The notes under the pieces: model-generated
The model's input: only the letters and a program-made list of their open reading frames with translations
The model's database searches: none
What the model was told of the DNA's origin: nothing
Origin: Phaeocystidibacter luteus
GTDB taxonomy: Bacteria; Bacteroidota; Bacteroidia; Flavobacteriales; Schleiferiaceae
NCBI RefSeq assembly: GCF_008933115.1
Contig: NZ_WBVO01000006.1
Location: 62,001 to 126,000, forward strand
DNA length: 64,000 bases
Reading direction: 5' to 3'
In this document: positions 1-64,000 of the stretch, piece by piece
Layout: each line of letters opens with the position of its first letter
Position numbering within the stretch: the stretch's first letter is position 1
Position numbers and translations under genes: made by a program

Positions 1-2
1 TG

Positions 3-1541
3 CTTGAAGCGGAGTCGGCCTTAAGCGAACTCAAAAACCAAGGGGCAGAAATTGCCCTGTTTTTGAGCGATCAACGAATGCCAGACATGCTTGGAGTGGA
101 GTTTTTGTCGAAGGCTCGGGAAGTTTTTCCGAAAGCCAAGCGCGTATTGCTGACGGCCTATTCGGATACCGATGCAGCCATTCGCGCTATCAACGAAGCC
201 GAACTCGACTATTACTTGTTAAAACCATGGGACCCACCCGAAGAAAAGCTCTACCCTGTTTTGGATGACCTTTTGGACGAGTGGAATGCGGGAAGAAATC
301 AAATTCGATCAGGACTTCGAGTTATTGGAACGCAATACGACCCTAGAAGTCACAAAATCAAAGACTTTCTCTCGTCGAACCTGTTTCCCTATCACTGGAT
401 TGACAAGGAATCTACAGCAGCGGCTGAACTTCTATCTATCAACAAACTAGAAGGCCAAGGTCCATTCATTTTCTTTGAAGATGGCAGCCACATCCATCAG
501 CCAGAATTGCCGGATGTTGCACAAAGACTCGGATTGAATTCAAGTGCGTCGAATGAGGTGTACGATGTGGCCATCATCGGTGCTGGTCCTGCCGGATTGG
601 CCGCAGGTGTTTACGGTGGTTCAGAAGGATTGGAGACCGTACTCATCGAAAAACACGCCCCTGGAGGTCAGGCTGGAACAAGCTCGAGAATTGAAAACTA
701 CCTCGGTTTTCCGAAAGGCTTATCTGGACAAGACTTGGCGCGTAGAGCCATTACGCAGGCCACGCGTTTCGGCACAGAATTCCTCTCCCCTTCTCAAGTT
801 GAGAACATCACCATTGGCACTCCACTGAAAACCTTAAACCTTTCGGGCGGAAAGTGCATTCACGCGAAATCGGTAATCATTACAACGGGTGTGAGTTACC
901 GACAACTCGACACACCAGGCGTAAAAAATCTTACCGGAGCAGGAATATACTACGGAGCGGCTACTACGGAAGCTACGACCTGCACGAATAAGGACGTATT
1001 CGTGATTGGTGGCGGCAACTCTGCTGGTCAAGGTGCGGTGTATTTAAGTCGATTTGCGCGCAAGGTTCGTATTGTCATTCGCAGGCCGGACCTTACCTCT
1101 AGCATGAGTAGCTATTTGATTGATCAGATTGATGCCATTGACAATATTGAAGTAATCGGCCGTAAGGAATTGGTAGAAGCTAAGGGAGATGGACATCTGG
1201 AAGGCTTAGTATTCAAGGATTTGGACAATGACGCAAAGCTTGATTTTGAAGCTCAGGCGCTTTTCATATTCATTGGAGCGAAACCCTTTACTGATTGGAT
1301 TGACTTGCCCATCATCCGAGATGAAAAAGGATTTTTAAAAACGGGAGGCGATCTCCTGAATTTGGATGAATTCAAGCAAACTTGGAAGCTTGAGCGCGAC
1401 CCCTACCCGCTCGAGACAAACATTCCAGGAGTATTTGCTGCGGGTGATGTTCGCAGCGGAGCTATGAACCGCGTGGCCTCTGCCGTAGGCGAAGGCGCTA
1501 TGTCGGTAAGTTTTGTCCATAGATATCTGAACGAAGTATGA
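3..1541 (+). CDS. Response-regulator receiver / thioredoxin-reductase-like fusion (5' partial)
   Basis: The reading frame is open from base 3, so the gene begins upstream of the window; about 512 codons are present. The first ~90 residues are the second half of a CheY-like receiver: SDQRMPDM holds the likely phospho-acceptor Asp, followed by LLTAYSD and the KPW motif. A ~75-residue linker resembling a thioredoxin/glutaredoxin fold follows. Then comes an FAD/NAD(P)H pyridine-nucleotide oxidoreductase: GAGPAGLAAG binds FAD, GGQAG and GGGNSAGQ bind cofactor/NAD(P), and AAGDVRSG lies near the end. Where classical TrxB has a CxxC active site this protein has GAATTEATTC, with a single Cys, so it is probably not a standard thioredoxin reductase. 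The fused architecture is a known family. Its electron acceptor is unclear. It overlaps the bestrophin gene by 4 bp, suggesting co-translation. Confidence 0.9.
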   Translation, partial: LEAESALSELKNQGAEIALFLSDQRMPDMLGVEFLSKAREVFPKAKRVLLTAYSDTDAAIRAINEAELDYYLLKPWDPPEEKLYPVLDDLLDEWNAGRNQIRSGLRVIGTQYDPRSHKIKDFLSSNLFPYHWIDKESTAAAELLSINKLEGQGPFIFFEDGSHIHQPELPDVAQRLGLNSSASNEVYDVAIIGAGPAGLAAGVYGGSEGLETVLIEKHAPGGQAGTSSRIENYLGFPKGLSGQDLARRAITQATRFGTEFLSPSQVENITIGTPLKTLNLSGGKCIHAKSVIITTGVSYRQLDTPGVKNLTGAGIYYGAATTEATTCTNKDVFVIGGGNSAGQGAVYLSRFARKVRIVIRRPDLTSSMSSYLIDQIDAIDNIEVIGRKELVEAKGDGHLEGLVFKDLDNDAKLDFEAQALFIFIGAKPFTDWIDLPIIRDEKGFLKTGGDLLNLDEFKQTWKLERDPYPLETNIPGVFAAGDVRSGAMNRVASAVGEGAMSVSFVHRYLNEV

Positions 1542-2464
1542 TTATTTACACTCCGAACCAGCACTGGTTCAAGGATATTGGTCACCTCGCGCGTTCCTGG
1601 ACCATGATTAAAGTGATGCGCGCGGTACTGATGATTGGTGCCTACACCCTTGTCGTAACACTCGTACACAACTACATCTACGAATGGTCGTTGCGCGAAG
1701 TTTCTGGACTCTTTTCCCTCCTGGGAATCGTTCTTTCCATCCTTCTCGTATTCCGTACGAACAGCGCTTACGATCGTTGGTGGGAAGGTAGAAAGCAATG
1801 GGGTGCTTTGGTAAACAACTGTCGAAATCTGGCCATCTATTGCGATGTTCACCTTCCTCAAAATGATAAGATGACGAAGATGATAATTGCGAGAGACATC
1901 GGAAACTTCTGCTTGGCCTTTGTAGAGCACTTGCGCTCAGGAACCGTCGTTGAAGAACTCAAGGGTCTAAGCGATGAGGAAATTGCATTGTATAAGTCCA
2001 AAAGCCACGTCCCCAATCACATCTCCAAGCAAATCTATCAGACCATACACGACGCGTACAAGGATGGGAGAATTACGGGCGAAGACCTTCGAAATTCACA
2101 CCTGATGCACAAAGCATTGCTCGACATTTTGGGCGCCTGTGAGCGAATCAAGAAAACCCCAATTCCCTTCAGCTACAATGTGTACTTGAAGGTTTTCATT
2201 ACGGCTTATGGACTTCTGCTTCCGTTTGCCATGCTTACGACGTTGGGATTCTGGACCATTCCGGCGGTGATGTTTGTCTTCTTCGCCTTTATCGGTGTAG
2301 AGATGATGGGAGAAGAAATCGAAGATCCATTTGGATTGGACTGTAACGACCTTCCAACGGGCCTAATCGCCAATACGATTCGTGAGAATGTGCTTCACTT
2401 GATGGATGTGCCTCACGAACATTGGGAAAAGGTTCCGGAGAAACCTTATGAGAAAGTATTCTAG
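1538..2464 (+). CDS. Bestrophin-family anion channel protein
   Basis: This 308-residue membrane protein matches the bacterial bestrophin (formerly UPF0187) family. Visible family features are two N-terminal hydrophobic segments, the conserved LLVFRTNSAYDRWWEGR block after the second helix, and a C-terminal GVEMMGEEIEDPFG block. Family members form pentameric chloride or cation channels in the inner membrane; ion selectivity cannot be read from the sequence. Its ATG overlaps the stop of the receiver/reductase fusion (ATGA), and egtB follows 21 bp downstream, so it appears to sit in the middle of a transcription unit. A link between the channel and redox or ergothioneine functions is suggested only by position. 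Confidence 0.88.
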   Translation: MIIYTPNQHWFKDIGHLARSWTMIKVMRAVLMIGAYTLVVTLVHNYIYEWSLREVSGLFSLLGIVLSILLVFRTNSAYDRWWEGRKQWGALVNNCRNLAIYCDVHLPQNDKMTKMIIARDIGNFCLAFVEHLRSGTVVEELKGLSDEEIALYKSKSHVPNHISKQIYQTIHDAYKDGRITGEDLRNSHLMHKALLDILGACERIKKTPIPFSYNVYLKVFITAYGLLLPFAMLTTLGFWTIPAVMFVFFAFIGVEMMGEEIEDPFGLDCNDLPTGLIANTIRENVLHLMDVPHEHWEKVPEKPYEKVF

Positions 2465-2485
2465 ACCACGAACGTCTAAAACAAT

Positions 2486-3649
2486 ATGAGCAAACTCGAA
2501 CGCTACCTCTCGGTTAGAGAGCTTTCTGAAAAGATATGTGAGCCGTTGGCCACGGAAGATTTCGGAATGCAACCCTACGTATATGGTAGTCCGCCCAAAT
2601 GGCACCTCGCACATACCTCTTGGTTTTTTGAAACCTTTATTTTGAAGGAGAATCTACCCGACTACAAGATTTTCGACAAGCGTTTTCCCTTCTTCTTCAA
2701 CAGTTATTACCAAACCATGGGCGAACGCCAGCAGCGGGATCGTCGCGGTTGGTTAACACGCCCCTATGTCGATGAAATAATGGCTTACCGCGCTCATGTA
2801 GATTATCACATGCGTGAGCTCATTTCAAACAATCCCAGCGAGCAAATTCGGTCTCTCATCGAGATTGGCCTCCACCACGAACAGCAGCATCAAGAGCTTT
2901 TACTTACGGATATCAAACTCGGTTTAAGCGTGCAGCCCTTTGATCCGGTTTATTCAAAAACACCTCTAATTCCGGATGGAAAAGCCATTATAAATGAAGA
3001 GCGCGAATGGATTGAAATTCATGCCGGGATGTATCCTATTGGTCACGATGGCGAGGGTTTCGCTTTCGACAATGAATATGCGCGTCACCAGGTTTATTTG
3101 AATCGGTTCAAGATTGCTTCTACCCCAGTAACCACAGGGGAGTTTATTGAATTTATTGAAGCTGGAGGCTATTCAGACTTCAACTTCTGGCACGACGAAG
3201 GTTGGGCGTGGGTTCAGGATGAAAAGGTCAAACTTCCCATGTATTGGAAGGTAGAAGACAGCGGCTACACGCACTTCACTTTGGCCGGACGCAAACCTAT
3301 CCTAGGCAATGAAGTAATGCAACATTTGAGCTTTTATGAAGCTTCGGCATTTGCGGCCTGGAAGGGACGTCGATTGCCCACAGAATTTGAATGGGAGGTC
3401 GCAAGTGACAACTTCTCGTGGGGTAGTGTTTGGGAATGGACAAACAGTGCCTATCTCGCCTACCCGGGCTACAAAAAGCCACCCGGTGCGGTTGGCGAAT
3501 ACAATGGGAAATTCATGGTGAACCAAATGGTGCTGCGGGGTTCGTCCATCGCCACATCCCCAAACCATGCCAGAAAAACATATAGAAACTTCTTTCATGC
3601 ACCTTTGCGTTGGCAGTACAGTGGTCTGCGCTTAGCGAGTGACACATAA
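2486..3649 (+). CDS. egtB: Ergothioneine biosynthesis sulfoxide synthase EgtB
   Basis: This is a 387-residue non-heme iron enzyme that joins a thiol donor to N-alpha-trimethylhistidine (hercynine) with O2, giving the sulfoxide precursor of ergothioneine. The N-terminal DinB-like domain carries HLAHTSWFFE and HHEQQHQE (residues ~132-139), which provide the iron-binding histidines. The C-terminal formylglycine-generating-enzyme-like fold has GRRLPTEFEWE, VWEWTNS and a final YRNFFHAPLRWQYSGLRLA. The protein is slightly shorter than typical EgtB (about 420). Cysteine versus gamma-glutamylcysteine as donor cannot be decided here; the related SenA and OvoA enzymes are alternatives, but the adjacent egtD 8 bp downstream supports EgtB. 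Confidence 0.92.
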   Translation: MSKLERYLSVRELSEKICEPLATEDFGMQPYVYGSPPKWHLAHTSWFFETFILKENLPDYKIFDKRFPFFFNSYYQTMGERQQRDRRGWLTRPYVDEIMAYRAHVDYHMRELISNNPSEQIRSLIEIGLHHEQQHQELLLTDIKLGLSVQPFDPVYSKTPLIPDGKAIINEEREWIEIHAGMYPIGHDGEGFAFDNEYARHQVYLNRFKIASTPVTTGEFIEFIEAGGYSDFNFWHDEGWAWVQDEKVKLPMYWKVEDSGYTHFTLAGRKPILGNEVMQHLSFYEASAFAAWKGRRLPTEFEWEVASDNFSWGSVWEWTNSAYLAYPGYKKPPGAVGEYNGKFMVNQMVLRGSSIATSPNHARKTYRNFFHAPLRWQYSGLRLASDT

Positions 3650-3657
3650 CCCTGAAC

Positions 3658-4626
3658 ATGTCAACAATCACCGAACTAAGTAAAATAGCGAAAGACGTAA
3701 GAGACGGACTCACCTCCTCTCCCCGCACACTGCCCTCGAAGTACTTTTACGACGATGCAGGCGACAAGCTTTTTCAGTCCATAATGGCAATGCCGGAGTA
3801 TTACCTTACCGATTGCGAGTTTGAAATATTTCAGACGCAAGCGGATAATATTCTCAATACCATTGCCCCGAACAAACGTCCGTTTAACCTCATTGAATTA
3901 GGTGCAGGAGATGGCAGCAAAACCCGCGTTCTACTGCGACACTTTCAAGAGAAGGGCGTGGATTTCACGTATTGTCCAGTTGATATTTCAGCCGGAATCC
4001 TAGAGGAACTAAAGGAAGAAGTGCTCAAGGAACTTCCGGATTTGAACATCGAATTACTCGCAGGAGACTACTTCGAACTACTGAATCAGAGAATTGGCAA
4101 GTTCGAAGGTCGGAACGTATTCCTCTTTCTCGGAAGTACCATTGGCAATTACAACGAAGAACGCGCTACACGTTTCCTCCAAAAGCTACGAGACGGTATG
4201 CGTGAAGACGATCAGCTGCTGATGGGCGTAGATTTAAAAAAGGATCCTTCGGTCATTCTAAAGGCGTATAACGACCCGCATGGCATCACGAAGGAATTCA
4301 ATATGAACTTATTGCGTAGGCTCAATGTTGAAATTGGTGCAAACTTCGATGAGAGGTACTGGATGCATCATCCGACATACGACCCTCAATCGGGCGAAGC
4401 GCGGAGCTATCTCGTTTCAACAAAACCGCAGGAGGTTTATATCGAGGCACTTGATGAAACCTATTCTTTTGAGGCGTGGGAAGAAGTTCACACGGAAATC
4501 TCGAAGAAATACAGTTTGAATCAGCTTGAAAAGCTCGCCCAGGCCTCTGGTTTTGATGTCGCCGAAAACTTCTTGGATTGCAAGCACTATTTCGTGGACA
4601 CGCTTTGGCGTCCGCACAAATCATAA
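3658..4626 (+). CDS. egtD: L-histidine N(alpha)-methyltransferase EgtD
   Basis: This 322-residue SAM-dependent enzyme of the EgtD (DUF2260/Methyltransf_33) family trimethylates the alpha-amino group of histidine to hercynine, the first step of ergothioneine synthesis. Visible signatures are SSPRTLPSKYFYDDAGDKLF and PEYYLTDCE near the N-terminus, the SAM-binding ELGAGDGSKTR, the PVDIS motif and FLFLGSTIGN. The length is normal for the family (~320). It follows egtB by 8 bp and is followed after 11 bp by a DUF427 gene, so the pair forms a compact two-enzyme pathway. The final C-S lyase EgtE is not next to it and may be encoded elsewhere. Confidence 0.94.
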   Translation: MSTITELSKIAKDVRDGLTSSPRTLPSKYFYDDAGDKLFQSIMAMPEYYLTDCEFEIFQTQADNILNTIAPNKRPFNLIELGAGDGSKTRVLLRHFQEKGVDFTYCPVDISAGILEELKEEVLKELPDLNIELLAGDYFELLNQRIGKFEGRNVFLFLGSTIGNYNEERATRFLQKLRDGMREDDQLLMGVDLKKDPSVILKAYNDPHGITKEFNMNLLRRLNVEIGANFDERYWMHHPTYDPQSGEARSYLVSTKPQEVYIEALDETYSFEAWEEVHTEISKKYSLNQLEKLAQASGFDVAENFLDCKHYFVDTLWRPHKS

Positions 4627-4637
4627 AATCAACAAAG

Positions 4638-4916
4638 ATGAAAGCAGTATGGAATGGCAAAGTGATCGCGGAGAGCGATGACACGATTATCATTGAGAAC
4701 AACCACTACTTTCCACCGAATTCGATTGTAGACGAATTCTTCTCAAAAACAGATACCCACACGGTTTGTCCGTGGAAGGGAACCGCCTCTTACTACACGA
4801 TTGAAGTGGATGGCGAACAGAACGTAGATGCGGCTTGGTACTACCCGACTCCAAAAGACGCAGCGAGCCAGATTAAGGACTACGTGGCGTTTTGGAAGGG
4901 TGTGAAGGTGGAGTAG
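4638..4916 (+). CDS. DUF427 domain protein
   Basis: This 92-residue protein consists of one DUF427 domain (Pfam PF04248). The start was placed at ATG 4638 (MKAVWNGKVIAES), where the family normally begins; an in-frame extension upstream overlaps egtD and has no family similarity. Conserved motifs seen are WNG near the N-terminus, YFP, TVCPWKG and AAWYYP. Members are small cytosolic beta-rich proteins of unknown biochemical role. Lying 11 bp after egtD and ending before a convergent repeat region, it is most likely the last gene of the redox/ergothioneine cluster. Confidence 0.85.
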   Translation: MKAVWNGKVIAESDDTIIIENNHYFPPNSIVDEFFSKTDTHTVCPWKGTASYYTIEVDGEQNVDAAWYYPTPKDAASQIKDYVAFWKGVKVE

Positions 4917-4930
4917 GATTGCTTCCTGCG

Positions 4931-5050
4931 TCAGCGAAAGGTTCCCAGTCTGACGACTGGAAAAGGGTCCTCCGCCTACCGGCGGAAGAAAGGATCCTTC
5001 ACCTGTCGGTGAATGAAAGGATTCTCCGCCTGACGGCGGAGGAAAAGCAG
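4931..5050. repeat. Hairpin array A (covarying-arm family)
   Basis: Four clear hairpins repeat every 26-27 bp: CCAGTC/GACTGG at 4945-4960, TCCGCC/GGCGGA at 4971-4986, TTCACC/GGTGAA at 4998-5013 and TCCGCC/GGCGGA at 5025-5040. Loops are TGAC, TACC, TGTC and TGAC. Linkers resemble GAAAGGATCC. A weak unit, TGC-gtca-GCG, precedes them. The arms change between units but stay complementary while the linker stays similar. It lies between the convergent DUF427 and epimerase genes. Confidence 0.85.
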
Positions 5051-5159
5051 GAGTTGTTCAAGGATCGGATAAATCCATTCGGAGAGCAAGGGCTGAAGCC
5101 GCGTGCCAATTGGATGTATTTACTAAGGTCCTTGCGTTGAATTTAGCTCTACTGTCCGA

Positions 5160-5235
5160 CCCTCTGACTCCCGAATGGCTTCGCCTCTCGGGATTCCTCC
5201 CTACGGTCGGAACCTCCAACCCTCAATTTCGTGGA
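5160..5235 (-). repeat. Composite GGTTGGAG + TCCCGA-hairpin element (reverse copy)
   Basis: Read on the minus strand, this stretch contains GAGGGTTGGAGGTTCCGAC, then AGGGAGGAATCCCGAGAGGC, then GAAGCCATTCGGGA. It is a reverse-oriented single copy of the element found three times at 17.3-17.5 kb and once at 51.7 kb. The hairpin is TCCCGA..GGC-gaa-GCC..TCGGGA. Confidence 0.75.
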
Positions 5236-5286
5236 GCAAGGGCTGAAGCCGCGTGCCAATTGGAGGCATACCCCAAGGACATACCT

Positions 5287-5318
5287 TCGATTACCACAGG
5301 GTTTTAACCCGTGGTAGT
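5287..5318. repeat. Single CCAC/GTGG hairpin
   Basis: TACCAC-a-GGGTT-tt-AACCC-GTGGTA is a near-perfect 11-bp stem with one bulged base. It has the same design as the 45-bp-period hairpins at 17530-17820 and may be an isolated member of that family. The remainder of the gap to 5426 holds only short GC-rich, partly palindromic sequence. Confidence 0.6.
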
Positions 5319-5426
5319 CGATTCCCCCTCTCCCTCTAACCTTGGGGGCCCCCGAGCCCCCGCCTGGGACTAATATCCGAAGGACAATTCACAAGAGTCG
5401 TAGAACAAACGGGTACAAACGTTTAC

Positions 5427-6383
5427 TTACACTTCGGTTCCTAACCAATCATATCGACCATTAACTGAAGCTTTTTGCGAAGGTTGGGACCTTTCTAGAG
5501 CATTGACCGCATCAACAATGTGCGGATAACGGTATTCGAAACCAGAATGACGAAGCTTCTTGCCGAGCACGTTGCGGCTTTTTAGCAAGAGTTCCGGTTC
5601 CGTCTTGAGCAGGATTGACCCAAATTGGACCATCCATTCCGGCATTTTGAGGAGCGATAAACCACCTTGAGCTCGCGATGTGGTGCGCATGAACTCCTCT
5701 ACGGTTGTGGGTTGTGATGCGAGATTTACTGGACCTGAGAGCTGAGATTTCGCGCAGTGGAGGACCGCCTTACAGAAGTCGTGAACGTGAATCCAAGAGA
5801 ACTTGAGGGCGCGACCACCGAAGCCTCTGAAGCCGAAGAGCGACAATTGACGCATAGGCGGATAAGCTCCGCCAGTTCTTCCGAGTACAATGGCCGTGCG
5901 CAGTAAAACTAACCTGCTCGTTTCCTCGAAGTGGAGACGCGCTTCCTCCTCCCATTTCGTCGCGAGGTCTACGCTGAAACCGGTTCCATGCTCGCCATTT
6001 TCATCCCAATAATTTGTGGTAGAATCGCGGTAAATCGTTGCGGTACTCATCTGAAGCACTACTGGAGGTGGAGAGTCACACTTGCGAGTGGCTTGTCCGA
6101 GTGCACGTGTTGAATCTATCCTGCTCGCATAGAGCTTCTGCTTATTAGGCTTCGTATAGCGCGTATCCACACTTAAACCACAGAGATTCACCAGAACGTC
6201 AGCGCCATCTATAAGACGCGTCAAGGAATCAATATCGACGGGATTCCATTGTACATAATGAATGCCGTGCTGATCTTCGCGATGTTCACGAGTAAGAACC
6301 GTGACATTATATCCCAAATGAGTGAGGTATAGTGAGAGTTCTGATCCCAGAAATCCGGTACCTCCGGCGATAATCCAATTCAT
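5427..6383 (-). CDS. TIGR01777-family NAD(P)-dependent epimerase
   Basis: This 318-residue extended short-chain dehydrogenase/reductase matches the TIGR01777 (YfcH-like) family. The N-terminus MNWIIAGGTGFLGSEL is the Rossmann GxxGxxG dinucleotide-binding motif. VLVNLCGLSVDTRYT and MSTATIYRD fit the family, as does the C-terminal DUF1731-like block (MPEWMVQFG...LKSRNVLGKKL...GFEYRYP). The substrate is not known for the family. It is the last gene of a three-gene reverse operon with the membrane protein (12-bp gap) and the GbsR/MarR regulator, so it may be controlled by the palindromic sites at 7001 and 7565. Confidence 0.9.
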   Translation of the reverse strand: MNWIIAGGTGFLGSELSLYLTHLGYNVTVLTREHREDQHGIHYVQWNPVDIDSLTRLIDGADVLVNLCGLSVDTRYTKPNKQKLYASRIDSTRALGQATRKCDSPPPVVLQMSTATIYRDSTTNYWDENGEHGTGFSVDLATKWEEEARLHFEETSRLVLLRTAIVLGRTGGAYPPMRQLSLFGFRGFGGRALKFSWIHVHDFCKAVLHCAKSQLSGPVNLASQPTTVEEFMRTTSRAQGGLSLLKMPEWMVQFGSILLKTEPELLLKSRNVLGKKLRHSGFEYRYPHIVDAVNALERSQPSQKASVNGRYDWLGTEV

Positions 6384-6395
6384 AGTTGAAATGAT

Positions 6396-6998
6396 TTATA
6401 AATCCAGTGGATGATGCGTATTGGCTGATTGAGCCTTGTTGAGTTCAATACTCTCGATGACGATGTAGACAATGGCGAGTATTGGACCCGCTAAGAGCAT
6501 GATCCACAGTCCGAAGTACATCATCATCAGGCCAGTTTCATATCCCATGGCGGCTGCTGGAATAACAATGGCGCCAAGTATCACGGCTAGAAAGATGAAG
6601 GATATTCTCAATGTGCTATCCGCCGTTTGTTTAATTCGAAAGAGAACGGGAAGCAATAATAATAGTCCTACGACTGCTGGAATTATGTAGGCTAGTGCTT
6701 CTTCAAGCTCACTAATATCATGAATTAGCGTCCCGATGAATTGCCCTACAGCGCTGATTCCATAGTACAATCCGATAATTCCGATCGCCACGTCGTACCC
6801 GTCTCTCATTCCCCCGAGATCGGACTTGATCACTACGCGATAGTAAATAGAACTCAAGGGTTGATAAACAGCGAGAATAGCGAAGGTTGTCGAGCCAAAA
6901 TCCGGCTTGAAGATTAAACCTAGTATAGTGAGTAGCGCAAGAATCACCTGGAAGATCACGCTGACTCGTTTCCGATTCAAACTGATTGCTGCATTCAT
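6396..6998 (-). CDS. Multi-pass membrane protein, unknown function
   Basis: This 200-residue hydrophobic protein has about six predicted transmembrane segments, for example VIFQVILALLTILGLIF, GIIGLYYGISAVGQFIG, IIPAVVGLLLLLPVLF, ISFIFLAVILGAIVIPAAA and the C-terminal IMLLAGPILAIVYIVIES. The ATG at 6998 (MNAAISLNRKR) was chosen; a TTG three codons upstream is also possible. I do not recognise a named family. It sits between a GbsR/MarR-type regulator (38-bp gap containing a palindrome) and a TIGR01777 epimerase, so regulated expression with these is likely. Confidence 0.8.
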   Translation of the reverse strand: MNAAISLNRKRVSVIFQVILALLTILGLIFKPDFGSTTFAILAVYQPLSSIYYRVVIKSDLGGMRDGYDVAIGIIGLYYGISAVGQFIGTLIHDISELEEALAYIIPAVVGLLLLLPVLFRIKQTADSTLRISFIFLAVILGAIVIPAAAMGYETGLMMMYFGLWIMLLAGPILAIVYIVIESIELNKAQSANTHHPLDL

Positions 6999-7000
6999 AA

Positions 7001-7020
7001 TTTTCAATAATTTTTGAAAG
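7001..7020. promoter_or_regulatory. Palindromic operator candidate, copy 2
   Basis: TTTTCAATAATTTTTGAAAG is an imperfect palindrome (TTTCAA...TTGAAA) in the gap between the regulator and the membrane-protein gene, just upstream of the latter's ATG. It matches the site at 7565-7584 at 18 of 20 positions. Confidence 0.55.
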
Positions 7021-7036
7021 TTTGTGATAAAAAAAT

Positions 7037-7537
7037 TTAGCCTTTAAGTTTTCTGATGGTCTTCATCAGGAAGTTATCTGCAGCGGAGGTCATCATGCCT
7101 AAGACTTGCAGTGCCTGGCTCGTAACATTATCGATGTCCTTGATAACCTTTTTGAACTCCTCTACTTCCGGGCTATTTCCTTCTACTTGCTTGAGAATGG
7201 TCAATTGGTCTTTGACGGTATCCAGTTCGCGTTTCTTGCGTTCATCAGCAATTCGTTTTGCGACCACCCAAAGGTCTTTCTCTGCACGGAAGTAGTCTTT
7301 GCGATCTCCCTTTTGCATATCGCGGTATACCAATCCCCAATCTACAAGTCCGCGCAGATTCATGTTGGCATTTCCGCGAGAAACACCGAGTTCTTCCATC
7401 ACGTCATCTGTGGTGAGTGATTTAGGACTGATCAACAAGAGCGCGTGAACCTGCGCCATAGTTCGATTTATCCCCCACTGCGCGCCGAGCGTGCCCCAGG
7501 TTTGAATGAATCTCTCTTTTGCTTGTTGATATTCCAT
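7037..7537 (-). CDS. GbsR/MarR-family transcriptional regulator
   Basis: This 166-residue winged-helix protein has the helix-turn-helix region SLTTDDVMEELGVSRGNANM followed by LRGLVDWGLVYRD and the wing KGDRKDYF. This order is characteristic of the GbsR subgroup of MarR-like regulators. The C-terminal ~80 residues are helical and probably dimerise. It heads the reverse operon. A palindrome lies 28-47 bp upstream of its start codon and a near-identical one lies between it and the next gene, which suggests autoregulation. The ligand is unknown; GbsR itself senses choline, but nothing here supports that ligand. Confidence 0.87.
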   Translation of the reverse strand: MEYQQAKERFIQTWGTLGAQWGINRTMAQVHALLLISPKSLTTDDVMEELGVSRGNANMNLRGLVDWGLVYRDMQKGDRKDYFRAEKDLWVVAKRIADERKKRELDTVKDQLTILKQVEGNSPEVEEFKKVIKDIDNVTSQALQVLGMMTSAADNFLMKTIRKLKG

Positions 7538-7564
7538 GGGGTAAATATACGGTTCAATATTTAA

Positions 7565-7584
7565 TTTTCAATAATTTCTGAAAA
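7565..7584. promoter_or_regulatory. Palindromic operator candidate, copy 1
   Basis: TTTTCAATAATTTCTGAAAA lies upstream of the GbsR/MarR regulator start (7537) and matches the 7001-7020 site at 18 of 20 positions. Placement in the promoter region of the regulator is typical of an autoregulatory operator. Confidence 0.58.
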
Positions 7585-7623
7585 TAAATGAACTGCCGAC
7601 AACTAATTACAGTCATTCGAATG

Positions 7624-9636
7624 CTATTCCACAATCACCTTCCTAAAGGTACTTATTCCCTTTCTAGAGTGATATTCCAAAACATACACGCCGGCTGGAT
7701 AGCTTCCCAGCTCCATGTGGTGTGTGGATTCCGTTGTCGCCTCAGAGTTCAGGAGGGTTCCTTCTAAGCTGTACAATCGTAGAATTCCGGGTTCTGGAAG
7801 GCCGTCTATCGTGAGTTGACCTGTAGTTGGGTTTGGATAGAACGTTATGTCGTCTGCCACAACCTCTCGCATGCCAATTGACCCTGCATGAATACTGTCG
7901 CAGATCATCACATCCGTGCATTCGAAGTAGGCACGCACACATATGCGGTACACGCTATCAGCCCCATAGGTGTGTTGAACTACATCTCCCCAATACTGTG
8001 TTCCGTCGCCCATAAACCACTGTACGCTATCGGCGAGTGGTCCAGTATAGGTAAGGGTTACACTGTTCGAGTCGTTGTTCCCCGATACGCTAAAGCTAGG
8101 TTCCGGAACATCGCATTGGTATTTTGTGAGGAAGAAGCTGCGCTGGCTGCCCACTTTATAAAGGGTATCGTTCCCCATGTACATTCCTTGGTCGAAGTTA
8201 CCGCCAATGTAGAACGTGTTAGCTGGGCCAGCGGTGATGGCGTTGCCCCATGAGCCTCCCCCGAAATTGGTCACTGTTCGATCCATCGAAATCACGGAAC
8301 CATCCAATATCTCAAATCTCGTAATAAAACCATCATAACCCTGATTCGGAGCAGTTTTCAAAGTATCAGCATGTGAAGGCCAATACATCTGACCACTGTA
8401 TCCTGTAATGACTACTTCGTCGTCAACGACCTCTATACCTTGTCCTGTAGACATTCCACCGGGAACGGCCATGCTAGACCAGAGATGTGAACCGGTGGCG
8501 TCTAAAGCGGTAACAAAAGGGGAAACGGCTCCTACGGGAGAGGTATATATATGCCCAGCCAATATTGTATTGCGTTTCACAGCACCTGTAATATAAATGT
8601 TCCCTGTAGGATCAAGATTAAGGGCCTCTATTTGCATTTCATCAACACCAGCGCTCTCATGCAACCATTGCAATTGGCCAGAACTTGAAAAGCTTGCGAT
8701 GTAAGAATCGGATTGAAGGGTGTCGCCGCCGATGGTGATCCAGCCGTTCGTGTTTTTGGCTATGTTTCGTCCTGCGACAACGTAATCTCCAGAAACAGGA
8801 TTTCGTTTAAAAAAAGTTACGCCTCCCCAGTAATACGACAAATGAATAGCATTACTTGAATGCATTTGGAGTTGACTCAGTGAGATCTGTTGACCAGACT
8901 GGCTATACTCAACCACGTAAACGCCGTGAGTTGGAATAATACTATCCGTTTCCCAACGGAACTTTCCAGGACTTAAGTGACAGAGCCAAAAAAGGTTTCC
9001 ATTTGGAGCTATATCTAAATCGAGAGATGAGCTTATGTTACGATACGTAGAAAGGTCAAAAGTCATGGTATCCGGTTCTGGCATTGCCAACCACTGAAAA
9101 GTACCTGCCGTGTCATACTTCAACAAGAACATACTCTGGCGTAGGGTATCTTCGATGTAGGCGAAGTTCGAATCGTAAGGAATTCTGGGAAGGATGGTGT
9201 CAGTATCAAAGTGAACAGCTGTATTCGGTGGACCAACAGGGTTATTTTTCACATTCTCCACATAACCCGTAACGTAGATTCCATCGGTGCTATCGGCTTT
9301 CAATGCATAACCAAAATCATAATCTCTACCACCTATGACTTTAGACCACCTGTGACGACCGTCTGGAGTAAAACTACTGAGCATAAAATCAACTGTGGCA
9401 CTTACACCGACTTCAGAATAGCCAGTAAGCGAAACAGAATCAACCATCAATCCATCCCCTCCCACTATAGCCAATACATAGATATTTCCAGCTCTATCCG
9501 TTTCAAGAAACTTCACATCATTATAATCTAAAGGCCGTTGAAGTGAATTTGATGACCCACCGCGAATTGACCAGTCCCATTGAGCGAGGCTGCAAAGTGA
9601 CAGCAGTAATGATAGCGTTAAGAAAAGGGAGCGCAT
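7624..9636 (-). CDS. Secreted T9SS type A cargo protein with PKD-like domain
   Basis: This 670-residue protein begins with a Sec signal peptide (MRSLFLTLSLLLSLCSLAQ). The middle has repeated GNIYVTG/GNIYITGA-type segments like the SBBP/beta-propeller repeats of Bacteroidota surface proteins. A PKD-like domain lies at roughly residues 515-585 (VQWFMGDGTQYWGDVVQHTY). The last ~75 residues are a type A sorting domain: ITFYPNPTTGQLTIDG, LRLYSLEGTLL and PAGVYVLEY, ending KVIVE. It is predicted to be exported to the periplasm and then secreted or anchored by T9SS. No enzymatic motif was recognised. It stands alone, with a 120-bp gap to the next reverse gene. Confidence 0.9.
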   Translation of the reverse strand: MRSLFLTLSLLLSLCSLAQWDWSIRGGSSNSLQRPLDYNDVKFLETDRAGNIYVLAIVGGDGLMVDSVSLTGYSEVGVSATVDFMLSSFTPDGRHRWSKVIGGRDYDFGYALKADSTDGIYVTGYVENVKNNPVGPPNTAVHFDTDTILPRIPYDSNFAYIEDTLRQSMFLLKYDTAGTFQWLAMPEPDTMTFDLSTYRNISSSLDLDIAPNGNLFWLCHLSPGKFRWETDSIIPTHGVYVVEYSQSGQQISLSQLQMHSSNAIHLSYYWGGVTFFKRNPVSGDYVVAGRNIAKNTNGWITIGGDTLQSDSYIASFSSSGQLQWLHESAGVDEMQIEALNLDPTGNIYITGAVKRNTILAGHIYTSPVGAVSPFVTALDATGSHLWSSMAVPGGMSTGQGIEVVDDEVVITGYSGQMYWPSHADTLKTAPNQGYDGFITRFEILDGSVISMDRTVTNFGGGSWGNAITAGPANTFYIGGNFDQGMYMGNDTLYKVGSQRSFFLTKYQCDVPEPSFSVSGNNDSNSVTLTYTGPLADSVQWFMGDGTQYWGDVVQHTYGADSVYRICVRAYFECTDVMICDSIHAGSIGMREVVADDITFYPNPTTGQLTIDGLPEPGILRLYSLEGTLLNSEATTESTHHMELGSYPAGVYVLEYHSRKGISTFRKVIVE

Positions 9637-9756
9637 GGGAGATTGGGAATTAAGGAGAGGACGGTTGAGATTCTTCTTAAATGTACGAAAAGTGAATTCC
9701 GATGTAACTCAGGTTAGTCGATTCAATGAAACCTATCAAATCGCATCTACCACATT

Positions 9757-10215
9757 TCACCTCGGCTCATTATCCATCTCCTCCCCCAACTCAAGCAATA
9801 TATTATCCCGTATCCCAAAGTAAACTTCTCTCAGAACCTGTCGCTGATAATCTACTGTGATTACATCTTGATACGGCGCAATAGCTATAGGCTCAACCAA
9901 CAATATGAACGCATAGTTAGCGAGTCCTTTCTTCGTTCCAAAGTCGACCAGCAATAGTCTATAAGTCCCGTCAGCCTGCAAGGAGTCCACCGTCAAACAA
10001 CGCAAGGATTCATCATTGATTAACCCAGTAGAATCACAGGATTGTACCAATAAATACGCCTCATCAGAATTAAAATAGATGTTGTGTACATCTTGAATGA
10101 ACTTGTCGTGGTCGTGGTCGTGATCAAGACCAAGCGAATCGGTTTGTGACCAAACAGTGGAACTAACAAGGCTGAAAAAGAGAGCAATCCGGAACATAAT
10201 GACAAGATACTCCAT
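9757..10215 (-). CDS. Small exported protein, unknown function
   Basis: This 152-residue protein has an N-terminal signal sequence (MFRIALFFSLVSSTVWSQ) followed by an acidic, histidine-rich stretch DHDHDHD just after the predicted cleavage site, which could bind divalent metal. The rest is a compact soluble domain with no recognised family. ATG 10215 gives MEYLVI before the signal; ATG 10197 gives a more typical signal peptide and is equally plausible. It lies between the T9SS cargo gene and tRNA-Asp on the same strand. Confidence 0.68.
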   Translation of the reverse strand: MEYLVIMFRIALFFSLVSSTVWSQTDSLGLDHDHDHDKFIQDVHNIYFNSDEAYLLVQSCDSTGLINDESLRCLTVDSLQADGTYRLLLVDFGTKKGLANYAFILLVEPIAIAPYQDVITVDYQRQVLREVYFGIRDNILLELGEEMDNEPR

Positions 10216-10331
10216 TCATACTAAGCGCACTCAGCCAACGGTTTAATCGTGCAACTCTTCCAAGTGTTTGTGGGAACCTAGAAGGTGCTCATCAGATCGA
10301 TTTCTGGTCAATAGGGATAGTGTCTAACAAC

Positions 10332-10362
10332 AAAAAAAGGGAAACCATTTCTGATTTCCCTT
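10332..10362 (-). terminator. Intrinsic terminator of tRNA-Asp
   Basis: Read on the minus strand, AAGGGAAA pairs with TTTCCCTT around a 10-nt loop and is followed by seven T residues (complement of 10332-10338). It starts immediately after the tRNA 3' end. Confidence 0.8.
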
Positions 10363-10365
10363 CTG

Positions 10366-10439
10366 CGGTGCGGACGGGACTCGAACCCGCGACCCCCGGC
10401 GTGACAGGCCGATATTCTAACCAACTGAACTACCGCACC
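10366..10439 (-). tRNA. tRNA-Asp (GTC)
   Basis: On the minus strand the 7-bp acceptor stem GGTGCGG/CCGCACC, D arm (AGTTCAGTTGGTTAGAAT), anticodon loop CCTGTCACG with anticodon GTC and T arm GGGTTCGAGTCCC are all present, with discriminator base G. The 3' CCA is not encoded. It is monocistronic by appearance, with its own promoter at 10481-10510 and a terminator directly downstream. Confidence 0.97.
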
Positions 10440-10480
10440 AATGTTGTTATGTCATGCGCTCCATTGCTGTAACGCGGTGG

Positions 10481-10510
10481 CAAATATACAACGGTTTTCA
10501 TTCCTGTCAA
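10481..10510 (-). promoter_or_regulatory. Bacteroidota-type promoter for tRNA-Asp
   Basis: On the minus strand, TTG (10510-10508) is separated by 19 bp from a perfect TAnnTTTG box, TATATTTG (10488-10481). This matches the Bacteroidota primary sigma consensus and lies about 40 bp upstream of the tRNA. Confidence 0.68.
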
Positions 10511-10571
10511 GTGTTGAGGCAAGAAAATTTGAAATTTCTGCATCCCACGGCTGACGGGCGATTGCCGAGAT

Positions 10572-11504
10572 TTAATACAACTTTCTGCGCTTCAATAAGT
10601 AAGGCAGCAAAACCTGGTTGTATCCCAAACGAATATTTGCCTCCACCCAGTCAATTTTAAATTGACCACAACGGAGTTCTATCTCCTTTATCAAACTGTT
10701 TCGGACCTTCTTGTACTCCTCCCTAACCTCTTCAGGATGGAGCTTCAATTCCTCCCCCGATTCCAAGTCCACAAACCTGTGTGGCTTGTTTCCAAATTCG
10801 AATTCCCTCTCCAACTTCCCATCCTCCACATGCAAGAGTACCAACTCATGCTTGTTGTACCGGAAGTGCTGCAAAGCCTCAAAGAGTTCCTCTCCCTCCT
10901 GCTCCGCTCTTTCCAAGAAGTCACTGAAAATGATGACCAATGACCTCCTATGCAGACGCTCCGCCAATTCGTGCAGCTGCGGCGCCAAATGCGTCGATTT
11001 GTTCTCAGAGGTATCCGTAATCACCTTCGACAATTCCGTAAGCAACATGTGATGATGCGCCCGGTTTGTCTTCGCCTCCGTATGCAAGTCTACCTTCTCA
11101 TTGATGGTCGTAAGTCCAACCGCATCGCGTTGCCTCCTCAAAAGATTCATCAAAGATGCCGCTCCATAAACCGAAAATGCTAGCTTATTGGGTTCCTCAA
11201 ATCCAATGGCCTTTGGATCTGGAAATAACATCGACCCACTGGTGTCAAGCACAATCTGACAACGCAAGTTGGTCTCTTCTTCATAGCGCTTCACAAACAT
11301 CTTGTCTGTTCGCGCATAGAGCTTCCAATCTATGTGACGGGTTGATTCCCCCGTATTGTACAACCTGTGCTCCGCAAATTCTACCGAGAAGCCGTGATAT
11401 GGACTTTGATGCAGCCCCGTGATGAAACCTTCAACTACTTGTCGAGCCAAGAAATCGAGGCGTTCAAAATCGCGTATGCTATGTAAATCGAGAGAACTTG
11501 ACAT
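10572..11504 (-). CDS. DUF58 domain protein (vWA-like)
   Basis: This 310-residue protein matches the DUF58 family. Key segments are VEGFITGLHQSPYHGFSVEF, RHIDWKLYARTDKMFVKRYEEE and the vWA/MIDAS-like IVLDTSGSM (DxSxS metal-binding pattern), followed by LVIIFSDFLE. DUF58 proteins are usually encoded next to a MoxR-type AAA ATPase and membrane vWA proteins; none is visible here, and the gene instead follows a LolC/E-like permease by 18 bp. The function is unknown, possibly in envelope or stress processes. It is the last gene of that reverse pair. Confidence 0.9.
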   Translation of the reverse strand: MSSSLDLHSIRDFERLDFLARQVVEGFITGLHQSPYHGFSVEFAEHRLYNTGESTRHIDWKLYARTDKMFVKRYEEETNLRCQIVLDTSGSMLFPDPKAIGFEEPNKLAFSVYGAASLMNLLRRQRDAVGLTTINEKVDLHTEAKTNRAHHHMLLTELSKVITDTSENKSTHLAPQLHELAERLHRRSLVIIFSDFLERAEQEGEELFEALQHFRYNKHELVLLHVEDGKLEREFEFGNKPHRFVDLESGEELKLHPEEVREEYKKVRNSLIKEIELRCGQFKIDWVEANIRLGYNQVLLPYLLKRRKLY

Positions 11505-11522
11505 TCGTCGGTATTTCGGTTA

Positions 11523-12755
11523 TCAATCGAAACGCAAGGCTTTCGCCGGACGTATTCTCATGATGATATAACTTGGCGCCATCATCGAAACAAGGCAGAT
11601 GACTAAGGTACCCAGATTCAAGGCCAATATCAACCATGGATCTAGCAAAACGGGCGCCTCTGATACGTAGTACGTAGATGGGTCTAACTTCACAAAGCCC
11701 CAATAATGCTGGGCAAGGCAAATTCCTATGCCAATCAAATTTCCCCAGAAAAGTCCGCGTAAAATCAAATATCCACTTTGATATAGAAAGATCCGTCGAA
11801 TCTTGCGGTCACTTCCTCCAAGCGACTTAACAATGCCAATCATTCTCGTGCGCTCCAAGATCAATATCAGCAAGGCACCAATCATGTTGATGGTAGCCAC
11901 TACGAGCATAATCCCAATAATCAGGAACATATTCACATCAAAAAGCTCAAGCCATTTGAAGAGTTGTGGATTCTCCTGTAGGACGGATACGGCGTTTAGA
12001 TGAAAGGGCAAAGCTTCACGCAACTGAGTGGTTTGTGGGGTAATCTCATCAAAATCATCAATAAAGACCTCCATCTTACCTACCTCATCGGCATGCCAAT
12101 CGTTTAAACCGCGAATTAAATTCAAATCACACAGTACATACAGGCGGTCGAATTCCTCCAGTCCCGTATTGTAAATTCCTGAAACCATGAGGTATCTGGT
12201 GAGCGGCGGACGATTGTTGTCGCGAATGAAGTAGACCACCACCTCATCTCCCGTATCAATCTTTAATCGGTTTGCCGTGCTCCGCGAAAGCAAGATGCTA
12301 TCGCTTTCCACTGAATCGCGAAAGCTGGGGATAACACCATATTCCATGGCATCTTCGAAAAATGTCCAATCGTATTCCGGACCTACACCCTTGAGTGCAA
12401 TGCCTTCGAAGTCATCCTCAGAAGTGAGAATTCCGGCTTTGGAGGCCGTGCGTTGAATATGTGTGAATCCGTCAAGTTTCTGAATATCAGGATAGAATTC
12501 AATCTTGGTGGAGATGGCCTTATCCTCGTACGAAATGTTCGAATCGTACGGTTGAATTTGAATATGCCCGGAGAAGCCAATAATCTTATCTTTGATTCGC
12601 TCTTGAAGTCCGACTCCCGTTGCAACCGCGATGATCATCAATACCATTCCGAGTGCAATGGCCGTTATGGAAACGGTAATAACCGGACCCGTAATTGAGT
12701 CTTTGGAATTTTCCGAACGAACCAATCTCTTGGCAATGAACCACTCCCAGCGCAT
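11523..12755 (-). CDS. LolC/LolE-like ABC transporter permease
   Basis: This 410-residue FtsX/MacB-fold permease starts MRWEWFIAKRLVRSEN; an in-frame extension upstream overlaps the divergent gene and was rejected. Visible features are the first transmembrane segment after a DSITGPVITVSITAIALG motif, a large periplasmic domain from residue ~50 to ~280, and three C-terminal transmembrane segments including MFLIIGIMLVVATINMIGALLILILERTRMIGIVKSLG. That last motif is typical of LolC/E. The family exports lipoproteins from the inner membrane together with LolD, which is not encoded here. A DUF58 gene follows 18 bp downstream. Divergent from the NamZ gene with only 31 bp between start codons. Confidence 0.87.
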   Translation of the reverse strand: MRWEWFIAKRLVRSENSKDSITGPVITVSITAIALGMVLMIIAVATGVGLQERIKDKIIGFSGHIQIQPYDSNISYEDKAISTKIEFYPDIQKLDGFTHIQRTASKAGILTSEDDFEGIALKGVGPEYDWTFFEDAMEYGVIPSFRDSVESDSILLSRSTANRLKIDTGDEVVVYFIRDNNRPPLTRYLMVSGIYNTGLEEFDRLYVLCDLNLIRGLNDWHADEVGKMEVFIDDFDEITPQTTQLREALPFHLNAVSVLQENPQLFKWLELFDVNMFLIIGIMLVVATINMIGALLILILERTRMIGIVKSLGGSDRKIRRIFLYQSGYLILRGLFWGNLIGIGICLAQHYWGFVKLDPSTYYVSEAPVLLDPWLILALNLGTLVICLVSMMAPSYIIMRIRPAKALRFD

Positions 12756-12786
12756 GAATACAATTTTCGAGGCTAAAGATAGACAA

Positions 12787-13944
12787 ATGCCATTCCTAAC
12801 CCTGATTCTGTTCACATGGATTCTGGGCATCACCGGATGGGCTCAGTCTCCTACGCCTGCAGCTGATATTCCCGATCTGTGGCTCCCAAAACTCGAAGGA
12901 AAGACCATCGCCGTAGTGGCCAACAACACTTCTCGCGTAGGAGAAACACATCTCGTGGATTTCTTAGTAGCGAACAATGTGACGATTAAGCGTGTGTTTT
13001 CTCCCGAACATGGATTTAGAGGGAAGGCCGCTGCAGGCGAACATGTGAGTTCCGAAATTGACGAAAAAACAGGCATTCCGCTCGTATCGCTCTATGGAAA
13101 TCACAAGAAGCCGGCTCCGTCGGAAGTAGCTGATGTCGATCTTGTGCTCTTCGATATTCAAGATGTTGGCGTGCGATTCTACACTTACATTTCCACCATG
13201 ACCTACGTAATGGAGGCTTGCGCCGAAAACGGAATTCCTTTCTATATTCTCGATCGTCCAAACCCCCATGGCAACTTGATTGACGGTCCCATTCTAGAAC
13301 CAGAATTCACCTCCTTTGTAGGACTACACCCCGTTCCCATTGCACACGGAATGACGGTTGGAGAGTATGCAGCCATGGTAAAGGGTGAGGGATGGATTAA
13401 GGACTCAAAAAAGCTCGACCTATCCGTTTTTGTTTGCAATAACTACACACACGAATCGGTATACGAACTGCCGGTTGCGCCCTCGCCTAACCTTCCCAAT
13501 CAAGCGTCCATCATGCTATACCCTTCCCTCTGCTTATTTGAAGGAACGGTTGTGAGCATCGGACGAGGAACTGATTTACCGTTCCAACAATTTGGTGCTC
13601 CTTGGTTTGAAGATTTGGGAACGACATTCACTCCAACAAGTCGATCCGAGGCACCGCATCCCAAGTATGAAAATGAAGAGTGCTACGGCGTGGAACTAGC
13701 CTCATTCGGCGAGAATTTCATGCACAACTACGAGAAGTTGTACATCTTCTGGTTGCTCGAAGCTCACCGACAATATAATGGCGACGAGCCTTTCTTCACC
13801 AACTACTTTCGCTTGCTCGCTGGAACTGAAAAACTTCAGAAGCAAATTGAACATGGATGGAGTGAGGCACAAATTCGTGAGTCATGGGAAGAAGGATTGT
13901 CCGAATTCAAACTCGTCCGTGAGAAGTACCTTTTGTACGAGTGA
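12787..13944 (+). CDS. DUF1343 / NamZ-type exo-N-acetylmuramidase
   Basis: This 385-residue exported protein begins at ATG 12787 with a signal peptide (MPFLTLILFTWILGITGWAQ). The body matches DUF1343: GKTIAVVANNTSRVG, FSPEHGFRGKAAAGE, LVLFDIQDVGVRFYTYISTM, ILDRPNPHG, PIAHGMTVGEYA and ELPVAPSPNLPN. Characterised members (NamZ, family GH171) release N-acetylmuramic acid from peptidoglycan fragments, so a periplasmic cell-wall recycling role is likely. Only 31 bp separate its start from that of the divergent LolC/E-like gene, so the two must share an overlapping promoter region. Confidence 0.9.
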   Translation: MPFLTLILFTWILGITGWAQSPTPAADIPDLWLPKLEGKTIAVVANNTSRVGETHLVDFLVANNVTIKRVFSPEHGFRGKAAAGEHVSSEIDEKTGIPLVSLYGNHKKPAPSEVADVDLVLFDIQDVGVRFYTYISTMTYVMEACAENGIPFYILDRPNPHGNLIDGPILEPEFTSFVGLHPVPIAHGMTVGEYAAMVKGEGWIKDSKKLDLSVFVCNNYTHESVYELPVAPSPNLPNQASIMLYPSLCLFEGTVVSIGRGTDLPFQQFGAPWFEDLGTTFTPTSRSEAPHPKYENEECYGVELASFGENFMHNYEKLYIFWLLEAHRQYNGDEPFFTNYFRLLAGTEKLQKQIEHGWSEAQIRESWEEGLSEFKLVREKYLLYE

Positions 13945-14037
13945 GCACATCGCCTATTCGTCTCAATGCAACGTTAACTCAATGGTAGGAACCTCAAGCC
14001 GAAATTCAGCGTAATAGGAGGTACATTGCAACACCAA

Positions 14038-15243
14038 ATGAAACGTTTCCTTTTCATCACATGCTTAGCGCTCACCTTCACGTTAAACTCTAGCGGGCAA
14101 AACCTGCTGGTGAATGGTGGTTTCGAACCGGATGATTGTGAGCTGCCCGCATGGCGGCTTAGCGAAATTTGTGCCCCTTGGGACACGCTCGGGGATGCTG
14201 GAGATTGGCAAGACCTGATCGTTCAATATTACGGCGAGTGCTCAAGTCGTGGAAATGCGGGAAGCCGAGATCCACGAAGCGGCAGAGGGTGCATCGGCAT
14301 CCCTACGCACGGCTGGCCAGCTTCGGCAGCTGAACCTCATCAATCGAGGGGGTATCCAATTGGTGAATTGACCCAAACGCTTACACAGGGCCAGACCTAT
14401 CAGCTCTCCTTCTGGGTTCAAACGTTGTACTCCAGCAACGCTATGATTTATGCGACTCAAGGTCCGGGAGCCTTATTCACCAGCACAAGGGAAAACCTCA
14501 ACTTCAACAACGAATTTGTACTCGAATCGGACAATGCGATATACGGAACAGAGATTGTCTCTGAGGTTGGCGAGTGGACACAAATCTGCATGACATTTAC
14601 AGCAACGGGGTATGAGCGCTTCATGATTCTGGGAAACTTCAGAACAAATGAGGATACTCCAAAGGAACTCATCAATCCAAATGACGATCCAGACGCCACG
14701 GTTTGGAAATGGTCCTATTACCTGATTGATGATGTTGTGCTGATACCTTACGAAGCACAACCTGCAGTGCTGCCTAGCTCCGCAGGTATTTGTCCAGATG
14801 AAGACCTAACCCTGAGTCTTTTACGTGTTGAAACTGGACAATGGGACGACGGATCTACGGACCCTACGCGTGTTGTATCCGAGCCTGGAACGTATGGATA
14901 CACCTACTTAGATGGAGCCTGTTTCAGGACAGACTTCATAGAGGTGAGTGAGGTTAACTGCGAGAAATGCCATGTTTACCTTCCAACGGCTTTCACGCCG
15001 AATGGCGATGGAAACAACGATGAATGGAAGCCAGAGCTCGTGTGTGATGCAATAGAATACCGGGTTGAAGTTTACGACCGCTTAGGAAACCTGATGTTCC
15101 GTACCTTTAACATTGATGAAGGCTGGAGTCCCCCTGCTACGATTCAAGAAGGCACCTACGTGGCCAGAATACAGATGACCTATGAGCTTTACGGCGAGCG
15201 CGATTTCATCGACGAGCGAGCTCTTATTGTCATCATGAAATAA
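14038..15243 (+). CDS. T9SS type B sorted protein, paralogue 1
   Basis: This 401-residue secreted protein has a signal peptide (MKRFLFITCLALTFTLNSSG), an N-terminal carbohydrate-binding-like region starting LLVNGGFEPDDC with IGELTQTLTQGQTYQLSFWV, and a C-terminal gliding-motility/T9SS type B domain (CHVYLPTAFTPNGDGNNDEW, VYDRLGNLMF, GTYVARIQMTYE). An AGGAGG at 14016-14021 lies 4 bp before an in-frame TTG at 14026, so a start four codons earlier is possible; ATG 14038 gives the cleaner signal peptide. It is homologous along its whole length to the next gene, from which it is separated by 9 bp. Confidence 0.88.
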   Translation: MKRFLFITCLALTFTLNSSGQNLLVNGGFEPDDCELPAWRLSEICAPWDTLGDAGDWQDLIVQYYGECSSRGNAGSRDPRSGRGCIGIPTHGWPASAAEPHQSRGYPIGELTQTLTQGQTYQLSFWVQTLYSSNAMIYATQGPGALFTSTRENLNFNNEFVLESDNAIYGTEIVSEVGEWTQICMTFTATGYERFMILGNFRTNEDTPKELINPNDDPDATVWKWSYYLIDDVVLIPYEAQPAVLPSSAGICPDEDLTLSLLRVETGQWDDGSTDPTRVVSEPGTYGYTYLDGACFRTDFIEVSEVNCEKCHVYLPTAFTPNGDGNNDEWKPELVCDAIEYRVEVYDRLGNLMFRTFNIDEGWSPPATIQEGTYVARIQMTYELYGERDFIDERALIVIMK

Positions 15244-15252
15244 CAGATATAG

Positions 15253-16428
15253 ATGCGAAGTACGCTAATAGCTTCACTTTTCACACTCTTCACACTTACC
15301 GTCACCGGGCAAACTCAAAACTTTGTGGTGAACGGCGGTTTTGAACCTACGGATTGTCCGAGCACTGGAACTACGCTGTTTGAAATCGCACCGCCATGGC
15401 GGGATCCGTTTACGTCATCCGACCATTACGGACCGTGTACTTTCCCAGGAAGCGCCACCACCAATAACAACGTTCCTCCACAAGAAGGAGATGGAAACGT
15501 GGGCTTGTACGGTTATGGCCGCTTTGGTCAGATTTACAACCGAGAATACATCATCGGTGAGCTTACCACAGCCCTTACGGCTGGTCAGCGTTACCGCGTG
15601 AGCTACTGGGTGCACCCGGTTTACACGCCGCAGTTCGACATCAACGCTGGGATCGACGGTCCGGATGTACTCTTTTTTGAATCGTATTCCGATTTCACTA
15701 GCTCGGTTCAACGAAACAACTACGATTATTCTTCGGATTCGGCACTTCACCCAGATTACACGATAACGGAGCTCAACGAGTGGACGCAAGTTTGTTTGAA
15801 CTTTACTGCTCGCGGGTATGAGCGTTATATCGCGTTGGGAACCTTTAGAACGGATGAAGAGGTTCAGGCCGAATTGTTAGGTGGAAACACTCAGCCCACC
15901 TTGGGATACTACCTCATCGACAATGTGGTTGTTCAACCCATAGACGAGCCCGTGCTAACAGGCACACGTGAACTTTGCCCAGGCGGAGAAATCACACTCA
16001 CCGTTCCCGATGGACTTTTTGGTGAGTGGGACGACGGTTCCACGGCGCTTACACGAGTGATTGATGAACCGGGCACTTACAGCTATGGGTATCAGGATGG
16101 TATTTGCTATCGGGTTGACCAGGTTGTGGTAGAGGAAGTGAACTGTACGCCATGCAACGTGTACTACCCATCGGCATTCACCCCAAATGGCGATGGGACG
16201 AATGAAGTGTGGATGCCAGTATTCGAATGTGCACCAATTGAATATCAGCTCGAAATCTACGACCGTATAGGAAACCTTGTATTCCAAACCTACGACCGCA
16301 ACAACTCGTGGTCGCCCCCAGCAGATGCCCAAGAAGGCACTTACGTGGCGATATTGCGCTTCACGTACGAGCTTTATGGGGACAGGACGGTGATACAGGA
16401 AAGGGTTGAGGTGAGTTTGATGAGGTAG
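15253..16428 (+). CDS. T9SS type B sorted protein, paralogue 2
   Basis: This 391-residue protein is a tandem paralogue of the preceding gene. It shares the signal-peptide/FVVNGGFEPTDC start, the YIIGELTTALTAGQRYRVSYWV core, the WTQVCLNFTARGYERYIALG block and the C-terminal type B domain (CNVYYPSAFTPNGDGTNEVW, IYDRIGNLVFQTYD). The middle has diverged more than the ends. It is predicted to be secreted and surface-attached. The ligand is unknown. The two genes are probably co-transcribed. Hairpin array B starts just after the stop codon. Confidence 0.88.
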   Translation: MRSTLIASLFTLFTLTVTGQTQNFVVNGGFEPTDCPSTGTTLFEIAPPWRDPFTSSDHYGPCTFPGSATTNNNVPPQEGDGNVGLYGYGRFGQIYNREYIIGELTTALTAGQRYRVSYWVHPVYTPQFDINAGIDGPDVLFFESYSDFTSSVQRNNYDYSSDSALHPDYTITELNEWTQVCLNFTARGYERYIALGTFRTDEEVQAELLGGNTQPTLGYYLIDNVVVQPIDEPVLTGTRELCPGGEITLTVPDGLFGEWDDGSTALTRVIDEPGTYSYGYQDGICYRVDQVVVEEVNCTPCNVYYPSAFTPNGDGTNEVWMPVFECAPIEYQLEIYDRIGNLVFQTYDRNNSWSPPADAQEGTYVAILRFTYELYGDRTVIQERVEVSLMR

Positions 16429-16433
16429 GGGAT

Positions 16434-16515
16434 CATCCGCCTAACGGCGGATGAAAGGTTCGCGATCCGCCTACCGGCGTATGCGAAAGGATCTCCTCCT
16501 GTCGGAGGAGAAAGA
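16434..16515. repeat. Hairpin array B (covarying-arm family)
   Basis: Three hairpins at 28-30 bp spacing: ATCCGCC/GGCGGAT with loop TAAC (16435-16452), ATCCGCC/GGCGTAT with loop TACC (16465-16482, one mismatch), and CTCCTCC/GGAGGAG with loop TGTC (16493-16510). Linkers are GAAAGGTTCGCG and GCGAAAGG. It lies between convergent genes, as does array A. Confidence 0.82.
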
Positions 16516-16535
16516 GCTAGAGGTTTACGTGAGGG

Positions 16536-17246
16536 TTACTTGAGGCCCAGGGGTGGTACGGGGGTGATAATGTTCGCGATATCGTCAAAGCCATTGTCCT
16601 CGAGCCACTTTTGATAAACGGCTTTACCACTTCGAGTAGAGGCCACTCCCCATTTCAGTTTGTTGCGTAGTTTGTCATCTTCAGTTAGTGGCTGAATTAG
16701 ATTGTGCTGTTCAAACTCCGATCGAAGGTGACTGAATATCATGGCCACGGAAACGGATAGATTATAACTCTCTACAAATCCGTACATAGGGATTTGTATG
16801 TGGTAATCCGCATTTTTTGAACTGTCACTAGAAATGCCCTCCCATTCGTTACCAAAAATCACAGCTATTGGTCTATCTAAGGGTAATTGTTGAATGGCCA
16901 TGCCACTTTCGTGTGGTGTAGTGGCAGCAATAGCGTATCCACGCTCCTTTAAGCTGTTGATCGATTGACCTAGGTCTACTGATCGTTGGATATCCAACCA
17001 TTTATCCGACCCCCTCGATATCTCTGACTTGAATCCCACCTGCCACTCTGGCTCAACCATATGTAATTCTTGAAAACCTAATGCGTCCATCGTTCTTATG
17101 ACTGCGGAAGCATTTTGCTCTTTCATGGTGTTCTCGAGTATAGCAACGGCACGTCTGGTTCGCTTAGAGAGCACTTCATCAAATCGTGCTATGCGTTCCT
17201 TGGTCAGAAAACCTGAGATGTAGTTCCAATGTGTTTCGAGGTTCAT
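16536..17246 (-). CDS. trmH: TrmH-family tRNA/rRNA 2'-O-methyltransferase
   Basis: This 236-residue SpoU/TrmH (SPOUT) enzyme has the three characteristic motifs: ENTMKEQNASAVIRTMDALG (motif 1 with the catalytic Arg), PIAVIFGNEWEGIS (motif 2) and IPMYGFVESYNLSVSVAM (motif 3), which together form the knotted SAM-binding site. The N-terminal extension (TKERIARFDEVLSKRTR) resembles TrmH, which makes Gm18 in tRNA; the exact target nucleotide is inferred. It stands alone between repeat regions. Confidence 0.88.
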   Translation of the reverse strand: MNLETHWNYISGFLTKERIARFDEVLSKRTRRAVAILENTMKEQNASAVIRTMDALGFQELHMVEPEWQVGFKSEISRGSDKWLDIQRSVDLGQSINSLKERGYAIAATTPHESGMAIQQLPLDRPIAVIFGNEWEGISSDSSKNADYHIQIPMYGFVESYNLSVSVAMIFSHLRSEFEQHNLIQPLTEDDKLRNKLKWGVASTRSGKAVYQKWLEDNGFDDIANIITPVPPLGLK

Positions 17247-17265
17247 GGGGCGAAGATAGAGGATA

Positions 17266-17510
17266 TGGAGGTTGGAGGGTTGGAGGGTTAGAGGGTTAGA
17301 GGGTTAGAGGGTTGGACGGGACGATGTTCCGACTGAAAGGAGGAATCCCGAGAGGCGCAGCCGATTCGGGAGAGGGGTGGACCGGGTGATGTTCCGACTG
17401 AAAGGAGGAATCCCGAGAGGCGGAGCTGATTCGGGAGAGGGTTGGACGGGTTGATGTTCCGACTGAAAGGAGGAATCCCGAGAGGTGGAGCTGATTCGGG
17501 AGTTAGACAG
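17266..17510. repeat. Three tandem copies of the octamer + TCCCGA-hairpin element
   Basis: The stretch opens with GGTTGGAG and GGTTAGAG octamers (17270-17315). Three ~65-70-bp copies follow, each containing GATGTTCCGACTGAAAGGAG and then a hairpin AATCCCGAGAGGC...GATTCGGGAG, with outer stem TCCCGA/TCGGGA and inner GGC/GCC. Copies start near 17322, 17390 and 17452 and differ at a few loop positions. Confidence 0.85.
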
Positions 17511-17529
17511 CATAGGTAGGGCTAATGGG

Positions 17530-17820
17530 CCACGGGCTAAAGCTCTGTGGCAATTGGAGTGGCTCTTACCGATACCACGGGCTAAAGCGCGGAGGCATTT
17601 GGAGGAAGCATTTTTCTTACCACGGGCTGAAGCCCTGTGGCAATTGGAATGGCCCTTACTGATACCACGGGCTGAAGCGCGGAGGCATTTGGAGGAAGCA
17701 TTTTTCTTACCACGGGCTGAAGCCCCGTGGCATTTGGAATGGCCCTTACTGATACCACGGGCTAAAGCCCCGTGGCATTCGGAGGAAACCTTTTAGGCAC
17801 CACGGGCTAAAGCCCTGTGG
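17530..17820. repeat. 45-bp tandem hairpin repeat, seven copies
   Basis: CCACGGGCT begins at 17530, 17575, 17620, 17665, 17710, 17755 and 17800, an exact 45-bp period. Each forms CCAC-GGGCT/AGCCC-GTGG or a variant (AGCGC-GGAGG) around a 2-nt loop. Linkers alternate between a TTGGAATGGCCCTTACTGAT type and a TTGGAGGAAGCATTTTTC type, so the higher-order unit is ~90 bp. Because 45 is divisible by three, one frame stays open as 15-residue repeats, but no start signal or domain supports translation. Confidence 0.88.
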
Positions 17821-17875
17821 TACATGGATTCAAGTTGAACCCGAGGCTATATCCTATCTCGAATGGATTGGCCTA

Positions 17876-18115
17876 GCTTGCCGAGGAACGAGGCCTTATT
17901 GATCGCCGAAGGCGTCAATCCTTGCGGCCGAAGGACGCCTTGTGCATGCCGAAAGCAGGCGCCTTATCCTCCGCCGAAGGGCGGAGCGATCCTTGCCGAC
18001 CGCAGGGAGGCTCCTTTCCGCCGGTAGGCGGATCCTTATCCGCCGCCAGGCGGATTCCTTTGCCGACCGTAGGGAGGCATCCTTTTGCCTCCGCGGCAGC
18101 GGAGCGCAATCCCCC
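17876..18115 (-). repeat. Hairpin array C (covarying-arm family, reverse orientation)
   Basis: About ten hairpins with linkers of the ATCCTT type (reverse complement AAGGAT), that is, the array is inverted relative to A and B. Clear units include CTCCGCC/GGCGGAG with a GAAG loop, TCCGCC/GGCGGA with loops GGTA and GCCA, GCCTCCGC/GCGGAGcGC and two copies of GCCGACCG..GGGAGGC. Several other units have GAA loops (CGCC-gaa-GGCG, GCGGCC-gaa-GGACGC). It fills the gap between trmH and trxA. Confidence 0.82.
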
Positions 18116-18165
18116 CCCCTCATAGCCCCAACTAATCACCCCATCACACAAATCAATAACCCTCC

Positions 18166-18197
18166 TTTGGTGGAGTAAGGAAGTCGTTTTACTTTCG
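18166..18197 (+). promoter_or_regulatory. Predicted promoter of trxA
   Basis: TTTG at 18166-18169, then 20 bp, then TACTTTCG at 18190-18197 (one mismatch to TAnnTTTG). This matches Bacteroidota promoter spacing and would give a leader of roughly 75 nt. Confidence 0.5.
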
Positions 18198-18280
18198 TCA
18201 TACCATTCGCGAGGCAAAAGAGCGAAATAGCGTAACTTGGCCCGCAGAATTAACGGAAACTCATCATAAGAAAGAAAGTA

Positions 18281-18598
18281 ATGGCTCTAGAACTCACTGC
18301 CGACAATTTCGAATCAACAGTTCTTAAATCAGACAAGCCTGTATTGGTTGACTTCTGGGCAGAATGGTGTGGCCCTTGCCGCATGGTTGGTCCAGTTGTA
18401 GAAGAACTATCTGGCGAATATGACGGAAAGGCTGTTATCGGTAAGTTGAACGTTGACGAGCACCAAAGCATCGCCATGCAGTTCGGCATCCGTAACATCC
18501 CTACGCTTCTCGTTTTCAAAAACGGAGAGATTGTTGACAAGCAAGTAGGTGTTGCACCTAAGCACGTCCTCGCTGGAAAACTCGATTCAGCTATGTAA
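18281..18598 (+). CDS. trxA: Thioredoxin
   Basis: This 105-residue single-domain cytosolic thioredoxin carries the canonical active site WCGPC (residues 29-33), DFWAEW before it, the buried Asp in LVDFWAE and the cis-proline loop RNIPTLLVF. Length and motifs are exactly those of the classical family. It reduces protein disulfides and is recharged by thioredoxin reductase; the receiver/reductase fusion at the window start lacks a CxxC and is probably not its partner. It has its own promoter and a strong intrinsic terminator. Confidence 0.96.
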   Translation: MALELTADNFESTVLKSDKPVLVDFWAEWCGPCRMVGPVVEELSGEYDGKAVIGKLNVDEHQSIAMQFGIRNIPTLLVFKNGEIVDKQVGVAPKHVLAGKLDSAM

Positions 18599-18623
18599 TT
18601 AGCCGATCGATAAGATCATATCA

Positions 18624-18660
18624 ATCCCGCTAAAGCAAATGCCTTAGCGGGATTTTTTTT
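18624..18660 (+). terminator. Intrinsic terminator after trxA
   Basis: ATCCCGCTAA pairs with TTAGCGGGAT around a short loop and is followed by eight T residues, 25 bp after the trxA stop codon. Confidence 0.9.
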
Positions 18661-18741
18661 ACCAGCTATGTGACAACAGTCATATTCCAAAATTTTCAGT
18701 TGAGCTAACTTGACAGTATTCTAATCAGAATTCTGCCGGTC

Positions 18742-20178
18742 ATGAAAAAGTGGTTACCTCTCCTGTGTCTCCTCTTCCTTTCAACACCTCTCACAGCTTC
18801 CAGCGGAGACCCCTACTCTTCCGAGTTTCTGGCCATCTTCTTCCTGATTCTAGGTGCAATATTCGGAGGCTTCCTCGCCAAAAAGGTCAATCAACCGCCA
18901 GTACTAGGAGAACTTATCATCGGTATTGTCGTCGGCACCGTTCTCTACCAAATGAATGATAGGGTGGCCATTTCAATCCGACATATTTCTGAGATAGAGC
19001 ACATCATCGAGCACGATCACGAAGGTCTTTCCTGGGAAGAAAATGTAGAGTCTTCGGTAGCGCACCTCGACGTTCGTCCAGAGGTAAAGGAGAAACTAAT
19101 CAACGTTCTCGAAAACTCTGATTATGCGAAGTTTGCTCAACACGCTCGTTATGCCCTGCTCTTTTCATCTATTGGAGTGATTCTACTCCTTTTCATGGTG
19201 GGACTTGAAACGAAGACCACGGAAATGTTGGGAATGGGAAGACCGGCATTAATAGTGGCCGTCGTCGGAGTGGTTTTCCCCTTCATCTTCGGCTATCTGA
19301 TAACCCTTGTCCTAATGCCCGAAGTCTCAAACAACACCGCAATTTTTGTGGGGGCAACACTGGGCGCGACAAGCATAGGCATAACGGCAAGAGTTTTCAA
19401 GGACAGCAATGCATTGCATCTCAAAGAATCAAAACTGGTCCTCGGAGCAGCTGTGATTGACGATATCCTCGGACTAATTCTACTCGCCGTAGTTACGGGC
19501 ATCGTGACCTCCGGAGCATTCAACTTATCGGAGCTCCTCATCATTCTCGCCAAGGCCATTGGCTTCCTGGTCGTTATTTACTTGTTTGAGCGCTACCTCA
19601 TTCGAAAGAGCATCGACATCTTCGCGAAATTCGCTGGAAAGCGCACCTTCCTGTTCTTTCCTGTCGCCCTACTCATGCTTCTCGCATGGACAGCAGATGC
19701 GATTGGTTTGGCCACCATTGTTGGTGCTTTCGCCGCGGGCATGGTTATTCAAGAGAAGTATTTCGAGAATGTGAAGCTTCCCCATCAAGATATTGAAGAC
19801 TTAGTAGGACCGATTGAGGAGATCTTTGCGCCAATCTTCTTTGTAATGATGGGATTTCAAGTAGATGTAACCGCATTCTTAGACGTAGACATCATCCTCA
19901 TGGGATTGGGAATTACAGCAGTAGCCATCCTAGGAAAAGTCTTAGCCGGATTCTTCACGCGGAGGGGCTACAACAAATGGCTTGTTGGTGTGGGACTCAT
20001 TCCTCGAGGTGAGGTGGGCATCATCTTCGCCTCGATTGGTCGGGCATCAGGCGTACTTGACGACCGGTTGTTTGCGGTTGTGATTCTGGTTGTCATTCTC
20101 ACCACCCTTCTCACACCGCCGATGCTCAACAAACTGATAAAAGCAGAGAATGCGAAGATAGCATTGCGCAAAGCTTAG
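18742..20178 (+). CDS. CPA2-family cation:proton antiporter
   Basis: This 478-residue inner-membrane protein has ~12 hydrophobic segments and matches Na+/H+ or K+/H+ exchangers of the CPA2 (NapA/KefB-like) family. Conserved motifs include QPPVLGELIIGIVVG, LLFMVGLETK, GATLGATSIGITARVF and the ion-binding AAVIDDILGL with two adjacent aspartates. An apparent signal-like N-terminus (MKKWLPLLCLLFLSTPLTAS) precedes the first helix. A ~75-residue polar, histidine-rich insertion (IEHIIEHDHEG...) lies between the second and third helices. There is no C-terminal RCK/TrkA domain. Cation specificity is not determined by sequence. Confidence 0.9.
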   Translation: MKKWLPLLCLLFLSTPLTASSGDPYSSEFLAIFFLILGAIFGGFLAKKVNQPPVLGELIIGIVVGTVLYQMNDRVAISIRHISEIEHIIEHDHEGLSWEENVESSVAHLDVRPEVKEKLINVLENSDYAKFAQHARYALLFSSIGVILLLFMVGLETKTTEMLGMGRPALIVAVVGVVFPFIFGYLITLVLMPEVSNNTAIFVGATLGATSIGITARVFKDSNALHLKESKLVLGAAVIDDILGLILLAVVTGIVTSGAFNLSELLIILAKAIGFLVVIYLFERYLIRKSIDIFAKFAGKRTFLFFPVALLMLLAWTADAIGLATIVGAFAAGMVIQEKYFENVKLPHQDIEDLVGPIEEIFAPIFFVMMGFQVDVTAFLDVDIILMGLGITAVAILGKVLAGFFTRRGYNKWLVGVGLIPRGEVGIIFASIGRASGVLDDRLFAVVILVVILTTLLTPPMLNKLIKAENAKIALRKA

Positions 20179-20194
20179 TCTTACCTTGCGGTTT

Positions 20195-20881
20195 ATGACG
20201 AGAGCACAGCGAATCTTAGAATGGTATCGTACGTTAGAAATCAACGTAGATCTTCCAGCACATATTGATGTCCTCAATCCCTACAAGGAAATGTCAGACA
20301 GTACCTATGCCGCCTTGCAGGAGTTTTACGAACGGTACTATTCGGATGAACGTCCACGTAAACTACTCATGGGCATCAATCCCGGAAGGCTAGGCGCCGG
20401 ACTTACCGGTATCCCGTTTACTGACACTCCCGCTTTAGAATCAATAGGTATAGAGATGCCAGAGGTAAACACGACTGAGACCTCAGCCGATTTCGTTTGG
20501 CGTGTGGTAGAAGCCTATGGTGGTCCAGAAGCATTTTTTGGTGAGTGGTTTATCGGTGGGGTATCTCCTCTCGGTTTCATTCAAAAAAATGACAAGGGAA
20601 ACTGGGTGAACTTCAATTACTACGATTCACCCGATGTACAGAAAATGCTCACCCCATTCATCATTGAACAGATTCAAATTCAGAAAGAACTCGTGGGTGG
20701 TGCTGACAAACTCGTGCTCTTTGGTACGGGCAAAAATCTGAAAGCCATAGGTAACCTCAATAAAGAACACGATTGGTTTGTGCAGATTGATGCGCTTGAG
20801 CATCCACGCTTTGTCATGCAGTATAGAAGGAAAAGAATACCTGAGTACTTGGAAAAGTTCGTGGCCACGCTCAATATGTAG
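20195..20881 (+). CDS. SMUG2-type uracil-DNA glycosylase family protein
   Basis: This 228-residue protein matches the SMUG2/DUF4918 branch of the uracil-DNA glycosylase superfamily. The catalytic-site motif MGINPGRLGAGLTGIPFTD (residues ~60-78) is characteristic, and the HPRFVMQYRRKR segment near the C-terminus corresponds to the DNA-intercalating HP[S/R] loop. It probably removes damaged or deaminated bases in base-excision repair. ATG 20195 (MTRAQRILEWYRTL) was chosen over a TTG three codons upstream. It follows the antiporter by 16 bp and may be co-transcribed with it. Confidence 0.88.
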   Translation: MTRAQRILEWYRTLEINVDLPAHIDVLNPYKEMSDSTYAALQEFYERYYSDERPRKLLMGINPGRLGAGLTGIPFTDTPALESIGIEMPEVNTTETSADFVWRVVEAYGGPEAFFGEWFIGGVSPLGFIQKNDKGNWVNFNYYDSPDVQKMLTPFIIEQIQIQKELVGGADKLVLFGTGKNLKAIGNLNKEHDWFVQIDALEHPRFVMQYRRKRIPEYLEKFVATLNM

Positions 20882-20985
20882 GATTATCCTGACATTCAGC
20901 AAGTTGTTAACAACTTCTATACGTATCGTATGTAATTTTCTGAACAAGTTTCTCTACATTGGGTGTATCACTAAACAATCCTACT

Positions 20986-22200
20986 ATGTTGAAGAAGCAC
21001 GTTAAGCACCTAGCTATGGGTGTAATGGGTGTTGCAGCTCTTGCTAGCTGTACTCCTGATGCCATGAATGAAGGCATCGAAAGCAACCTTTCGGATGTAG
21101 TTCGTTATGAGAACGGAAGCATCATTCCAAACCAATACATTGTGGTTCTGCGCTCCCAAGGGGAGATGTTCAAGACAAATCCACAGGACATGTCGTTTGA
21201 CGAGGCACAGCGCACGGTGCAGCAGGCGGCAGAGGACATCACTAACCGAAACAACCTTTCTGCTGGTAAAATCGCACATGTGTATGGAAAAGCCATTGTT
21301 GGATTTAGCATGGAACTTACACAGGAAGAGCTAGTTCGACTAAAAGAAGACGATGCCATTGACTACATCGAATCGGATAAGTTCATAGCACTTGCTCCAG
21401 GCGGAAAAGGCAAGCCAGGAGGTGGCGGTGGTACTGCTCCGCAAGTTACTCCATGGGGGATTACTCGTGTAGGAGGGGCTGCAGACGGTACAGGCTTGAG
21501 AGCTTGGATTATCGATTCAGGAATCGACCAAGATCACCCAGATTTGAATGTGAACACGGCGTTGAGTCAATCTTTCCTATCGGGTAATCAATCTACAAAT
21601 CCAGACGATCAAAATGGTCACGGCACACACGTGGCTGGCACAGTTGCGGCCATTGACAATGCCGAAGGAGTTGTGGGCGTTGCCGCTGGTGCGGAGGTGG
21701 TTTCTGTTCGCGTACTTGACCGTCGTGGAAATGGAAGTCTCTCTGGAGTTATCGCAGGGGTGAATTATGTGGCCGGCAATGCGAGTTCTAACGATGTGGC
21801 CAACATGAGTTTAGGTGGTGGAATCAGCACCAGCTTAGATGCGGCCGTTCTTTCCGCTTCAAGTGCTTGCCCTTTTGTTCTAGCTGCAGGCAACGACGGA
21901 ATTGATGCCAATAACTCTTCTCCGGCTCGTGTAAACGGACCAAACATCTATACAGTTTCTGCAACGGATGCAAATGATAACTTCGCTTACTTCAGTAATT
22001 ATGGCAATCCACCAGTAGATTACGCTGCTCCAGGCGTAAGTATCGAATCGACCTACAAGGGTGGTGGATACTCTACGTTGAGCGGGACATCAATGGCTGC
22101 ACCACATGTTGCGGGCATTGTACTACTTGGAAATGTCAACTCCAGTGGATCAGCGAACAATGATCCAGATGGAAATGCCGATCCAATCGCGCATCAATAA
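20986..22200 (+). CDS. S8 subtilisin-like protease, lipoprotein
   Basis: This 404-residue protein starts at ATG 20986; a TTG nine codons upstream is less likely. It has a lipoprotein signal with lipobox LASC (Cys22), an I9-type inhibitor propeptide (residues ~50-135: YIVVLRS...KIAHVYGKAIVGFS...VDYIESD-like end), a Gly-rich linker GGKGKPGGGGG and a proteinase-K-like S8 domain. The catalytic triad is visible: Asp177 in IIDSGID, His212 in NGHGTHVAG and Ser369 in GTSMAAPHVAG, with AAGND carrying the oxyanion Asn. There is no T9SS domain, so it is probably membrane-anchored through the lipid. A terminator follows. Confidence 0.93.
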   Translation: MLKKHVKHLAMGVMGVAALASCTPDAMNEGIESNLSDVVRYENGSIIPNQYIVVLRSQGEMFKTNPQDMSFDEAQRTVQQAAEDITNRNNLSAGKIAHVYGKAIVGFSMELTQEELVRLKEDDAIDYIESDKFIALAPGGKGKPGGGGGTAPQVTPWGITRVGGAADGTGLRAWIIDSGIDQDHPDLNVNTALSQSFLSGNQSTNPDDQNGHGTHVAGTVAAIDNAEGVVGVAAGAEVVSVRVLDRRGNGSLSGVIAGVNYVAGNASSNDVANMSLGGGISTSLDAAVLSASSACPFVLAAGNDGIDANNSSPARVNGPNIYTVSATDANDNFAYFSNYGNPPVDYAAPGVSIESTYKGGGYSTLSGTSMAAPHVAGIVLLGNVNSSGSANNDPDGNADPIAHQ

Positions 22201-22214
22201 AAAACAGTGCACAC

Positions 22215-22247
22215 AAAAAAAGGCCGTCCAAATTGGGCGGCCTTTTT
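22215..22247 (+). terminator. Intrinsic terminator after the subtilase lipoprotein gene
   Basis: AAAAAAAGGCCGtCC and GGgCGGCCTTTTT form a stable stem around AAATT, with A-tract and T-tract flanks, so it could act in both directions. Confidence 0.88.
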
Positions 22248-22371
22248 CATTTTATCAATTCTGCACGTAGCCCTACTTCTCTTCCATCGACTCACCTCAG
22301 AATTAACAATATGGTTAAGTCTGATAATCAACAAATTGTGTACATTGTAACAGACCACCAAAACAAGAGAG

Positions 22372-24774
22372 ATGCGCGCTACATTGATACTTGCACTAGG
22401 CATGGCTTCGCTATGCACTTTTGCACAACTCAACCCTGGAGACATTGTATTTACTGGCTATAATTCTGATCCGGGATCTGACGGGTTTGCATTCGCCTTT
22501 ACCACTAGCGTAACGGCTGGAGAGGTAATCATATTTACGGATAACGGATACCAAAGTTCAGGCTCTTTTCGCACAACTGAGGGCTTGCTTTCATACACGG
22601 TGCCTGCCGGAGGCAAATCGGCTTATGATTTCGTTGCCGTTGAAGATCGAGGGTCTGGTTACGTGGCATCTGACGGCGCCACACTTACGGAGTATGGAAG
22701 TCTAAATCCAGCTGTTGGAGGGGATCAATTCACAGCCTTTCAAGGAACCGTTACAAGTGCTTCCAATTTCACGGTATCCAACGTGATAGCCATGCTCGAC
22801 TACTATAACGTTGGAGGTAGTTCAAATGCTTTTGATGCAGATGCCACATCATCCCAAACCACTGCCATACACCCTAGCCTGACGAACGGCACAACGGCAA
22901 TTGCAGTTGGAACATCCAACGCAAGTGACGACAATGGGCGTCTGGTTTTCTCCTCAAGCACACTGGCATTGAGTAGGTCCGATTTCTTGAGCTTTGTGTG
23001 CAACCCATCGAATTGGGAAAATGATGGAGCAATCATTTATACCCTTCCCGGAAATCCGATAAACACGTGGAATGGATCCGCTTGGAGTGAAGGCTCAGCG
23101 CCCGATGCATCCGAATTGGCAGAGTTTGAAGATGACTTTACAGTGAGCTCCGATATTTCTGTTGGCGAGCTTATCGTTACTAGCGGACAGACGCTCACCC
23201 TTGATTCAGGGTTCACCATGACCGTCAACGGCGACGTCACCATAGATGGCGATATTGCCGGTAAAGGCAAGCTGCAAATTGTAAGTGGGACGTTCCCCGC
23301 ACGAATTCGTCGAGCAACGAACATTTCCGGCATTCTTGAAGTCCCGTCTTCTTCTGAGGTTGAGGCGAGCGGCAACCTCACCATCACCTTTACGGATGGA
23401 AATACTTTCGGCACAATCATAGGCGACGGAACGATAAACGGCGATGTTGACGTTCAGACCTACTTAGACCTGTCGGGAGGCGCTTCTGATGGTCGATACT
23501 ATCATTTAGGCAACCCTGTTCAATCCGCATATAATGATTGGAACGACGATGGAAATACGATGATAGCGGCGAATGACAACACGGGAACTACATGGCTTTG
23601 GAACGCGAGTAACGCCGAATGGGAAGCACCTTCCGCTCTGTCTGACAACGTACCCCTAGCCACAGGAGTAGCCGTTTACAGTGGATCTACAAGTGGCGTT
23701 GATTTCTTACAAGCTGAAGCAGGGTCAATCGTGCTTACGGGATCGGTTAGACTAGACGATGTAGTTATCGCCCTCGGCTACAACAATGGTCAAGCTTCCT
23801 CCGTGCAATTCACTAACGCTGTCGATCCAGAGAATCCATCCGTAGCTGAGTCAGAAGGCTGGAATTTCTTGGCAAATCCTTATTTAGCAGCATATACATG
23901 GACGGGCCAAACCCTACCCTCTGGAATGGCTAACGCAACATACATATGGAACGGTTCAAATTATCAGTCGTACGTAAATGGCGTTGGTGTAAATGGCGGA
24001 ATCGCGCAAATTGCACCTCATCAGGGCTTCTTCGTTCAAACGACCAATTCAACTCCTGGGAACTTCACCTTCGCAGCGGCTCAACGCATAGAAGCTGAAG
24101 AATCGGAATTATTTAAATCCGAAGCAGATGGCGTTCGTTTCAATCTTACTCGGGCAAACGGCAACAATGATGAAACGTACGTTGGTTTTACAGCAGAAGC
24201 TTCATCCGAGTACGATTTGAAATTCGATGCGCGCAAATTGACCAATGGGCCAGAAACTCCGAATATATCTGTTGTCCATCCTACCGGAAACTATTCCATT
24301 TACCACACAAATGGTGGAGATGTACCGCAGCTTTCAGTTCGATGTACAGGTACTGTGGAAGGCGAGTTACTCACCCTTTGTTGGGACGTGGAGCACTTGA
24401 AATCTTTCAATGGAGAATTCACAGTTTTCGACACAAAAGAGCAACGGACGCTCAAGCCAGATGAATGTCCCTACGAATTCAACTACGACTCCAATGTAAT
24501 TGATCGCTTCATTGTTTCATTTAAGACTCAGAACAGCGAGGTAAGCACAGGATTACAGGACGGGTTCATGTACTTCAACGGCAGCGAATACATATTCTTG
24601 GGTTCTGAAGATGAGCTAAATGGAAGTCTGGTAATTAGCGACCTCACGGGAAGAACACTACACGAATCTACCTTAACCTCGAATGCCTTCAATTTGCCAG
24701 AATTGCCTAATGTAGCGGTTGCAACTTACACCCGAAACGGTGTTCAATACGTTCAGAAACTGATTTCTTACTGA
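22372..24774 (+). CDS. Large secreted protein with degenerate T9SS C-terminus
   Basis: This 800-residue protein starts with a signal peptide (MRATLILALGMASLCTFAQ). The first ~210 residues (LNPGDIVFTGYNSDPGSDGF...) resemble a domain common at the N-terminus of Bacteroidota secreted nuclease-like and lamin-tail-like proteins. A parallel-beta region (VNGDVTIDGDIAGKGKLQI) follows, then a long beta-rich portion (YYHLGNPV, GWNFLANPYLAAYTW). The C-terminal ~70 residues (GSLVISDLTGRTLHESTL... QYVQKLISY) look like a T9SS type A signal lacking the usual YPNP. No catalytic residues were recognised. It ends 6 bp past the stop of the convergent gmhA. Confidence 0.8.
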   Translation: MRATLILALGMASLCTFAQLNPGDIVFTGYNSDPGSDGFAFAFTTSVTAGEVIIFTDNGYQSSGSFRTTEGLLSYTVPAGGKSAYDFVAVEDRGSGYVASDGATLTEYGSLNPAVGGDQFTAFQGTVTSASNFTVSNVIAMLDYYNVGGSSNAFDADATSSQTTAIHPSLTNGTTAIAVGTSNASDDNGRLVFSSSTLALSRSDFLSFVCNPSNWENDGAIIYTLPGNPINTWNGSAWSEGSAPDASELAEFEDDFTVSSDISVGELIVTSGQTLTLDSGFTMTVNGDVTIDGDIAGKGKLQIVSGTFPARIRRATNISGILEVPSSSEVEASGNLTITFTDGNTFGTIIGDGTINGDVDVQTYLDLSGGASDGRYYHLGNPVQSAYNDWNDDGNTMIAANDNTGTTWLWNASNAEWEAPSALSDNVPLATGVAVYSGSTSGVDFLQAEAGSIVLTGSVRLDDVVIALGYNNGQASSVQFTNAVDPENPSVAESEGWNFLANPYLAAYTWTGQTLPSGMANATYIWNGSNYQSYVNGVGVNGGIAQIAPHQGFFVQTTNSTPGNFTFAAAQRIEAEESELFKSEADGVRFNLTRANGNNDETYVGFTAEASSEYDLKFDARKLTNGPETPNISVVHPTGNYSIYHTNGGDVPQLSVRCTGTVEGELLTLCWDVEHLKSFNGEFTVFDTKEQRTLKPDECPYEFNYDSNVIDRFIVSFKTQNSEVSTGLQDGFMYFNGSEYIFLGSEDELNGSLVISDLTGRTLHESTLTSNAFNLPELPNVAVATYTRNGVQYVQKLISY

Positions 24775-25379
24775 ACCCGCGAATCATACGTAGAACCCAT
24801 ACTCGGGTTATCTCCTAAGTAGCGCTCCATCATCGCCTTTTTCACGATGTTGAATATTACCATGTGTATGTCTTCCGTAACCTCCATGTCCATGACAGGA
24901 GCGTGAACGTGCAAGTCCGCAATCTGACCAATCTTCCCGCCCTTAAAGCCTGTCATTGCGATAGTTGCAACGCCATTGTCTTTTGCATAGGTGAGCGCCT
25001 TCACCACGTTTGCACTATTGCCGCTACCGCTAATTCCGATGACAAGGTCATCCTTTCCGATGAAGTTCTTCAGCGGCTCCACAAAAATGTCTTCCCAACC
25101 AATATCATTGGCTATCGCCATCATGCTCGGCAGGTTGTCGTTCAAGCAAATCATCTTGAAACGACGGTCTAAACCGTAGCTCGCTCCTTTGAGGAAATCC
25201 CCGGCAGCGTGCGAAGCAGAAGCTCCAGAACCACCATTGCCCATGGTGTAAATGTTACCACCAGCTTCGTAGGCCTTTGCAAAAGCCTCAATCATGGCGT
25301 CAATCGACTCTGAACTGAGGTTATCGAGCGTAGACTTTACTTGTTCGATGTAGGATGCGATATTCTTATTGGTCGCCAT
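24768..25379 (-). CDS. gmhA: D-sedoheptulose-7-phosphate isomerase (SIS domain)
   Basis: This 203-residue SIS-domain protein matches GmhA, which converts sedoheptulose 7-phosphate to D-glycero-D-manno-heptose 7-phosphate, the first step of heptose-nucleotide synthesis. Visible are MGNGGSGASASHAAGDFLKG (phosphosugar loop), NDNLPSMMAIANDIGWED and VIGISGSGNSANVVKAL, all conserved in GmhA. It overlaps the upstream hddA-like gene by 14 bp and the end of the convergent secreted-protein gene by 7 bp. Together with the next two genes it completes the GDP-heptose pathway. Confidence 0.92.
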   Translation of the reverse strand: MATNKNIASYIEQVKSTLDNLSSESIDAMIEAFAKAYEAGGNIYTMGNGGSGASASHAAGDFLKGASYGLDRRFKMICLNDNLPSMMAIANDIGWEDIFVEPLKNFIGKDDLVIGISGSGNSANVVKALTYAKDNGVATIAMTGFKGGKIGQIADLHVHAPVMDMEVTEDIHMVIFNIVKKAMMERYLGDNPSMGSTYDSRVQ

Positions 25380-26349
25380 AATGTATCAATTTGCTTCCCT
25401 CCTGCTCCATTTTGAAGTCAAACGGACGAACGCTGTGTAGTGCTGAAATTAGTTTCTCTCTTTTGCTTGGTGGACAAACGAACAACATAAATCCACCGCC
25501 GCCTGCACCGAGTAGCTTACCACCCGTTGCTCCCGCTTTGCGAGCAGCGTCGTAGAGCTCGGTAATCATTGGGTTGGTAATGCCGCTTGCAAGACCTTGC
25601 TTTAACATCCAGTTCTCGTGCATGATTGCACCGAACTCATCCCAATCTCCGGCCATCAACGAATCTCGAAGATTATACACGAGTCCAACCATTTGTTTAA
25701 GCGCATTGAACTTGTCTTCCTGAGAGGTATTCTTCTTCTGCTCAGCCAAAATGCTGGAGGCACTGCGTTGGTTCCCGATATAAAACATCACCAAATGCTG
25801 TTGCAAGTCGGCGTGAGCATCCATGCTCATGTGAATGGGATCAACCGAAACATGACCATTGGGATGAAACTCTATCACATTTAAACCACCATAGGCTGCG
25901 GCGTATTGATCCTGCTTACCAATAGGTTCTTTTAGGATGTCGATTTCGATCTCACAGGCTTCCTTGGCCAAGGTCTCCTTAGACACAAATCTGTTCTGCA
26001 CCGCAGACAGGTTGTGAAGTACACCCACCGTAAAGCTGCTCGAACTTCCCATCCCTGTACCGGCAGGCACATCGGCTATGGAACTGATTTCCAAACCACC
26101 TTGTATATCGAAACGCTGCAAAATGGTGCGAAGCAAGTTGTGCTTGAGATCGGCCACGTTGTCAACCGTTTCAGTTTGAGAGTACTTCGTACGAATCTTG
26201 CCGGGCTCAAAGAATTTGTGACTAGAGATGTACATGTACTTGTCGATACTCGTACTAAGTACAGCTCCAGGATGCTTCGAATAGAAGGCTTCGAGGTCAG
26301 ATCCTCCGCCAACAAAACTGATTCGAAAAGGGGTCTTGGTAATAATCAT
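25366..26349 (-). CDS. hddA: D-glycero-alpha-D-manno-heptose-7-phosphate kinase (GHMP family)
   Basis: This 327-residue GHMP kinase shows TPFRISFVGGGSDLEAFY at the N-terminus, the ATP-binding PAGTGMGSSSSFTVG motif (residues ~99-113) and the C-terminal GATGGKLLGAGGGGFMLF motif. The length and the neighbouring gmhA point to HddA, which phosphorylates heptose 7-phosphate at C1 to the 1,7-bisphosphate. A fucokinase-like GHMP kinase is the alternative, but the context argues against it. It overlaps the upstream fusion gene by 4 bp. Confidence 0.9.
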   Translation of the reverse strand: MIITKTPFRISFVGGGSDLEAFYSKHPGAVLSTSIDKYMYISSHKFFEPGKIRTKYSQTETVDNVADLKHNLLRTILQRFDIQGGLEISSIADVPAGTGMGSSSSFTVGVLHNLSAVQNRFVSKETLAKEACEIEIDILKEPIGKQDQYAAAYGGLNVIEFHPNGHVSVDPIHMSMDAHADLQQHLVMFYIGNQRSASSILAEQKKNTSQEDKFNALKQMVGLVYNLRDSLMAGDWDEFGAIMHENWMLKQGLASGITNPMITELYDAARKAGATGGKLLGAGGGGFMLFVCPPSKREKLISALHSVRPFDFKMEQEGSKLIHYGDQ

Positions 26350-28232
26350 GAAGTGAAGATGTCGTCAGCGAATTTACGGCCTTGCGCGATGATTTCATAT
26401 TCATTGGCCAATCGCGATGCGTAAAGGTCTTGGATTTCACCTTCTTCGCGTCCTTTCCATTCGTAAAAGCGCTCAAATCGGCGCTTGCGAGTTTCTTCTG
26501 ATGTTTCCATGAACACCTTCCAGTGTCCCAATTCCGCCATCTCTTCATCAATTAAGGCCGGCACACCTTCCACAAAGATGATAGGTTCGCCTGTCCAGCC
26601 CACTTGAATGCCAAAAGCCATTCTTTCTGGATGGTCGGCATAGCCCGGAATCTGAATCGAACCGCCTGAAGTGAAGGACTTTATATCCTCCTTTAATTTA
26701 TCTAAACGATACGTACGCTTCACATCCTCTTCTTCGCCTCGCTCGGATTTAGGGAGAATCCATTGGTCGAGCGGCAAGCGAATCGACTGGATGCCGTCTT
26801 GAACCAAACGGTACATCATTTCGCTTACGAAACTGCTTTTGCCACTCCTAGATTGTCCACCAACCAAGACCACAAACGGTGATCCTTTCGAAGACTGAAA
26901 TCGCTTCTTGAGCTGTTTGTAGGCATCTTTATATGGAGCTTCTAATATGTAAGCTACCGCGTCTTCGAGGGTGTCGAAGTGGAAATCTGGGCGAGCGTTC
27001 AAAACCACTGCGCCATGGCCCGTGCGCAGTGCGATGGTTCTCACGCCGGCTGCTTTACCTGCTTCAATATCGCGTGAAGAATCACCAATCATCCAGCTGC
27101 TCCGAAGGTCGATATTAAAACGCTTCGTGGCCTTCATGATCATGCCCGGTTTTGGCTTGCGGCACTCACAATCAATCTTGTACTCTGGTCGCTCGCCTTC
27201 AAACCCTTTGTGTGGGTGATGTGGACAATAGTAAATCGCATCCACGAAAGCATGGGCTTCCCCGAGTTCGGTTTCCATTTTCTTATGGATCTCGCCCAAT
27301 CCCTCTTCGTCTATCATTCCGCGGGCCACCACACTTTGATTGGTAGTGATAACACTCAAATAATCCGAGCGATTTATTCTCTGTAGAGATGGGGCTGTCC
27401 AGGAGTAGAGCTCTAGGTCTTCGGGGCGATCAATCAAGTCTGTATCGTAATTGAGCACGCCATCTCGGTCGAGGAAAATACACTTCTGCTTATTCACAAG
27501 TGATCGCCGTGCTACTTTACCACTTTTGACATCTCCTTCTACTCGTTCGAGTCGATCTGGAGTGCCCATATCTTTTAGGTATTCAGGTGTACTGTACCCA
27601 AACATTTTCACTTCGCCTACCCACTTTGGGAAGATGTCCTTTCCAAAATCGGCCTTAACGCCACTTTCCAATCTTGAAAGTACAGCTGTGTTGAAAACAT
27701 ACGCTGCCGCGTTCACACAGTTGTGGTATTGCAAGCCTTCGGCATGAGGTTTTGACAAAAAGGCCTTCACCTCATCATCAGGCCCTAATTCAACCAAATC
27801 ACTGTCGTACGGATGATCGTTTGGATGCACGACAAGTGTTGCTTCCGCATTTTTATTTTGATGGAAGGTATAGAGACGCGATAGATCCATTTCCATCATA
27901 ACATCGCCGTAGAGTACAAGGAAATCGCCCGAAAGCTGATCTTCAACCGCCTTTACGCCCCCTACCGTTCCAAGCGGCACCTCCTCCACGTAATACGTGA
28001 TATCAATCCCTCGAAACGATTCACCAAAGTGTTCAATGATTGGTTCTTTAAGGTGATTGACAAGGATAATGGCTTGAGTTATACCTTGCTTAGCGCACAT
28101 GTCAAGTTGATACTCGAGTATGGGCTTACCCGCTACAGGCATCATTGGTTTAGGAATGTCTGCCCGAATGTTGGCAAGTCGAGTTCCTTTACCTCCGGCG
28201 AGAATAACAACCTGTTTAAGCGAGTCAGACAT
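26346..28232 (-). CDS. Three-domain fusion: heptose-1-P nucleotidyltransferase / HAD heptose-bisphosphate phosphatase / P-loop kinase
   Basis: This 628-residue protein joins three enzymes. Residues 1-~235 are a sugar-1-phosphate nucleotidyltransferase (AGGKGTRLANI at 12-22, KPMMPVAGKP, LYGDV), matching HddC, which makes GDP-heptose. Residues ~245-425 are a GmhB-type HAD-IIIA phosphatase: DRDGVLN at 255-261, TTNQS, a Cys/His zinc site (CPHHPH at 336-341, CEC at 355-357) and IGDSSRDIEAG. Residues ~450-628 form a P-loop kinase-like domain with Walker A GGQSRSGKSS (458-467), resembling uridine/panthothenate kinases; its substrate is unknown. Normally HddC and GmhB are separate. It overlaps both neighbours by a few bases, so expression is tightly coupled. 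Confidence 0.9.
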   Translation of the reverse strand: MSDSLKQVVILAGGKGTRLANIRADIPKPMMPVAGKPILEYQLDMCAKQGITQAIILVNHLKEPIIEHFGESFRGIDITYYVEEVPLGTVGGVKAVEDQLSGDFLVLYGDVMMEMDLSRLYTFHQNKNAEATLVVHPNDHPYDSDLVELGPDDEVKAFLSKPHAEGLQYHNCVNAAAYVFNTAVLSRLESGVKADFGKDIFPKWVGEVKMFGYSTPEYLKDMGTPDRLERVEGDVKSGKVARRSLVNKQKCIFLDRDGVLNYDTDLIDRPEDLELYSWTAPSLQRINRSDYLSVITTNQSVVARGMIDEEGLGEIHKKMETELGEAHAFVDAIYYCPHHPHKGFEGERPEYKIDCECRKPKPGMIMKATKRFNIDLRSSWMIGDSSRDIEAGKAAGVRTIALRTGHGAVVLNARPDFHFDTLEDAVAYILEAPYKDAYKQLKKRFQSSKGSPFVVLVGGQSRSGKSSFVSEMMYRLVQDGIQSIRLPLDQWILPKSERGEEEDVKRTYRLDKLKEDIKSFTSGGSIQIPGYADHPERMAFGIQVGWTGEPIIFVEGVPALIDEEMAELGHWKVFMETSEETRKRRFERFYEWKGREEGEIQDLYASRLANEYEIIAQGRKFADDIFTS

Positions 28233-29184
28233 TCGTATTCAATTGAAGATTAGCCATTTCCAAACGTGCAGATTCGAATTCACTCACGATTTCTTTTACG
28301 ATTTCACTCGTGGGTTTTATCTCGTTGATCAGACCTGAAATTTGTCCAATCTCCAATTCTCCATCTTCCATATCTCCTTCAAACATCCCGCGTTTCGCAC
28401 GTGCACGTCCGAGGAGCGTCTTCAACTCTTCAACGCTCGCTCCAGCTTGATAAGCCGCAGCAACCTCTCCAAAAAACTTATTCTTGATAAGTCGCACAGG
28501 AGCCAATTCCTTCAACGTTAGCATTGTATCGCCCTCTTTGGCATCAACAACCGCCTTCTTAAATGCGAGGTGACCAGAAGATTCTTCGGAAGTCACAAAT
28601 CGACTGCCAATTTGGACACCATCAGCGCCTAGCGACATTGCTGCCAGCATTCCTCTACCTGTTCCTATGCCGCCTGCTGCAATCACAGGAATGCTTAATT
28701 CGGCCTTCACCATTGGAATGAGGCACATGGTGGTCGTTTCATCTCTACCGTTGTGTCCTCCAGCCTCAAAACCTTCGGCAACAACAGCATCAACTCCGGC
28801 CTCTTCGGCCTTTTTAGCAAACTTCACACTGCTTACCACATGCACAACCGTGATGCCCTTCTCCTTTAAATGGCTTGTCCAAGTCTTCGGATTTCCCGCA
28901 GAGGTGAAAACGATTTTCACACCTTCTTCAATGATGATGTCCATGTGCTTATCGATATCTGGATAAAGCATCGGAACATTCACACCAAAGGGCTTATCGG
29001 TGGCAGCTTTTGTTTTTCTGATGTGTTCGCGCAGTACGTCAGGATACATAGATCCTGATCCGATAATTCCGAGGATACCGCTGTTGGCGGCGGCACTAGC
29101 CAGCTCCCAACCGGAACACCAAATCATACCAGCTTGTACAATGGGGTAATCGATTCCAAATAACTCGGTAATGCGATTCTTCAT
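28225..29184 (-). CDS. Nitronate monooxygenase (NMO/2-nitropropane dioxygenase family)
   Basis: This 319-residue FMN-dependent TIM-barrel enzyme begins at ATG 29184 (MKNRITELFGIDYPIVQAGM). Motifs include GGHNGRDETTT (catalytic-histidine region), PVIAAGGIGTGRGMLAAMSLGADGVQIGSRF and VNVPMLYPD. Family members oxidise nitronates or serve as enoyl-ACP reductase FabK-like enzymes; which applies here is open. It overlaps the heptose fusion gene by 8 bp and is thus probably the first gene of the heptose operon, although the metabolic connection is not evident. Confidence 0.88.
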   Translation of the reverse strand: MKNRITELFGIDYPIVQAGMIWCSGWELASAAANSGILGIIGSGSMYPDVLREHIRKTKAATDKPFGVNVPMLYPDIDKHMDIIIEEGVKIVFTSAGNPKTWTSHLKEKGITVVHVVSSVKFAKKAEEAGVDAVVAEGFEAGGHNGRDETTTMCLIPMVKAELSIPVIAAGGIGTGRGMLAAMSLGADGVQIGSRFVTSEESSGHLAFKKAVVDAKEGDTMLTLKELAPVRLIKNKFFGEVAAAYQAGASVEELKTLLGRARAKRGMFEGDMEDGELEIGQISGLINEIKPTSEIVKEIVSEFESARLEMANLQLNTNV

Positions 29185-29266
29185 ATAGGTAGAGTTGAAG
29201 CGTGAAAATAGTCGTTTCAAACGCTACTAACAAAGAGATTTCGTGCGGATTTAAACGCCGCTTGGC

Positions 29267-30940
29267 TTATCGTCTGACCACCAACTTGGTGCTGAACACT
29301 TCGCCTTCAGAAGTAACGGTGAGAATGTAAAGTCCATTGGAAAGACTCGATCCCAAGGTCAAATAATCGTTTCGTGGGAATTGAATTTCCCCCGAAGCGG
29401 CAACGGCCCCATCAATCGTCGTAATCGTGTATTCTGCGGGACCTTCCATGTCTAACCGAAGCCTTACTTCCGAATCAGCCGGATTGGGAAACACGTACGA
29501 CGGCGATGCTTCCATGGCACCTGACAATTCCATGGCCGTTCCAAAGTTTGGAATCCCGTAGCCATAGTCGGAATTAGGATTCCCATACCGGTCTGCACTC
29601 TGGCGAATCCAGTTCATGATTTGGTAGTTGGTCGCTGTTGGGTTTGCCTCCCAGAAACAAGCCGCAAAGCCTGCCATTACGGGTGCGGAGAAGCTTGTTC
29701 CATTTCCGCGGGTAACCAATCCGTACTGCCCTAAATGTGCAGTAAGCACCCCTTGTGCCATAATATCGGGTTTCACTCTGCCATCGGCTGAGGGCCCTCT
29801 TGCGGAAAATCCTCCCACCACTCGGTTGCTATCTACCGCTCCCACGGCAAGTACACTATCTGCATCGGCAGGTGCCGATATGATTCTCCAGTTTGAAGCG
29901 CCTGTATTGCCGGCACTTGTAACGACTACCATACCCTTGCGGTGGGCCATTACGGCTCCGTAGGTAACGATGGCGGTCCGACCATCCATATCCTCTGGCG
30001 TGTAGTCAATTCCAGAATCAAACGTGGTGTATCCCAAAGATGAATTGATGACATCTGCACCGATACTGTCGGCAAATTCCATCGCGAAGATCCAATTGTC
30101 TTCCTCAACCTTGGTTTCACTTTCATCGTCTTCCGACCTCAAGAGCGCATAGGATGCCTTGGGAGCAGAGCCCACAAGCTGACCATCCATTTCGGCACAC
30201 ATAATGGACCAAACGCGAGTGCCATGGAAACCGGCGGCACGAAAGACATTGGTGTCATTATTCACAAAGTCGTAGGTCGCTACCACTCTCCCATCATCAA
30301 ATGCCCGTTGAAGTCCTCCCCATTCATTTGCATGATAAAATGCACCGTCTAAGACGGCGATGAGCAGACCTCGCCCTTCAAAGCCAGCATCGTGCAAAAC
30401 GTGCCCTTTTACCATGTCGGTTTGCTGCCACGCCTCTCCATAATCAAACCAATGATCTCCTGGAGGAGCGGCAGCGAGGGCGCGTACCGCTGAGTGAGTT
30501 TCTAAGGATGGTGTAGTATTTTCGACCTCTTCGATAAGCAATGATCTAACAGGCTGGATTTCGAACCCTGGATTATACAAGCCAAGTTGAAAAAGCACCC
30601 TTTTGTCAATCACGTCCGAAAGCTCATGAATTTGGTGAGATGTTTCGATACTGTAGGCGTTCAACCATCGCGAATAACCGTGAATCTTGGCGTCAGCCTC
30701 AATCAGCAAACGTTCAAGTTGAGGGTTTCTCCTTTGATAATCAGATATTTCCAGAGAAACATTTCTCTCAACTCTCTTTTGAAGAGCTAAATCAGAAATG
30801 GCAGGTGAAAGCTCATTCTTGTGATTTTCGAACCATTCGAGTTGTTGTTCGGATGACTCTAGAAACACCCAATACTTGTACTGCGCCGTTCCATTCAACG
30901 AAAATGCGAGCAAGACTAAAAGGGAGTATTTCTTCAACAT
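29267..30940 (-). CDS. S8 subtilisin-like protease with T9SS type A signal
   Basis: This 557-residue secreted serine protease has a signal peptide (MLKKYSLLVLLAFSLNGTAQ), a ~130-residue propeptide-like region, an S8 domain with Asp198 (IAVLDGAF), His239 (GFHGTRVWS) and Ser416 (GNGTSFSAPVMAG), an SAGNTG oxyanion motif, and a C-terminal T9SS type A domain from ~480 (YVFPNPADSEVRL...SNGLYILTV). It is expected to be exported to the cell surface or medium and to act extracellularly. mnmA lies 1 bp upstream on the same strand, so they may share a transcript. Confidence 0.93.
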   Translation of the reverse strand: MLKKYSLLVLLAFSLNGTAQYKYWVFLESSEQQLEWFENHKNELSPAISDLALQKRVERNVSLEISDYQRRNPQLERLLIEADAKIHGYSRWLNAYSIETSHQIHELSDVIDKRVLFQLGLYNPGFEIQPVRSLLIEEVENTTPSLETHSAVRALAAAPPGDHWFDYGEAWQQTDMVKGHVLHDAGFEGRGLLIAVLDGAFYHANEWGGLQRAFDDGRVVATYDFVNNDTNVFRAAGFHGTRVWSIMCAEMDGQLVGSAPKASYALLRSEDDESETKVEEDNWIFAMEFADSIGADVINSSLGYTTFDSGIDYTPEDMDGRTAIVTYGAVMAHRKGMVVVTSAGNTGASNWRIISAPADADSVLAVGAVDSNRVVGGFSARGPSADGRVKPDIMAQGVLTAHLGQYGLVTRGNGTSFSAPVMAGFAACFWEANPTATNYQIMNWIRQSADRYGNPNSDYGYGIPNFGTAMELSGAMEASPSYVFPNPADSEVRLRLDMEGPAEYTITTIDGAVAASGEIQFPRNDYLTLGSSLSNGLYILTVTSEGEVFSTKLVVRR

Positions 30941-30941
30941 A

Positions 30942-32126
30942 TTATTCGTGTATCACGCCAGAGCCTATGAGCTCATCATTCTGGTACCAAGCGGCGAACT
31001 GACCTGGAGTAATCGCCTTTTGTTTATTTACGAATGATATATATAAACCGTTGGCTGTGCGGTGGATAGAAGCTTCTTGCAAAGGCTGACGATAGCGAAT
31101 TCTCACCATGTAATCTCTCGATTCACCAACCTGCATTTCCAAATCTTCACGCGTCCAATGAACTTCCTCGTTACGGATGAAAAGCGCCTTCCGGTAGAGT
31201 CCAGGATGGCTTTCGCCCATGCCGGTGTAAATGATATTCTCTTTTACATCGGTACCAATAACGAAGAGTGGCTCTGGCGTTCCTCCAACCATCAATCCTT
31301 TACGCTGGCCAACCGTGAAATAATGTGCGCCAGAATGCTCTCCAACCACGGTTCCCATATCTGGTGTCAACTCAACAGGTGTTGCCCATTGCTCGAAATC
31401 ATTCTCGCCATCCGCCAATACTGCGCCAGCAAAGGCCGGATGGTCTGCAGGAACATTAATGATTTTGCCTTTCTTCGGCTTCAATTGTTGCTGAAGGAAA
31501 TCGGGAAGTCGAACTTTTCCAATAAAGCACAACCCTTGGCTATCCTTCTTTTCAGCCGTCACGAAGCCTTGTTCCATCGCAATTTTTCGCACCTCACTTT
31601 TCTCAAGGTGTCCGATAGGAAAAAGGGCTTTGCTCAATTGAAATTGGTTCAATTGGCAAAGGAAATACGACTGATCTTTATTCTTATCTACTCCGGCGAG
31701 AAGCTTGTGAACTTCAACACCGTTTACTACTTCCGATTCGCGGCGACAGTAATGTCCCGTAGCCACGAAATCTGCTCCCAGTTTGAGGGCGGTATCTAGG
31801 AATGTATCAAACTTGATTTCCCTATTGCAGAGTACATCCGGGTTTGGCGTTCGACCTGCCTCGTATTCTGCGAACATGTAATCGACGATGCGCTCTTTGT
31901 ATTCGGCACTCAAATCGACCACCTGGAAAGGAATTCCCAAGGCGTCCGCCACCATCATGGCATCGTTGGAATCTTCAATCCATGGACATTCATCGTGAAG
32001 GGTAACCGATTCATCCACCCAGTTGCGCATAAATAGGCCGATTACCTCGTGCCCTTGTTGTTGTAACAGGTACGCTGCAACCGACGAATCTACTCCTCCA
32101 CTTAATCCTACTACTACTCTACTCAT
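30942..32126 (-). CDS. mnmA: tRNA 2-thiouridylase MnmA
   Basis: This 394-residue enzyme inserts sulfur at C2 of the wobble uridine (U34) of tRNA-Lys/Glu/Gln. The PP-loop ATP-pyrophosphatase motif [15 protein letters not shown] is at residues 7-21. The catalytic cysteines are Cys100 ([12 protein letters not shown]) and Cys200 (SQGLCFIG), and the QSYFLCQL block is conserved. The length fits Bacteroidota MnmA. It overlaps the YwqK-like gene by 8 bp and precedes the T9SS protease by 1 bp. Confidence 0.96.
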
Positions 32127-32859
32127 TTGTAGTCTCCTCCTGCTCTTCTTCCTCTTCTAGTTCCTCGCAATGTTCTACAAGGCATTCTCTATCAATCAAT
32201 TCGCCCATCTCGTAGATTTCGCGAATCTTCTGCTTTCCATTCTCAAAGATGTACCAGTTTCCGTGCTTTAAGCCTCGCACATACGAGCCAATCCACATTG
32301 GCAATCCTTCCTGATCGTAATACTGCACATCACCTTCGAGTTTCCCTCCAACGAACGTTCCGCGTGAGCGCGTTGTACCGTCGGAATACTTTCGAACCCA
32401 AAGTCCATCTTTCTCCCCATGCTTCCACTCGATGCGTTCTGCAACGCTACCGTCTTCAAACAGGGTACGTTCCAATCCGTGTTTCTCGCCCATCTTCCAC
32501 GTAATGGTACTTACGAGGTCGCCATCGGGACCGTAATACCTCCATACGCTGTCGCGCTTCGTACCATGGAACAGGCCTTCTGCCATGATCTTCCCGGTCG
32601 TCTCGTACATTCTCGCATATCCAACACCGGTAGTACCTCGGTATTCGATTTGGGATTTCATCTTTCCATTTTCATGGTAATAGGTGAAGGTCCCAACGGG
32701 AATATCATTCTCAAACTGACCTCTGTAGCGCACTTGGTCGATACCTTCGTACATTTTCTCCCAGGCACCTTGCTTGCGGCCTTGAGCATCGGTTTGATTG
32801 ACTTGCGACCATGAAGTAAGGCCGAAAAAAACACAAATAGCGACGAGATAGATCTTCAT
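32119..32859 (-). CDS. YwqK/MORN-repeat exported protein
   Basis: This 246-residue protein has a signal peptide ([19 protein letters not shown]) and then at least seven MORN-like repeats of ~22 residues, e.g. [37 protein letters not shown] and [20 protein letters not shown], typical of the 'YwqK family antitoxin' annotation. There is no matching toxin nearby, and a toxin-antitoxin role should not be assumed. The C-terminus is strongly acidic ([11 protein letters not shown]). The ATG at 32859 was preferred to a TTG seven codons upstream. It is probably translated together with mnmA (8-bp overlap). Confidence 0.82.
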
Positions 32860-32877
32860 TCCTTTCAAGTGAGAGTG

Positions 32878-32885
32878 CAAAGTTA
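32878..32885 (-). promoter_or_regulatory. TAnnTTTG -7 box upstream of the YwqK-like gene/mnmA
   Basis: On the minus strand TAACTTTG matches TAnnTTTG exactly, about 20 bp before the ATG at 32859 and between dnaE and the YwqK-like gene. No clear -33 TTTG is seen, so this is tentative. Confidence 0.35.
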
Positions 32886-32903
32886 ATACTCTTGGGTAGA
32901 GAA

Positions 32904-35900
32904 TCAGTTCAGCTTGACCTGCAGGGCGTCAATGTTATTGAGTTTATCTAACAGCTCCTTGGTGATTTCGACACGCTTGGTTCGGCTTGGCATAGTCACC
33001 GAAATGTTCTCCGTTGTATCAGCAACGATAAAGGTCACCTTCTTCTTGCCCGGAGAACTATCAAGGGCTTGCTCAACTTCGTCCATCAAATATTCATCCA
33101 CTTCGTCCAGACGCATCGTCACCTTGATGCTCTTGCTCAACTCTCCCATAATGTCGGAGAGCAGCTTGACATCAAAGAAGTCCGAATTGATTCGCTCTAT
33201 AACTTCCCCGTCCTTTTCCCAGCTCCGTTTAGTCACTTTGAGCTTCCCATACAGCATTTGGTCTTTCACCAAGAAGTGTCGGAATTTGAGATAGGATTCG
33301 CCGAAGAGTCTAAATTCATGTGAACCCCTAAGGTCCTCCATCGTGAAGAATCCAAATCCCTTGCCATTCTTTGATACACGGTGCTGAACATCGGTTACAA
33401 TGCCTGCGATGTGAATCTCGCGCCCTACGAGCTGCTCTTCATTGTTGAAAGCTTCGACAGGATGCGTGCAGAAGGAGCGTATTTCATACCGGAAATCATC
33501 CAACGGATGCGAACTGAGGTACATCCCGTTTACTTCCTTCTCCCTGCTCAATTGCTGGATTCTCGACCACGGTTCAACTTCTGGAAGCGGTGGCTCGGGA
33601 ATTTGAACTTCAGACGATTCGCCGAATAACGAAACCTGAGCAGAATCTTCACTGGCTTTCACGTTTTGAGCGTATTTGATCGCCTTTTCAATAAATGAAC
33701 GACCGTCTCCTTCATCTGCAAAGTAGATGGCGCGATGTTCCTTGTCGAAACTGTCGAAAGCGCCGCCCAACGCCAAACTTTCTATGGTTTTCCTGTTTAC
33801 GATGCGGAGATCTACACGCTTCAAGAAATCAAAGATTCCTCTGTATTTGCCATTCTCTTTACGCTCAGCCACAATGTGGTCTACAGCGCTTCCTCCAACT
33901 CCGCGCATACCTCCTAAACCGAAGCGAATTGCGCCTTCGTCGTTCACTCGGAAAGTGTATTCCGATTCATTCACATCCGGAAGAAGCACAGGAATCTGCA
34001 TTCTTCGGCACTCTTCCATGAAGAACGTCACCTGCTTGATGTCGTTCATGTTGTTGGAGAGGACAGAGGCCATGTACTCGGCCGGATAGTGCGCTTTCAG
34101 GTAGGCCGTTTGGTAGGCGACCCACGCGTAACAAGTTGAGTGTGACTTGTTAAAGGCGTAGGATGCAAATGCTTCCCAGTCCTTCCAAATCTTATTGAGC
34201 TTGTCTTCATCATGTCCGCGCTCTTTACCTCCATCAATAAACTTTGGCTTGAGCGTTTCTAGTAGTGCGAAGATCTTCTTACCCATTGCCTTACGCAGGG
34301 TATCGGCTTCACCTTTGGTAAACCCAGCTAGCTTTTGCGAGAGGAGCATAACTTGCTCCTGATACACGGTAATTCCGTAGGTTTCCTCTAGATACTCTTG
34401 CATATCGTCGAGGTCGTACGTGATCTCCTCCACCCCGTGCTTTCTTCGAACGAAGGAAGGAATGTACTCGAGCGGACCTGGACGATACAAGGCGTTCATG
34501 GCGATGAGATCCGCGAATACGGTAGGCTTTAAGTCCTTGAGGTACTTTTGCATACCTGCGGATTCATATTGGAAGATACCTACCGTTTCTCCGCGTTGGA
34601 ACAGCTCATAGGTCTTTCTGTCATCCAGAGGAACTGTATCCATATCGAGCTCTACACCATGGTTTTCCTTGACCATCTCCACCGCATCTTTAATGAGCGT
34701 GAGCGTTTTTAGTCCAAGGAAGTCCATTTTGAGTAGTCCGGCGCTCTCCACCACAGAGTTATCGAACTGGGTACACCACATGTTCGAATCTTTGGCAAGA
34801 GAAACAGGCACGAGTTCACGAATATCACTTGGGGTGATAATGACCCCACAGGCGTGGATACCGGTACTTCGCACGGAGCCTTCAAGAACGTGTGCTTGCT
34901 GAAGCGTTCGTCCCTCCATATCATCCTTCTGATACAGGTTGACCATCGACTTCGCCTTGTCGAAATCGTCTGCCCTGAACTTCGATTTCATGGTCTTCTC
35001 ATCCATTGCAAATAGTTTGCGGAGAGAAGTATCTGGCATCAACTTGGTGAGCTTATCTGCCACATCAAACGGTAAATCGAGCACGCGGGCTGTATCCTTA
35101 ATGGAGCTCTTCGCGGCCATGGTACCGTAGGTGATGATTTGTGCAACCTGACTAGATCCGTACTTGTCGATTACGTATTGAATGACCTTATCGCGACCAC
35201 GGTCGTCGAAGTCAATATCGATATCGGGAAGGGATACACGCTCAGGATTGAGGAATCTCTCAAATAGAAGATCGTATGCGATGGGGTCTACATTCGTAAT
35301 TCCAATGCAGTAGGCCACCGCCGATCCTGCGGCGGAACCACGTCCAGGTCCCACGCTCACTCCCATATTTCGGGCCTCGTTACAGAAGTCTTGCACAATC
35401 AAGAAGTAGCCCGGATATCCCGTATTGGCAATGGTTTCAAGCTCGAAGTCTAGACGTTCCCGAATCTCATCTGTGATGACCTCATACCGCTTTTTGGCAC
35501 CCTCATAGGTCAGGTGACGAAGGAAGGCATTTTCACCGCGCTTGCCGCCGTCGTGCTGATCTTCTTCATGCTGAAACTGCTCGGGAATTTCAAAGGCAGG
35601 AAGGAGAACATCGCGTGCGAGTTCGAAGGGCTCTACTTTGTCGATGATTTCGCGAATCGTTGAAATGGCTTTCGGCAAATCCGCAAACTGCCGTTTCATT
35701 TCCGCTTGCGACTTAAAGTAGAACTCGTCGTTCGGGAACCCGAAGCGGAATCCGCGGCCTCGTCCAATCGGAGTCGATTTTTTCTCACCTTCCTTGACAC
35801 ACAGGAGAATGTCGTGCGCTTCGGCATCTTCCTTATCTAAGTAGAAAGTGTTGTTTGCGGCGAAATACTTCACACCGTACTTCTCAGCGAAGCGCAGAAG

Positions 35901-37289
35901 TGTTTCGTTCACGCGGTCTTCTTCGGGTAGATTGTGACGGTTGAGTTCGACGTAGAAATCTTCACCGAACTGTTCGTGCCACCAGCAAAACGCTTCTTCG
36001 GCTTGTTTCTCACCCACATTCAAAATGAGTTGAGGAACCTCGCCTTGAAGTCCGCCGGTAGTTGCAATAACGTTTTCCTTGTGCTCGAGAATCAGCTTTT
36101 TATCAATCCTTGGCACGTAGTAGAATCCGTTGATGAATCCCTCAGAACTCATCTTGGCCAGATTCAAATAGCCTTCTTTATTCTTTGCGAGAAGGGGAAT
36201 CTGGAAGCCATCATCCTTTCTCGATTTATCCAAATGATCTTTACAGACGTAGAAGTCGCAGCCCACCACTCCTTTGATAGGCTCTTTGTCGTACGGTTCA
36301 CCCTTGGCTTCGGCATCTTTCGCTTCGCCGGCTATGCGCTTGTTGTAATCGTTAACCGCCTTCACGAAGTGGAATGCCCCCATCATGTTTCCTAGGTCGG
36401 TCATCGCCACAGCCGGCATGCCCTCATCGCCCGCTCGATTGACCAGGGCCTTTACATCACTTACGGCTTGGAGAATGGAGTACTGCGTATGGTTGTGAAG
36501 GTGAGCGAAAGGTACATCACTGAGCTGCTGAAGATTATCGTCAATGGCAGCGTCTGACAAACCTGGAGATGCAGCGTCTTGCTCCTTTTTGCGAATTGCT
36601 TCACTTTGCTTCTTTAGGTTGCGGTGCTTGAGCCCAATCGGAGCAATTACGTCTGGATTCGCCTCAACGAAGGCCTTCACTTGGGTGTCGTCAAACCCAA
36701 GCTCAGACGGCGTGTACTCAGCTCTTCGAACGAGTTCTAGGAAACAGCGTGTAGTAGCTTCAACGTCGGCCGTGGCATTGTGGGCTTCGCCAAACGGACT
36801 TCCAAAGAGGTGTTGGTGAAGCTCGGTGAGTGTTGGCAGTTTGAATTTGCCGCCTCGTCCGCCAGGAATCTGGCACATCTCAGCCGTATGCTCGTTACAG
36901 GTATCCAGAACGGGGAGATCTGTAATCGGACTCTCGATTCCCAAGCGATAGAGTTCACACCCTACCACATTGATATCGAAGCCAACATTTTGACCCACGT
37001 TAAACTTGGCCTTGTGGAGCGTATTCACAAAATGCTCCATCGCCTCTTTGAGCGACACACCGTCACGCTCTGCCAATGCAGTTGAAATCCCGTGAATCTG
37101 TTCTGATTCAAAAGGGATATCAAATCCTTCTGGTTTGATGAGGTATTCGACTTGCTCGAGAAGTTCACCTTGGGCACCGTGTAGCTGCCACGCGATTTGA
37201 ACAACGCGAGGCCAATTATCCGTGTCGGTTATAGGCGCACGGAAGTCTTTTGGCAAACCGGTAGTCTCGGTATCGAATACTAAAAACAT
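32904..37289 (-). CDS. dnaE: DNA polymerase III alpha subunit with N-terminal exonuclease
   Basis: This 1461-residue replicative polymerase carries its own proofreading domain. Residues 1-~190 are a DnaQ-like 3'-5' exonuclease (DTETTG at 6-11, HNATADVEAT at 170-179). A linker follows, then PHP (FAHLHNHTQYSILQA near 260), palm and fingers with GPGRGSAAGS (~648) and catalytic PDIDIDFDDRGRD (~688-700), then tandem HhH and an OB fold (IHIAGIVTDVQHRVSKNGKG). The exonuclease-DnaE fusion is known from Bacteroidota and explains the extra length over ~1160-residue DnaE. The ATG at 37289 follows a repeat-rich intergenic region. Confidence 0.95.
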   Translation of the reverse strand: MFLVFDTETTGLPKDFRAPITDTDNWPRVVQIAWQLHGAQGELLEQVEYLIKPEGFDIPFESEQIHGISTALAERDGVSLKEAMEHFVNTLHKAKFNVGQNVGFDINVVGCELYRLGIESPITDLPVLDTCNEHTAEMCQIPGGRGGKFKLPTLTELHQHLFGSPFGEAHNATADVEATTRCFLELVRRAEYTPSELGFDDTQVKAFVEANPDVIAPIGLKHRNLKKQSEAIRKKEQDAASPGLSDAAIDDNLQQLSDVPFAHLHNHTQYSILQAVSDVKALVNRAGDEGMPAVAMTDLGNMMGAFHFVKAVNDYNKRIAGEAKDAEAKGEPYDKEPIKGVVGCDFYVCKDHLDKSRKDDGFQIPLLAKNKEGYLNLAKMSSEGFINGFYYVPRIDKKLILEHKENVIATTGGLQGEVPQLILNVGEKQAEEAFCWWHEQFGEDFYVELNRHNLPEEDRVNETLLRFAEKYGVKYFAANNTFYLDKEDAEAHDILLCVKEGEKKSTPIGRGRGFRFGFPNDEFYFKSQAEMKRQFADLPKAISTIREIIDKVEPFELARDVLLPAFEIPEQFQHEEDQHDGGKRGENAFLRHLTYEGAKKRYEVITDEIRERLDFELETIANTGYPGYFLIVQDFCNEARNMGVSVGPGRGSAAGSAVAYCIGITNVDPIAYDLLFERFLNPERVSLPDIDIDFDDRGRDKVIQYVIDKYGSSQVAQIITYGTMAAKSSIKDTARVLDLPFDVADKLTKLMPDTSLRKLFAMDEKTMKSKFRADDFDKAKSMVNLYQKDDMEGRTLQQAHVLEGSVRSTGIHACGVIITPSDIRELVPVSLAKDSNMWCTQFDNSVVESAGLLKMDFLGLKTLTLIKDAVEMVKENHGVELDMDTVPLDDRKTYELFQRGETVGIFQYESAGMQKYLKDLKPTVFADLIAMNALYRPGPLEYIPSFVRRKHGVEEITYDLDDMQEYLEETYGITVYQEQVMLLSQKLAGFTKGEADTLRKAMGKKIFALLETLKPKFIDGGKERGHDEDKLNKIWKDWEAFASYAFNKSHSTCYAWVAYQTAYLKAHYPAEYMASVLSNNMNDIKQVTFFMEECRRMQIPVLLPDVNESEYTFRVNDEGAIRFGLGGMRGVGGSAVDHIVAERKENGKYRGIFDFLKRVDLRIVNRKTIESLALGGAFDSFDKEHRAIYFADEGDGRSFIEKAIKYAQNVKASEDSAQVSLFGESSEVQIPEPPLPEVEPWSRIQQLSREKEVNGMYLSSHPLDDFRYEIRSFCTHPVEAFNNEEQLVGREIHIAGIVTDVQHRVSKNGKGFGFFTMEDLRGSHEFRLFGESYLKFRHFLVKDQMLYGKLKVTKRSWEKDGEVIERINSDFFDVKLLSDIMGELSKSIKVTMRLDEVDEYLMDEVEQALDSSPGKKKVTFIVADTTENISVTMPSRTKRVEITKELLDKLNNIDALQVKLN

Positions 37290-37383
37290 CTAATTATCAA
37301 ATACTTAGGTGAGATTCTAATTCAGAAGGACGAAACATCAAATTACGACGGTTTGGTGGGTTGGACAAGTGGAGTTATTAACA

Positions 37384-37515
37384 GGATTCCGCGCTTGTCA
37401 GCGCGTAAAAGGGTGCTCGCCATTAGGCAATCAAAGGATCCTCCGTCAGTTGACGGAGGAAAGACGCTGGCCTTCGGCCGAGCGCAAGGCCTCCTTCGTC
37501 GGCAAGAAAGCAATA
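37384..37515. repeat. Hairpin array D (covarying-arm family)
   Basis: Units include CGCGC/GCGCG with a 6-nt loop (37390-37405), a weak GCC-atta-GGC, CTCCGTC/GACGGAG with loop AGTT (37441-37458), GCTGGCC-ttc-GGCCgAGC and a decayed TTCGTCGGCAAG tail. Linkers are TAAAAGGGTGC, CAAAGGATC and GAAAGACGC. It lies between the divergent dnaE and the small secreted gene. Confidence 0.78.
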
Positions 37516-37555
37516 CGACTTAAGCCAGAAGTTCAACTTTTGTCACAAATACAAC

Positions 37556-37740
37556 AAGGCTTTAGCTCGTGGTTCTTCTCTCCTTCAATGACCATCTAGC
37601 TCCAGCTGGTGGTTCTTCATCTCTTCCAAATACCACCTAGCTTTAACTGGTGGTATGCCGCCCCTTACAACATTCCAACTACCACTAACTTCAGTTGGTG
37701 GTGATCCGCTAATTGCCCAGTGACTTCTGTCGGTGGCCCT
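37556..37740. repeat. Second array of ~45-bp-spaced CCAC/GTGG hairpins
   Basis: Hairpins ACCATCTAGCT-cc-AGCTGGTGGT (from 37591), ACCACCTAGCT-tt-AACTGGTGGT (from 37632), ACCACTAACT-tc-AGTTGGTGGT (from 37681) and a degenerate GCCCAGTGACT-tc-TGTCGGTGG (~37716) are spaced 35-49 bp. A half-hairpin (TTTAGCTCGTGG) precedes them at 37561. The design resembles the 17530-17820 array but the stem sequence differs. With array D it fills the 560-bp gap before the next gene. Confidence 0.72.
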
Positions 37741-37852
37741 GATATCAACTCAATAATCACCCAGAATTAACTTCCACTTGACTGAATCAGGAGGAGGAAC
37801 GCGGAACTTTGCGCTCAGTATCGCGTTACAAGTAGACCTCAAACCAAAAGTT

Positions 37853-38212
37853 ATGCGCCTTTTATATTCCATACTGTTCGCACTCGGTTGCCTCGTTTCA
37901 TACGGCCAAAATCAGATTGACATTCGAATTTTGGACTTGAAGCCGAACAGCGAGAGTATAGAAATGGAGTATGAAACGGTTGATGCTGAATCGAATGGAC
38001 CGTCGACCTCAACATTCGTAGTTAGTCGCGCACCATCGCTCAACCTTCCCCCAGATCTTACCGTGTACATCATTCACGAGCGATTGGGATTGATCCGTAC
38101 TCATATCCGTGACTTGCTGAATCAAGGTCCATCTGCTTGGAAGAACGTTCACTTCAGACTGCATTTAGAGAATGATCAACCTGTGAAGCTTGAGCAACTC
38201 TATAAACCTTGA
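37853..38212 (+). CDS. Small exported protein, unknown function
   Basis: This 119-residue protein starts at ATG 37853 with a signal peptide (MRLLYSILFALGCLVSYGQ). The remainder (QIDIRILDLKPNSESIEMEY...) forms one small domain with no family I recognise. An upstream in-frame extension falls in the promoter/repeat region and was rejected. It is the first of four consecutive small exported genes on this strand (37.85-39.6 kb); the gap to the next gene is 67 bp. Confidence 0.7.
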   Translation: MRLLYSILFALGCLVSYGQNQIDIRILDLKPNSESIEMEYETVDAESNGPSTSTFVVSRAPSLNLPPDLTVYIIHERLGLIRTHIRDLLNQGPSAWKNVHFRLHLENDQPVKLEQLYKP

Positions 38213-38279
38213 CATACCATATTGATGGCGCCAATTGCGTCTGAATCTTGGTTATATTGCGAGAAATCATGTATTCAAA

Positions 38280-38726
38280 ATGAAGCATTCATTACTCGCA
38301 CTAGCGCTCACTTTCTCCCTAGGTGTATTTGCCCAAATTGCTGTTCCTAAAGCAGTGGCAGTAAAGTCTTTTATCGAATTAGCTGAATGTGCTGATATCG
38401 ACGAAAGCGCTTTCTCTGCCGATGCATGGGATTTCATGGAAGGATTTGTTGCTAGTAGCAAGTCGATAGAAGATTATACATCCGAGCGTATGGGCGACCT
38501 AGGTGCTGAAAAAGTGATGGCCGTTGGTATGGAGCTCCAATCTATGGATCAAAAGCTAAGCGGGGCCATGTCTAAATGCGCCAACGAAACAACGGCAAAG
38601 TTCGCTGATTACAACAGTGATAGCCTCGAACGTTCGTGGCTCGGTGTAAGTCGTGATGAAGTTCCCGAATCAGCAAAGCACCTCGCACTTCTTATGGAGT
38701 TCCTTTCGAAAGCAATGGCCGCATAG
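38280..38726 (+). CDS. Small exported protein, unknown function
   Basis: This 148-residue protein begins at ATG 38280 with a signal peptide (MKHSLLALALTFSLGVFAQ). The mature part has paired cysteines (AECADIDESAF and MSKCANETT) and mostly helical composition. No family was recognised. The following lipoprotein gene starts 2 bp after its stop, so the two are almost certainly co-transcribed. Confidence 0.75.
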   Translation: MKHSLLALALTFSLGVFAQIAVPKAVAVKSFIELAECADIDESAFSADAWDFMEGFVASSKSIEDYTSERMGDLGAEKVMAVGMELQSMDQKLSGAMSKCANETTAKFADYNSDSLERSWLGVSRDEVPESAKHLALLMEFLSKAMAA

Positions 38727-38728
38727 CC

Positions 38729-39175
38729 ATGAGAATCCTCCTTCTCACAGCTGTATTTGCACTCACCGCTTGCGGCACCTACACGGGGCTGTCTAAAGAA
38801 ACGGAGACGGTCATTGCCACCCGATTTTGTGAGTGCATGGAAAGTTCCCTACCCGAGCTCGATGAGTATTCTATGCAGTCCTTCGAATACGCGGCTACGC
38901 ATGAAGAGGAACTATGGGAGGAATTCCACCAAAACATGCTACTGGCCTTACGAGGTGAAGATTCTGCGACCTATCTGAAGAACATGACGGAGCTCTTTGA
39001 TGAGTTCGATATGGATGAATATATCGAAGCTTGCGGAGAGACTCTACTAGAGCAGTATCCGATTCTCGATTCTTTGGAGGACCAACAGCTTGTAGACCTC
39101 TTCAAATACAGAATGCCTAAAGATTGTCGTTTCACCAGAGCCATAATTGAGGCTTACGAATACCACGAAATGTGA
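38729..39175 (+). CDS. Small lipoprotein, unknown function
   Basis: This 148-residue protein has a lipoprotein signal peptide with lipobox LTAC (Cys15: MRILLLTAVFALTACGTY). The mature part is acidic and helical, with Cys in TRFCECMESS, EACGETLLE and KDCRFTR. No known family was recognised, but the pattern of a CxC near the start and further single cysteines recurs in the next gene, suggesting related folds. Its stop overlaps the start of the next gene (ATGTGA). Confidence 0.75.
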   Translation: MRILLLTAVFALTACGTYTGLSKETETVIATRFCECMESSLPELDEYSMQSFEYAATHEEELWEEFHQNMLLALRGEDSATYLKNMTELFDEFDMDEYIEACGETLLEQYPILDSLEDQQLVDLFKYRMPKDCRFTRAIIEAYEYHEM

Positions 39176-39609
39176 AGTACATCATCCCACTCCTACTCCT
39201 ATCCTTTGCTTCTTTTGGTCAGGAAGAAATTACTGTCGAAGAACAGGAAGTTCTAGATATCGTGTGCACCTGCACAAACGAGGCTTTGGAAGATGTCAAC
39301 TACTATCTGACAACCATCCTCAATTACATCAAGGAACACCCGGAAGATGGATTGGACTTTGAGGACGAAGACCTACTCGCAGAGCTCACAGAGAAGCAAG
39401 CAGCGGAGTATCACAGGCAAGAAGAACTATTCGATTCCATACTCGATACCGATGAAATCGATTTATGCATTGAAGATACCGACGGCTTCGACGATGTAAT
39501 CGATACTGGGATGATGGAAGGACGCACTAAAGTGTACATAGCCTATCTGCATAGCATAGAATGCTACGGTTTAGAAACCATTTTCAGAATAATGATGTAC
39601 GACTACTAG
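39172..39609 (+). CDS. Small exported acidic protein, GTG start
   Basis: This 145-residue protein starts with GTG at 39172, overlapping the preceding stop by 4 bp, which fixes the start. It has a signal peptide (MKYIIPLLLLSFASFGQ) and a strongly acidic mature domain with CTCTNEALEDVNYYL, DLCIEDTD and IECYGLE. The CxC plus later cysteines and the similar length suggest it is a diverged relative of the preceding lipoprotein. The function is unknown. The convergent rimO ends 10 bp away. Confidence 0.72.
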   Translation: MKYIIPLLLLSFASFGQEEITVEEQEVLDIVCTCTNEALEDVNYYLTTILNYIKEHPEDGLDFEDEDLLAELTEKQAAEYHRQEELFDSILDTDEIDLCIEDTDGFDDVIDTGMMEGRTKVYIAYLHSIECYGLETIFRIMMYDY

Positions 39610-39619
39610 AGCGAATCGA

Positions 39620-40930
39620 CTAGTCTTCCACCACTTCGCCCATCAGGTCGAAGTCAGTGGCATCTACAATCTTCACGGTAGCGAAATCACCCACTCTCAG
39701 GTAGGTATCTTTTGCTGAAATCAGCACCTCATTATCGACATCTGGCGAGTCAAATTCTGTTCTAGCCACAAACTGATCACCTTCTATTCTGTCGACAAGA
39801 ACTCGATATGTTTTACCGATCATTTCCTGGTTTTTATCCCATGAAATCTCTTGTTGAATAGCCATGATTTCGTCGGCTCTACGCTGTTTCACCTCATCGG
39901 GAACATCATCCTCTAGGTTGTAGGCGTGAGTATTTTCCTCGTGGCTGTAGGTAAAGATCCCGAGGCGTTCGAAGCGTTGATCACGCACCCAATCGGCCAT
40001 AGTCTGGAAGTCTTCCTCAGTTTCACCTGGATACCCAGAAATAAGCGTGGTTCGAATAGCGATTCCTGGAACCTTTTCGCGCATCATGTCGAGCAAACGG
40101 TTGGTACGCTCCATGGTCGTACCTCGACGCATGCTTTTCAAAACTGGGTCTGCGATATGCTGAAGTGGAATGTCGATATAGTTGCAAACCTTCGGCTCTT
40201 CGCGGATTACGTCTAGCACGTCTTCAGGGAAGCCCGTTGGGAAGAGGTAATGCAAACGAATCCACTCGATTCCTTCTACTTTAACCAAGGCACGAAGCAA
40301 ATCGGCAAGCTTGCGTTCTTTGTAAAGGTCCAATCCGTAATAGGTCAAATCTTGCGCGATGAGGATGAGCTCTTTCACTCCTTTGGCAGCCAACTTTTCG
40401 GCCTGTGTAACCAGATCTTCTATTGGCGTACTCTTGTGTGAACCGCGCATGAGTGGAATCGCACAGAAACTACAAGGGCGATCACATCCTTCGGCGATCT
40501 TCATGTAAGCGTAGTGCTGTGGAGTTGTTGTAAGTCGCTCTCCAACTAACTCATGCTTGTAATCTGCCCCTAGTGCTTTGAGTAGCTTAGGAAGATCGCG
40601 CGTCCCAAAATACTGATCTACGTTAGGAATTTCTTTCTCAAGGTCTGGCTTATATCGCTCTGACAAACATCCCGTTACAAACACCTTATCCACTACCCCG
40701 TCTTCCTTCTTCTGAACGAAATCGAGTATGGTATCTACGCTTTCTTGCTTGGCGTTATCGATAAAACCACAGGTGTTGACAACGATGATGTTGCCTTCTT
40801 CGGCTTCATGTCGGACGTCCTTTCCATTGGCCTTCAACTGGCCCATGAGCACTTCAGAATCATAAATATTCTTACTGCACCCGAGGGTTACTACGTTGAT
40901 GACGTTCTTCTTTCTGCTCTTTGTACGCAT
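39620..40930 (-). CDS. rimO: Ribosomal protein S12 methylthiotransferase RimO
   Basis: This 436-residue radical SAM enzyme methylthiolates Asp88 (E. coli numbering) of ribosomal protein S12. The N-terminal UPF0004 domain holds three cluster cysteines (Cys18 in TLGCSKN, Cys54 in VNTCGF, Cys88 in VTGCLSE). The radical SAM motif CDRPCSFC is at 149-156, with PLMRGSHKS following. A C-terminal TRAM domain is present (YRVLVDRIEGDQFVART). LGCSKNIYDSE distinguishes RimO from MiaB. It lies 6 bp after the AMP nucleosidase gene in an operon with ftsY. Confidence 0.95.
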   Translation of the reverse strand: MRTKSRKKNVINVVTLGCSKNIYDSEVLMGQLKANGKDVRHEAEEGNIIVVNTCGFIDNAKQESVDTILDFVQKKEDGVVDKVFVTGCLSERYKPDLEKEIPNVDQYFGTRDLPKLLKALGADYKHELVGERLTTTPQHYAYMKIAEGCDRPCSFCAIPLMRGSHKSTPIEDLVTQAEKLAAKGVKELILIAQDLTYYGLDLYKERKLADLLRALVKVEGIEWIRLHYLFPTGFPEDVLDVIREEPKVCNYIDIPLQHIADPVLKSMRRGTTMERTNRLLDMMREKVPGIAIRTTLISGYPGETEEDFQTMADWVRDQRFERLGIFTYSHEENTHAYNLEDDVPDEVKQRRADEIMAIQQEISWDKNQEMIGKTYRVLVDRIEGDQFVARTEFDSPDVDNEVLISAKDTYLRVGDFATVKIVDATDFDLMGEVVED

Positions 40931-40936
40931 GTATGC

Positions 40937-41707
40937 CTAAAATCTTAGATGTCGGACTGATTGTCCATTTTCGCGAATTTCTTGGAGTGCTTCTTCGCCA
41001 ATCTTCACGTGGAGGTCGACGAAATTTGCAGTCACTTTCTTATCGCTAGCTTCGGTTTTAACTCCGTCTGGTATCATGGGTTGATCGCTCACGAGAAGGA
41101 GTGCACCGGTTGGTATCTGATTCTTGAATCCCACGGAGAGCAAGGTGGCCGTTTCCATATCAATGGCCATTGCTCTGGTGCGTTTCAAGTACTTTTTGAA
41201 CTTGTCATCGTGTTCCCAAACCCTGCGGTTTGTCGTATACACGGTGCCTGTCCAATAATCTTGGTTATTCTCTCTAATTCGAGTGCTCACCGCTCGCTGC
41301 ATATTAAATGCGGGAAGTGCTGGCACTTCAGATGGGAAATACTGTTCACTCGTACCTTCACCTCGAATGGCACCTATGGGCAGAATGAAATCGCCAATGG
41401 CGTTCTTCTTTTTCAACCCGCCACATTTCCCTAGGAAGAGTACTGCTTTCGGTTTGATAGCGCCGAGAAGATCCATGATGGTAGCCGCGTTTGGACTCCC
41501 CATACCGAAATTGATAATCGTAACACCAGCGGCCGAGGCGTTGGGCATGGAACGATCTGTTCCCAGAACCTCAACACCGTGTTTCTGGGCGAATATTTCA
41601 ACGTAATTCGAAAAGTTGGTCAACAGCACATAAGGCTCAAAGTCTTCGAGCTCTCTGCCTGTGTAACGTGGCAACCAATTTTCTATGATTTCTTTCTTAC
41701 TCTTCAA
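40937..41707 (-). CDS. amn: AMP nucleosidase
   Basis: This enzyme hydrolyses AMP to adenine and ribose 5-phosphate. The nucleoside-phosphorylase fold is shown by VTIINFGMGSPNAATIMDLL, VLFLGKCGGL, AIDMETATLLSVGF and LLLVSDQPM. A TTG at 41707 (MKSKKEIIENWLPRYTGRE) is chosen: it begins one base after the ftsY stop and gives 256 residues, the usual size of the Bacteroidota enzyme. A GTG start at 41773 would add 22 residues inside ftsY and is less likely. Translation by re-initiation after ftsY is likely. Confidence 0.88.
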   Translation of the reverse strand: MKSKKEIIENWLPRYTGRELEDFEPYVLLTNFSNYVEIFAQKHGVEVLGTDRSMPNASAAGVTIINFGMGSPNAATIMDLLGAIKPKAVLFLGKCGGLKKKNAIGDFILPIGAIRGEGTSEQYFPSEVPALPAFNMQRAVSTRIRENNQDYWTGTVYTTNRRVWEHDDKFKKYLKRTRAMAIDMETATLLSVGFKNQIPTGALLLVSDQPMIPDGVKTEASDKKVTANFVDLHVKIGEEALQEIRENGQSVRHLRF

Positions 41708-41708
41708 A

Positions 41709-42665
41709 TCAGCTAAAGAATCTATCCACAAATGATTTTCTATCGAACACCTGAAGGTCTTCAATCTTCTCACCTACACCGATATACTTCACCGGCACTT
41801 TCAATTGATCAGAAATTCCGATCACAACACCACCTTTCGCTGTTCCGTCGAGTTTTGTGAGCGCTAATGCCGAAACTTCGGTCACCTTGCTGAACTCCAC
41901 AGCTTGGTTCAAGGCATTTTGCCCGGTTGACGCATCGAGAACGAGCAGAACTTCGTGTGGTGCATCGGGAATCACCTTTTGCATAACACGCTTGATCTTT
42001 CCCAGCTCGTTCATCAGGTTGACCTTGTTGTGAAGTCGGCCTGCGGTATCGATTAGGACAACATCAGCGTTCTGACTGACGGCTGACTGAAGTGTATCGA
42101 AGGCAACAGAGGCTGGGTCTGAACCCATGCCTTGTTTTACGATGGGCACACCGGCTCTTTCACTCCACACCACAAGTTGATCTACTGCGGCGGCACGAAA
42201 CGTATCGGCTGCACCGAGCACAACATTCTTACCTGCGGCTTTAAACTGGGCGGCTAGTTTGCCAATGGTGGTGGTTTTTCCGACGCCGTTCACTCCGACA
42301 ACCATAATGACGTATGGCTTCTTTTCTGGAAGGTCGAAACTTGCGCCGTCGCCAGCTTGATTCTCTTCGAGTAGACCGGCAATTTCTTCGCGGAGAATTC
42401 CTTGAAGTTCGGCGGTACCCATGTATTTATCACGGGCCACGCGTTCTTCGATTCTCTCAATAATATTTACTGTGGTTTCTACACCAACATCGGAAGTAAT
42501 GAGAACCTCTTCGAGGTCGTCTAATACTTGGGTATCAACTGTGCTTTTTCCGGCAACGGCGCGAGCCAACTTACCAAAAACGTTCTCTTTTGTTTTCTCG
42601 AGCCCCTCTTCGAGACGCTTATCTTTTTCTTCGTTTCTACCGAAGAGCTTTCCTAATAATCCCAT
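41709..42665 (-). CDS. ftsY: Signal recognition particle receptor FtsY
   Basis: This 318-residue SRP GTPase docks ribosome-SRP complexes at the inner membrane. It starts at ATG 42665 (MGLLGKLFGRNEE) with the short amphipathic membrane-targeting helix. The N domain precedes the G domain with GVNGVGKTTT (124-133), DTFRAAA, DTAGR and TKLDGTAKGG. It lacks the long acidic A domain of enterobacteria, as is common in Bacteroidota. It heads the reverse operon ftsY-amn-rimO and is divergent from the next barrel protein. Confidence 0.95.
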   Translation of the reverse strand: MGLLGKLFGRNEEKDKRLEEGLEKTKENVFGKLARAVAGKSTVDTQVLDDLEEVLITSDVGVETTVNIIERIEERVARDKYMGTAELQGILREEIAGLLEENQAGDGASFDLPEKKPYVIMVVGVNGVGKTTTIGKLAAQFKAAGKNVVLGAADTFRAAAVDQLVVWSERAGVPIVKQGMGSDPASVAFDTLQSAVSQNADVVLIDTAGRLHNKVNLMNELGKIKRVMQKVIPDAPHEVLLVLDASTGQNALNQAVEFSKVTEVSALALTKLDGTAKGGVVIGISDQLKVPVKYIGVGEKIEDLQVFDRKSFVDRFFS

Positions 42666-42775
42666 AGGTTGATTATGAAGGGGCAAATATCCGAAATTTG
42701 AACCTTCTAACCGAGCTTAATATTTTTTTGGCATTCCGTTTGATTTAGGCGTTTCAACTACTAATCAAACACGAG

Positions 42776-43789
42776 ATGAAAGCCTTACTATTAATCTCTT
42801 GCATTCTGATGGTCAGCGCTGCCCAAGCACAAAACGACCGCGGAATCATCATTAACGATCCAAGCCAAGGCGGTGATGTAGTCGTCGTTCAAGAATTCGA
42901 TCAAGACACTTTGCCTTCAACTACTCGAATGTGGCGTGACCCCTATTTCGAAGCTCGAATCGGCATGGGAATCGGTGGGTTTAACGGAATTCAAACGGGT
43001 GGATTCCAGCCCGAGATTGAGGTCTATTCCCAATTATCGGAACTCGTTGGAGTTCAAGCTTCATTTATCGGAACAATTAGTCAGGGTGACAATCACCCCG
43101 CTCCAGAATCGATACAACAGAACACAGACGTTTTCAACAGCTGGGAGGCAAATGCTATGGCTGTTTTCACACTGGGAGAAACGGACAAGCGAAAGGTTCA
43201 TCCCGTATCGTGGAAGTACTACACACCCTTGAGAGTGCGGTATGAAATTCACAGCCAGACTCAAACGCAAGTGAAATATCGTCACCAAGCAAGAATTGGT
43301 TGGAACCAGCGTGGGGGACACCTAGCGGGATATACCTCATCATTTAATGACGACAGCGATAGATTCGTCGCATGGAACGATTTTAATTACGGAAACCTTT
43401 CTCTTGGATATGCTTGGAGGATGGATAGAATTTTGGAAGTTCTTCCTGTGAAAAACTATGAAGGAAAGAACCTGAACCGATCTAGAACTTTGTATGTAGA
43501 CTTGCTAGCAAACCTCTTCCACACGGCCGATGGACAAGTCATGCAGGGCGACGGCATGGGCAACTACCACTATGTTGAAGATGTTGCAAAGAGCAATTTA
43601 TCATTCGCAGCTTTGGGAGTGCGGGCAGGATATAGAGGTACGTATCTATTTGACGGGGAAGGTTTCGGCATATATCACAAATACGAAATGGGTTGGCAAC
43701 CGGCTTTCAACGACAATTCACTTGGATTGAACAACATCACGGCGGGGAGTCAGTTTTACTTCTCGGCGGCGGTGGGGCTGCAGTTCTAG
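42776..43789 (+). CDS. Outer-membrane beta-barrel protein, unknown function
   Basis: This 337-residue protein has a signal peptide (MKALLLISCILMVSAAQAQ), a short polar leader and then alternating beta-strand pattern (YFEARIGMGIGGFNG, LSLGYAWRMDRI, AALGVRAGYRG). It ends with aromatic SAAVGLQF, the usual Bam-recognised C-terminus of outer-membrane barrels. No specific family was recognised. It stands alone and is followed by a 520-bp repeat-containing gap. Confidence 0.78.
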   Translation: MKALLLISCILMVSAAQAQNDRGIIINDPSQGGDVVVVQEFDQDTLPSTTRMWRDPYFEARIGMGIGGFNGIQTGGFQPEIEVYSQLSELVGVQASFIGTISQGDNHPAPESIQQNTDVFNSWEANAMAVFTLGETDKRKVHPVSWKYYTPLRVRYEIHSQTQTQVKYRHQARIGWNQRGGHLAGYTSSFNDDSDRFVAWNDFNYGNLSLGYAWRMDRILEVLPVKNYEGKNLNRSRTLYVDLLANLFHTADGQVMQGDGMGNYHYVEDVAKSNLSFAALGVRAGYRGTYLFDGEGFGIYHKYEMGWQPAFNDNSLGLNNITAGSQFYFSAAVGLQF

Positions 43790-44263
43790 GGGGGAAGCTC
43801 GCGGGGTTCTCTCGCAGAGATGATGAGAATGTGCGTTGTGGAGAGAGATCGCAGGGGGGCGTGGTGGATGAGCGTGATGTGGTTCTCGCAAATACGCAAA
43901 AACGCTAATTAGAAATCAATTGGAGTGAGTAAAAACCGCGAAGGGTAAACACGATTGCGTCGTATTGCATTTTTGAAGTTTGCACGCGAGTTGGTAGGAA
44001 ATACACGCATGCATCCCCTGCGAACTCCAACTACACACAGCTATCCTCTATTAACTCTGCGAGAAACCATTTACAGCTTGCCCTCCAGCTCACGGGAGCT
44101 ACACGCATGCATCCCCTGCGAACTCCTACTACACACAGTTATTCCTTAATAAACTCTGCGAGAGACTATTTGCGCTTTTGCCTTTTGCGGTTTTGCGAGA
44201 AACACACGTAGCATGTAATCCTAGTAATGCGTCTTTGCGCGAATCACCCCCCCAATAGGCAAC
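43790..44263. repeat. Noncoding region with a ~70-bp direct repeat
   Basis: Two copies of a ~70-bp direct repeat, at 44002-44071 and 44100-44171, share ACACGCATGCATCCCCTGCG, ACTACACACAG and ACTCTGCGAGA. Inverted relatives of the CTCTGCGAGA end lie near 43808 (TCTCTCGCAGAGA). The rest is enriched in TTTGCG-type words. No gene or RNA family was recognised. Confidence 0.72.
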
Positions 44264-44290
44264 AAAAAAACCCCGCTACTTGCGGGGTTC
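44264..44290 (-). terminator. Intrinsic terminator of the rpmB-rpmG-DUF4295 operon
   Basis: CCCCGC/GCGGGG stem (44271-44276 with 44282-44287) around TACTT, with seven A residues at 44264-44270 that become a T run on the minus strand, 24 bp past the DUF4295 stop. Confidence 0.88.
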
Positions 44291-44313
44291 TTTATACTAT
44301 AAAGCGTGTGAGA

Positions 44314-44469
44314 TTACTTGCTGAAGAAATCCTTCGCAGAATCTTTAGATACGATACGCTCTTCAAAGGCGTAAGAACCATTTCCACCAGACTTGGTCAT
44401 TTTAACCACTTTGGTGAACATGGCCGAACCACCTTCTTTCTTCAGGGTTGCAACTACTTTCTTTGCCAT
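44314..44469 (-). CDS. DUF4295 ribosome-associated small protein
   Basis: This 51-residue basic protein (MAKKVVATLKKEGGSAM...VVKMTKSGGNGSYAFEERIV) matches DUF4295, which in Bacteroidota is encoded directly after rpmB and rpmG. The translation from ATG 44469 to TAA 44314 was derived directly from the sequence. Its constant association with ribosomal genes suggests a ribosomal or translation-linked role. It follows rpmG by 20 bp and ends just before the operon terminator. Confidence 0.93.
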   Translation of the reverse strand: MAKKVVATLKKEGGSAMFTKVVKMTKSGGNGSYAFEERIVSKDSAKDFFSK

Positions 44470-44489
44470 AATTCCTGGTTTTTAGGTGA

Positions 44490-44672
44490 TTACTTAATCT
44501 CTTTATGAGTCGTGTAACGCTTGAGGATCGGGTTGTATTTCTTCAACTCCATACGATCCGGCGTGTTCTTCTTGTTCTTGGTAGTGATGTACCGAGAAGT
44601 TCCCGGCATGCCGCTCTCCTTGTGCTCTGTGCACTCGAGGATAACTTGAACGCGGTTACCTTTCTTAGCCAT
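44490..44672 (-). CDS. rpmG: 50S ribosomal protein L33
   Basis: This 60-residue protein is L33: [38 protein letters not shown] and [15 protein letters not shown] are family signatures. Only one cysteine of the zinc ribbon is kept, so it is a zinc-free (C-minus) form. It lies between rpmB (20-bp gap) and DUF4295 in the standard Bacteroidota order. Confidence 0.97.
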
Positions 44673-44692
44673 GTCTTTTTCCCTTTATTGGT

Positions 44693-44932
44693 TTACTTGG
44701 CAATCATTCCATTAGCGCGTGCTTCTTTAAGCACGGCAGAAATGCCTTTCTTATTGATTGTCTTCAATGCAGAGGTGGATACTTTCAACGTAATCCACTT
44801 GTCTTCTTCAGGGATATAAAAACGCTTGCGGCTCAAGTTCACATTGAACTTACGCTTGTTCTTCTTGTTAGAGAACGAAACGTGGTTTCCCACCATTGCT
44901 TTTTTACCCGTCAATTCACAAACTCGTGACAT
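44693..44932 (-). CDS. rpmB: 50S ribosomal protein L28
   Basis: This 79-residue protein is L28: MSRVCELTGKKAMVGNHVSF, NKRKFNVNLSRKRFYIPEE and the C-terminal STSALKTINKKGI. It is the first gene of the rpmB-rpmG-DUF4295 operon. A probable promoter lies at 44970-45001. Confidence 0.97.
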   Translation of the reverse strand: MSRVCELTGKKAMVGNHVSFSNKKNKRKFNVNLSRKRFYIPEEDKWITLKVSTSALKTINKKGISAVLKEARANGMIAK

Positions 44933-44969
44933 CTTATTCCTCGTTTAAGCGCGTACTTCGAAATTGGCT

Positions 44970-45001
44970 TGCAAAATAACGACATTCAAATCAATCTCGC
45001 A
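44970..45001 (-). promoter_or_regulatory. Predicted promoter of rpmB operon
   Basis: On the minus strand, TTG (45001-44999), a 21-bp spacer and TATTTTGC (44977-44970), which is close to TAnnTTTG, lie 38 bp upstream of the rpmB start. Confidence 0.38.
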
Positions 45002-45031
45002 AGCACAATTCACTCTTAAAATACGAAAGTT

Positions 45032-46300
45032 TTATATTTCTGCTTTAGCGCGCTCACGTTGAGCTTTCAGCAGTTCTTTGCGCAACATATCCATTCCCAT
45101 AAGTACCGATCTTCGGATGTTGCGCGACCGATTATGTCCAAATTGGAATTTCTCAGCCTTCGTTCCGCTCGGTCCATGCACTGCAATCCACACAGTTCCA
45201 ACCGGTTTTTCATCGGTTCCACCATCCGGACCTGCAATTCCGCTCGTGGCTATGGCATAGTCAGATTTCATCCTCTTCGCCGCTCCTCGCGCCATTTGAG
45301 TAATCACCTGCTCACTTACCGCACCATGCATGAGGATATCTGCCTCATTCACGCCCAGTGTTTTCACTTTTACATCGTTCGCATAAGCAATGATTCCGCC
45401 AAGAAAATAAGCTGAACTGCCTGGGATGCTTGTCAGCATGCTGCCAATGGATCCCCCCGTACAGCTCTCGGCTGTCGAGACCGTCACCCCCATCTCAGTC
45501 ATCATCTTACCAATTACCTCCTCCAGCGTGCTCACTCCTTCGCCATAAACACAGTCGCCCAAGAGCTCTCGCGCTTCGGCGAACCGTTCTTCCATCATCG
45601 CCGTGTTCTCATCAGGGTTTCCCTTCCGAGCGGTCAGCCGCAACTTGACCATTCCAGCGCTCGGCAGATAGGCTAAACTCAACCCAGCAGGTAAATTGTT
45701 CTCCCAATCCTCCAGTGTAGCAGCCAATTCAGATTCAGGAACACCCGCCGTTAAGATGGTCTTATGTACAATTGGATCAATCTTGAAATTCTCCATGAAC
45801 CAAGGCAAGAAGGATTCCTTCATGATTCCCTTCATTTCGTATGGAACTCCGGGCATCGATAAGTAATGGATACCGTTGCGTTCAAACAGCATCCCGCTCG
45901 CCGTGCCATACGGATTGTGCATTGGGATACTCACGTTGGGAATTTCAGCCTGACCTCTATTCATCGCATTCGGCTCGCGTCCCCTGCTTCGGAATAGCTC
46001 CACGATATGATCATAGATCTCCGGATGGTATTCCAGCTCTCCTCCAAAGTAGTCGTTCAGCGTATGCTTGGTGAGATCATCTTTGGTAGGCCCCAAACCA
46101 CCAGTAAGGAAGACCAACTCAGTGCCTTCATGCAGCGCGTTAAGCGCACCGACAATCGCTTCTGGTGTATCGCGTACCGATCGAACCTGCGCTACATCCA
46201 CTCCAACTTCATTGAGCCTCTGCCCCAACCAAGCCGAATTTGTGTCAACCGTCTGACCAATCAGAATTTCGTCACCTATAGTAATTATCTCTGCCTGCAT
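45032..46300 (-). CDS. cinA: CinA family protein (nicotinamide-nucleotide amidase)
   Basis: This 422-residue protein has both CinA domains. The N-terminal MoCF/COG1058 domain shows AEIITIGDEILIGQTVDTNSA and FLTGGLGPTKDDLTK. The C-terminal amidohydrolase domain shows STAESCTGGSIGSMLTSIPGSS and ATSGIAGPDGGTDEKPVGTVW. It hydrolyses NMN and ADP-ribose-type products in NAD turnover; the competence name is historical. A single-gene unit, divergent from DUF4197. Confidence 0.93.
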   Translation of the reverse strand: MQAEIITIGDEILIGQTVDTNSAWLGQRLNEVGVDVAQVRSVRDTPEAIVGALNALHEGTELVFLTGGLGPTKDDLTKHTLNDYFGGELEYHPEIYDHIVELFRSRGREPNAMNRGQAEIPNVSIPMHNPYGTASGMLFERNGIHYLSMPGVPYEMKGIMKESFLPWFMENFKIDPIVHKTILTAGVPESELAATLEDWENNLPAGLSLAYLPSAGMVKLRLTARKGNPDENTAMMEERFAEARELLGDCVYGEGVSTLEEVIGKMMTEMGVTVSTAESCTGGSIGSMLTSIPGSSAYFLGGIIAYANDVKVKTLGVNEADILMHGAVSEQVITQMARGAAKRMKSDYAIATSGIAGPDGGTDEKPVGTVWIAVHGPSGTKAEKFQFGHNRSRNIRRSVLMGMDMLRKELLKAQRERAKAEI

Positions 46301-46397
46301 GCTCGAATTTTGAAGGTGTAAAGATATAGGATAGCCTTTGCAAACCCTCTGATTTCATTTACCTAAATCAAATACAAGAAAAGGGCAAGAAGTGTTT

Positions 46398-46405
46398 TAC
46401 ATTTG
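46398..46405 (+). promoter_or_regulatory. TAnnTTTG -7 box upstream of DUF4197 gene
   Basis: TACATTTG is an exact TAnnTTTG match 16 bp before the ATG at 46422. No clear -33 TTTG at the expected spacing is visible. Confidence 0.33.
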
Positions 46406-46421
46406 AAAAAACACTCATCCA

Positions 46422-47144
46422 ATGAAATTCATCAAACCCCTATTTGTTGCCTCGGCCGTGTTGCTGGTTACGCCGAGCTGTGACGTGCTTACGCAATTGC
46501 CGAACATGACGACCAATCTTCCTCTTTCCGAGGCGGAGGTCTCTGCAGGTCTTAAAGAAGCACTTACGGTGGGCATCAGGAATGCCGTGACTCAAACCAG
46601 TGCAACCGACGGTTATTATGGTAACTCTCTTATCAAGATTCCTTTCCCAGAGGAAGCACAACGCGTAAAGACCACGCTTACCAACCTTGGACTGAATTCT
46701 CTAATTGATGATTTCGAAGAATCCATGAACCATGCCGCGGAGCAGGCGTCTAAAAAGGCGACAGACATCTTTGTGGATGCCATCACCAAAATGACCATCA
46801 ACGATGCTATGGGCATTTTGAATGGAGCCGACGATGCCGCCACGCAATACCTAAAACGAACTACCGAAAATCAGTTGATCTCTGAGTTTGAACCGATCAT
46901 CAACTCAGCGCTACAGCAAGGGAATGTGACGCAGTACTGGACAGACATCACCACGAAGTACAATCAAATTCCTTTCGTGGAACCTGTGCAAACGGACCTC
47001 ACTGGATATGTGACTGAAAGAGCGATTGACGGACTGTTCGTGATGGTTGCTCAGGAAGAGAAAGAAATTCGAGAGAACCCACAGGCTAGAATTAACGATA
47101 TCCTCAAGCGCGTATTTGGCTCACTCGATTCCCCACAGATTTAA
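46422..47144 (+). CDS. DUF4197 domain exported protein
   Basis: This 240-residue protein has an N-terminal export signal (MKFIKPLFVASAVLLVTPSC) in which TPSC could be a weak lipobox. The rest matches DUF4197: LSEAEVSAGLKEALTVGIRNAV, IKIPFPEEAQRV, AAEQASKKATDIFVDAITKMTINDAMGIL and YVTERAIDGLFVMVAQEEK. The domain is helical and periplasmic or lipid-anchored; its function is unknown. It is monocistronic by appearance and convergent with the MFS gene. Confidence 0.9.
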   Translation: MKFIKPLFVASAVLLVTPSCDVLTQLPNMTTNLPLSEAEVSAGLKEALTVGIRNAVTQTSATDGYYGNSLIKIPFPEEAQRVKTTLTNLGLNSLIDDFEESMNHAAEQASKKATDIFVDAITKMTINDAMGILNGADDAATQYLKRTTENQLISEFEPIINSALQQGNVTQYWTDITTKYNQIPFVEPVQTDLTGYVTERAIDGLFVMVAQEEKEIRENPQARINDILKRVFGSLDSPQI

Positions 47145-47149
47145 TATCT

Positions 47150-47292
47150 ACCCCTCTGAAAGTCAGTTAAAAAATCGACTAAAGAGGACAATAGTTACAG
47201 ATAAAACTATATCTTCGTAAGGAACCGCCCGCTAATCAGCGAACGATTTGTGTGAAGTTGTATGTCAAGGCCTCATTTTTGGGGCCTTGCCT
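47150..47292 (+). ncRNA. Possible noncoding RNA / structured 3' region ending in a hairpin
   Basis: Short inverted repeats (ATAGTT..AACTAT; CGCT-aatc-AGCG at 47230-47241) precede a motif at 47237-47257 that is 18 of 21 identical to one at 48917-48937. A hairpin CAAGGCC/GGCCTTG (47266-47289) follows. It may be only the 3' untranslated region of the DUF4197 gene. Tentative. Confidence 0.28.
47266..47289. terminator. Possible bidirectional terminator
   Basis: CAAGGCC/GGCCTTG stem with a 10-nt loop between the convergent DUF4197 and MFS genes, 8 bp beyond the MFS stop. The T tract is weak. Confidence 0.4.
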
Positions 47293-47296
47293 CATT

Positions 47297-48589
47297 TTAA
47301 GAGGTTCGATTGTTCGACAATCTTTGAGACAACATCCCACCACCCAAAATCAATACAGAATACAGGACGAGCTGAATTTGGGCATCCCACAACGCAGCCA
47401 GGGTACCAATTCCCGCAGCAACGAGCGTTGCTATTCCCATGGATGTATTGGCCATGCTCACCCAAGTTGGACGATCAGATGATGGAGCGATGTCCATCAA
47501 ATACGTCTTCCTACTAATCTTAGCACCGGAGTATGCAACTCCTATAGTAAATAAGGCAGGTGCGAATGTCCAAACCGACTGCCAAGAATCGGGGAAATAT
47601 GGGAAGATAACCACATAGAGTACCGACCCCACTGCTACTAGTGAAGAGATGAGCATTACACGAGGTGCGGATTTATCAGCCTGAATTCCCCAAATGTTGC
47701 TACTTACTACTTGAGCTAGTCCGGTTGCGACTATGAGTGCACCTAGCGCCGAAAAGGCTCCGTCGGTCACGGATCGTCCAACCGAAACCATAAATGGAAT
47801 AGAGAGCGGCAAGGCCATAAGCAACGCACGTGTATAGATGAACCGTCGAAAGTTTGATTCACGCTTGAACACCGCAACGCCACTTTTCCAAGATTGAATA
47901 GGCGTTCTCCCCCCTTCCATTGCTCCAGAATACTCCTTTACCATAGAATATGTGAAAGCCCCTCCTAGCCAAAGGAACCCTGCAGCTCCGAAGAGCACGG
48001 TAAAGAGTAGCTCGGATTTATCCTTCACAAAAAAGATGAGGTAGGCGCCAGCGGCAAGCCCCAGAATTCCACCAATCCACGACCTCGCCGCAAGCATTTG
48101 TCCACGCTGACCTTTTGGAATAACCTTAGCTGAAACGTCTTTGAAGGATACACTGCCCACCCCACTTGCAATGCTGAAAACGAGAAGCATGAACAAGATC
48201 CATAGTCCGGAGAGCATTGGACTTTCCCAGGTGAGTGCCCAGATTGAAGCGAACATGGCAAGCGCTTGCACAATTGCGGCACCTACCCAAAACCATTTCC
48301 GTTTGGCTCTAGATCGTATGAAGCCTGCCACTGCGAGCTGCGGAAGAAGCGAACCTGCATCTCGGATTGGTACTATCAATCCGAGTAAGGACTGTGGGAC
48401 CATTAAAAAATCGAATAGCCAGGGAAGCGTAACTTTTGGACTAATCAATTGCTCGGCCAGCTTGGTAAGAGAACCATTCGCGACTATCCAAGAGAAATTT
48501 CCCGGCACTTCTTTACATGCCTCCTCGGATATCGCATCGCATGATCTGGTCTCGTCTTCTGTTAAGAGTTCGTAGGCTTTGTTCGGCAT
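47297..48589 (-). CDS. MFS transporter
   Basis: This 430-residue membrane protein starts at ATG 48589 (MPNKAYELLTEDETRSCDAI) and has about 12 hydrophobic segments in two halves. An ~80-residue polar N-terminal region with two cysteines (CDAISEEACKE) precedes the first helix. Family features include the GSLLPQLAVAGFIRSRAKRKWFW loop, KVIPKGQRGQML and NIWGIQADKSAPR. The substrate cannot be assigned. It stands alone between two noncoding regions sharing a sequence motif. Confidence 0.85.
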   Translation of the reverse strand: MPNKAYELLTEDETRSCDAISEEACKEVPGNFSWIVANGSLTKLAEQLISPKVTLPWLFDFLMVPQSLLGLIVPIRDAGSLLPQLAVAGFIRSRAKRKWFWVGAAIVQALAMFASIWALTWESPMLSGLWILFMLLVFSIASGVGSVSFKDVSAKVIPKGQRGQMLAARSWIGGILGLAAGAYLIFFVKDKSELLFTVLFGAAGFLWLGGAFTYSMVKEYSGAMEGGRTPIQSWKSGVAVFKRESNFRRFIYTRALLMALPLSIPFMVSVGRSVTDGAFSALGALIVATGLAQVVSSNIWGIQADKSAPRVMLISSLVAVGSVLYVVIFPYFPDSWQSVWTFAPALFTIGVAYSGAKISRKTYLMDIAPSSDRPTWVSMANTSMGIATLVAAGIGTLAALWDAQIQLVLYSVLILGGGMLSQRLSNNRTS

Positions 48590-48879
48590 ATGTATTCTAT
48601 ACAAATGAGCATTCAGATTGTTGAGATTGCACAAAAACTATACAGCCGGTATGGTCGACTTTTAAACTGTGTTCAAATTCTAAATGTTGGCTTTTATTGA
48701 CAATTCGCAGGTCCACACCAAAACTTTAAGCACAAAGCGCTGATTAACAGCACTCTAAAACTAGGAACTTCAGCATTTGCCGTTAACTCAGTCAGACCTG
48801 CTTTTTAAAAACTATGGCCTTGTCACCCAACGATATGTCAATAGAACGCGTTAATTTTACAACTGTAGTATTAAGCACT

Positions 48880-48965
48880 GTTAAATACTTCACTCTCTGC
48901 TCCTCTCAATTCATGGCAGAGAAGAATTTGTGTGAAGGCGGTTTTCGGACCGCCTTTTTTATTTT
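48880..48965 (+). ncRNA. Candidate small RNA ending at a strong terminator
   Basis: A strong intrinsic terminator (48937-48965) lies ~350 bp downstream of any start codon on this strand and follows no gene. Directly before it, TCTCTGC and GCAGAGA form a stem and a 21-bp motif at 48917-48937 (CAGNGAANN then ATTTGTGTGAAG) repeats the one at 47237. No Rfam family was recognised, and no clear promoter was found. Low confidence. Confidence 0.35.
48937..48965 (+). terminator. Intrinsic terminator without an upstream gene
   Basis: GGCGGT/ACCGCC stem (48937-48942 with 48949-48954), loop TTTCGG, then TTTTTTATTTT. The preceding 345 bp hold no credible ORF. Confidence 0.85.
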
Positions 48966-49018
48966 GGATGGCTCGGAAAAGTCGTACATTCAGGTTTCTA
49001 AACCTCAAACAACCGACT

Positions 49019-49546
49019 ATGAAAAAGATTTCCGCTCTCGTTGCACTACTGGCCATCAGCACATTAGGCTACTCACAAATGCTAACATACGGTCCAGCTT
49101 TTGGCGTTGGCGCCTCTAACGTGCGACTTGGAAATGAAACAAGTGACGCTGGAATTTCCTACCAATTGGGTGGATTTGCACGCGCAAAGATTCTCTTCCT
49201 GTATGTACAGCCAGAGGTGGTATTTCAAAGTTTGAGAACTGGATCAGATTTGAATACGATTCACAATCGAATTGATGTACCGCTCAATTTGGGCTGGAAA
49301 TTCTTGATGTTTGACATCAATACAGGACCTGTATTTCACTTCCCGATCTATGCTGAAGTGGGAGATATTGATGTGCTTGACACCTATAACTCAACGGCCA
49401 CTTCATGGCAAGCCGGCGTTGGGGTCGAACTTGGACCTATTCACGTTGGGGTGAGATATCAAGGAGGAATGACGAACATTCTCGATACTGACTTCTTCGA
49501 ATCCCGTTGGCGACAAACGTATGTCCACTTGGAATATCAGTTTTAA
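49019..49546 (+). CDS. Outer-membrane beta-barrel protein (porin-like)
   Basis: This 175-residue protein begins at ATG 49019 with a signal peptide (MKKISALVALLAISTLGYSQ). The mature part has the alternating hydrophobic pattern of an 8-stranded barrel (YGPAFGVGASNVRLG, YQLGGFARAKILFLYVQPEVVF, NLGWKFLMFDINTGPVFHFP) and ends YVHLEYQF, the usual outer-membrane C-terminus. It resembles PorT/OmpW-size Bacteroidota barrels; no specific function. A terminator follows. Confidence 0.8.
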   Translation: MKKISALVALLAISTLGYSQMLTYGPAFGVGASNVRLGNETSDAGISYQLGGFARAKILFLYVQPEVVFQSLRTGSDLNTIHNRIDVPLNLGWKFLMFDINTGPVFHFPIYAEVGDIDVLDTYNSTATSWQAGVGVELGPIHVGVRYQGGMTNILDTDFFESRWRQTYVHLEYQF

Positions 49547-49550
49547 ATAA

Positions 49551-49584
49551 GAGCGCCGCATTCAAAGTGCGGCGCTTCTCTTTT
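49551..49584 (+). terminator. Intrinsic terminator after the barrel gene
   Basis: GCGCCGCA/TGCGGCGC stem around TTCAAAG followed by TTCTCTTTT, 6 bp after the stop codon. Confidence 0.86.
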
Positions 49585-49616
49585 AAAGTCATTATCTTTC
49601 TGCAAACGATACTCTC

Positions 49617-50873
49617 ATGTTCAAGTTTATTCTCTCTCTAAGCTTCACGTTGGTTGCATTTATTTCCTCCGCATCTGACACACTCCACTATTATTCCGGC
49701 ACATACTCAGATCTACTTGAGGACGCCAAGGCTTCTCAAAAATCAATTATGCTCTACTTCCACTACGACGGATGCGGAGCGTGTAGATTGATGGAGCGCG
49801 ATGTTTTCACTGATTCCGCAGTAATTCAATATTACAACACCAGCTATCTCGTAAAAGAGGTAAACACTCTTGAAGAGGAAGGAATGGAAATCAACCGGAA
49901 GTATGGTGTCCGCACACATCCCACCTTCATGTTTCTGAATCCTGAAGGAGAAACGGTCCATAAAATTATCGGACGCTTCTCATCCGAAAAATTTATCACA
50001 GCAGGCAAAGTTGCAGCCAACGAGGAGCAAGGACTAAATGCTTTGCAGGCTCAATTCGACGCCGGAAATCGGGAAAAGAGCTTTTTACGAGATTTCGCTT
50101 ATGCTCTGTATGATGCCAATTCTAAAAATGAAGAGGTAGTCGATGCATACATCTCCTCTTTGTCAAAGGATGAACTAGCCAGCGATTCGGGCGCAGTCTT
50201 CGTCTATGAGTTCATGTTCTTTTTCCGAGATCAAGTTATCCACTTTGAATCTCCAGCATTTCAAGCGTTGATAGCTCATAGGAGTAGTGTTTATGCGCAC
50301 TATCCCAAAGAGGCGGTAGACCATAAGATCTACATGGCGGCTATAAATGATTCGAAACGGGCATTGAATGACTCAAATGAACTGAGGTACATCGATATCA
50401 TGGACTTCCTTGAAAATGAGGATGTCCCCTCGATGCTAAAGTATTACGAACTAGACGGAAGAGTGACGATGATTCGGTACAACACGAATTTCGAAGAGAC
50501 GAGCAAACTCGAATATCTGCTACGATTTGGTTCGAAGGATGAGGTCTTGAATTACATGAATGAATTGGTTCCGTCCATTGATATGGCCGATAGAATGCTC
50601 TTGATGACTATCGCTGGTTCGGTCAACAGATACTCAACTGACACACAAGTACTAGAACTAGCAAATGCGTATTGTCCAAGAGCTGAAACGGGAGAACAAG
50701 CTTACTTTGCCTACCTCAGTCATGCGAATATCTTGATGAAGCTGAGTAGATACAACGAAGCGCTCGCGGTTGTTGAAAAGGCAATCGACTATGCTTCTAC
50801 TCAGAGTTATGATACTCGCGATTTAGCAGAGCTACGGAGTAAATTGAATGTGCTTATCGAGGAAGGAGAATAA
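49617..50873 (+). CDS. Thioredoxin-fold exported protein with helical repeat C-terminus
   Basis: This 418-residue protein has a signal peptide (MFKFILSLSFTLVAFISSAS), then a thioredoxin-like domain (residues ~25-135) with the redox motif CGAC (Cys53/Cys56) in YFHYDGCGACRLMERDVF and the cis-proline segment YGVRTHPTFMFLNPEG. Residues ~140-418 are helical, possibly TPR-like (HANILMKLSRYNEALAVVEKAIDYA at the end). It likely acts in periplasmic disulfide reduction or sensing. It is preceded by a terminator and followed 47 bp later by a PspC-like gene. Confidence 0.85.
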   Translation: MFKFILSLSFTLVAFISSASDTLHYYSGTYSDLLEDAKASQKSIMLYFHYDGCGACRLMERDVFTDSAVIQYYNTSYLVKEVNTLEEEGMEINRKYGVRTHPTFMFLNPEGETVHKIIGRFSSEKFITAGKVAANEEQGLNALQAQFDAGNREKSFLRDFAYALYDANSKNEEVVDAYISSLSKDELASDSGAVFVYEFMFFFRDQVIHFESPAFQALIAHRSSVYAHYPKEAVDHKIYMAAINDSKRALNDSNELRYIDIMDFLENEDVPSMLKYYELDGRVTMIRYNTNFEETSKLEYLLRFGSKDEVLNYMNELVPSIDMADRMLLMTIAGSVNRYSTDTQVLELANAYCPRAETGEQAYFAYLSHANILMKLSRYNEALAVVEKAIDYASTQSYDTRDLAELRSKLNVLIEEGE

Positions 50874-50920
50874 CGCATTGTGATTCTTCTTATCTTATTG
50901 GTGAACAAAACTTTGATACC

Positions 50921-51070
50921 ATGATTCTAGGAGTATGCGAATGGCTAAGCCACAAACTCGGTTGGGATGTCGGGGTAATCCGAATAGCCTTTGTGGTGAG
51001 CGTACTGATTTTCGGAGCTGGTTTAGGGCTCTACCTCATTCTTTGGCTCGTAAAGATTTTCTCGAACTAG
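50921..51070 (+). CDS. PspC-domain mini-protein
   Basis: This 49-residue protein was read directly from the sequence: MILGVCEWLSHKLGWDV, then VIRIAFVVSVLIFGAGLGLY and LILWLVKIFSN. It matches a PspC domain: the GVCxWLxxKLGWDVxxIR half and a single transmembrane helix, without C-terminal extensions. PspC-type proteins sense or respond to envelope stress. Its stop codon overlaps the convergent YdeI-like gene's stop by 4 bp. Confidence 0.82.
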   Translation: MILGVCEWLSHKLGWDVGVIRIAFVVSVLIFGAGLGLYLILWLVKIFSN

Positions 51071-51690
51071 CGTTCATTCCACCCTTTTCCAGAAAAAATC
51101 TTTTCAACCGCTTTATCGATTCTTGAAGTTCGGGTTTTCGACTGCTTTGCTCCGCCAAAGTGCAATAGCCAACCGCGTTGTCGACCTGGTGTAAGCGACT
51201 CAAAAGCTCGTTTAAACTCAGGGAACTCCGCAAACTTTTGCGTGAGCTCCTCAGGTACGTCAAATTCCTCTGTGGATTTATACTGAACCTTCTTGCCGCT
51301 CTTCTCAACCTCAATTGCTTCATCAATCAGCGCGAGAATAGCGCTTTCGGCCTTGAGTACATCCTCCACTTTCGTGAACCGAATGGTTCTACCCGCCTGT
51401 GAATTCTCTGTTGGCTGAATCAATAGACCCTTTGGATCTTCTAGTAATACCCCATTGATGAAGTTGATATGCCCGAATTCTCTAAACGCCCCTAGCAAAA
51501 CCACATTCTTCCCATTATACGTATAACATGGATGCTTCCATTTAAACTCCTCTTTCAAAGGAGAGGTCGCCACAATTCTTCTCAGTTCAACCATAACATC
51601 TCTCCACAGCGCCACAGAGCAGTCGGGGGTGTCGTATCGTGCGCAACGTCCGCAGCCGGATTGAAGGTAGTGGTTGATGTTGGGAAGCAT
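51067..51690 (-). CDS. YdeI/OmpD-associated family protein (DUF1801)
   Basis: This 207-residue protein has an N-terminal DUF1801 (YdhG-like) domain (LRRIVATSPLKEEFKWKHPCYTYNGKNVVLLGAF) and a C-terminal YdeI/OmpD-associated bacteriocin-resistance-like domain (PEELTQKFAEFPEFKRAFESLTPGRQRGWLLHF, followed by AKQSKTRTSRIDKA). Family members are cytosolic with unclear function. It starts at ATG 51690 close to a region of octamer repeats. Confidence 0.87.
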   Translation of the reverse strand: MLPNINHYLQSGCGRCARYDTPDCSVALWRDVMVELRRIVATSPLKEEFKWKHPCYTYNGKNVVLLGAFREFGHINFINGVLLEDPKGLLIQPTENSQAGRTIRFTKVEDVLKAESAILALIDEAIEVEKSGKKVQYKSTEEFDVPEELTQKFAEFPEFKRAFESLTPGRQRGWLLHFGGAKQSKTRTSRIDKAVEKIFSGKGWNER

Positions 51691-51708
51691 GGAGGTTGGA
51701 GGATTAGA

Positions 51709-51793
51709 AAGTTAGAGGGTTAGAGGGTTAGAGGGTTGGAGGTTCCGACTGGAAGGGGGAGTCCCGCGAGGCGAAGCCGATTCGGGAGTCAGA
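51709..51793. repeat. Octamer + TCCCGA-hairpin composite element, further copy
   Basis: GGTTAGAG-type octamers at ~51711-51740 are followed by GGTTCCGACTGGAAGG and a hairpin GTCCCGCGAGGC/GAAGCCGATTCGGGAG. It is the same order as in 17266-17510. A diverged hairpin of the same design (AATCCCGCGCGG..CATGCGGGAG) lies at ~52358-52385. Confidence 0.78.
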
Positions 51794-52059
51794 GGCTTTA
51801 GGCTTCAGGCTTCAGGCTTTGGGCTTCAGGCTTTGGGCTTCAGGCTTCAGGCTTCAGGCTTCAGGCTTTGGGCTTTAGGCTTTAGGCTTTGGGCTTTAGG
51901 CTTCAGGCTTTGGGCTTTAGGCTTTAGGCTTTAGGCTTTAGGCTTCAGGCTTTGGGCTTTAGGCTTCAGGCTTTAGGCTTTGGGCTTTGGGCTTTGGGCT
52001 TTAGGCTTCAGGCTTTAGGCTTTGGGCTTTGGGCTTTGGGCTTCAGGCTTTGGGCTTTA
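51794..52059. repeat. 38-copy heptamer tandem repeat
   Basis: The 266 bp are exactly 38 heptamers GGCTTNN in continuous register. The last two bases take only three values: TA (13 copies), CA (12) and TG (13); CG never occurs. It starts right after a composite element and ends before a small GGGGCTTTAAACCCC hairpin at about 52091. The remaining sequence to 52479 holds a diverged TCCCGC/GCGGGA hairpin and no gene. Confidence 0.93.
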
Positions 52060-52479
52060 CGCTCCAGCTTTAAAGGTACTTCCTCGAGTGGGGCTTTAAA
52101 CCCCTCCCCGGTCTCAAGTTACACAGAAACAATCAAAGCTTCCGAATCTCAACAAAGACATTAATGAGATTTTGGGGCATTCGCCTAAGGAGTGAATTGT
52201 CCACGAATTGTCCACCAGACATCCACCGATTGTCCCCATGAGAATAGTTACTGTTGTGAACGAAAAATAGAACTTCGCCATAGGGGGCGAGGTTAGGACC
52301 CCCGAGAAAAAGAGGTTCGGAAGGCCTAAAGACAACGGTTCCGAAGGAACAAAGGAATCCCGCGCGGTGGAGCCCATGCGGGAGTTAGAGAACAAAGGCG
52401 TTAAGCAACGGCTTCTCACCACTCGTTGTGTTGTCAACACTAGAGGCATTGCATATCTTCACCCAAATTCTCTCTTGCA

Positions 52480-54225
52480 TTGGAAAAATTCCCGGATTCC
52501 ATTCAATTCAAATATCCATGGCGCGATTACCAAAGTCGTGTCCTAGCCGAGCTTGAGACTCATTTGTCTGACGACCATCTGCACCTTATCGCTCCACCAG
52601 GATCTGGCAAAACAATTCTCGGTTTAGAAGTGATGCTCCGGTTGAATAAACCTACGCTCATTCTCGCTCCGAGTATCGCCATACGAAATCAGTGGATTCA
52701 TAGGTTCTGCGAGCTCTTCTTGCAAACATCTGAAGTACCGGATTGGATTTCTCACGACATTAAAGCGCCGAAGTTCCTCACCGTAGCCACGTACCAAGCG
52801 CTGCACGCCGTTTATCGAGGCCTTCCCGAAGAAGAAGGCGATTTGATTGAAAGTCCTACAGCAGCCGCGCACGCTATCGACCTGCCTAAAATACTGAAGG
52901 CACGTGGCGTTCAAACCATCATTGCTGACGAAGCCCATCACCTAAAGAATGCGTGGTGGAAGTCGTTGATGAATGTGAAGAACGAGCTCGATACTGTGAT
53001 CGTTGGGCTTACAGCTACCCCGCCCTACGATGTTCCCTACGCGGAATGGAAAAGGTATCTCGAACTCAACGGACCTGTGGACACGGAAATTTCGGTTCCC
53101 GAACTGGTGGCCGCAGGCGATTTAGCCCCACATCAAGATTTCGTCTATTTCTCAGAGCCAACAGAATCAGAAGCAGATGAGTTGGCCGAAAGGAAGAAAC
53201 GCATCGATGAATTCTACGAAGAAATATGCGGAGACGAAGAATTGCTCCAGGTTATTCAAAGCCATAAGTTCTTCACGGATGCAGAGAGTTCGCATCAAGA
53301 AATCTTCAAGAATGTAGAGTCATACTCTTCCATGATTATCTACATGAATCATGCAGGGGTTGAAATTGAGAAGGAAACTCTGGACATCATTGCCGTCAAA
53401 CGCAAGGAAATACCAGATCTCGATTTATTCTGGATGGAGTCGTTGTTGCAGTTTTTCCTATTTGGAAAACAGGAGCAGTTTGATGCTCATGAAGACCTTC
53501 AGAAAAGAATAGTTTCGAGATTGAGGAAGTGCAGTGCGTTGGAGAGAACCTCCATCAATCTTGTACACAACAAAAAGTCTGACGAACTCCTCAACAAGAG
53601 CATTACTAAACTCGATAGCATTGGTGAAATTGTAGCGACAGAACATCGAGCCCTTGGCGACAAGCTCCGGATGGTCATTCTCACAGACTATATCCGAAAA
53701 GAGTTTTTAGCTAAATCGGAATCAAACGATTTCTTACTCACCAAGATGGGCGTTGTCCCCATCTTCGAAAGTCTGCGCAGATCTACAAAGAACACGGCGA
53801 AACTCGGAGTCCTCTCCGGTTCCCTCGTATTTCTACCCGCGTCGGCTCTTCCTACTTTCGAGGACATAGCAAGCAACTATGCCTCCGATTCCATCTCGGC
53901 CAAGACTCTTCCTTTTGATACTGATTACGTGAGCATTAGCCTTACGCAAGCGGTTCGAAAGAACATTGTACACATCGTAACACAGATCTTTGAACGTGGA
54001 GAAGTTGAGGTACTCATTGGCACACAAGCTTTGCTCGGTGAAGGATGGGATGCCCCGTCTATCAACGCATTGATTCTCGCTAGTACAATTGGCTCCTATG
54101 TTTCATCAAACCAAATGAGAGGGAGAGCGATACGGACAAATCCGAGTACGCCAAATAAAACGGCGAACATTTGGCACCTGGTCTGTCTGGATCCCTATGA
54201 TAAAAAAGGGAGGCGCCGATATTGA
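52480..54225 (+). pseudogene. DEAD/DEAH-box SF2 helicase, N-terminal part of a frameshifted gene
   Basis: This 581-codon frame begins with TTG at 52480 (in-frame stop 13 codons upstream and no ATG in between). It encodes an SF2 helicase: Q-like FKYPWRDYQ, Walker A APPGSGKT (38-45), DEAHHL (150-155), motif III GLTATPP, and in the second RecA domain LGEGWDAPSINALILAS and the arginine-finger motif VSSNQMRGRAIR. It stops at 54225 shortly after an A6 run (54202-54207). Removing one A would join it in frame to the next reading frame as ...DPYDKKGGADIDLLKRRF. It is either a genuine frameshift mutation, a phase-variable tract or an assembly error. Confidence 0.85.
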
Positions 54226-55189
54226 TTTATTAAAACGCAGGTTTCGCGCCTTTGCAGGTGTCAACAATGCTGGAAAGGTGATCATTTCGAATAACTTCAA
54301 TCGCTTAGGACTCTTAAACGATACATTTCGTTCTCGGCGTTTCGACCAAATAGTTCAGCAAGAGAACGATAGAATGACGTCCCTAGCAGCTGAGCGCTCC
54401 ACGTACAAAGATCGATGGCAACAGGCGATTCAATCAAATGGGGTTCTCGTTGAAGAAGCAAAGATTCCATTCCCTAGAAAAGAGAGGTCATACCCTGAAC
54501 TAAAGCAACTGTACTTCGGCCGTACCATTCGAAACATGCTAGCAGCGCTTGGTATGGCGATTTTTGGCTATTTAGAATTTGTCACAGAGGTACTCCGCCC
54601 CCTTGTCCGCCTTCGATCTATCCCTAACCCAGATGAACTGGTGTATCTCTTCTTTGGTGGAGGCCTCTTGTTCTTCGGTCGGAGAGCTTACAAAACGCTT
54701 CGGGCATTTTTGCTGTACCGCGACATAGCGAAGGATATTGAATCGATCGGAGAAGCTCTGGTGCAAACCCTCCATCAATTCGGACATATAAAAACACAGC
54801 TTCTGGAGCTCAACGTTGTTACAAAGCTAGATTCTGATGGTGTAGTTACATGCCACCTGGAAGGAGGTACGACCTATGAGAAATCATCCTTCCTTAAATG
54901 CCTAATTGAGATTCTTGAGGTTGTTGACAACCCTCGGTATATTATCATAAGAAAATCTCGCCTTTTCAAGCTGATTCCCCAACGCGATTACCATAGCGTG
55001 CCTGAAATCCTCTCGGGCAAACAAGAGTTGGCCCAAGCATTTGCAAGCAACTGGAACAACCGTGTTGGACGATGTGAATTGGTATACGCCTACTCTACAG
55101 AAGGACGATTAATCCTCCTGAAATCGAGAATACGATCTCTAGCAAGGGAATTTGACACCGAGCCTATGCGCGAAAGCAAATGGCAATAG
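54197..55189 (+). pseudogene. DEAD/DEAH-box SF2 helicase, C-terminal part with transmembrane segments
   Basis: This +1-frame continuation (about 327 residues from KKGGADIDLLKRRFRAF) completes the helicase, giving ~900 residues in total. The C-terminal part has two hydrophobic segments (MLAALGMAIFGYLEFV and LVYLFFGGGLLFFG) separated by a polar loop, then a soluble region ending PMRESKWQ. Membrane-attached SF2 helicases of this type have no role I can assign; a nucleic-acid surveillance or defence role is speculation. If the frameshift is real, this part could only be made by re-initiation at ATG 54197. Confidence 0.8.
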
Positions 55190-55215
55190 TGCCAGCGTGC
55201 CTTTACTTGATTTTG

Positions 55216-55752
55216 TTACAACTGAATCGCTCCACCGAACTGTAAGAAGCCTACTCTTCCGTCATCATTGGCGGAGGTCAGAGATAAGTAATACCTAGCT
55301 TCAATCACAAGGGGACCTAGAGCTAGGCCCACGCCTAAGTGTGCAGGCCAGTCGAACGTGTTCATTTTATTGTCGTCATTTAACACATCAACGCCGGCAA
55401 TGTAATACTCTTCTCGTAACGCGATATTCGGTCCAATGCCGCCTTGCGCGAAAATGGGTCCTAAGTTTAGACGAACACCCAGAGGAATATTAATACAATC
55501 GATTCTGCGGTAATTATTGTCGTTTTCGCTCCATCCTACACGCGTGTATTCAGCACCAGCGTGGAACTGGATGAAAGAAGAAGCGAGATCGAAATTCTTG
55601 TAGGCGCCGACGTAGAAGAAATGAAGGTTTGAGCCTATGGTTTCAGTACCATCGTAGAACATGTTGCTGTTCTGCCATCCGGCACGGATTCCAATTTGAG
55701 AGAATGCGGCGAATGAACTCAATGCAAAAGTGAGGATGAGTAGCTTTTTCAT
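55216..55752 (-). CDS. Outer-membrane beta-barrel protein
   Basis: This 178-residue protein has a signal peptide (MKKLLILTFALSSFAAFSQ) followed by beta-strand pattern typical of small barrels (IGIRAGWQNSNMFYDG, FFYVGAYKNFDLASSFIQFHAGAEYTRVGW, IPLGVRLNLGPIFAQGGIGPNI) and a final FGGAIQL. It resembles the 'porin family / outer membrane beta-barrel' class of Bacteroidota. The function is unknown. Its end is 27 bp from the convergent helicase end. Confidence 0.8.
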   Translation of the reverse strand: MKKLLILTFALSSFAAFSQIGIRAGWQNSNMFYDGTETIGSNLHFFYVGAYKNFDLASSFIQFHAGAEYTRVGWSENDNNYRRIDCINIPLGVRLNLGPIFAQGGIGPNIALREEYYIAGVDVLNDDNKMNTFDWPAHLGVGLALGPLVIEARYYLSLTSANDDGRVGFLQFGGAIQL

Positions 55753-55828
55753 CGGATAATAGGTTGGGTTAAGATCAATTGAGGTATAAGATACCCAATA
55801 TCAGCGAGATAAACCCAAACGCCATCAC

Positions 55829-57076
55829 TTAATCATCCAACAAAACAGTGGTTCCTACCGATATACCGAAGTACGTCTGCTCCGAAACTCCTCCTAAATC
55901 TTCCCCAAAGAATTCACTTTCCAAACCCGCTATGGCGTAGAAAATGCCAATCGAGTTCAACGATTTTCCAATCTTGATTCTAGAACCTCCTGTAATGCTC
56001 ACTAACGATTGTGTGACTTCACGACCGTTCAACGTGGCGCGATAAGGGTTGTAACTCATTCCGAAGTATATGTCGCGGCCGTCCTTCACCGAACCGGTAA
56101 CGCCAGAACTTATGCGGAGGTTAGACGGCGATGTTTCGTCAATCGGAGCTTGACCATCATAGTAATTATGCTCCGTTTCGAGCGTGTATGCACCGTCAAG
56201 CGCCCACAACCACTTTTCGTTGAACTTGTACGTAAAGCCGAGGCGAAAATCTACTGGATTCACCTTATGTGCCGTAGCGTCAATGATATCAATTTCTTGA
56301 GATGGATTACCCGAGGAATAGGTGAATGCGTAGTAGTCACCTGTACCTCCTAATCTGATGCTTGGTGTAGTGACGCGCAAACCGACCGAGAATTTCTCCC
56401 ATCGTTTCAGTATTCCCACATTTAAGTAGAGAGAATAGCTTTCAAGTGTTTGTCGGTATGAACCAATCGAAACAATACTAGGGTCGTTTACCGCATAAAT
56501 ATTGATTCCGACCGTGTTCATGTAGTAGTAATACTGTCCGGTAAGGGTTCCGCCTACAGACCATCCGTTTCCTAGCCTACGAGCGGCACTAAAACCCGCC
56601 AGGAAATAATCTTCCGAGAAATTATGTTGGGCCTGAATATTCAATGGGTTTCCAGCATTCTGCAACTGCCAGAACTCCTTCCCTTCAATGTTGAAAGAAT
56701 TTGGAATGAGAAGCGAAAACGCAACCGCCCAATCGCCCCAGGTTTTGGTGGAAATCAAGCTGCTTGGAAGTGAACGATAGGCAGACCCTTCAAAATCCAA
56801 CTCCTCACCCTGTATAGTAACAAAGGGATCCGATTTAAACTCAAAGCTGAAGTAGGCGTTCCCAGAAAATGAAAAGTTTGTCCCGTGTAAATCGGTCAGC
56901 GCCGCTGGATTGTAGTACACCGCTCCGGTCGAATTCACACCACCGGTACCCGTATTGCCAATCAACGACTCCACATCGCCAAGCGGCATTAAGTTTTGGT
57001 TGAATTCTCCTTGCGCAAAAGAAGCAATCGAAAGAAACAGGGCACTGATGGTGACCCCGAGGTGAAGGTACTTCAT
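55829..57076 (-). CDS. FadL/OmpP1-like outer-membrane transport protein
   Basis: This 415-residue protein has a signal peptide (MKYLHLGVTISALFLSIASFAQ) and the FadL-like plug motif SLIGNTGTGGVNSTGAVYYNPAALTDL just after it. The remainder is a 14-stranded barrel pattern (WSVGGTLTGQYYYY, FRLGFTYKFNEKWLWALDGAYTLETEH). FadL relatives transport hydrophobic compounds across the outer membrane; the substrate is unknown. Upstream lies hairpin array E. Confidence 0.83.
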   Translation of the reverse strand: MKYLHLGVTISALFLSIASFAQGEFNQNLMPLGDVESLIGNTGTGGVNSTGAVYYNPAALTDLHGTNFSFSGNAYFSFEFKSDPFVTIQGEELDFEGSAYRSLPSSLISTKTWGDWAVAFSLLIPNSFNIEGKEFWQLQNAGNPLNIQAQHNFSEDYFLAGFSAARRLGNGWSVGGTLTGQYYYYMNTVGINIYAVNDPSIVSIGSYRQTLESYSLYLNVGILKRWEKFSVGLRVTTPSIRLGGTGDYYAFTYSSGNPSQEIDIIDATAHKVNPVDFRLGFTYKFNEKWLWALDGAYTLETEHNYYDGQAPIDETSPSNLRISSGVTGSVKDGRDIYFGMSYNPYRATLNGREVTQSLVSITGGSRIKIGKSLNSIGIFYAIAGLESEFFGEDLGGVSEQTYFGISVGTTVLLDD

Positions 57077-57111
57077 GGTGGTAGTGGTTAGTTGGAGGAA
57101 GGTACGAAAAG

Positions 57112-57210
57112 AATCCGCCTAAGGGCGGATAAGGTCGATTCCCCTTTTGGCAATCGAAAGGCGCTGGCCTGCGGCCTAGCACAAGGCTTCCTTCGTCAGC
57201 AAGAATGGCT
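57112..57210. repeat. Hairpin array E (covarying-arm family)
   Basis: Units ATCCGCC/GGCGGAT with loop TAAG (57113-57130), GATT-CC-cctttt-GG-AATC, GCTGGCC-tgc-GGCCtAGC (57163-57180) and a decayed TTCGTCAGCAAG tail, with linkers AAGGTC, GAAAGGC and ACAAGGC. It starts 36 bp upstream of the FadL-like start codon. The GCTGGCC unit and the tail are also in array D. Confidence 0.78.
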
Positions 57211-57365
57211 GCATTCAAATGGAGATGACAGAAGTCTAAATGGAACTAAACCTCTACTGTAGAGAATAGAAATGCTAATGATTACACTCCAACTTTAAAA
57301 GTTCAGTTTCGGGATGGCCAAAAGCTTGGTGTTCAGTTACCCCATTTTGCTTACAAACGAAGCCA

Positions 57366-57450
57366 TTGCATTTCGCCGAATGGCGCAATGCCTTGCACGA
57401 AGTGCCTTACTCACGCAGTGAGTCCTTTCCCGCTTCAATGCGGGAATCTA
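57366..57450 (-). repeat. Hairpin array F (covarying-arm family, reverse orientation)
   Basis: Units TCGCC-gaat-GGCG, GCAC-gaa-GTGC, CTCAC-gca-GTGAG and CCCGC-ttcaat-GCGGG with linkers TGCCTT, CTTA and TCCTTT (reverse of AAGG-type linkers). It runs up to the stop codon of the TonB-type receptor gene. Confidence 0.72.
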
Positions 57451-59823
57451 TCTCCTCCTCCCCGAATACGTCATCGCCTCTCCCTTTCCAAAGCTATAAC
57501 TGAAGCCAAGGGTGAAGAATCGGCCGCGCTGAGAGAAGCTGTAGGTTTGAAATGTAGGCTGGTCTACGAAGGTTTCACGAATGCGTGATGCGAAGATGTC
57601 GCGGATACTCATGTCAATAACCGCCTTGCCGCCCCAAAGCTTTTTGCGAACTCCCAAGTTTGCAAAGGCAAAACCGGAAACGTTGCCTTGAACCGTTCTG
57701 TAAGACGAGTTGTAGTCTCCCGATATCTCAAATTCAAATGAGGCTGGGAGCTTAAAACGAGAGGTTAGGCTGGTTGACCATTGGTTACCCACAAAATCGA
57801 AATTCTGACCTTCAAATTCGCCATTTCGAACAAAGACACCATAGTTGAAATCTCCGTTAATTGACATCCAGTCTACGGGATTGTACTTACCGTTTACTTC
57901 TAGACCAATTTGGTGACGAGTACCGATGTTCATCGGTAGCGTGATGTTTACGTTGTCCTCCAAAACCGTTACCCTTTCAATAACATCCGTAGTGTAGAGG
58001 TTATAAATGCTCGTATTGAACGATGCTTTCTCAAAGATGAAAATACCGGTCAACTCGTATGAATCGGCGAATTCGGGTTGCAGATTGGGGTTACCCTGAC
58101 GAATGTTGTAGTTGTTGCGAACGTTGAAGAATGGGTTGAGGTCCCACAAACGCGGGCGATAGATTCGCTTGGAATAGCCCGCCTGAAGTGAGAATCGCTC
58201 GGTAATTTCGTACGACACGTGTGCTGATGGAAACAGGTTCGTATAATTCTGTGTGTTCACTTCATTCGTGGTGGTGAGCACCGTATTCAGATCGGTATTC
58301 TCAATTCGCGCACCAATTTTCACACCCCAGCGAGTGGCTTCGTAGGATCCCGTAGCATATACCCCAAGCACCTTCTGATCAAACTCGAAGTTGTTCGTAA
58401 GGCCCGAATCCAGCACGAAATCGCCACCAGCTGTTTCATTGAACACGGCATAGTCGTTCCCCACATCATTCAATTCATACTGAGCTCCCGCCTCCAATGT
58501 GATGGCATCCGTAAGCGGATTGGTATAATCTACCTTGTAAATGAAGTTCTGTTGGAAATACTCCGTTTCCGTTTTTTGATCTGGATTCAACGACACCCCT
58601 TCGAGTGTCACGTTCTGGAAATCAGAAGTAAGTGATTTTCCGAAGAAACTACCCTGTGTGCTGAACTGAAGTACGTGGTCTTCATGGTTTCGAAACTGAC
58701 GTTCATATTGAAGATCGTACTGATACTTAGGGTTACCCGCACTGGTCTCCTCTTCCCTTCTGTATTCTGAAATAAGCTGATTGTCACCATCAAAAACCTG
58801 GAAATTGGTTTCGGAGGGCTGACTCTCATCTTCGAAAGCAAAGTTTCCAGAGAGTGTGATGATGTTGAACGAATCAATGTAGTAGTCGCTACCAATCGTG
58901 ATGTTGAAAAACTGCTCATTTCTATACTCAACACCTTCACTTTCAACGCGGTTGCTATCCACTAAATCGTAATTAATGGCCTCGTTGTACCGCGGCAGCG
59001 AGCGATAACCACCGCCTAGCTGTGTGAAGAAGTTGAAATCCTCCGTTCTTCGATTCAAACTAACCCCCACGCTGTGATTGTGAGGAATTCCCGTATTCAA
59101 ACTAACGGATCCATTAAAGCCCTTCTTCTCGTCTTTCTTTAGAATGATATTGATGATTCCCGAAGAACCTTCGGCCTCGTATTTAGCTGAAGGATTGGTG
59201 ATTACCTCCACTCTTTCAATCATATCGGCAGTAAGCGTCCCCAGAGCGTTGCTTCCTTCATCAGAAAGTACCGATGGCTTGCCGTTAATGAGAATTTGGA
59301 CTCCAGAATTCCCCCTCAAGCTAATTTGCCCTTCTATGTCCACGTTCACCGAAGGAACGTTGTTGAGTAGGTCCATCGCACCCATTCCGGTGCTGGCCAA
59401 ATCCTGACCAACGTTGAAAACACGCTTGTCCAATTGAAACTCCATGGACGACTTCTCAACCGTAACATCCACTTCACCAATCGTTTGCGAATCTTCAACT
59501 AGCCTTACCGTGCCAAGCGAAATAACTCCGTTTTGAATGGTGAAGTCGGTGATTCTCTCGGTTCTGTAACCGAAGAAATTGATCTCGACGTAAAAATCTT
59601 CTTTGGAAGTGGATATGCGGAAACGACCGTCGTTTCCAGTAGTAGTAGCGGCTAACGGTTCTTCCACTCCTGGCGCTTTGAGGAGAACGGATGCGTAAGG
59701 CACTGGGTCGCCCGCTGTTGATTCAACAACCTGTCCGGTTACTTCATAACTCGTTTGTGCAGAGAGGGTAACGGTTAGAAGTGTAGCAAAAATGAGTAGC
59801 GCTTTGTCAAGTATAATCTTCAT
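57448..59823 (-). CDS. TonB-dependent receptor-like outer-membrane protein
   Basis: This 791-residue protein starts at ATG 59823 with a signal peptide (MKIILDKALLIFATLLTVTLSAQ). A carboxypeptidase-regulatory-like domain follows (SYEVTGQVVESTAGDPVPYASVLL...), then a plug (VFNVGQDLASTGMGAMDLLNNVPSVNVDIEG, GVQILINGKPSVLSDEGS, IERVEVITNPSAKYEAEGSSGIINI) and a large barrel ending FTLGFSYSFGKGEAM. This is the 'outer membrane beta-barrel family' type of TonB receptor. It lacks an adjacent SusD-like gene, so glycan uptake is not implied; the substrate is unknown. Confidence 0.9.
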   Translation of the reverse strand: MKIILDKALLIFATLLTVTLSAQTSYEVTGQVVESTAGDPVPYASVLLKAPGVEEPLAATTTGNDGRFRISTSKEDFYVEINFFGYRTERITDFTIQNGVISLGTVRLVEDSQTIGEVDVTVEKSSMEFQLDKRVFNVGQDLASTGMGAMDLLNNVPSVNVDIEGQISLRGNSGVQILINGKPSVLSDEGSNALGTLTADMIERVEVITNPSAKYEAEGSSGIINIILKKDEKKGFNGSVSLNTGIPHNHSVGVSLNRRTEDFNFFTQLGGGYRSLPRYNEAINYDLVDSNRVESEGVEYRNEQFFNITIGSDYYIDSFNIITLSGNFAFEDESQPSETNFQVFDGDNQLISEYRREEETSAGNPKYQYDLQYERQFRNHEDHVLQFSTQGSFFGKSLTSDFQNVTLEGVSLNPDQKTETEYFQQNFIYKVDYTNPLTDAITLEAGAQYELNDVGNDYAVFNETAGGDFVLDSGLTNNFEFDQKVLGVYATGSYEATRWGVKIGARIENTDLNTVLTTTNEVNTQNYTNLFPSAHVSYEITERFSLQAGYSKRIYRPRLWDLNPFFNVRNNYNIRQGNPNLQPEFADSYELTGIFIFEKASFNTSIYNLYTTDVIERVTVLEDNVNITLPMNIGTRHQIGLEVNGKYNPVDWMSINGDFNYGVFVRNGEFEGQNFDFVGNQWSTSLTSRFKLPASFEFEISGDYNSSYRTVQGNVSGFAFANLGVRKKLWGGKAVIDMSIRDIFASRIRETFVDQPTFQTYSFSQRGRFFTLGFSYSFGKGEAMTYSGRRR

Positions 59824-60078
59824 GTGGGTCTGTTTGAGTCCGGTTTCCACGGTTTTGAGAGATGGATATCTACCGTCGAATTTTCAGTCTCACTTTCTAA
59901 ACGGCAAAGATGGCTCAGAGTTCAATTACATCCTATCGACGTTATCAATAAAACCTTCTGATTCGCCTATTAGACCGAGGTTTAAAACGATTCCATCTTT
60001 TAACAACCTCTTAGCAACTTGCCATTTTTGAAGGTTGAGATTCCAACTGATTTCAATCAAAGAATCTACCTTTAGCGC

Positions 60079-61083
60079 ATGAACATTTCGGAAGCATACA
60101 CCTCATCTTTAGCGCTCATTACCAGCGACAAACCTGAGAAGATTGACCAAGCGTCAGACCTCATCATTCAAGAGAATCAGGACTTCTTCACTCCTGCCTT
60201 GCTGAAGCATTTCAAATCGGCTGATTTACTGCGCTTTGAGTTTACCCACAATGTAGACCTCAAGTACAATGTGCTGTATGAAGCTTCTAAAACACTGTTT
60301 GAAGATGGCGACCTACGCGCATTCTCAGAGGTTGTCAATCCGCATTTGCGCGATGTTTCCTCCCATCCTAACATCAAGCCTGGCGATATCCTCATCGCCA
60401 AGTTCACAGATATTCAATACGACGACATGCCGGCAGATGCCATTGGTATATTCAAGTTTGATGCACGTCAGCGTATCCTCAGCATTGATTCCACCGGTAA
60501 CATTTCCATTCGTTCAGGAATCGGAACTCAGAAACCCGACAAAGCCTGCTTAATCCTGAAAGATGGAATCGAGCCTACGGTACTCATTCTCGATAGTGAT
60601 CAACGTGAGTCGGAGTTCTGGACACATCAATTTATCAACGCCAAGCCAGCTTCGGCAGCGGCCAACTTCACCTCTGAAATCATTGCTAGCACGAAGGAAT
60701 TTGTAACTAAGCGAATGCCGGCTGAGTTTGAAATGACGAAGGTGGATGAAGTTGATCTGATGAAGCGCTCAATGGAGTACTTCAACGAAACGGACCAGTT
60801 TAGTCAGGCTGAATACGAAAGCGCCGTGCTTGTTGACCCCGATGTAATCGATTCGTTCAGGTCTCACAAGAACGACTTTGCAGCTGAAAGCGGTGTTGCC
60901 GTTCCCGAATCCTTCTCGATGGTGAATTCAGTTGCGAAGAAGCACGCCGGTAACTTTAAGGGTATCATCAAGTTGGATAAGAACTTTCATATCTATGTGC
61001 ATGGCGACCGAAGTTTGATCGAGCGAGGTCAGGATGCGGATGGCCGCAGCTATTATAAATTGTACTTTGACAAGGAAGAGTAA
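60079..61083 (+). CDS. Nucleoid-associated protein (NdpA/YejK family)
   Basis: This 334-residue protein matches the 37-kDa nucleoid-associated family (NdpA/YejK): LLRFEFTHNVDL, AIGIFKFDARQRILSID, IEPTVLILDSDQRESEFWTHQFINAKPA and RMPAEFEMTKVDEVDLMKRSMEYF. It binds the nucleoid; in E. coli YejK affects topoisomerase IV. It is followed after 3 bp by a membrane-protein pseudogene and then DUF418, so the three form a transcription unit. Confidence 0.88.
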   Translation: MNISEAYTSSLALITSDKPEKIDQASDLIIQENQDFFTPALLKHFKSADLLRFEFTHNVDLKYNVLYEASKTLFEDGDLRAFSEVVNPHLRDVSSHPNIKPGDILIAKFTDIQYDDMPADAIGIFKFDARQRILSIDSTGNISIRSGIGTQKPDKACLILKDGIEPTVLILDSDQRESEFWTHQFINAKPASAAANFTSEIIASTKEFVTKRMPAEFEMTKVDEVDLMKRSMEYFNETDQFSQAEYESAVLVDPDVIDSFRSHKNDFAAESGVAVPESFSMVNSVAKKHAGNFKGIIKLDKNFHIYVHGDRSLIERGQDADGRSYYKLYFDKEE

Positions 61084-61086
61084 GAC

Positions 61087-61473
61087 ATGTCGGTACAAAC
61101 AGCAGCAATCCTCTACACGATACTCGCTGGAATAATTATTCTGTTCCAGGCTAGTCTGGCTGCGGGCGCACCGTGGGGCGCAGCTTCTATGGGAGGGAAA
61201 TATCCCGGAGTTTATCCCCCGAAGATGCGTCGAGTGGCCATCATCAACATGTTCTTCCTTGCATTTCTTGCCCTCATAGTATTGGCTGAGGCAGATCTGG
61301 CAATACCGGCGTTTCAGTCCTTTTCGCACATCGGCATTTAGGTAGTAGTTGCATTGGGATTGATATCAACTGTGCTGAATACAATTACACGAAGTAAGAT
61401 CGAGCGTATTTGGGCACCCGTTGCCCTGATGCAGTTCGTCACCAGCTTGATTGTCGCATTATCAAACGGATAA
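61087..61473 (+). pseudogene. Small membrane protein with in-frame TAG
   Basis: A 129-codon frame with a single in-frame TAG at 61339-61341 separates MSVQTAAILYTILAGIIILF...FSHIGI from VVVALGLISTVLNTITRSKI...TSLIVALSNG. The two halves together look like a ~128-residue four-helix membrane protein family in which a Trp-like position would fit the stop (TGG to TAG). The start follows the NdpA stop by 3 bp and the second half ends 3 bp before the DUF418 start. It is therefore most likely a recent nonsense mutation, or a misread base. Confidence 0.78.
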
Positions 61474-61476
61474 GAG

Positions 61477-62604
61477 GTGGGAAGAATTCACGAATTGGAC
61501 TTTGTACGCGGATTTGCCCTCTGTGGGATTATCCTTGTCAACATATTCGTATTTCACGCTCCCTACGCTTACTACGGCGAGTTTTACTTTTCGTTTCCGC
61601 CTGATCAAATTCACTACTTGGAGTGGATGAATTTCACTTCGGCAGGGAAATTCATGTTCATTTACTCTTTTCTATTCGGAATTGGGATTGCGATGCAATT
61701 CTCGAAGAAGGGAGCTCAATTTCCAGTATACCACTCCAAGCGAATGGCTGTATTGATGCTCTTTGGAGCCATACACATTCTCGGTTTTTGGCTAGGCGAT
61801 ATACTCTTCTCATACGGCTTGTTGGGCTTGTTGATTCTCCCTTTTCTCAAATTGAAACGTGGAGTGCTAGTCGCAATAGGTTTACTCTTCCTTTATTTCC
61901 GTCCGCTTTACGCCGTAGGTATGGTCTACTTTGATTTCCCGGCAGCGCATGGCACTATACAGACAGACCTTGATGGCTTCTTGGAAGTCTTTCAGAATGG
62001 AAGTTACGGTGAGGTTTTCAGGTTGAGAATGGCAGAATTCGAGTGGTTTATTCCCGAGAATCTCGTGATGTATGTCTCTAAATCATTTGGACTGTTCTTT
62101 TTGGGTTTTGCGTTTGCGAAACGTGGATTGCGGTCGGCCGTAGCCAACATTGGCTTGAAGCATTACGTTGTAGCGAGCATCGTCATAGCGGGATGTCTCG
62201 TGTTCTTGTACAATAGGTCTGACTTCTTTGGGTCGTTTGATCTCGACGCAGAGCCGGGGTGGCGACCCATCTTGATTTCGTTGAATGTGACGGTAGAAAC
62301 ACTCCAAGCGGTAGCGTACATGATACTTGCCGTGGGTGTGTACCGATTGACACCCTTATTCGGAAAGCTTATTGGAGATACTGGTCGAATGGCGTTGACC
62401 AACTACTTCATTCAATCGATACTTAGTGTTGGTATCTTCTATTCTTACGGACTGGGATTTTACGGGAAATTACAGCCCTCAACCACGATTCTAATTGCTT
62501 TCGGAATCTACGCTTTCAACATTCTATTTAGTGCATTATGGCTCAGTAGGCACGAGCAAGGCCCGTTGGAATACGTGTGGCGAAAAGTGATTCGAAAAGA
62601 ATAA
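61477..62604 (+). CDS. DUF418 membrane protein
   Basis: This 375-residue protein matches DUF418 with its N-terminal MGRIHELDFVRGFALCGIILVNIF, about nine hydrophobic segments, and the C-terminal GRMALTNYFIQSILSVGIFYSYGLG and GPLEYVWR motifs. The start codon is GTG at 61477, 3 bp after the end of the preceding pseudogene frame; no ATG fits. DUF418 proteins (YeiB-like) are predicted transporters of unknown substrate. Confidence 0.9.
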   Translation: MGRIHELDFVRGFALCGIILVNIFVFHAPYAYYGEFYFSFPPDQIHYLEWMNFTSAGKFMFIYSFLFGIGIAMQFSKKGAQFPVYHSKRMAVLMLFGAIHILGFWLGDILFSYGLLGLLILPFLKLKRGVLVAIGLLFLYFRPLYAVGMVYFDFPAAHGTIQTDLDGFLEVFQNGSYGEVFRLRMAEFEWFIPENLVMYVSKSFGLFFLGFAFAKRGLRSAVANIGLKHYVVASIVIAGCLVFLYNRSDFFGSFDLDAEPGWRPILISLNVTVETLQAVAYMILAVGVYRLTPLFGKLIGDTGRMALTNYFIQSILSVGIFYSYGLGFYGKLQPSTTILIAFGIYAFNILFSALWLSRHEQGPLEYVWRKVIRKE

Positions 62605-62657
62605 GCAAGCATTTCTGTGCCTTCGTCTATCTTTGAAAGGAAGCACAACTTCACGCT

Positions 62658-63683
62658 ATGAAAGTCACTCTTCTCCTATTACTGTCGATTCTCACCCTCA
62701 GTTCTTGTTCATCTAAAGAGCATTCGAACACAGAAACTGTGGAACATGCTGATGCCGCAGTTTCAGAATCTCTACCTGAAAATACCATTCGCACCGTAAT
62801 GGACGAGCAGGTCGAGTTTCAATTTGGTGAGAAGACAGACCCCGAAGAACTTGGTCTCTATAGAAGTCTATCGATCATAGTTGGCGATTCAGTTGTACTG
62901 ACCTTTCGGGATGAATTTTATGAGTTTGAAGGCGAACGTTTTAAGCTAGATGAAACGCACAAGTTCAACACTCGACAAGGCACCTTCTATCGGGTTGAGT
63001 TGAATAATCGTCCGGAACCACCTGTTCATTGGTTCTTTCAGTATTCAGACAATCAAATTGAATACGTTGGTGAAATCAATCCTTTAGACCTGAAGTACAT
63101 CGGCGATGCCGATATGGATGGTAAAATCGAAGTATCAGGTTATCAAGACTACTGTCAGGAGACCTATATCGGAGAAAGCGACAAACAGGATTTCTGCGCG
63201 GAGTACTTTGCAAGTTTTGAAGTGAGCGACACGGTTGAAAGAGTTAGCTATTCTTACGGAGTTGCCAGTATTCTGAAGGAGCACGGATACTTGCCCTCCC
63301 CTGTTCTTGAAGATCCGTTTGTCTTTGGAGATTTCTATGGAGATGGGATTCAAGACACCGCATTGATTGCAACGATTGGAGATGAGCACAAGCTACTCGT
63401 TGTTGACTATCAATCAGATACAGCCTTGATTAACATTGTAGAAGACGGAGGCGAAACGATCCAAACGACGGATTTCTCCTGGGTAGGAGTTTTTAAGGCG
63501 ATACCGGCTGGAGACACCCTCTTTTCAAACTATACGGATGATTGGAGAAGTCTGAGTGACGTTCCAGAAGATGAAAGGGTCGTCCTCACATACGATGCCT
63601 TGTTCGTTCACATGGCTGAGGCGTGCGGCGGCGGATTCATTTTTTGGAAAGATGAAAAGTGGAACTGGCTGCAGCAGGAGTAA
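62658..63683 (+). CDS. Lipoprotein, unknown function
   Basis: This 341-residue protein has a lipoprotein signal with lipobox LSSC (Cys17: MKVTLLLLLSILTLSSCSS). The mature part begins with a Ser/Glu-rich linker and then a beta-rich domain with an acidic, Asp-rich FG-GAP-like stretch (DADMDGKIEVSGYQD, FYGDGIQDTALIATIGD) that could bind calcium. No family was assigned. The gap from DUF418 is 53 bp. Confidence 0.75.
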   Translation: MKVTLLLLLSILTLSSCSSKEHSNTETVEHADAAVSESLPENTIRTVMDEQVEFQFGEKTDPEELGLYRSLSIIVGDSVVLTFRDEFYEFEGERFKLDETHKFNTRQGTFYRVELNNRPEPPVHWFFQYSDNQIEYVGEINPLDLKYIGDADMDGKIEVSGYQDYCQETYIGESDKQDFCAEYFASFEVSDTVERVSYSYGVASILKEHGYLPSPVLEDPFVFGDFYGDGIQDTALIATIGDEHKLLVVDYQSDTALINIVEDGGETIQTTDFSWVGVFKAIPAGDTLFSNYTDDWRSLSDVPEDERVVLTYDALFVHMAEACGGGFIFWKDEKWNWLQQE

Positions 63684-63770
63684 TACGTCAAAATCTGAAA
63701 TGAATTAGAATAGGATGCGGAACTTCCAACTTGATTAGCTCTCTGGTCGTCAACAGATAACGGACTCTCA

Positions 63771-64000
63771 ATGCGCACATTTTATCATAAACATATCATC
63801 ATTCTCTTCTTTGGATTCCTGTCATTCAACAGTTTCTCGCAATATTTAACTGGCGAATACGGCAATGTTCAACTTAATATGGAAGCGCCATACTATCGAA
63901 TATTGAATCAAGATGCCATAACTCTGGCGAAGATGATAAGTCACGGTTGTGACTCACTTGGGATTTCAGATAATATCCTGTTGAACTTTGAAACCTATAA
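63771..64000 (+). CDS. Exported protein, 3' truncated by the window
   Basis: An ATG at 63771 opens a frame to the window end (76 codons shown). The translation starts with a signal peptide (MRTFYHKHIIILFFGFLSFN...SFSQ) followed by YLTGEYGNVQLNMEAPYYRI. The end lies outside the window and no family can be assigned. Confidence 0.6.
   Translation, partial: MRTFYHKHIIILFFGFLSFNSFSQYLTGEYGNVQLNMEAPYYRILNQDAITLAKMISHGCDSLGISDNILLNFETY

What the first reader, a model, noticed from the sequence alone, without database searches (positions are those of the whole stretch)
4931..5050. Family of hairpin arrays with covarying arms and a conserved AAAGGAT linker
In six places (4931-5050, 16434-16515, 17876-18115, 37384-37515, 57112-57210, 57366-57450) short hairpins repeat at about 18-30-bp spacing. 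Stems are mostly 5-7 bp and loops 3-6 nt (TACC, TGAC, TGTC, GAA etc). Linkers keep an AAAGGAT-like core, but arm sequences differ between neighbours (CCAGTC, TCCGCC, TTCACC, CTCCTCC, CTCCGTC) while staying complementary. A sequence-conserved linker with structure-conserved, sequence-free arms is unusual and differs from REP/BIME or CRISPR design. It could be a self-propagating structure or a site read by a stem-recognising protein. All arrays are intergenic.
Basis: partly seen in the sequence, partly recalled or inferred. Interest (0 to 1): 0.78.

Follow-up and report, generated by a model that had tools for sequence, protein, structure and literature searches.

The report
Tandem hairpins with free-sequence stems
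Between many genes of one bacterium lie chains of short DNA hairpins whose stems differ in letters but keep their shape, joined by a near-constant AAAGGAT-like spacer; they fill gaps that are free of them in its sister species and look like an unusual relative of known mobile bacterial palindromes.

Summary
The window's arrays exceed dinucleotide shuffles (42 units against a mean of 14.6, maximum 23). A linker-only pattern hits 86 times in the 3.2-Mb genome against 9 for the reversed control, and 37 of 80 distinct segments hold a perfect stem of at least 5 bp against 4.8 expected. Arms are truly variable. A covariance model scores 78 hits here and none in 49 relatives (two of the same genus) or 394 sampled genomes of the phylum.

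Caps are GNNA/GNA closed by C-G, 29 units carry a tandem G-A internal loop there and none on the AAAGGAT strand, and mismatches are mostly G-A or G-T there. Arrays start exactly at stop codons or beside promoter -7 boxes, and are absent from orthologous sites of sister species. Some are the first module of a larger mosaic ending in REP-like palindromes.

Best reading: a REP/BIME-like, tag-linked palindromic element spread at the DNA level and recognised by single-strand shape. The enzyme is unknown: the genome's three Y1 transposases are flanked by other palindromes. CsrA-sponge and ordinary mRNA roles are disfavoured.

The parts
4917..4940 (+). First unit of array A: GATTGCTTCCTGCGTCAGCGAAAGG, an imperfect hairpin that starts right after the stop codon TAG (4914-4916)
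   Evidence: orthologous genes end at the same point without an array
4945..5047 (+). Array A: CCAGTC-TGAC-GACTGG, TCCGCC-TACC-GGCGGA, TTCACC-TGTC-GGTGAA, CTCCGCC-TGAC-GGCGGAG with linkers AAAAGGGT, GAAAGGAT, GAAAGGAT
   Evidence: array absent from the orthologous site in both congeners (L132, L133)
16429..16515 (+). Array B: three hairpins filling nearly all of the 107-bp gap between convergent genes; starts at TAG-GGGAT
   Evidence: congener G002 reads AGGTAGGG-ACCCGGG at the same stop codon
17876..18115 (-). Array C: about ten hairpins (units Z S P P S B K Q W T), first module of a composite element; begins with a G9 run in array orientation
   Evidence: several further composite copies share the same right-hand end
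17250..17875 (-). Rest of the composite in order: short spacer, REP-like palindromes CCACGGGGCTTTAGCCCGTGG (17531-17820), 65-bp GA-hairpin repeats (17306-17502), octamers TCTAACCC (17252-17316), ending at the promoter of the gene 16536-17246
   Evidence: 65-mer 57 copies in this genome, 0 in 39 relatives
37384..37510 (+). Array D: CGCGCT-TGTC-AGCGCG, a weak GCC-ATTA-GGC hairpin, CCTCCGTC-AGTT-GACGGAGG, CGCTGGCC-TTC-GGCCGAGCG, GCCTCCTTCGTCGGC; 95 bp upstream of the start of the DNA polymerase III alpha gene 32904-37289
57107..57204 (+). Array E: ATCCGCC-TAAG-GGCGGAT, CGATT..AATCG, GCTGGCC-TGC-GGCCTAGC, GCTTCCTTCGTCAGC; runs away from the start of gene 55829-57076
57366..57447 (-). Array F: starts directly after the stop codon of gene 57448-59850 (TAG-ATTCCCGC); hairpins TTCCCGC..GCGGGAA, ACTCAC-TGC-GTGAGT, GCAC-TTC-GTGC, an imperfect GCATT hairpin; AAGG linkers

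Best explanation
The arrays are lineage-specific, non-autonomous DNA elements of the REP/BIME kind, built of repeated units (5'-GAT-hairpin-AAAGG-3'; on the other strand ATCCTTT-hairpin). Shown: constant tag, free stems, whole-unit differences between copies, one hairpin-forming strand, sites free of arrays in sister species, and starts flush with stop codons and promoter boxes. Inferred: units are copied or inserted at the DNA level while single-stranded. A protein, or the replication and repair machinery, recognises the shape (stem, G-A mismatches and GNNA/GNA cap on the ATCCTTT strand) and the tag but not the stem letters. Every unit ends in AAAGG, so it supplies a new tag for the next unit and arrays can grow and be reshuffled. 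An enzyme of the Y1/HUH type (cuts next to a 4-base tag beside a hairpin) would fit, but none was linked to these units. Arrays then expand until they meet sequence that selection protects.
For: Constant linker and free arms. Fourteen compensated double changes among paralogous units. Strand specificity: tetraloops T..C 19 of 37 and G..A 0, closing pair C-G 69 of 88, and predicted energies favour the ATCCTTT strand by about 5 sd over random loops; TC/TC internal loops 29 and GA/GA 0 on the AAAGGAT strand; single mismatches that are G-A or G-T on the ATCCTTT strand 21, on the other strand 3. Pyrimidines outnumber purines at the third loop position on that strand, so the caps are not the RNA GNRA type. 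Dispersed composites share order and right end but differ by whole units. Lineage-specific; no array at orthologous sites, exact left joints TACGG|ATTGC (lysS) and TTGAAAG|GGGGG (spoU). Of twelve arrays downstream of genes, eleven start within 4 bp of the stop codon and in one the stop lies inside the first hairpin. REP-like modules lie in the same composites and share the GGGCTTTAGCCC core with the flanks of one of the genome's Y1 genes.
Against: No enzyme identified: all three Y1_Tnp genes are flanked by other palindromes, none by AAAGG-linked hairpins. No second strain was available, so movement of a unit was never seen. Stop-to-promoter replacement with loss of old intergenic sequence (transketolase locus) is not what a plain insertion leaves. 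Recent block duplications (L054, L056) look like ordinary slippage or unequal exchange.
Confidence: 0.5

Rival explanations
1. Passive origin: slippage, unequal exchange and template switching at quasi-palindromes create, perfect and multiply hairpins in intergenic DNA under weak selection; no dedicated enzyme. Template switching changes both arms at once and so mimics compensation.
For: Clear block duplications (L054 three-hairpin block repeated, L056 two-hairpin block repeated); about as many broken pairs as compensated ones; sister species carry other intergenic tandem repeats.
Against: Does not explain the same tag between unrelated stems at dozens of sites, the fixed TC/TC internal loop inside otherwise free stems, or the constant module order of dispersed composites.
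Confidence: 0.27
2. RNA-level function: the arrays are transcribed 3' ends or leaders (terminators, stabilisers or protein-binding sites) and the linker is the protein site.
For: Arrays begin exactly at stop codons; an intrinsic terminator seen at the transketolase locus of both congeners is absent where the composite sits; stems retain complementarity.
Against: The favoured strand (ATCCTTT) is not the one in the mRNA of the gene whose stop codon the array follows, and for arrays beside promoters it lies upstream of the start site. No Rfam family matches at gathering threshold.
Confidence: 0.13
3. The arrays are moved by one of the three Y1 (RAYT-type) transposases present, as passengers of the REP-like module at the other end of the composite.
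For: Composites end in palindromes with the same GGGCTTTAGCCC core as those flanking the Y1 gene in L033.
Against: Many arrays have no REP module next to them; the Y1 genes are not flanked by AAAGG units.
Confidence: 0.08
4. Csr/Rsm-like sponge: tandem hairpins with ARGGAU in single-stranded linkers titrate CsrA.
For: AAAGGAT fits the ARGGAU core of CsrA sites (own knowledge).
Against: No CsrA in this genome or 12 relatives, while the search finds it in E. coli, B. subtilis and Thermotoga; the linker sense strand is the less favoured fold.
Confidence: 0.02

Closest known systems
REP elements and BIMEs (GTAG- and CGTC-tagged palindromes), REPINs, with RAYT/TnpA-REP transposases
   Same: 20-40-bp intergenic palindromes with a constant unpaired tag at the hairpin foot and variable, complementary stems; often clustered in mosaics; lineage-specific (PMC3733652, PMC2817692, PMC6006769)
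   Different: Tag is AAAGGAT/ATCCTTT rather than GTAG or CGTC; dozens of stem sequences in one genome and different stems in neighbouring units; head-to-tail tandem rather than inverted pairs; no transposase gene flanked by these units found
Atypical secondary structures flanking subclass 2.6 TnpA-Y1 genes of Bacteroidetes
   Same: Bacteroidetes, Y1 genes present, repeated structures elsewhere in the genome (PMC6006769)
   Different: In this genome the structures beside the Y1 genes are other palindromes; the subclass of these Y1 genes was not determined
IS200/IS605 ends (IS608)
   Same: Single-strand hairpin recognised with a tetranucleotide guide 5' of its foot, only one strand processed (PMC6006769)
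   Different: No transposase gene between units, no left/right end pair, several to many tandem units
CsrB/RsmZ-type sponge RNAs
   Same: Tandem hairpins with GGA in linkers (own knowledge)
   Different: CsrA absent; many intergenic loci; opposite strand favoured
BOX elements of Streptococcus pneumoniae
   Same: Modular intergenic repeats with variable numbers of a middle module (own knowledge)
   Different: BOX modules are conserved in sequence (own knowledge); here stems are free

Membership tests
REP/BIME | Short intergenic palindrome in many copies per genome | tested here: met
   86 linker-pair hits, 78 model hits, 32 arrays examined
REP/BIME | GTAG or CGTC tag at one end | tested here: not met
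   Tag is AAAGG[AG]T, on the other strand A[CT]CCTTT
REP/BIME | Family members share a stem sequence with limited complementary variation | tested here: not met
   25 different 5' arms among 37 hairpins; 7.8% cross-complementary
REP/BIME | Associated RAYT gene flanked by the same palindromes | tested here: not met
   Three Y1_Tnp genes, 1.5-kb flanks read, other palindromes
REP/BIME | Mobilised as DNA by the cognate transposase | not testable with these tools
   No second strain available and no experiment
CRISPR | Identical repeats separated by unrelated unique spacers | tested here: not met
   Constant part is a 5-8-nt linker, variable part is a palindrome
Csr/Rsm sponge RNA | CsrA/RsmA encoded in the genome | tested here: not met
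   PF02599 absent in own and 12 relatives; control genomes positive
Known RNA family (Rfam 15) | Match at gathering threshold | tested here: not met
   Only tRNA-Asp in the window

The most novel reading that the evidence does not exclude
A self-propagating genetic element defined by shape rather than sequence: a single-strand hairpin unit with free stem letters, tandem G-A pairs and a GNNA/GNA cap, inserted next to an AAGG tag that each new unit recreates, mobilised by an as yet unknown structure-reading enzyme.
Probability: 0.2. Interest if true: 0.85.

Novelty: new variant of a known kind. Interest (0 to 1): 0.6.

Why it matters
Known bacterial palindromic repeats are recognised largely by their sequence. 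Here dozens of different stems share only a short tag, an internal G-A loop and a cap, so whatever makes or keeps them must read structure. The arrays are absent from the sister species, so strain comparison could catch the process in the act. If an enzyme is found it would be a structure-specific, nearly sequence-independent single-strand DNA processing system; if none exists, the arrays are a natural experiment on how palindromes arise and are perfected. They also alter a stop codon, stand in place of a terminator and abut promoter boxes, so they may affect gene expression.

Tried and rejected
Csr/Rsm sponge: rejected, no CsrA. Complement of the 16S 3' end (AGAAAGGA): considered, not favoured because T, not G, follows AAAGGA in the linker. 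Y1 transposase ends: the genes' flanks carry other palindromes. CRISPR: rejected on anatomy. Rfam: no match.

Generic tandem-hairpin density without the linker was too noisy to separate this genome from relatives. An 18-mer scan of 85,000 species genomes gave 8 isolated hits in unrelated phyla, read as chance; own or very near genomes may be left out of that collection. A replication-strand explanation of orientation was dropped because arrays in both orientations lie within a few hundred bases (L054). Literature searches found no description of AAAGGAT-linked hairpin arrays, but the library is partial.

Full report
WHAT IS THERE. In the window, linker-hairpin-linker units number 42 against a mean of 14.6 (maximum 23) in 40 dinucleotide shuffles, and 29 lie in clusters against 4.3 (maximum 10). 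The window lies in a 3.21-Mb, 27-contig genome. The proteins flanking the arrays include a type IX secretion signal domain and an outer-membrane beta-barrel protein, which fits Bacteroidota; the organism's name was not given.

GENOME-WIDE. A pattern that looks only at linkers (AAAGGN{14,32}AAAGGAT) hits 86 times against 9 for the reversed control. Of 80 distinct matched segments, 37 hold a perfect stem of 5 bp or more (shuffled mean 4.8, maximum 10). These 37 have 25 different 5' arms; arms of different units complement in only 7.8% of combinations. Examples from one array: CATTTGAC-TGAA-GTCAAATG, TACAGCC-TATC-GGCTGTA, CCGCC-TATC-GGCGG, CCCCGCT-TGC-AGCGGGG. AAAGG[AG]T is the main linker; TAAGG, CAAGG and AAAAG also occur.

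COVARIATION. Joining 140 folded, linker-defined segments by a minimum spanning tree of same-length neighbours gives 14 double changes that keep Watson-Crick pairing, 15 single changes that make or break a pair and 3 G-T changes. By a rough estimate of mine, independent substitutions at this divergence would give less than one paired double change. The segments were kept for folding well, which favours complementary outcomes somewhat, and some neighbours may be independent hairpins rather than descendants, so this shows maintained palindromy, not selection as such. Recent block duplicates in L054 show unpaired changes (TAACCT..AGGCTA).

WHICH STRAND. Four measures agree that the structure belongs to the strand reading ATCCTTT. 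(a) Of 37 non-redundant tetraloops, 19 are T..C (GNNA on the other strand) and none G..A; triloops lean the same way (8 of 14 T.C, 2 G.A); the closing pair is C-G in 69 of 88. (b) Predicted energies, with DNA or RNA parameters, favour the ATCCTTT strand by about five standard deviations over a random-loop control. (c) 29 units carry a 2x2 internal loop TC/TC, which is tandem GA/GA on the other strand; none has GA/GA on the AAAGGAT strand. Outer stems around this loop are free (GCC, TTGCTC, TTGTC, TTACCC, TAGCCT, TCACC, TTACT). (d) Isolated stem mismatches are C-T 14 and A-C 7 (G-A and G-T on the ATCCTTT strand), against G-A 2 and G-T 1 in the AAAGGAT sense. Units are related to each other, so these counts are not fully independent. 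Tandem sheared G-A pairs and C(GNA)G or C(GNNA)G caps are known from exceptionally stable DNA mini-hairpins (own knowledge). The third loop base on that strand is mostly a pyrimidine, so these are not RNA-type GNRA loops.

WHERE THEY SIT. Read in the AAAGGAT direction, arrays start at a gene boundary and run away from it, whether that boundary is a gene's end or its start (nearest-ORF calls, a few of them on short doubtful ORFs). All six window arrays fit this reading. Of twelve arrays downstream of genes, eleven start within 4 bp of the stop codon and in one the stop codon lies inside the first hairpin. Several arrays next to gene starts begin beside a TAnnTTTG-like box (TATCTTCG, TAGCTTTG, TACATTTG), the Bacteroidetes -7 element (own knowledge).

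EMPTY SITES. Two genomes of the same genus align with the first 20 kb of the window in pieces, the longer ones at about 66-76% DNA identity. At array A, array B (one congener aligned beyond the stop codon) and array C they have no array. At spoU on contig C9, both congeners have a short gap before the convergent gene, while this genome has several hundred bp of arrays and the protein end ..RLKGGI* instead of ..RLRSRLRK* or ..ALKSKLK*, so the array replaced the last codons and supplied the stop; the far terminator is kept. At lysS the conserved sequence runs to TACGG and then the array begins. At transketolase the composite reaches from the stop codon TAA to the TACCTTTA box of the next gene, and the terminator seen in both congeners is absent.

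LINEAGE. A covariance model of the unit finds 78 matches here and none in 49 relatives, two of them of the same genus, and none in 394 other genomes sampled across the phylum (strict filters, so weak matches could be lost). An 18-mer of the commonest junction gives only scattered hits in unrelated phyla. Sister species have other intergenic tandem repeats of their own.

COMPOSITES. At several loci, including window 17250-18115, the array is the first module of a mosaic with fixed order: hairpin array (right end ..B K Q W T in most complete copies), short spacer ending TTGAATCCAAGTA, REP-like palindromes CCACGGGGCTTTAGCCCGTGG, 65-bp repeats with the same TC/TC design, octamers CCCTCTAA, then the next gene's promoter or terminator. 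Copies differ by whole units: Z S P P S, Z V P P S, Z V S, Z V, V P S (my unit letters). The 65-mer has 57 copies here and none in 39 relatives.

MECHANISM. Shown: tag, free stems, one structural strand, whole-unit variation, lineage-restricted origin, flush boundaries. Inferred: DNA-level propagation through a single-stranded, folded state. A unit GAT-hairpin-AAAGG placed after an AAAG or AAGG sequence recreates the tag, which explains tandem growth with unrelated stems and the junctions TTGAAAG|G, TAA|GGAT and TGA|AAGG. Y1/HUH enzymes work like this (a hairpin plus a tetranucleotide guide at its 5' foot; PMC6006769). But the three Y1 genes are flanked by other palindromes, so membership in the REP/RAYT system is not shown. 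An RNA role in the adjacent mRNA is disfavoured because the favoured strand is not the transcribed one. A CsrA sponge is excluded by the absence of CsrA. Passive slippage with template switching remains the main rival.

NOVELTY. Tagged palindromes with variable stems are known as REP superfamilies (PMC3733652, PMC2817692). New here are the tag, the extent of stem freedom inside single arrays, the G-A grammar on one strand, the head-to-tail arrangement and the flush fit to stop codons and promoter boxes. I rate it a new variant of a known kind, with about one chance in five of something categorically new.

Noticed in passing
window 17530-17820: REP-like palindromes CCACGGGCTAAAGCCCTGTGG in a 45/90-bp tandem array; the core resembles the palindromes flanking the Y1 transposase genes in L032 and L033.
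   Followed up: partly
window 17306-17502 and 5191-5212: 65-bp repeat TTCCGACTGAAAGGAGGAATCCCGAGAGGCGCAGCCGATTCGGGA with the same GA/GA and GNA hairpin design; 57 copies of its core in the genome, none in 39 relatives.
   Followed up: partly
window 51793-52063: About 39 copies of a 7-bp unit AGGCTTT, next to GGGTTAGA octamers at 51694-51742 like those in the composites.
   Followed up: no
L070 (C9:1-9500) 7940-8420: SpoU-family gene whose last codons and stop are supplied by the array (..RLKGGI* against ..RLRSRLRK* or ..ALKSKLK* in congeners).
   Followed up: yes
L070 1-110 and 8240-8361: The same array appears inverted at the start of contig C9 and 8 kb further on; real inverted repeat or assembly end effect.
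   Followed up: no
L193 968-1398 (sister species G001, upstream of lysS): 119-bp tandem repeat in the sister species with the hairpin CGCGAAAGGATTCGCG, in which AAAGGAT lies in the loop and inner stem, followed by AGAAAGGA and CCTCTAA-type repeats; possibly a related but different solution.
   Followed up: partly
L139 1480-2240 (transketolase): Intrinsic terminator present in both congeners is absent where the composite element fills the gap; effect on read-through unknown.
   Followed up: no
L058/L148 and L147: Arrays of short hairpins with AAG linkers and TGC/TTC loops (CATTC-TGC-GAATG, GCAC-TTC-GTGC), a second dialect of the same design.
   Followed up: no
window 37559-37654: 41-bp repeats with GCTTTAGCTGGTGG palindromes, resembling the repeats beside the Y1 gene in L032.
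   Followed up: no
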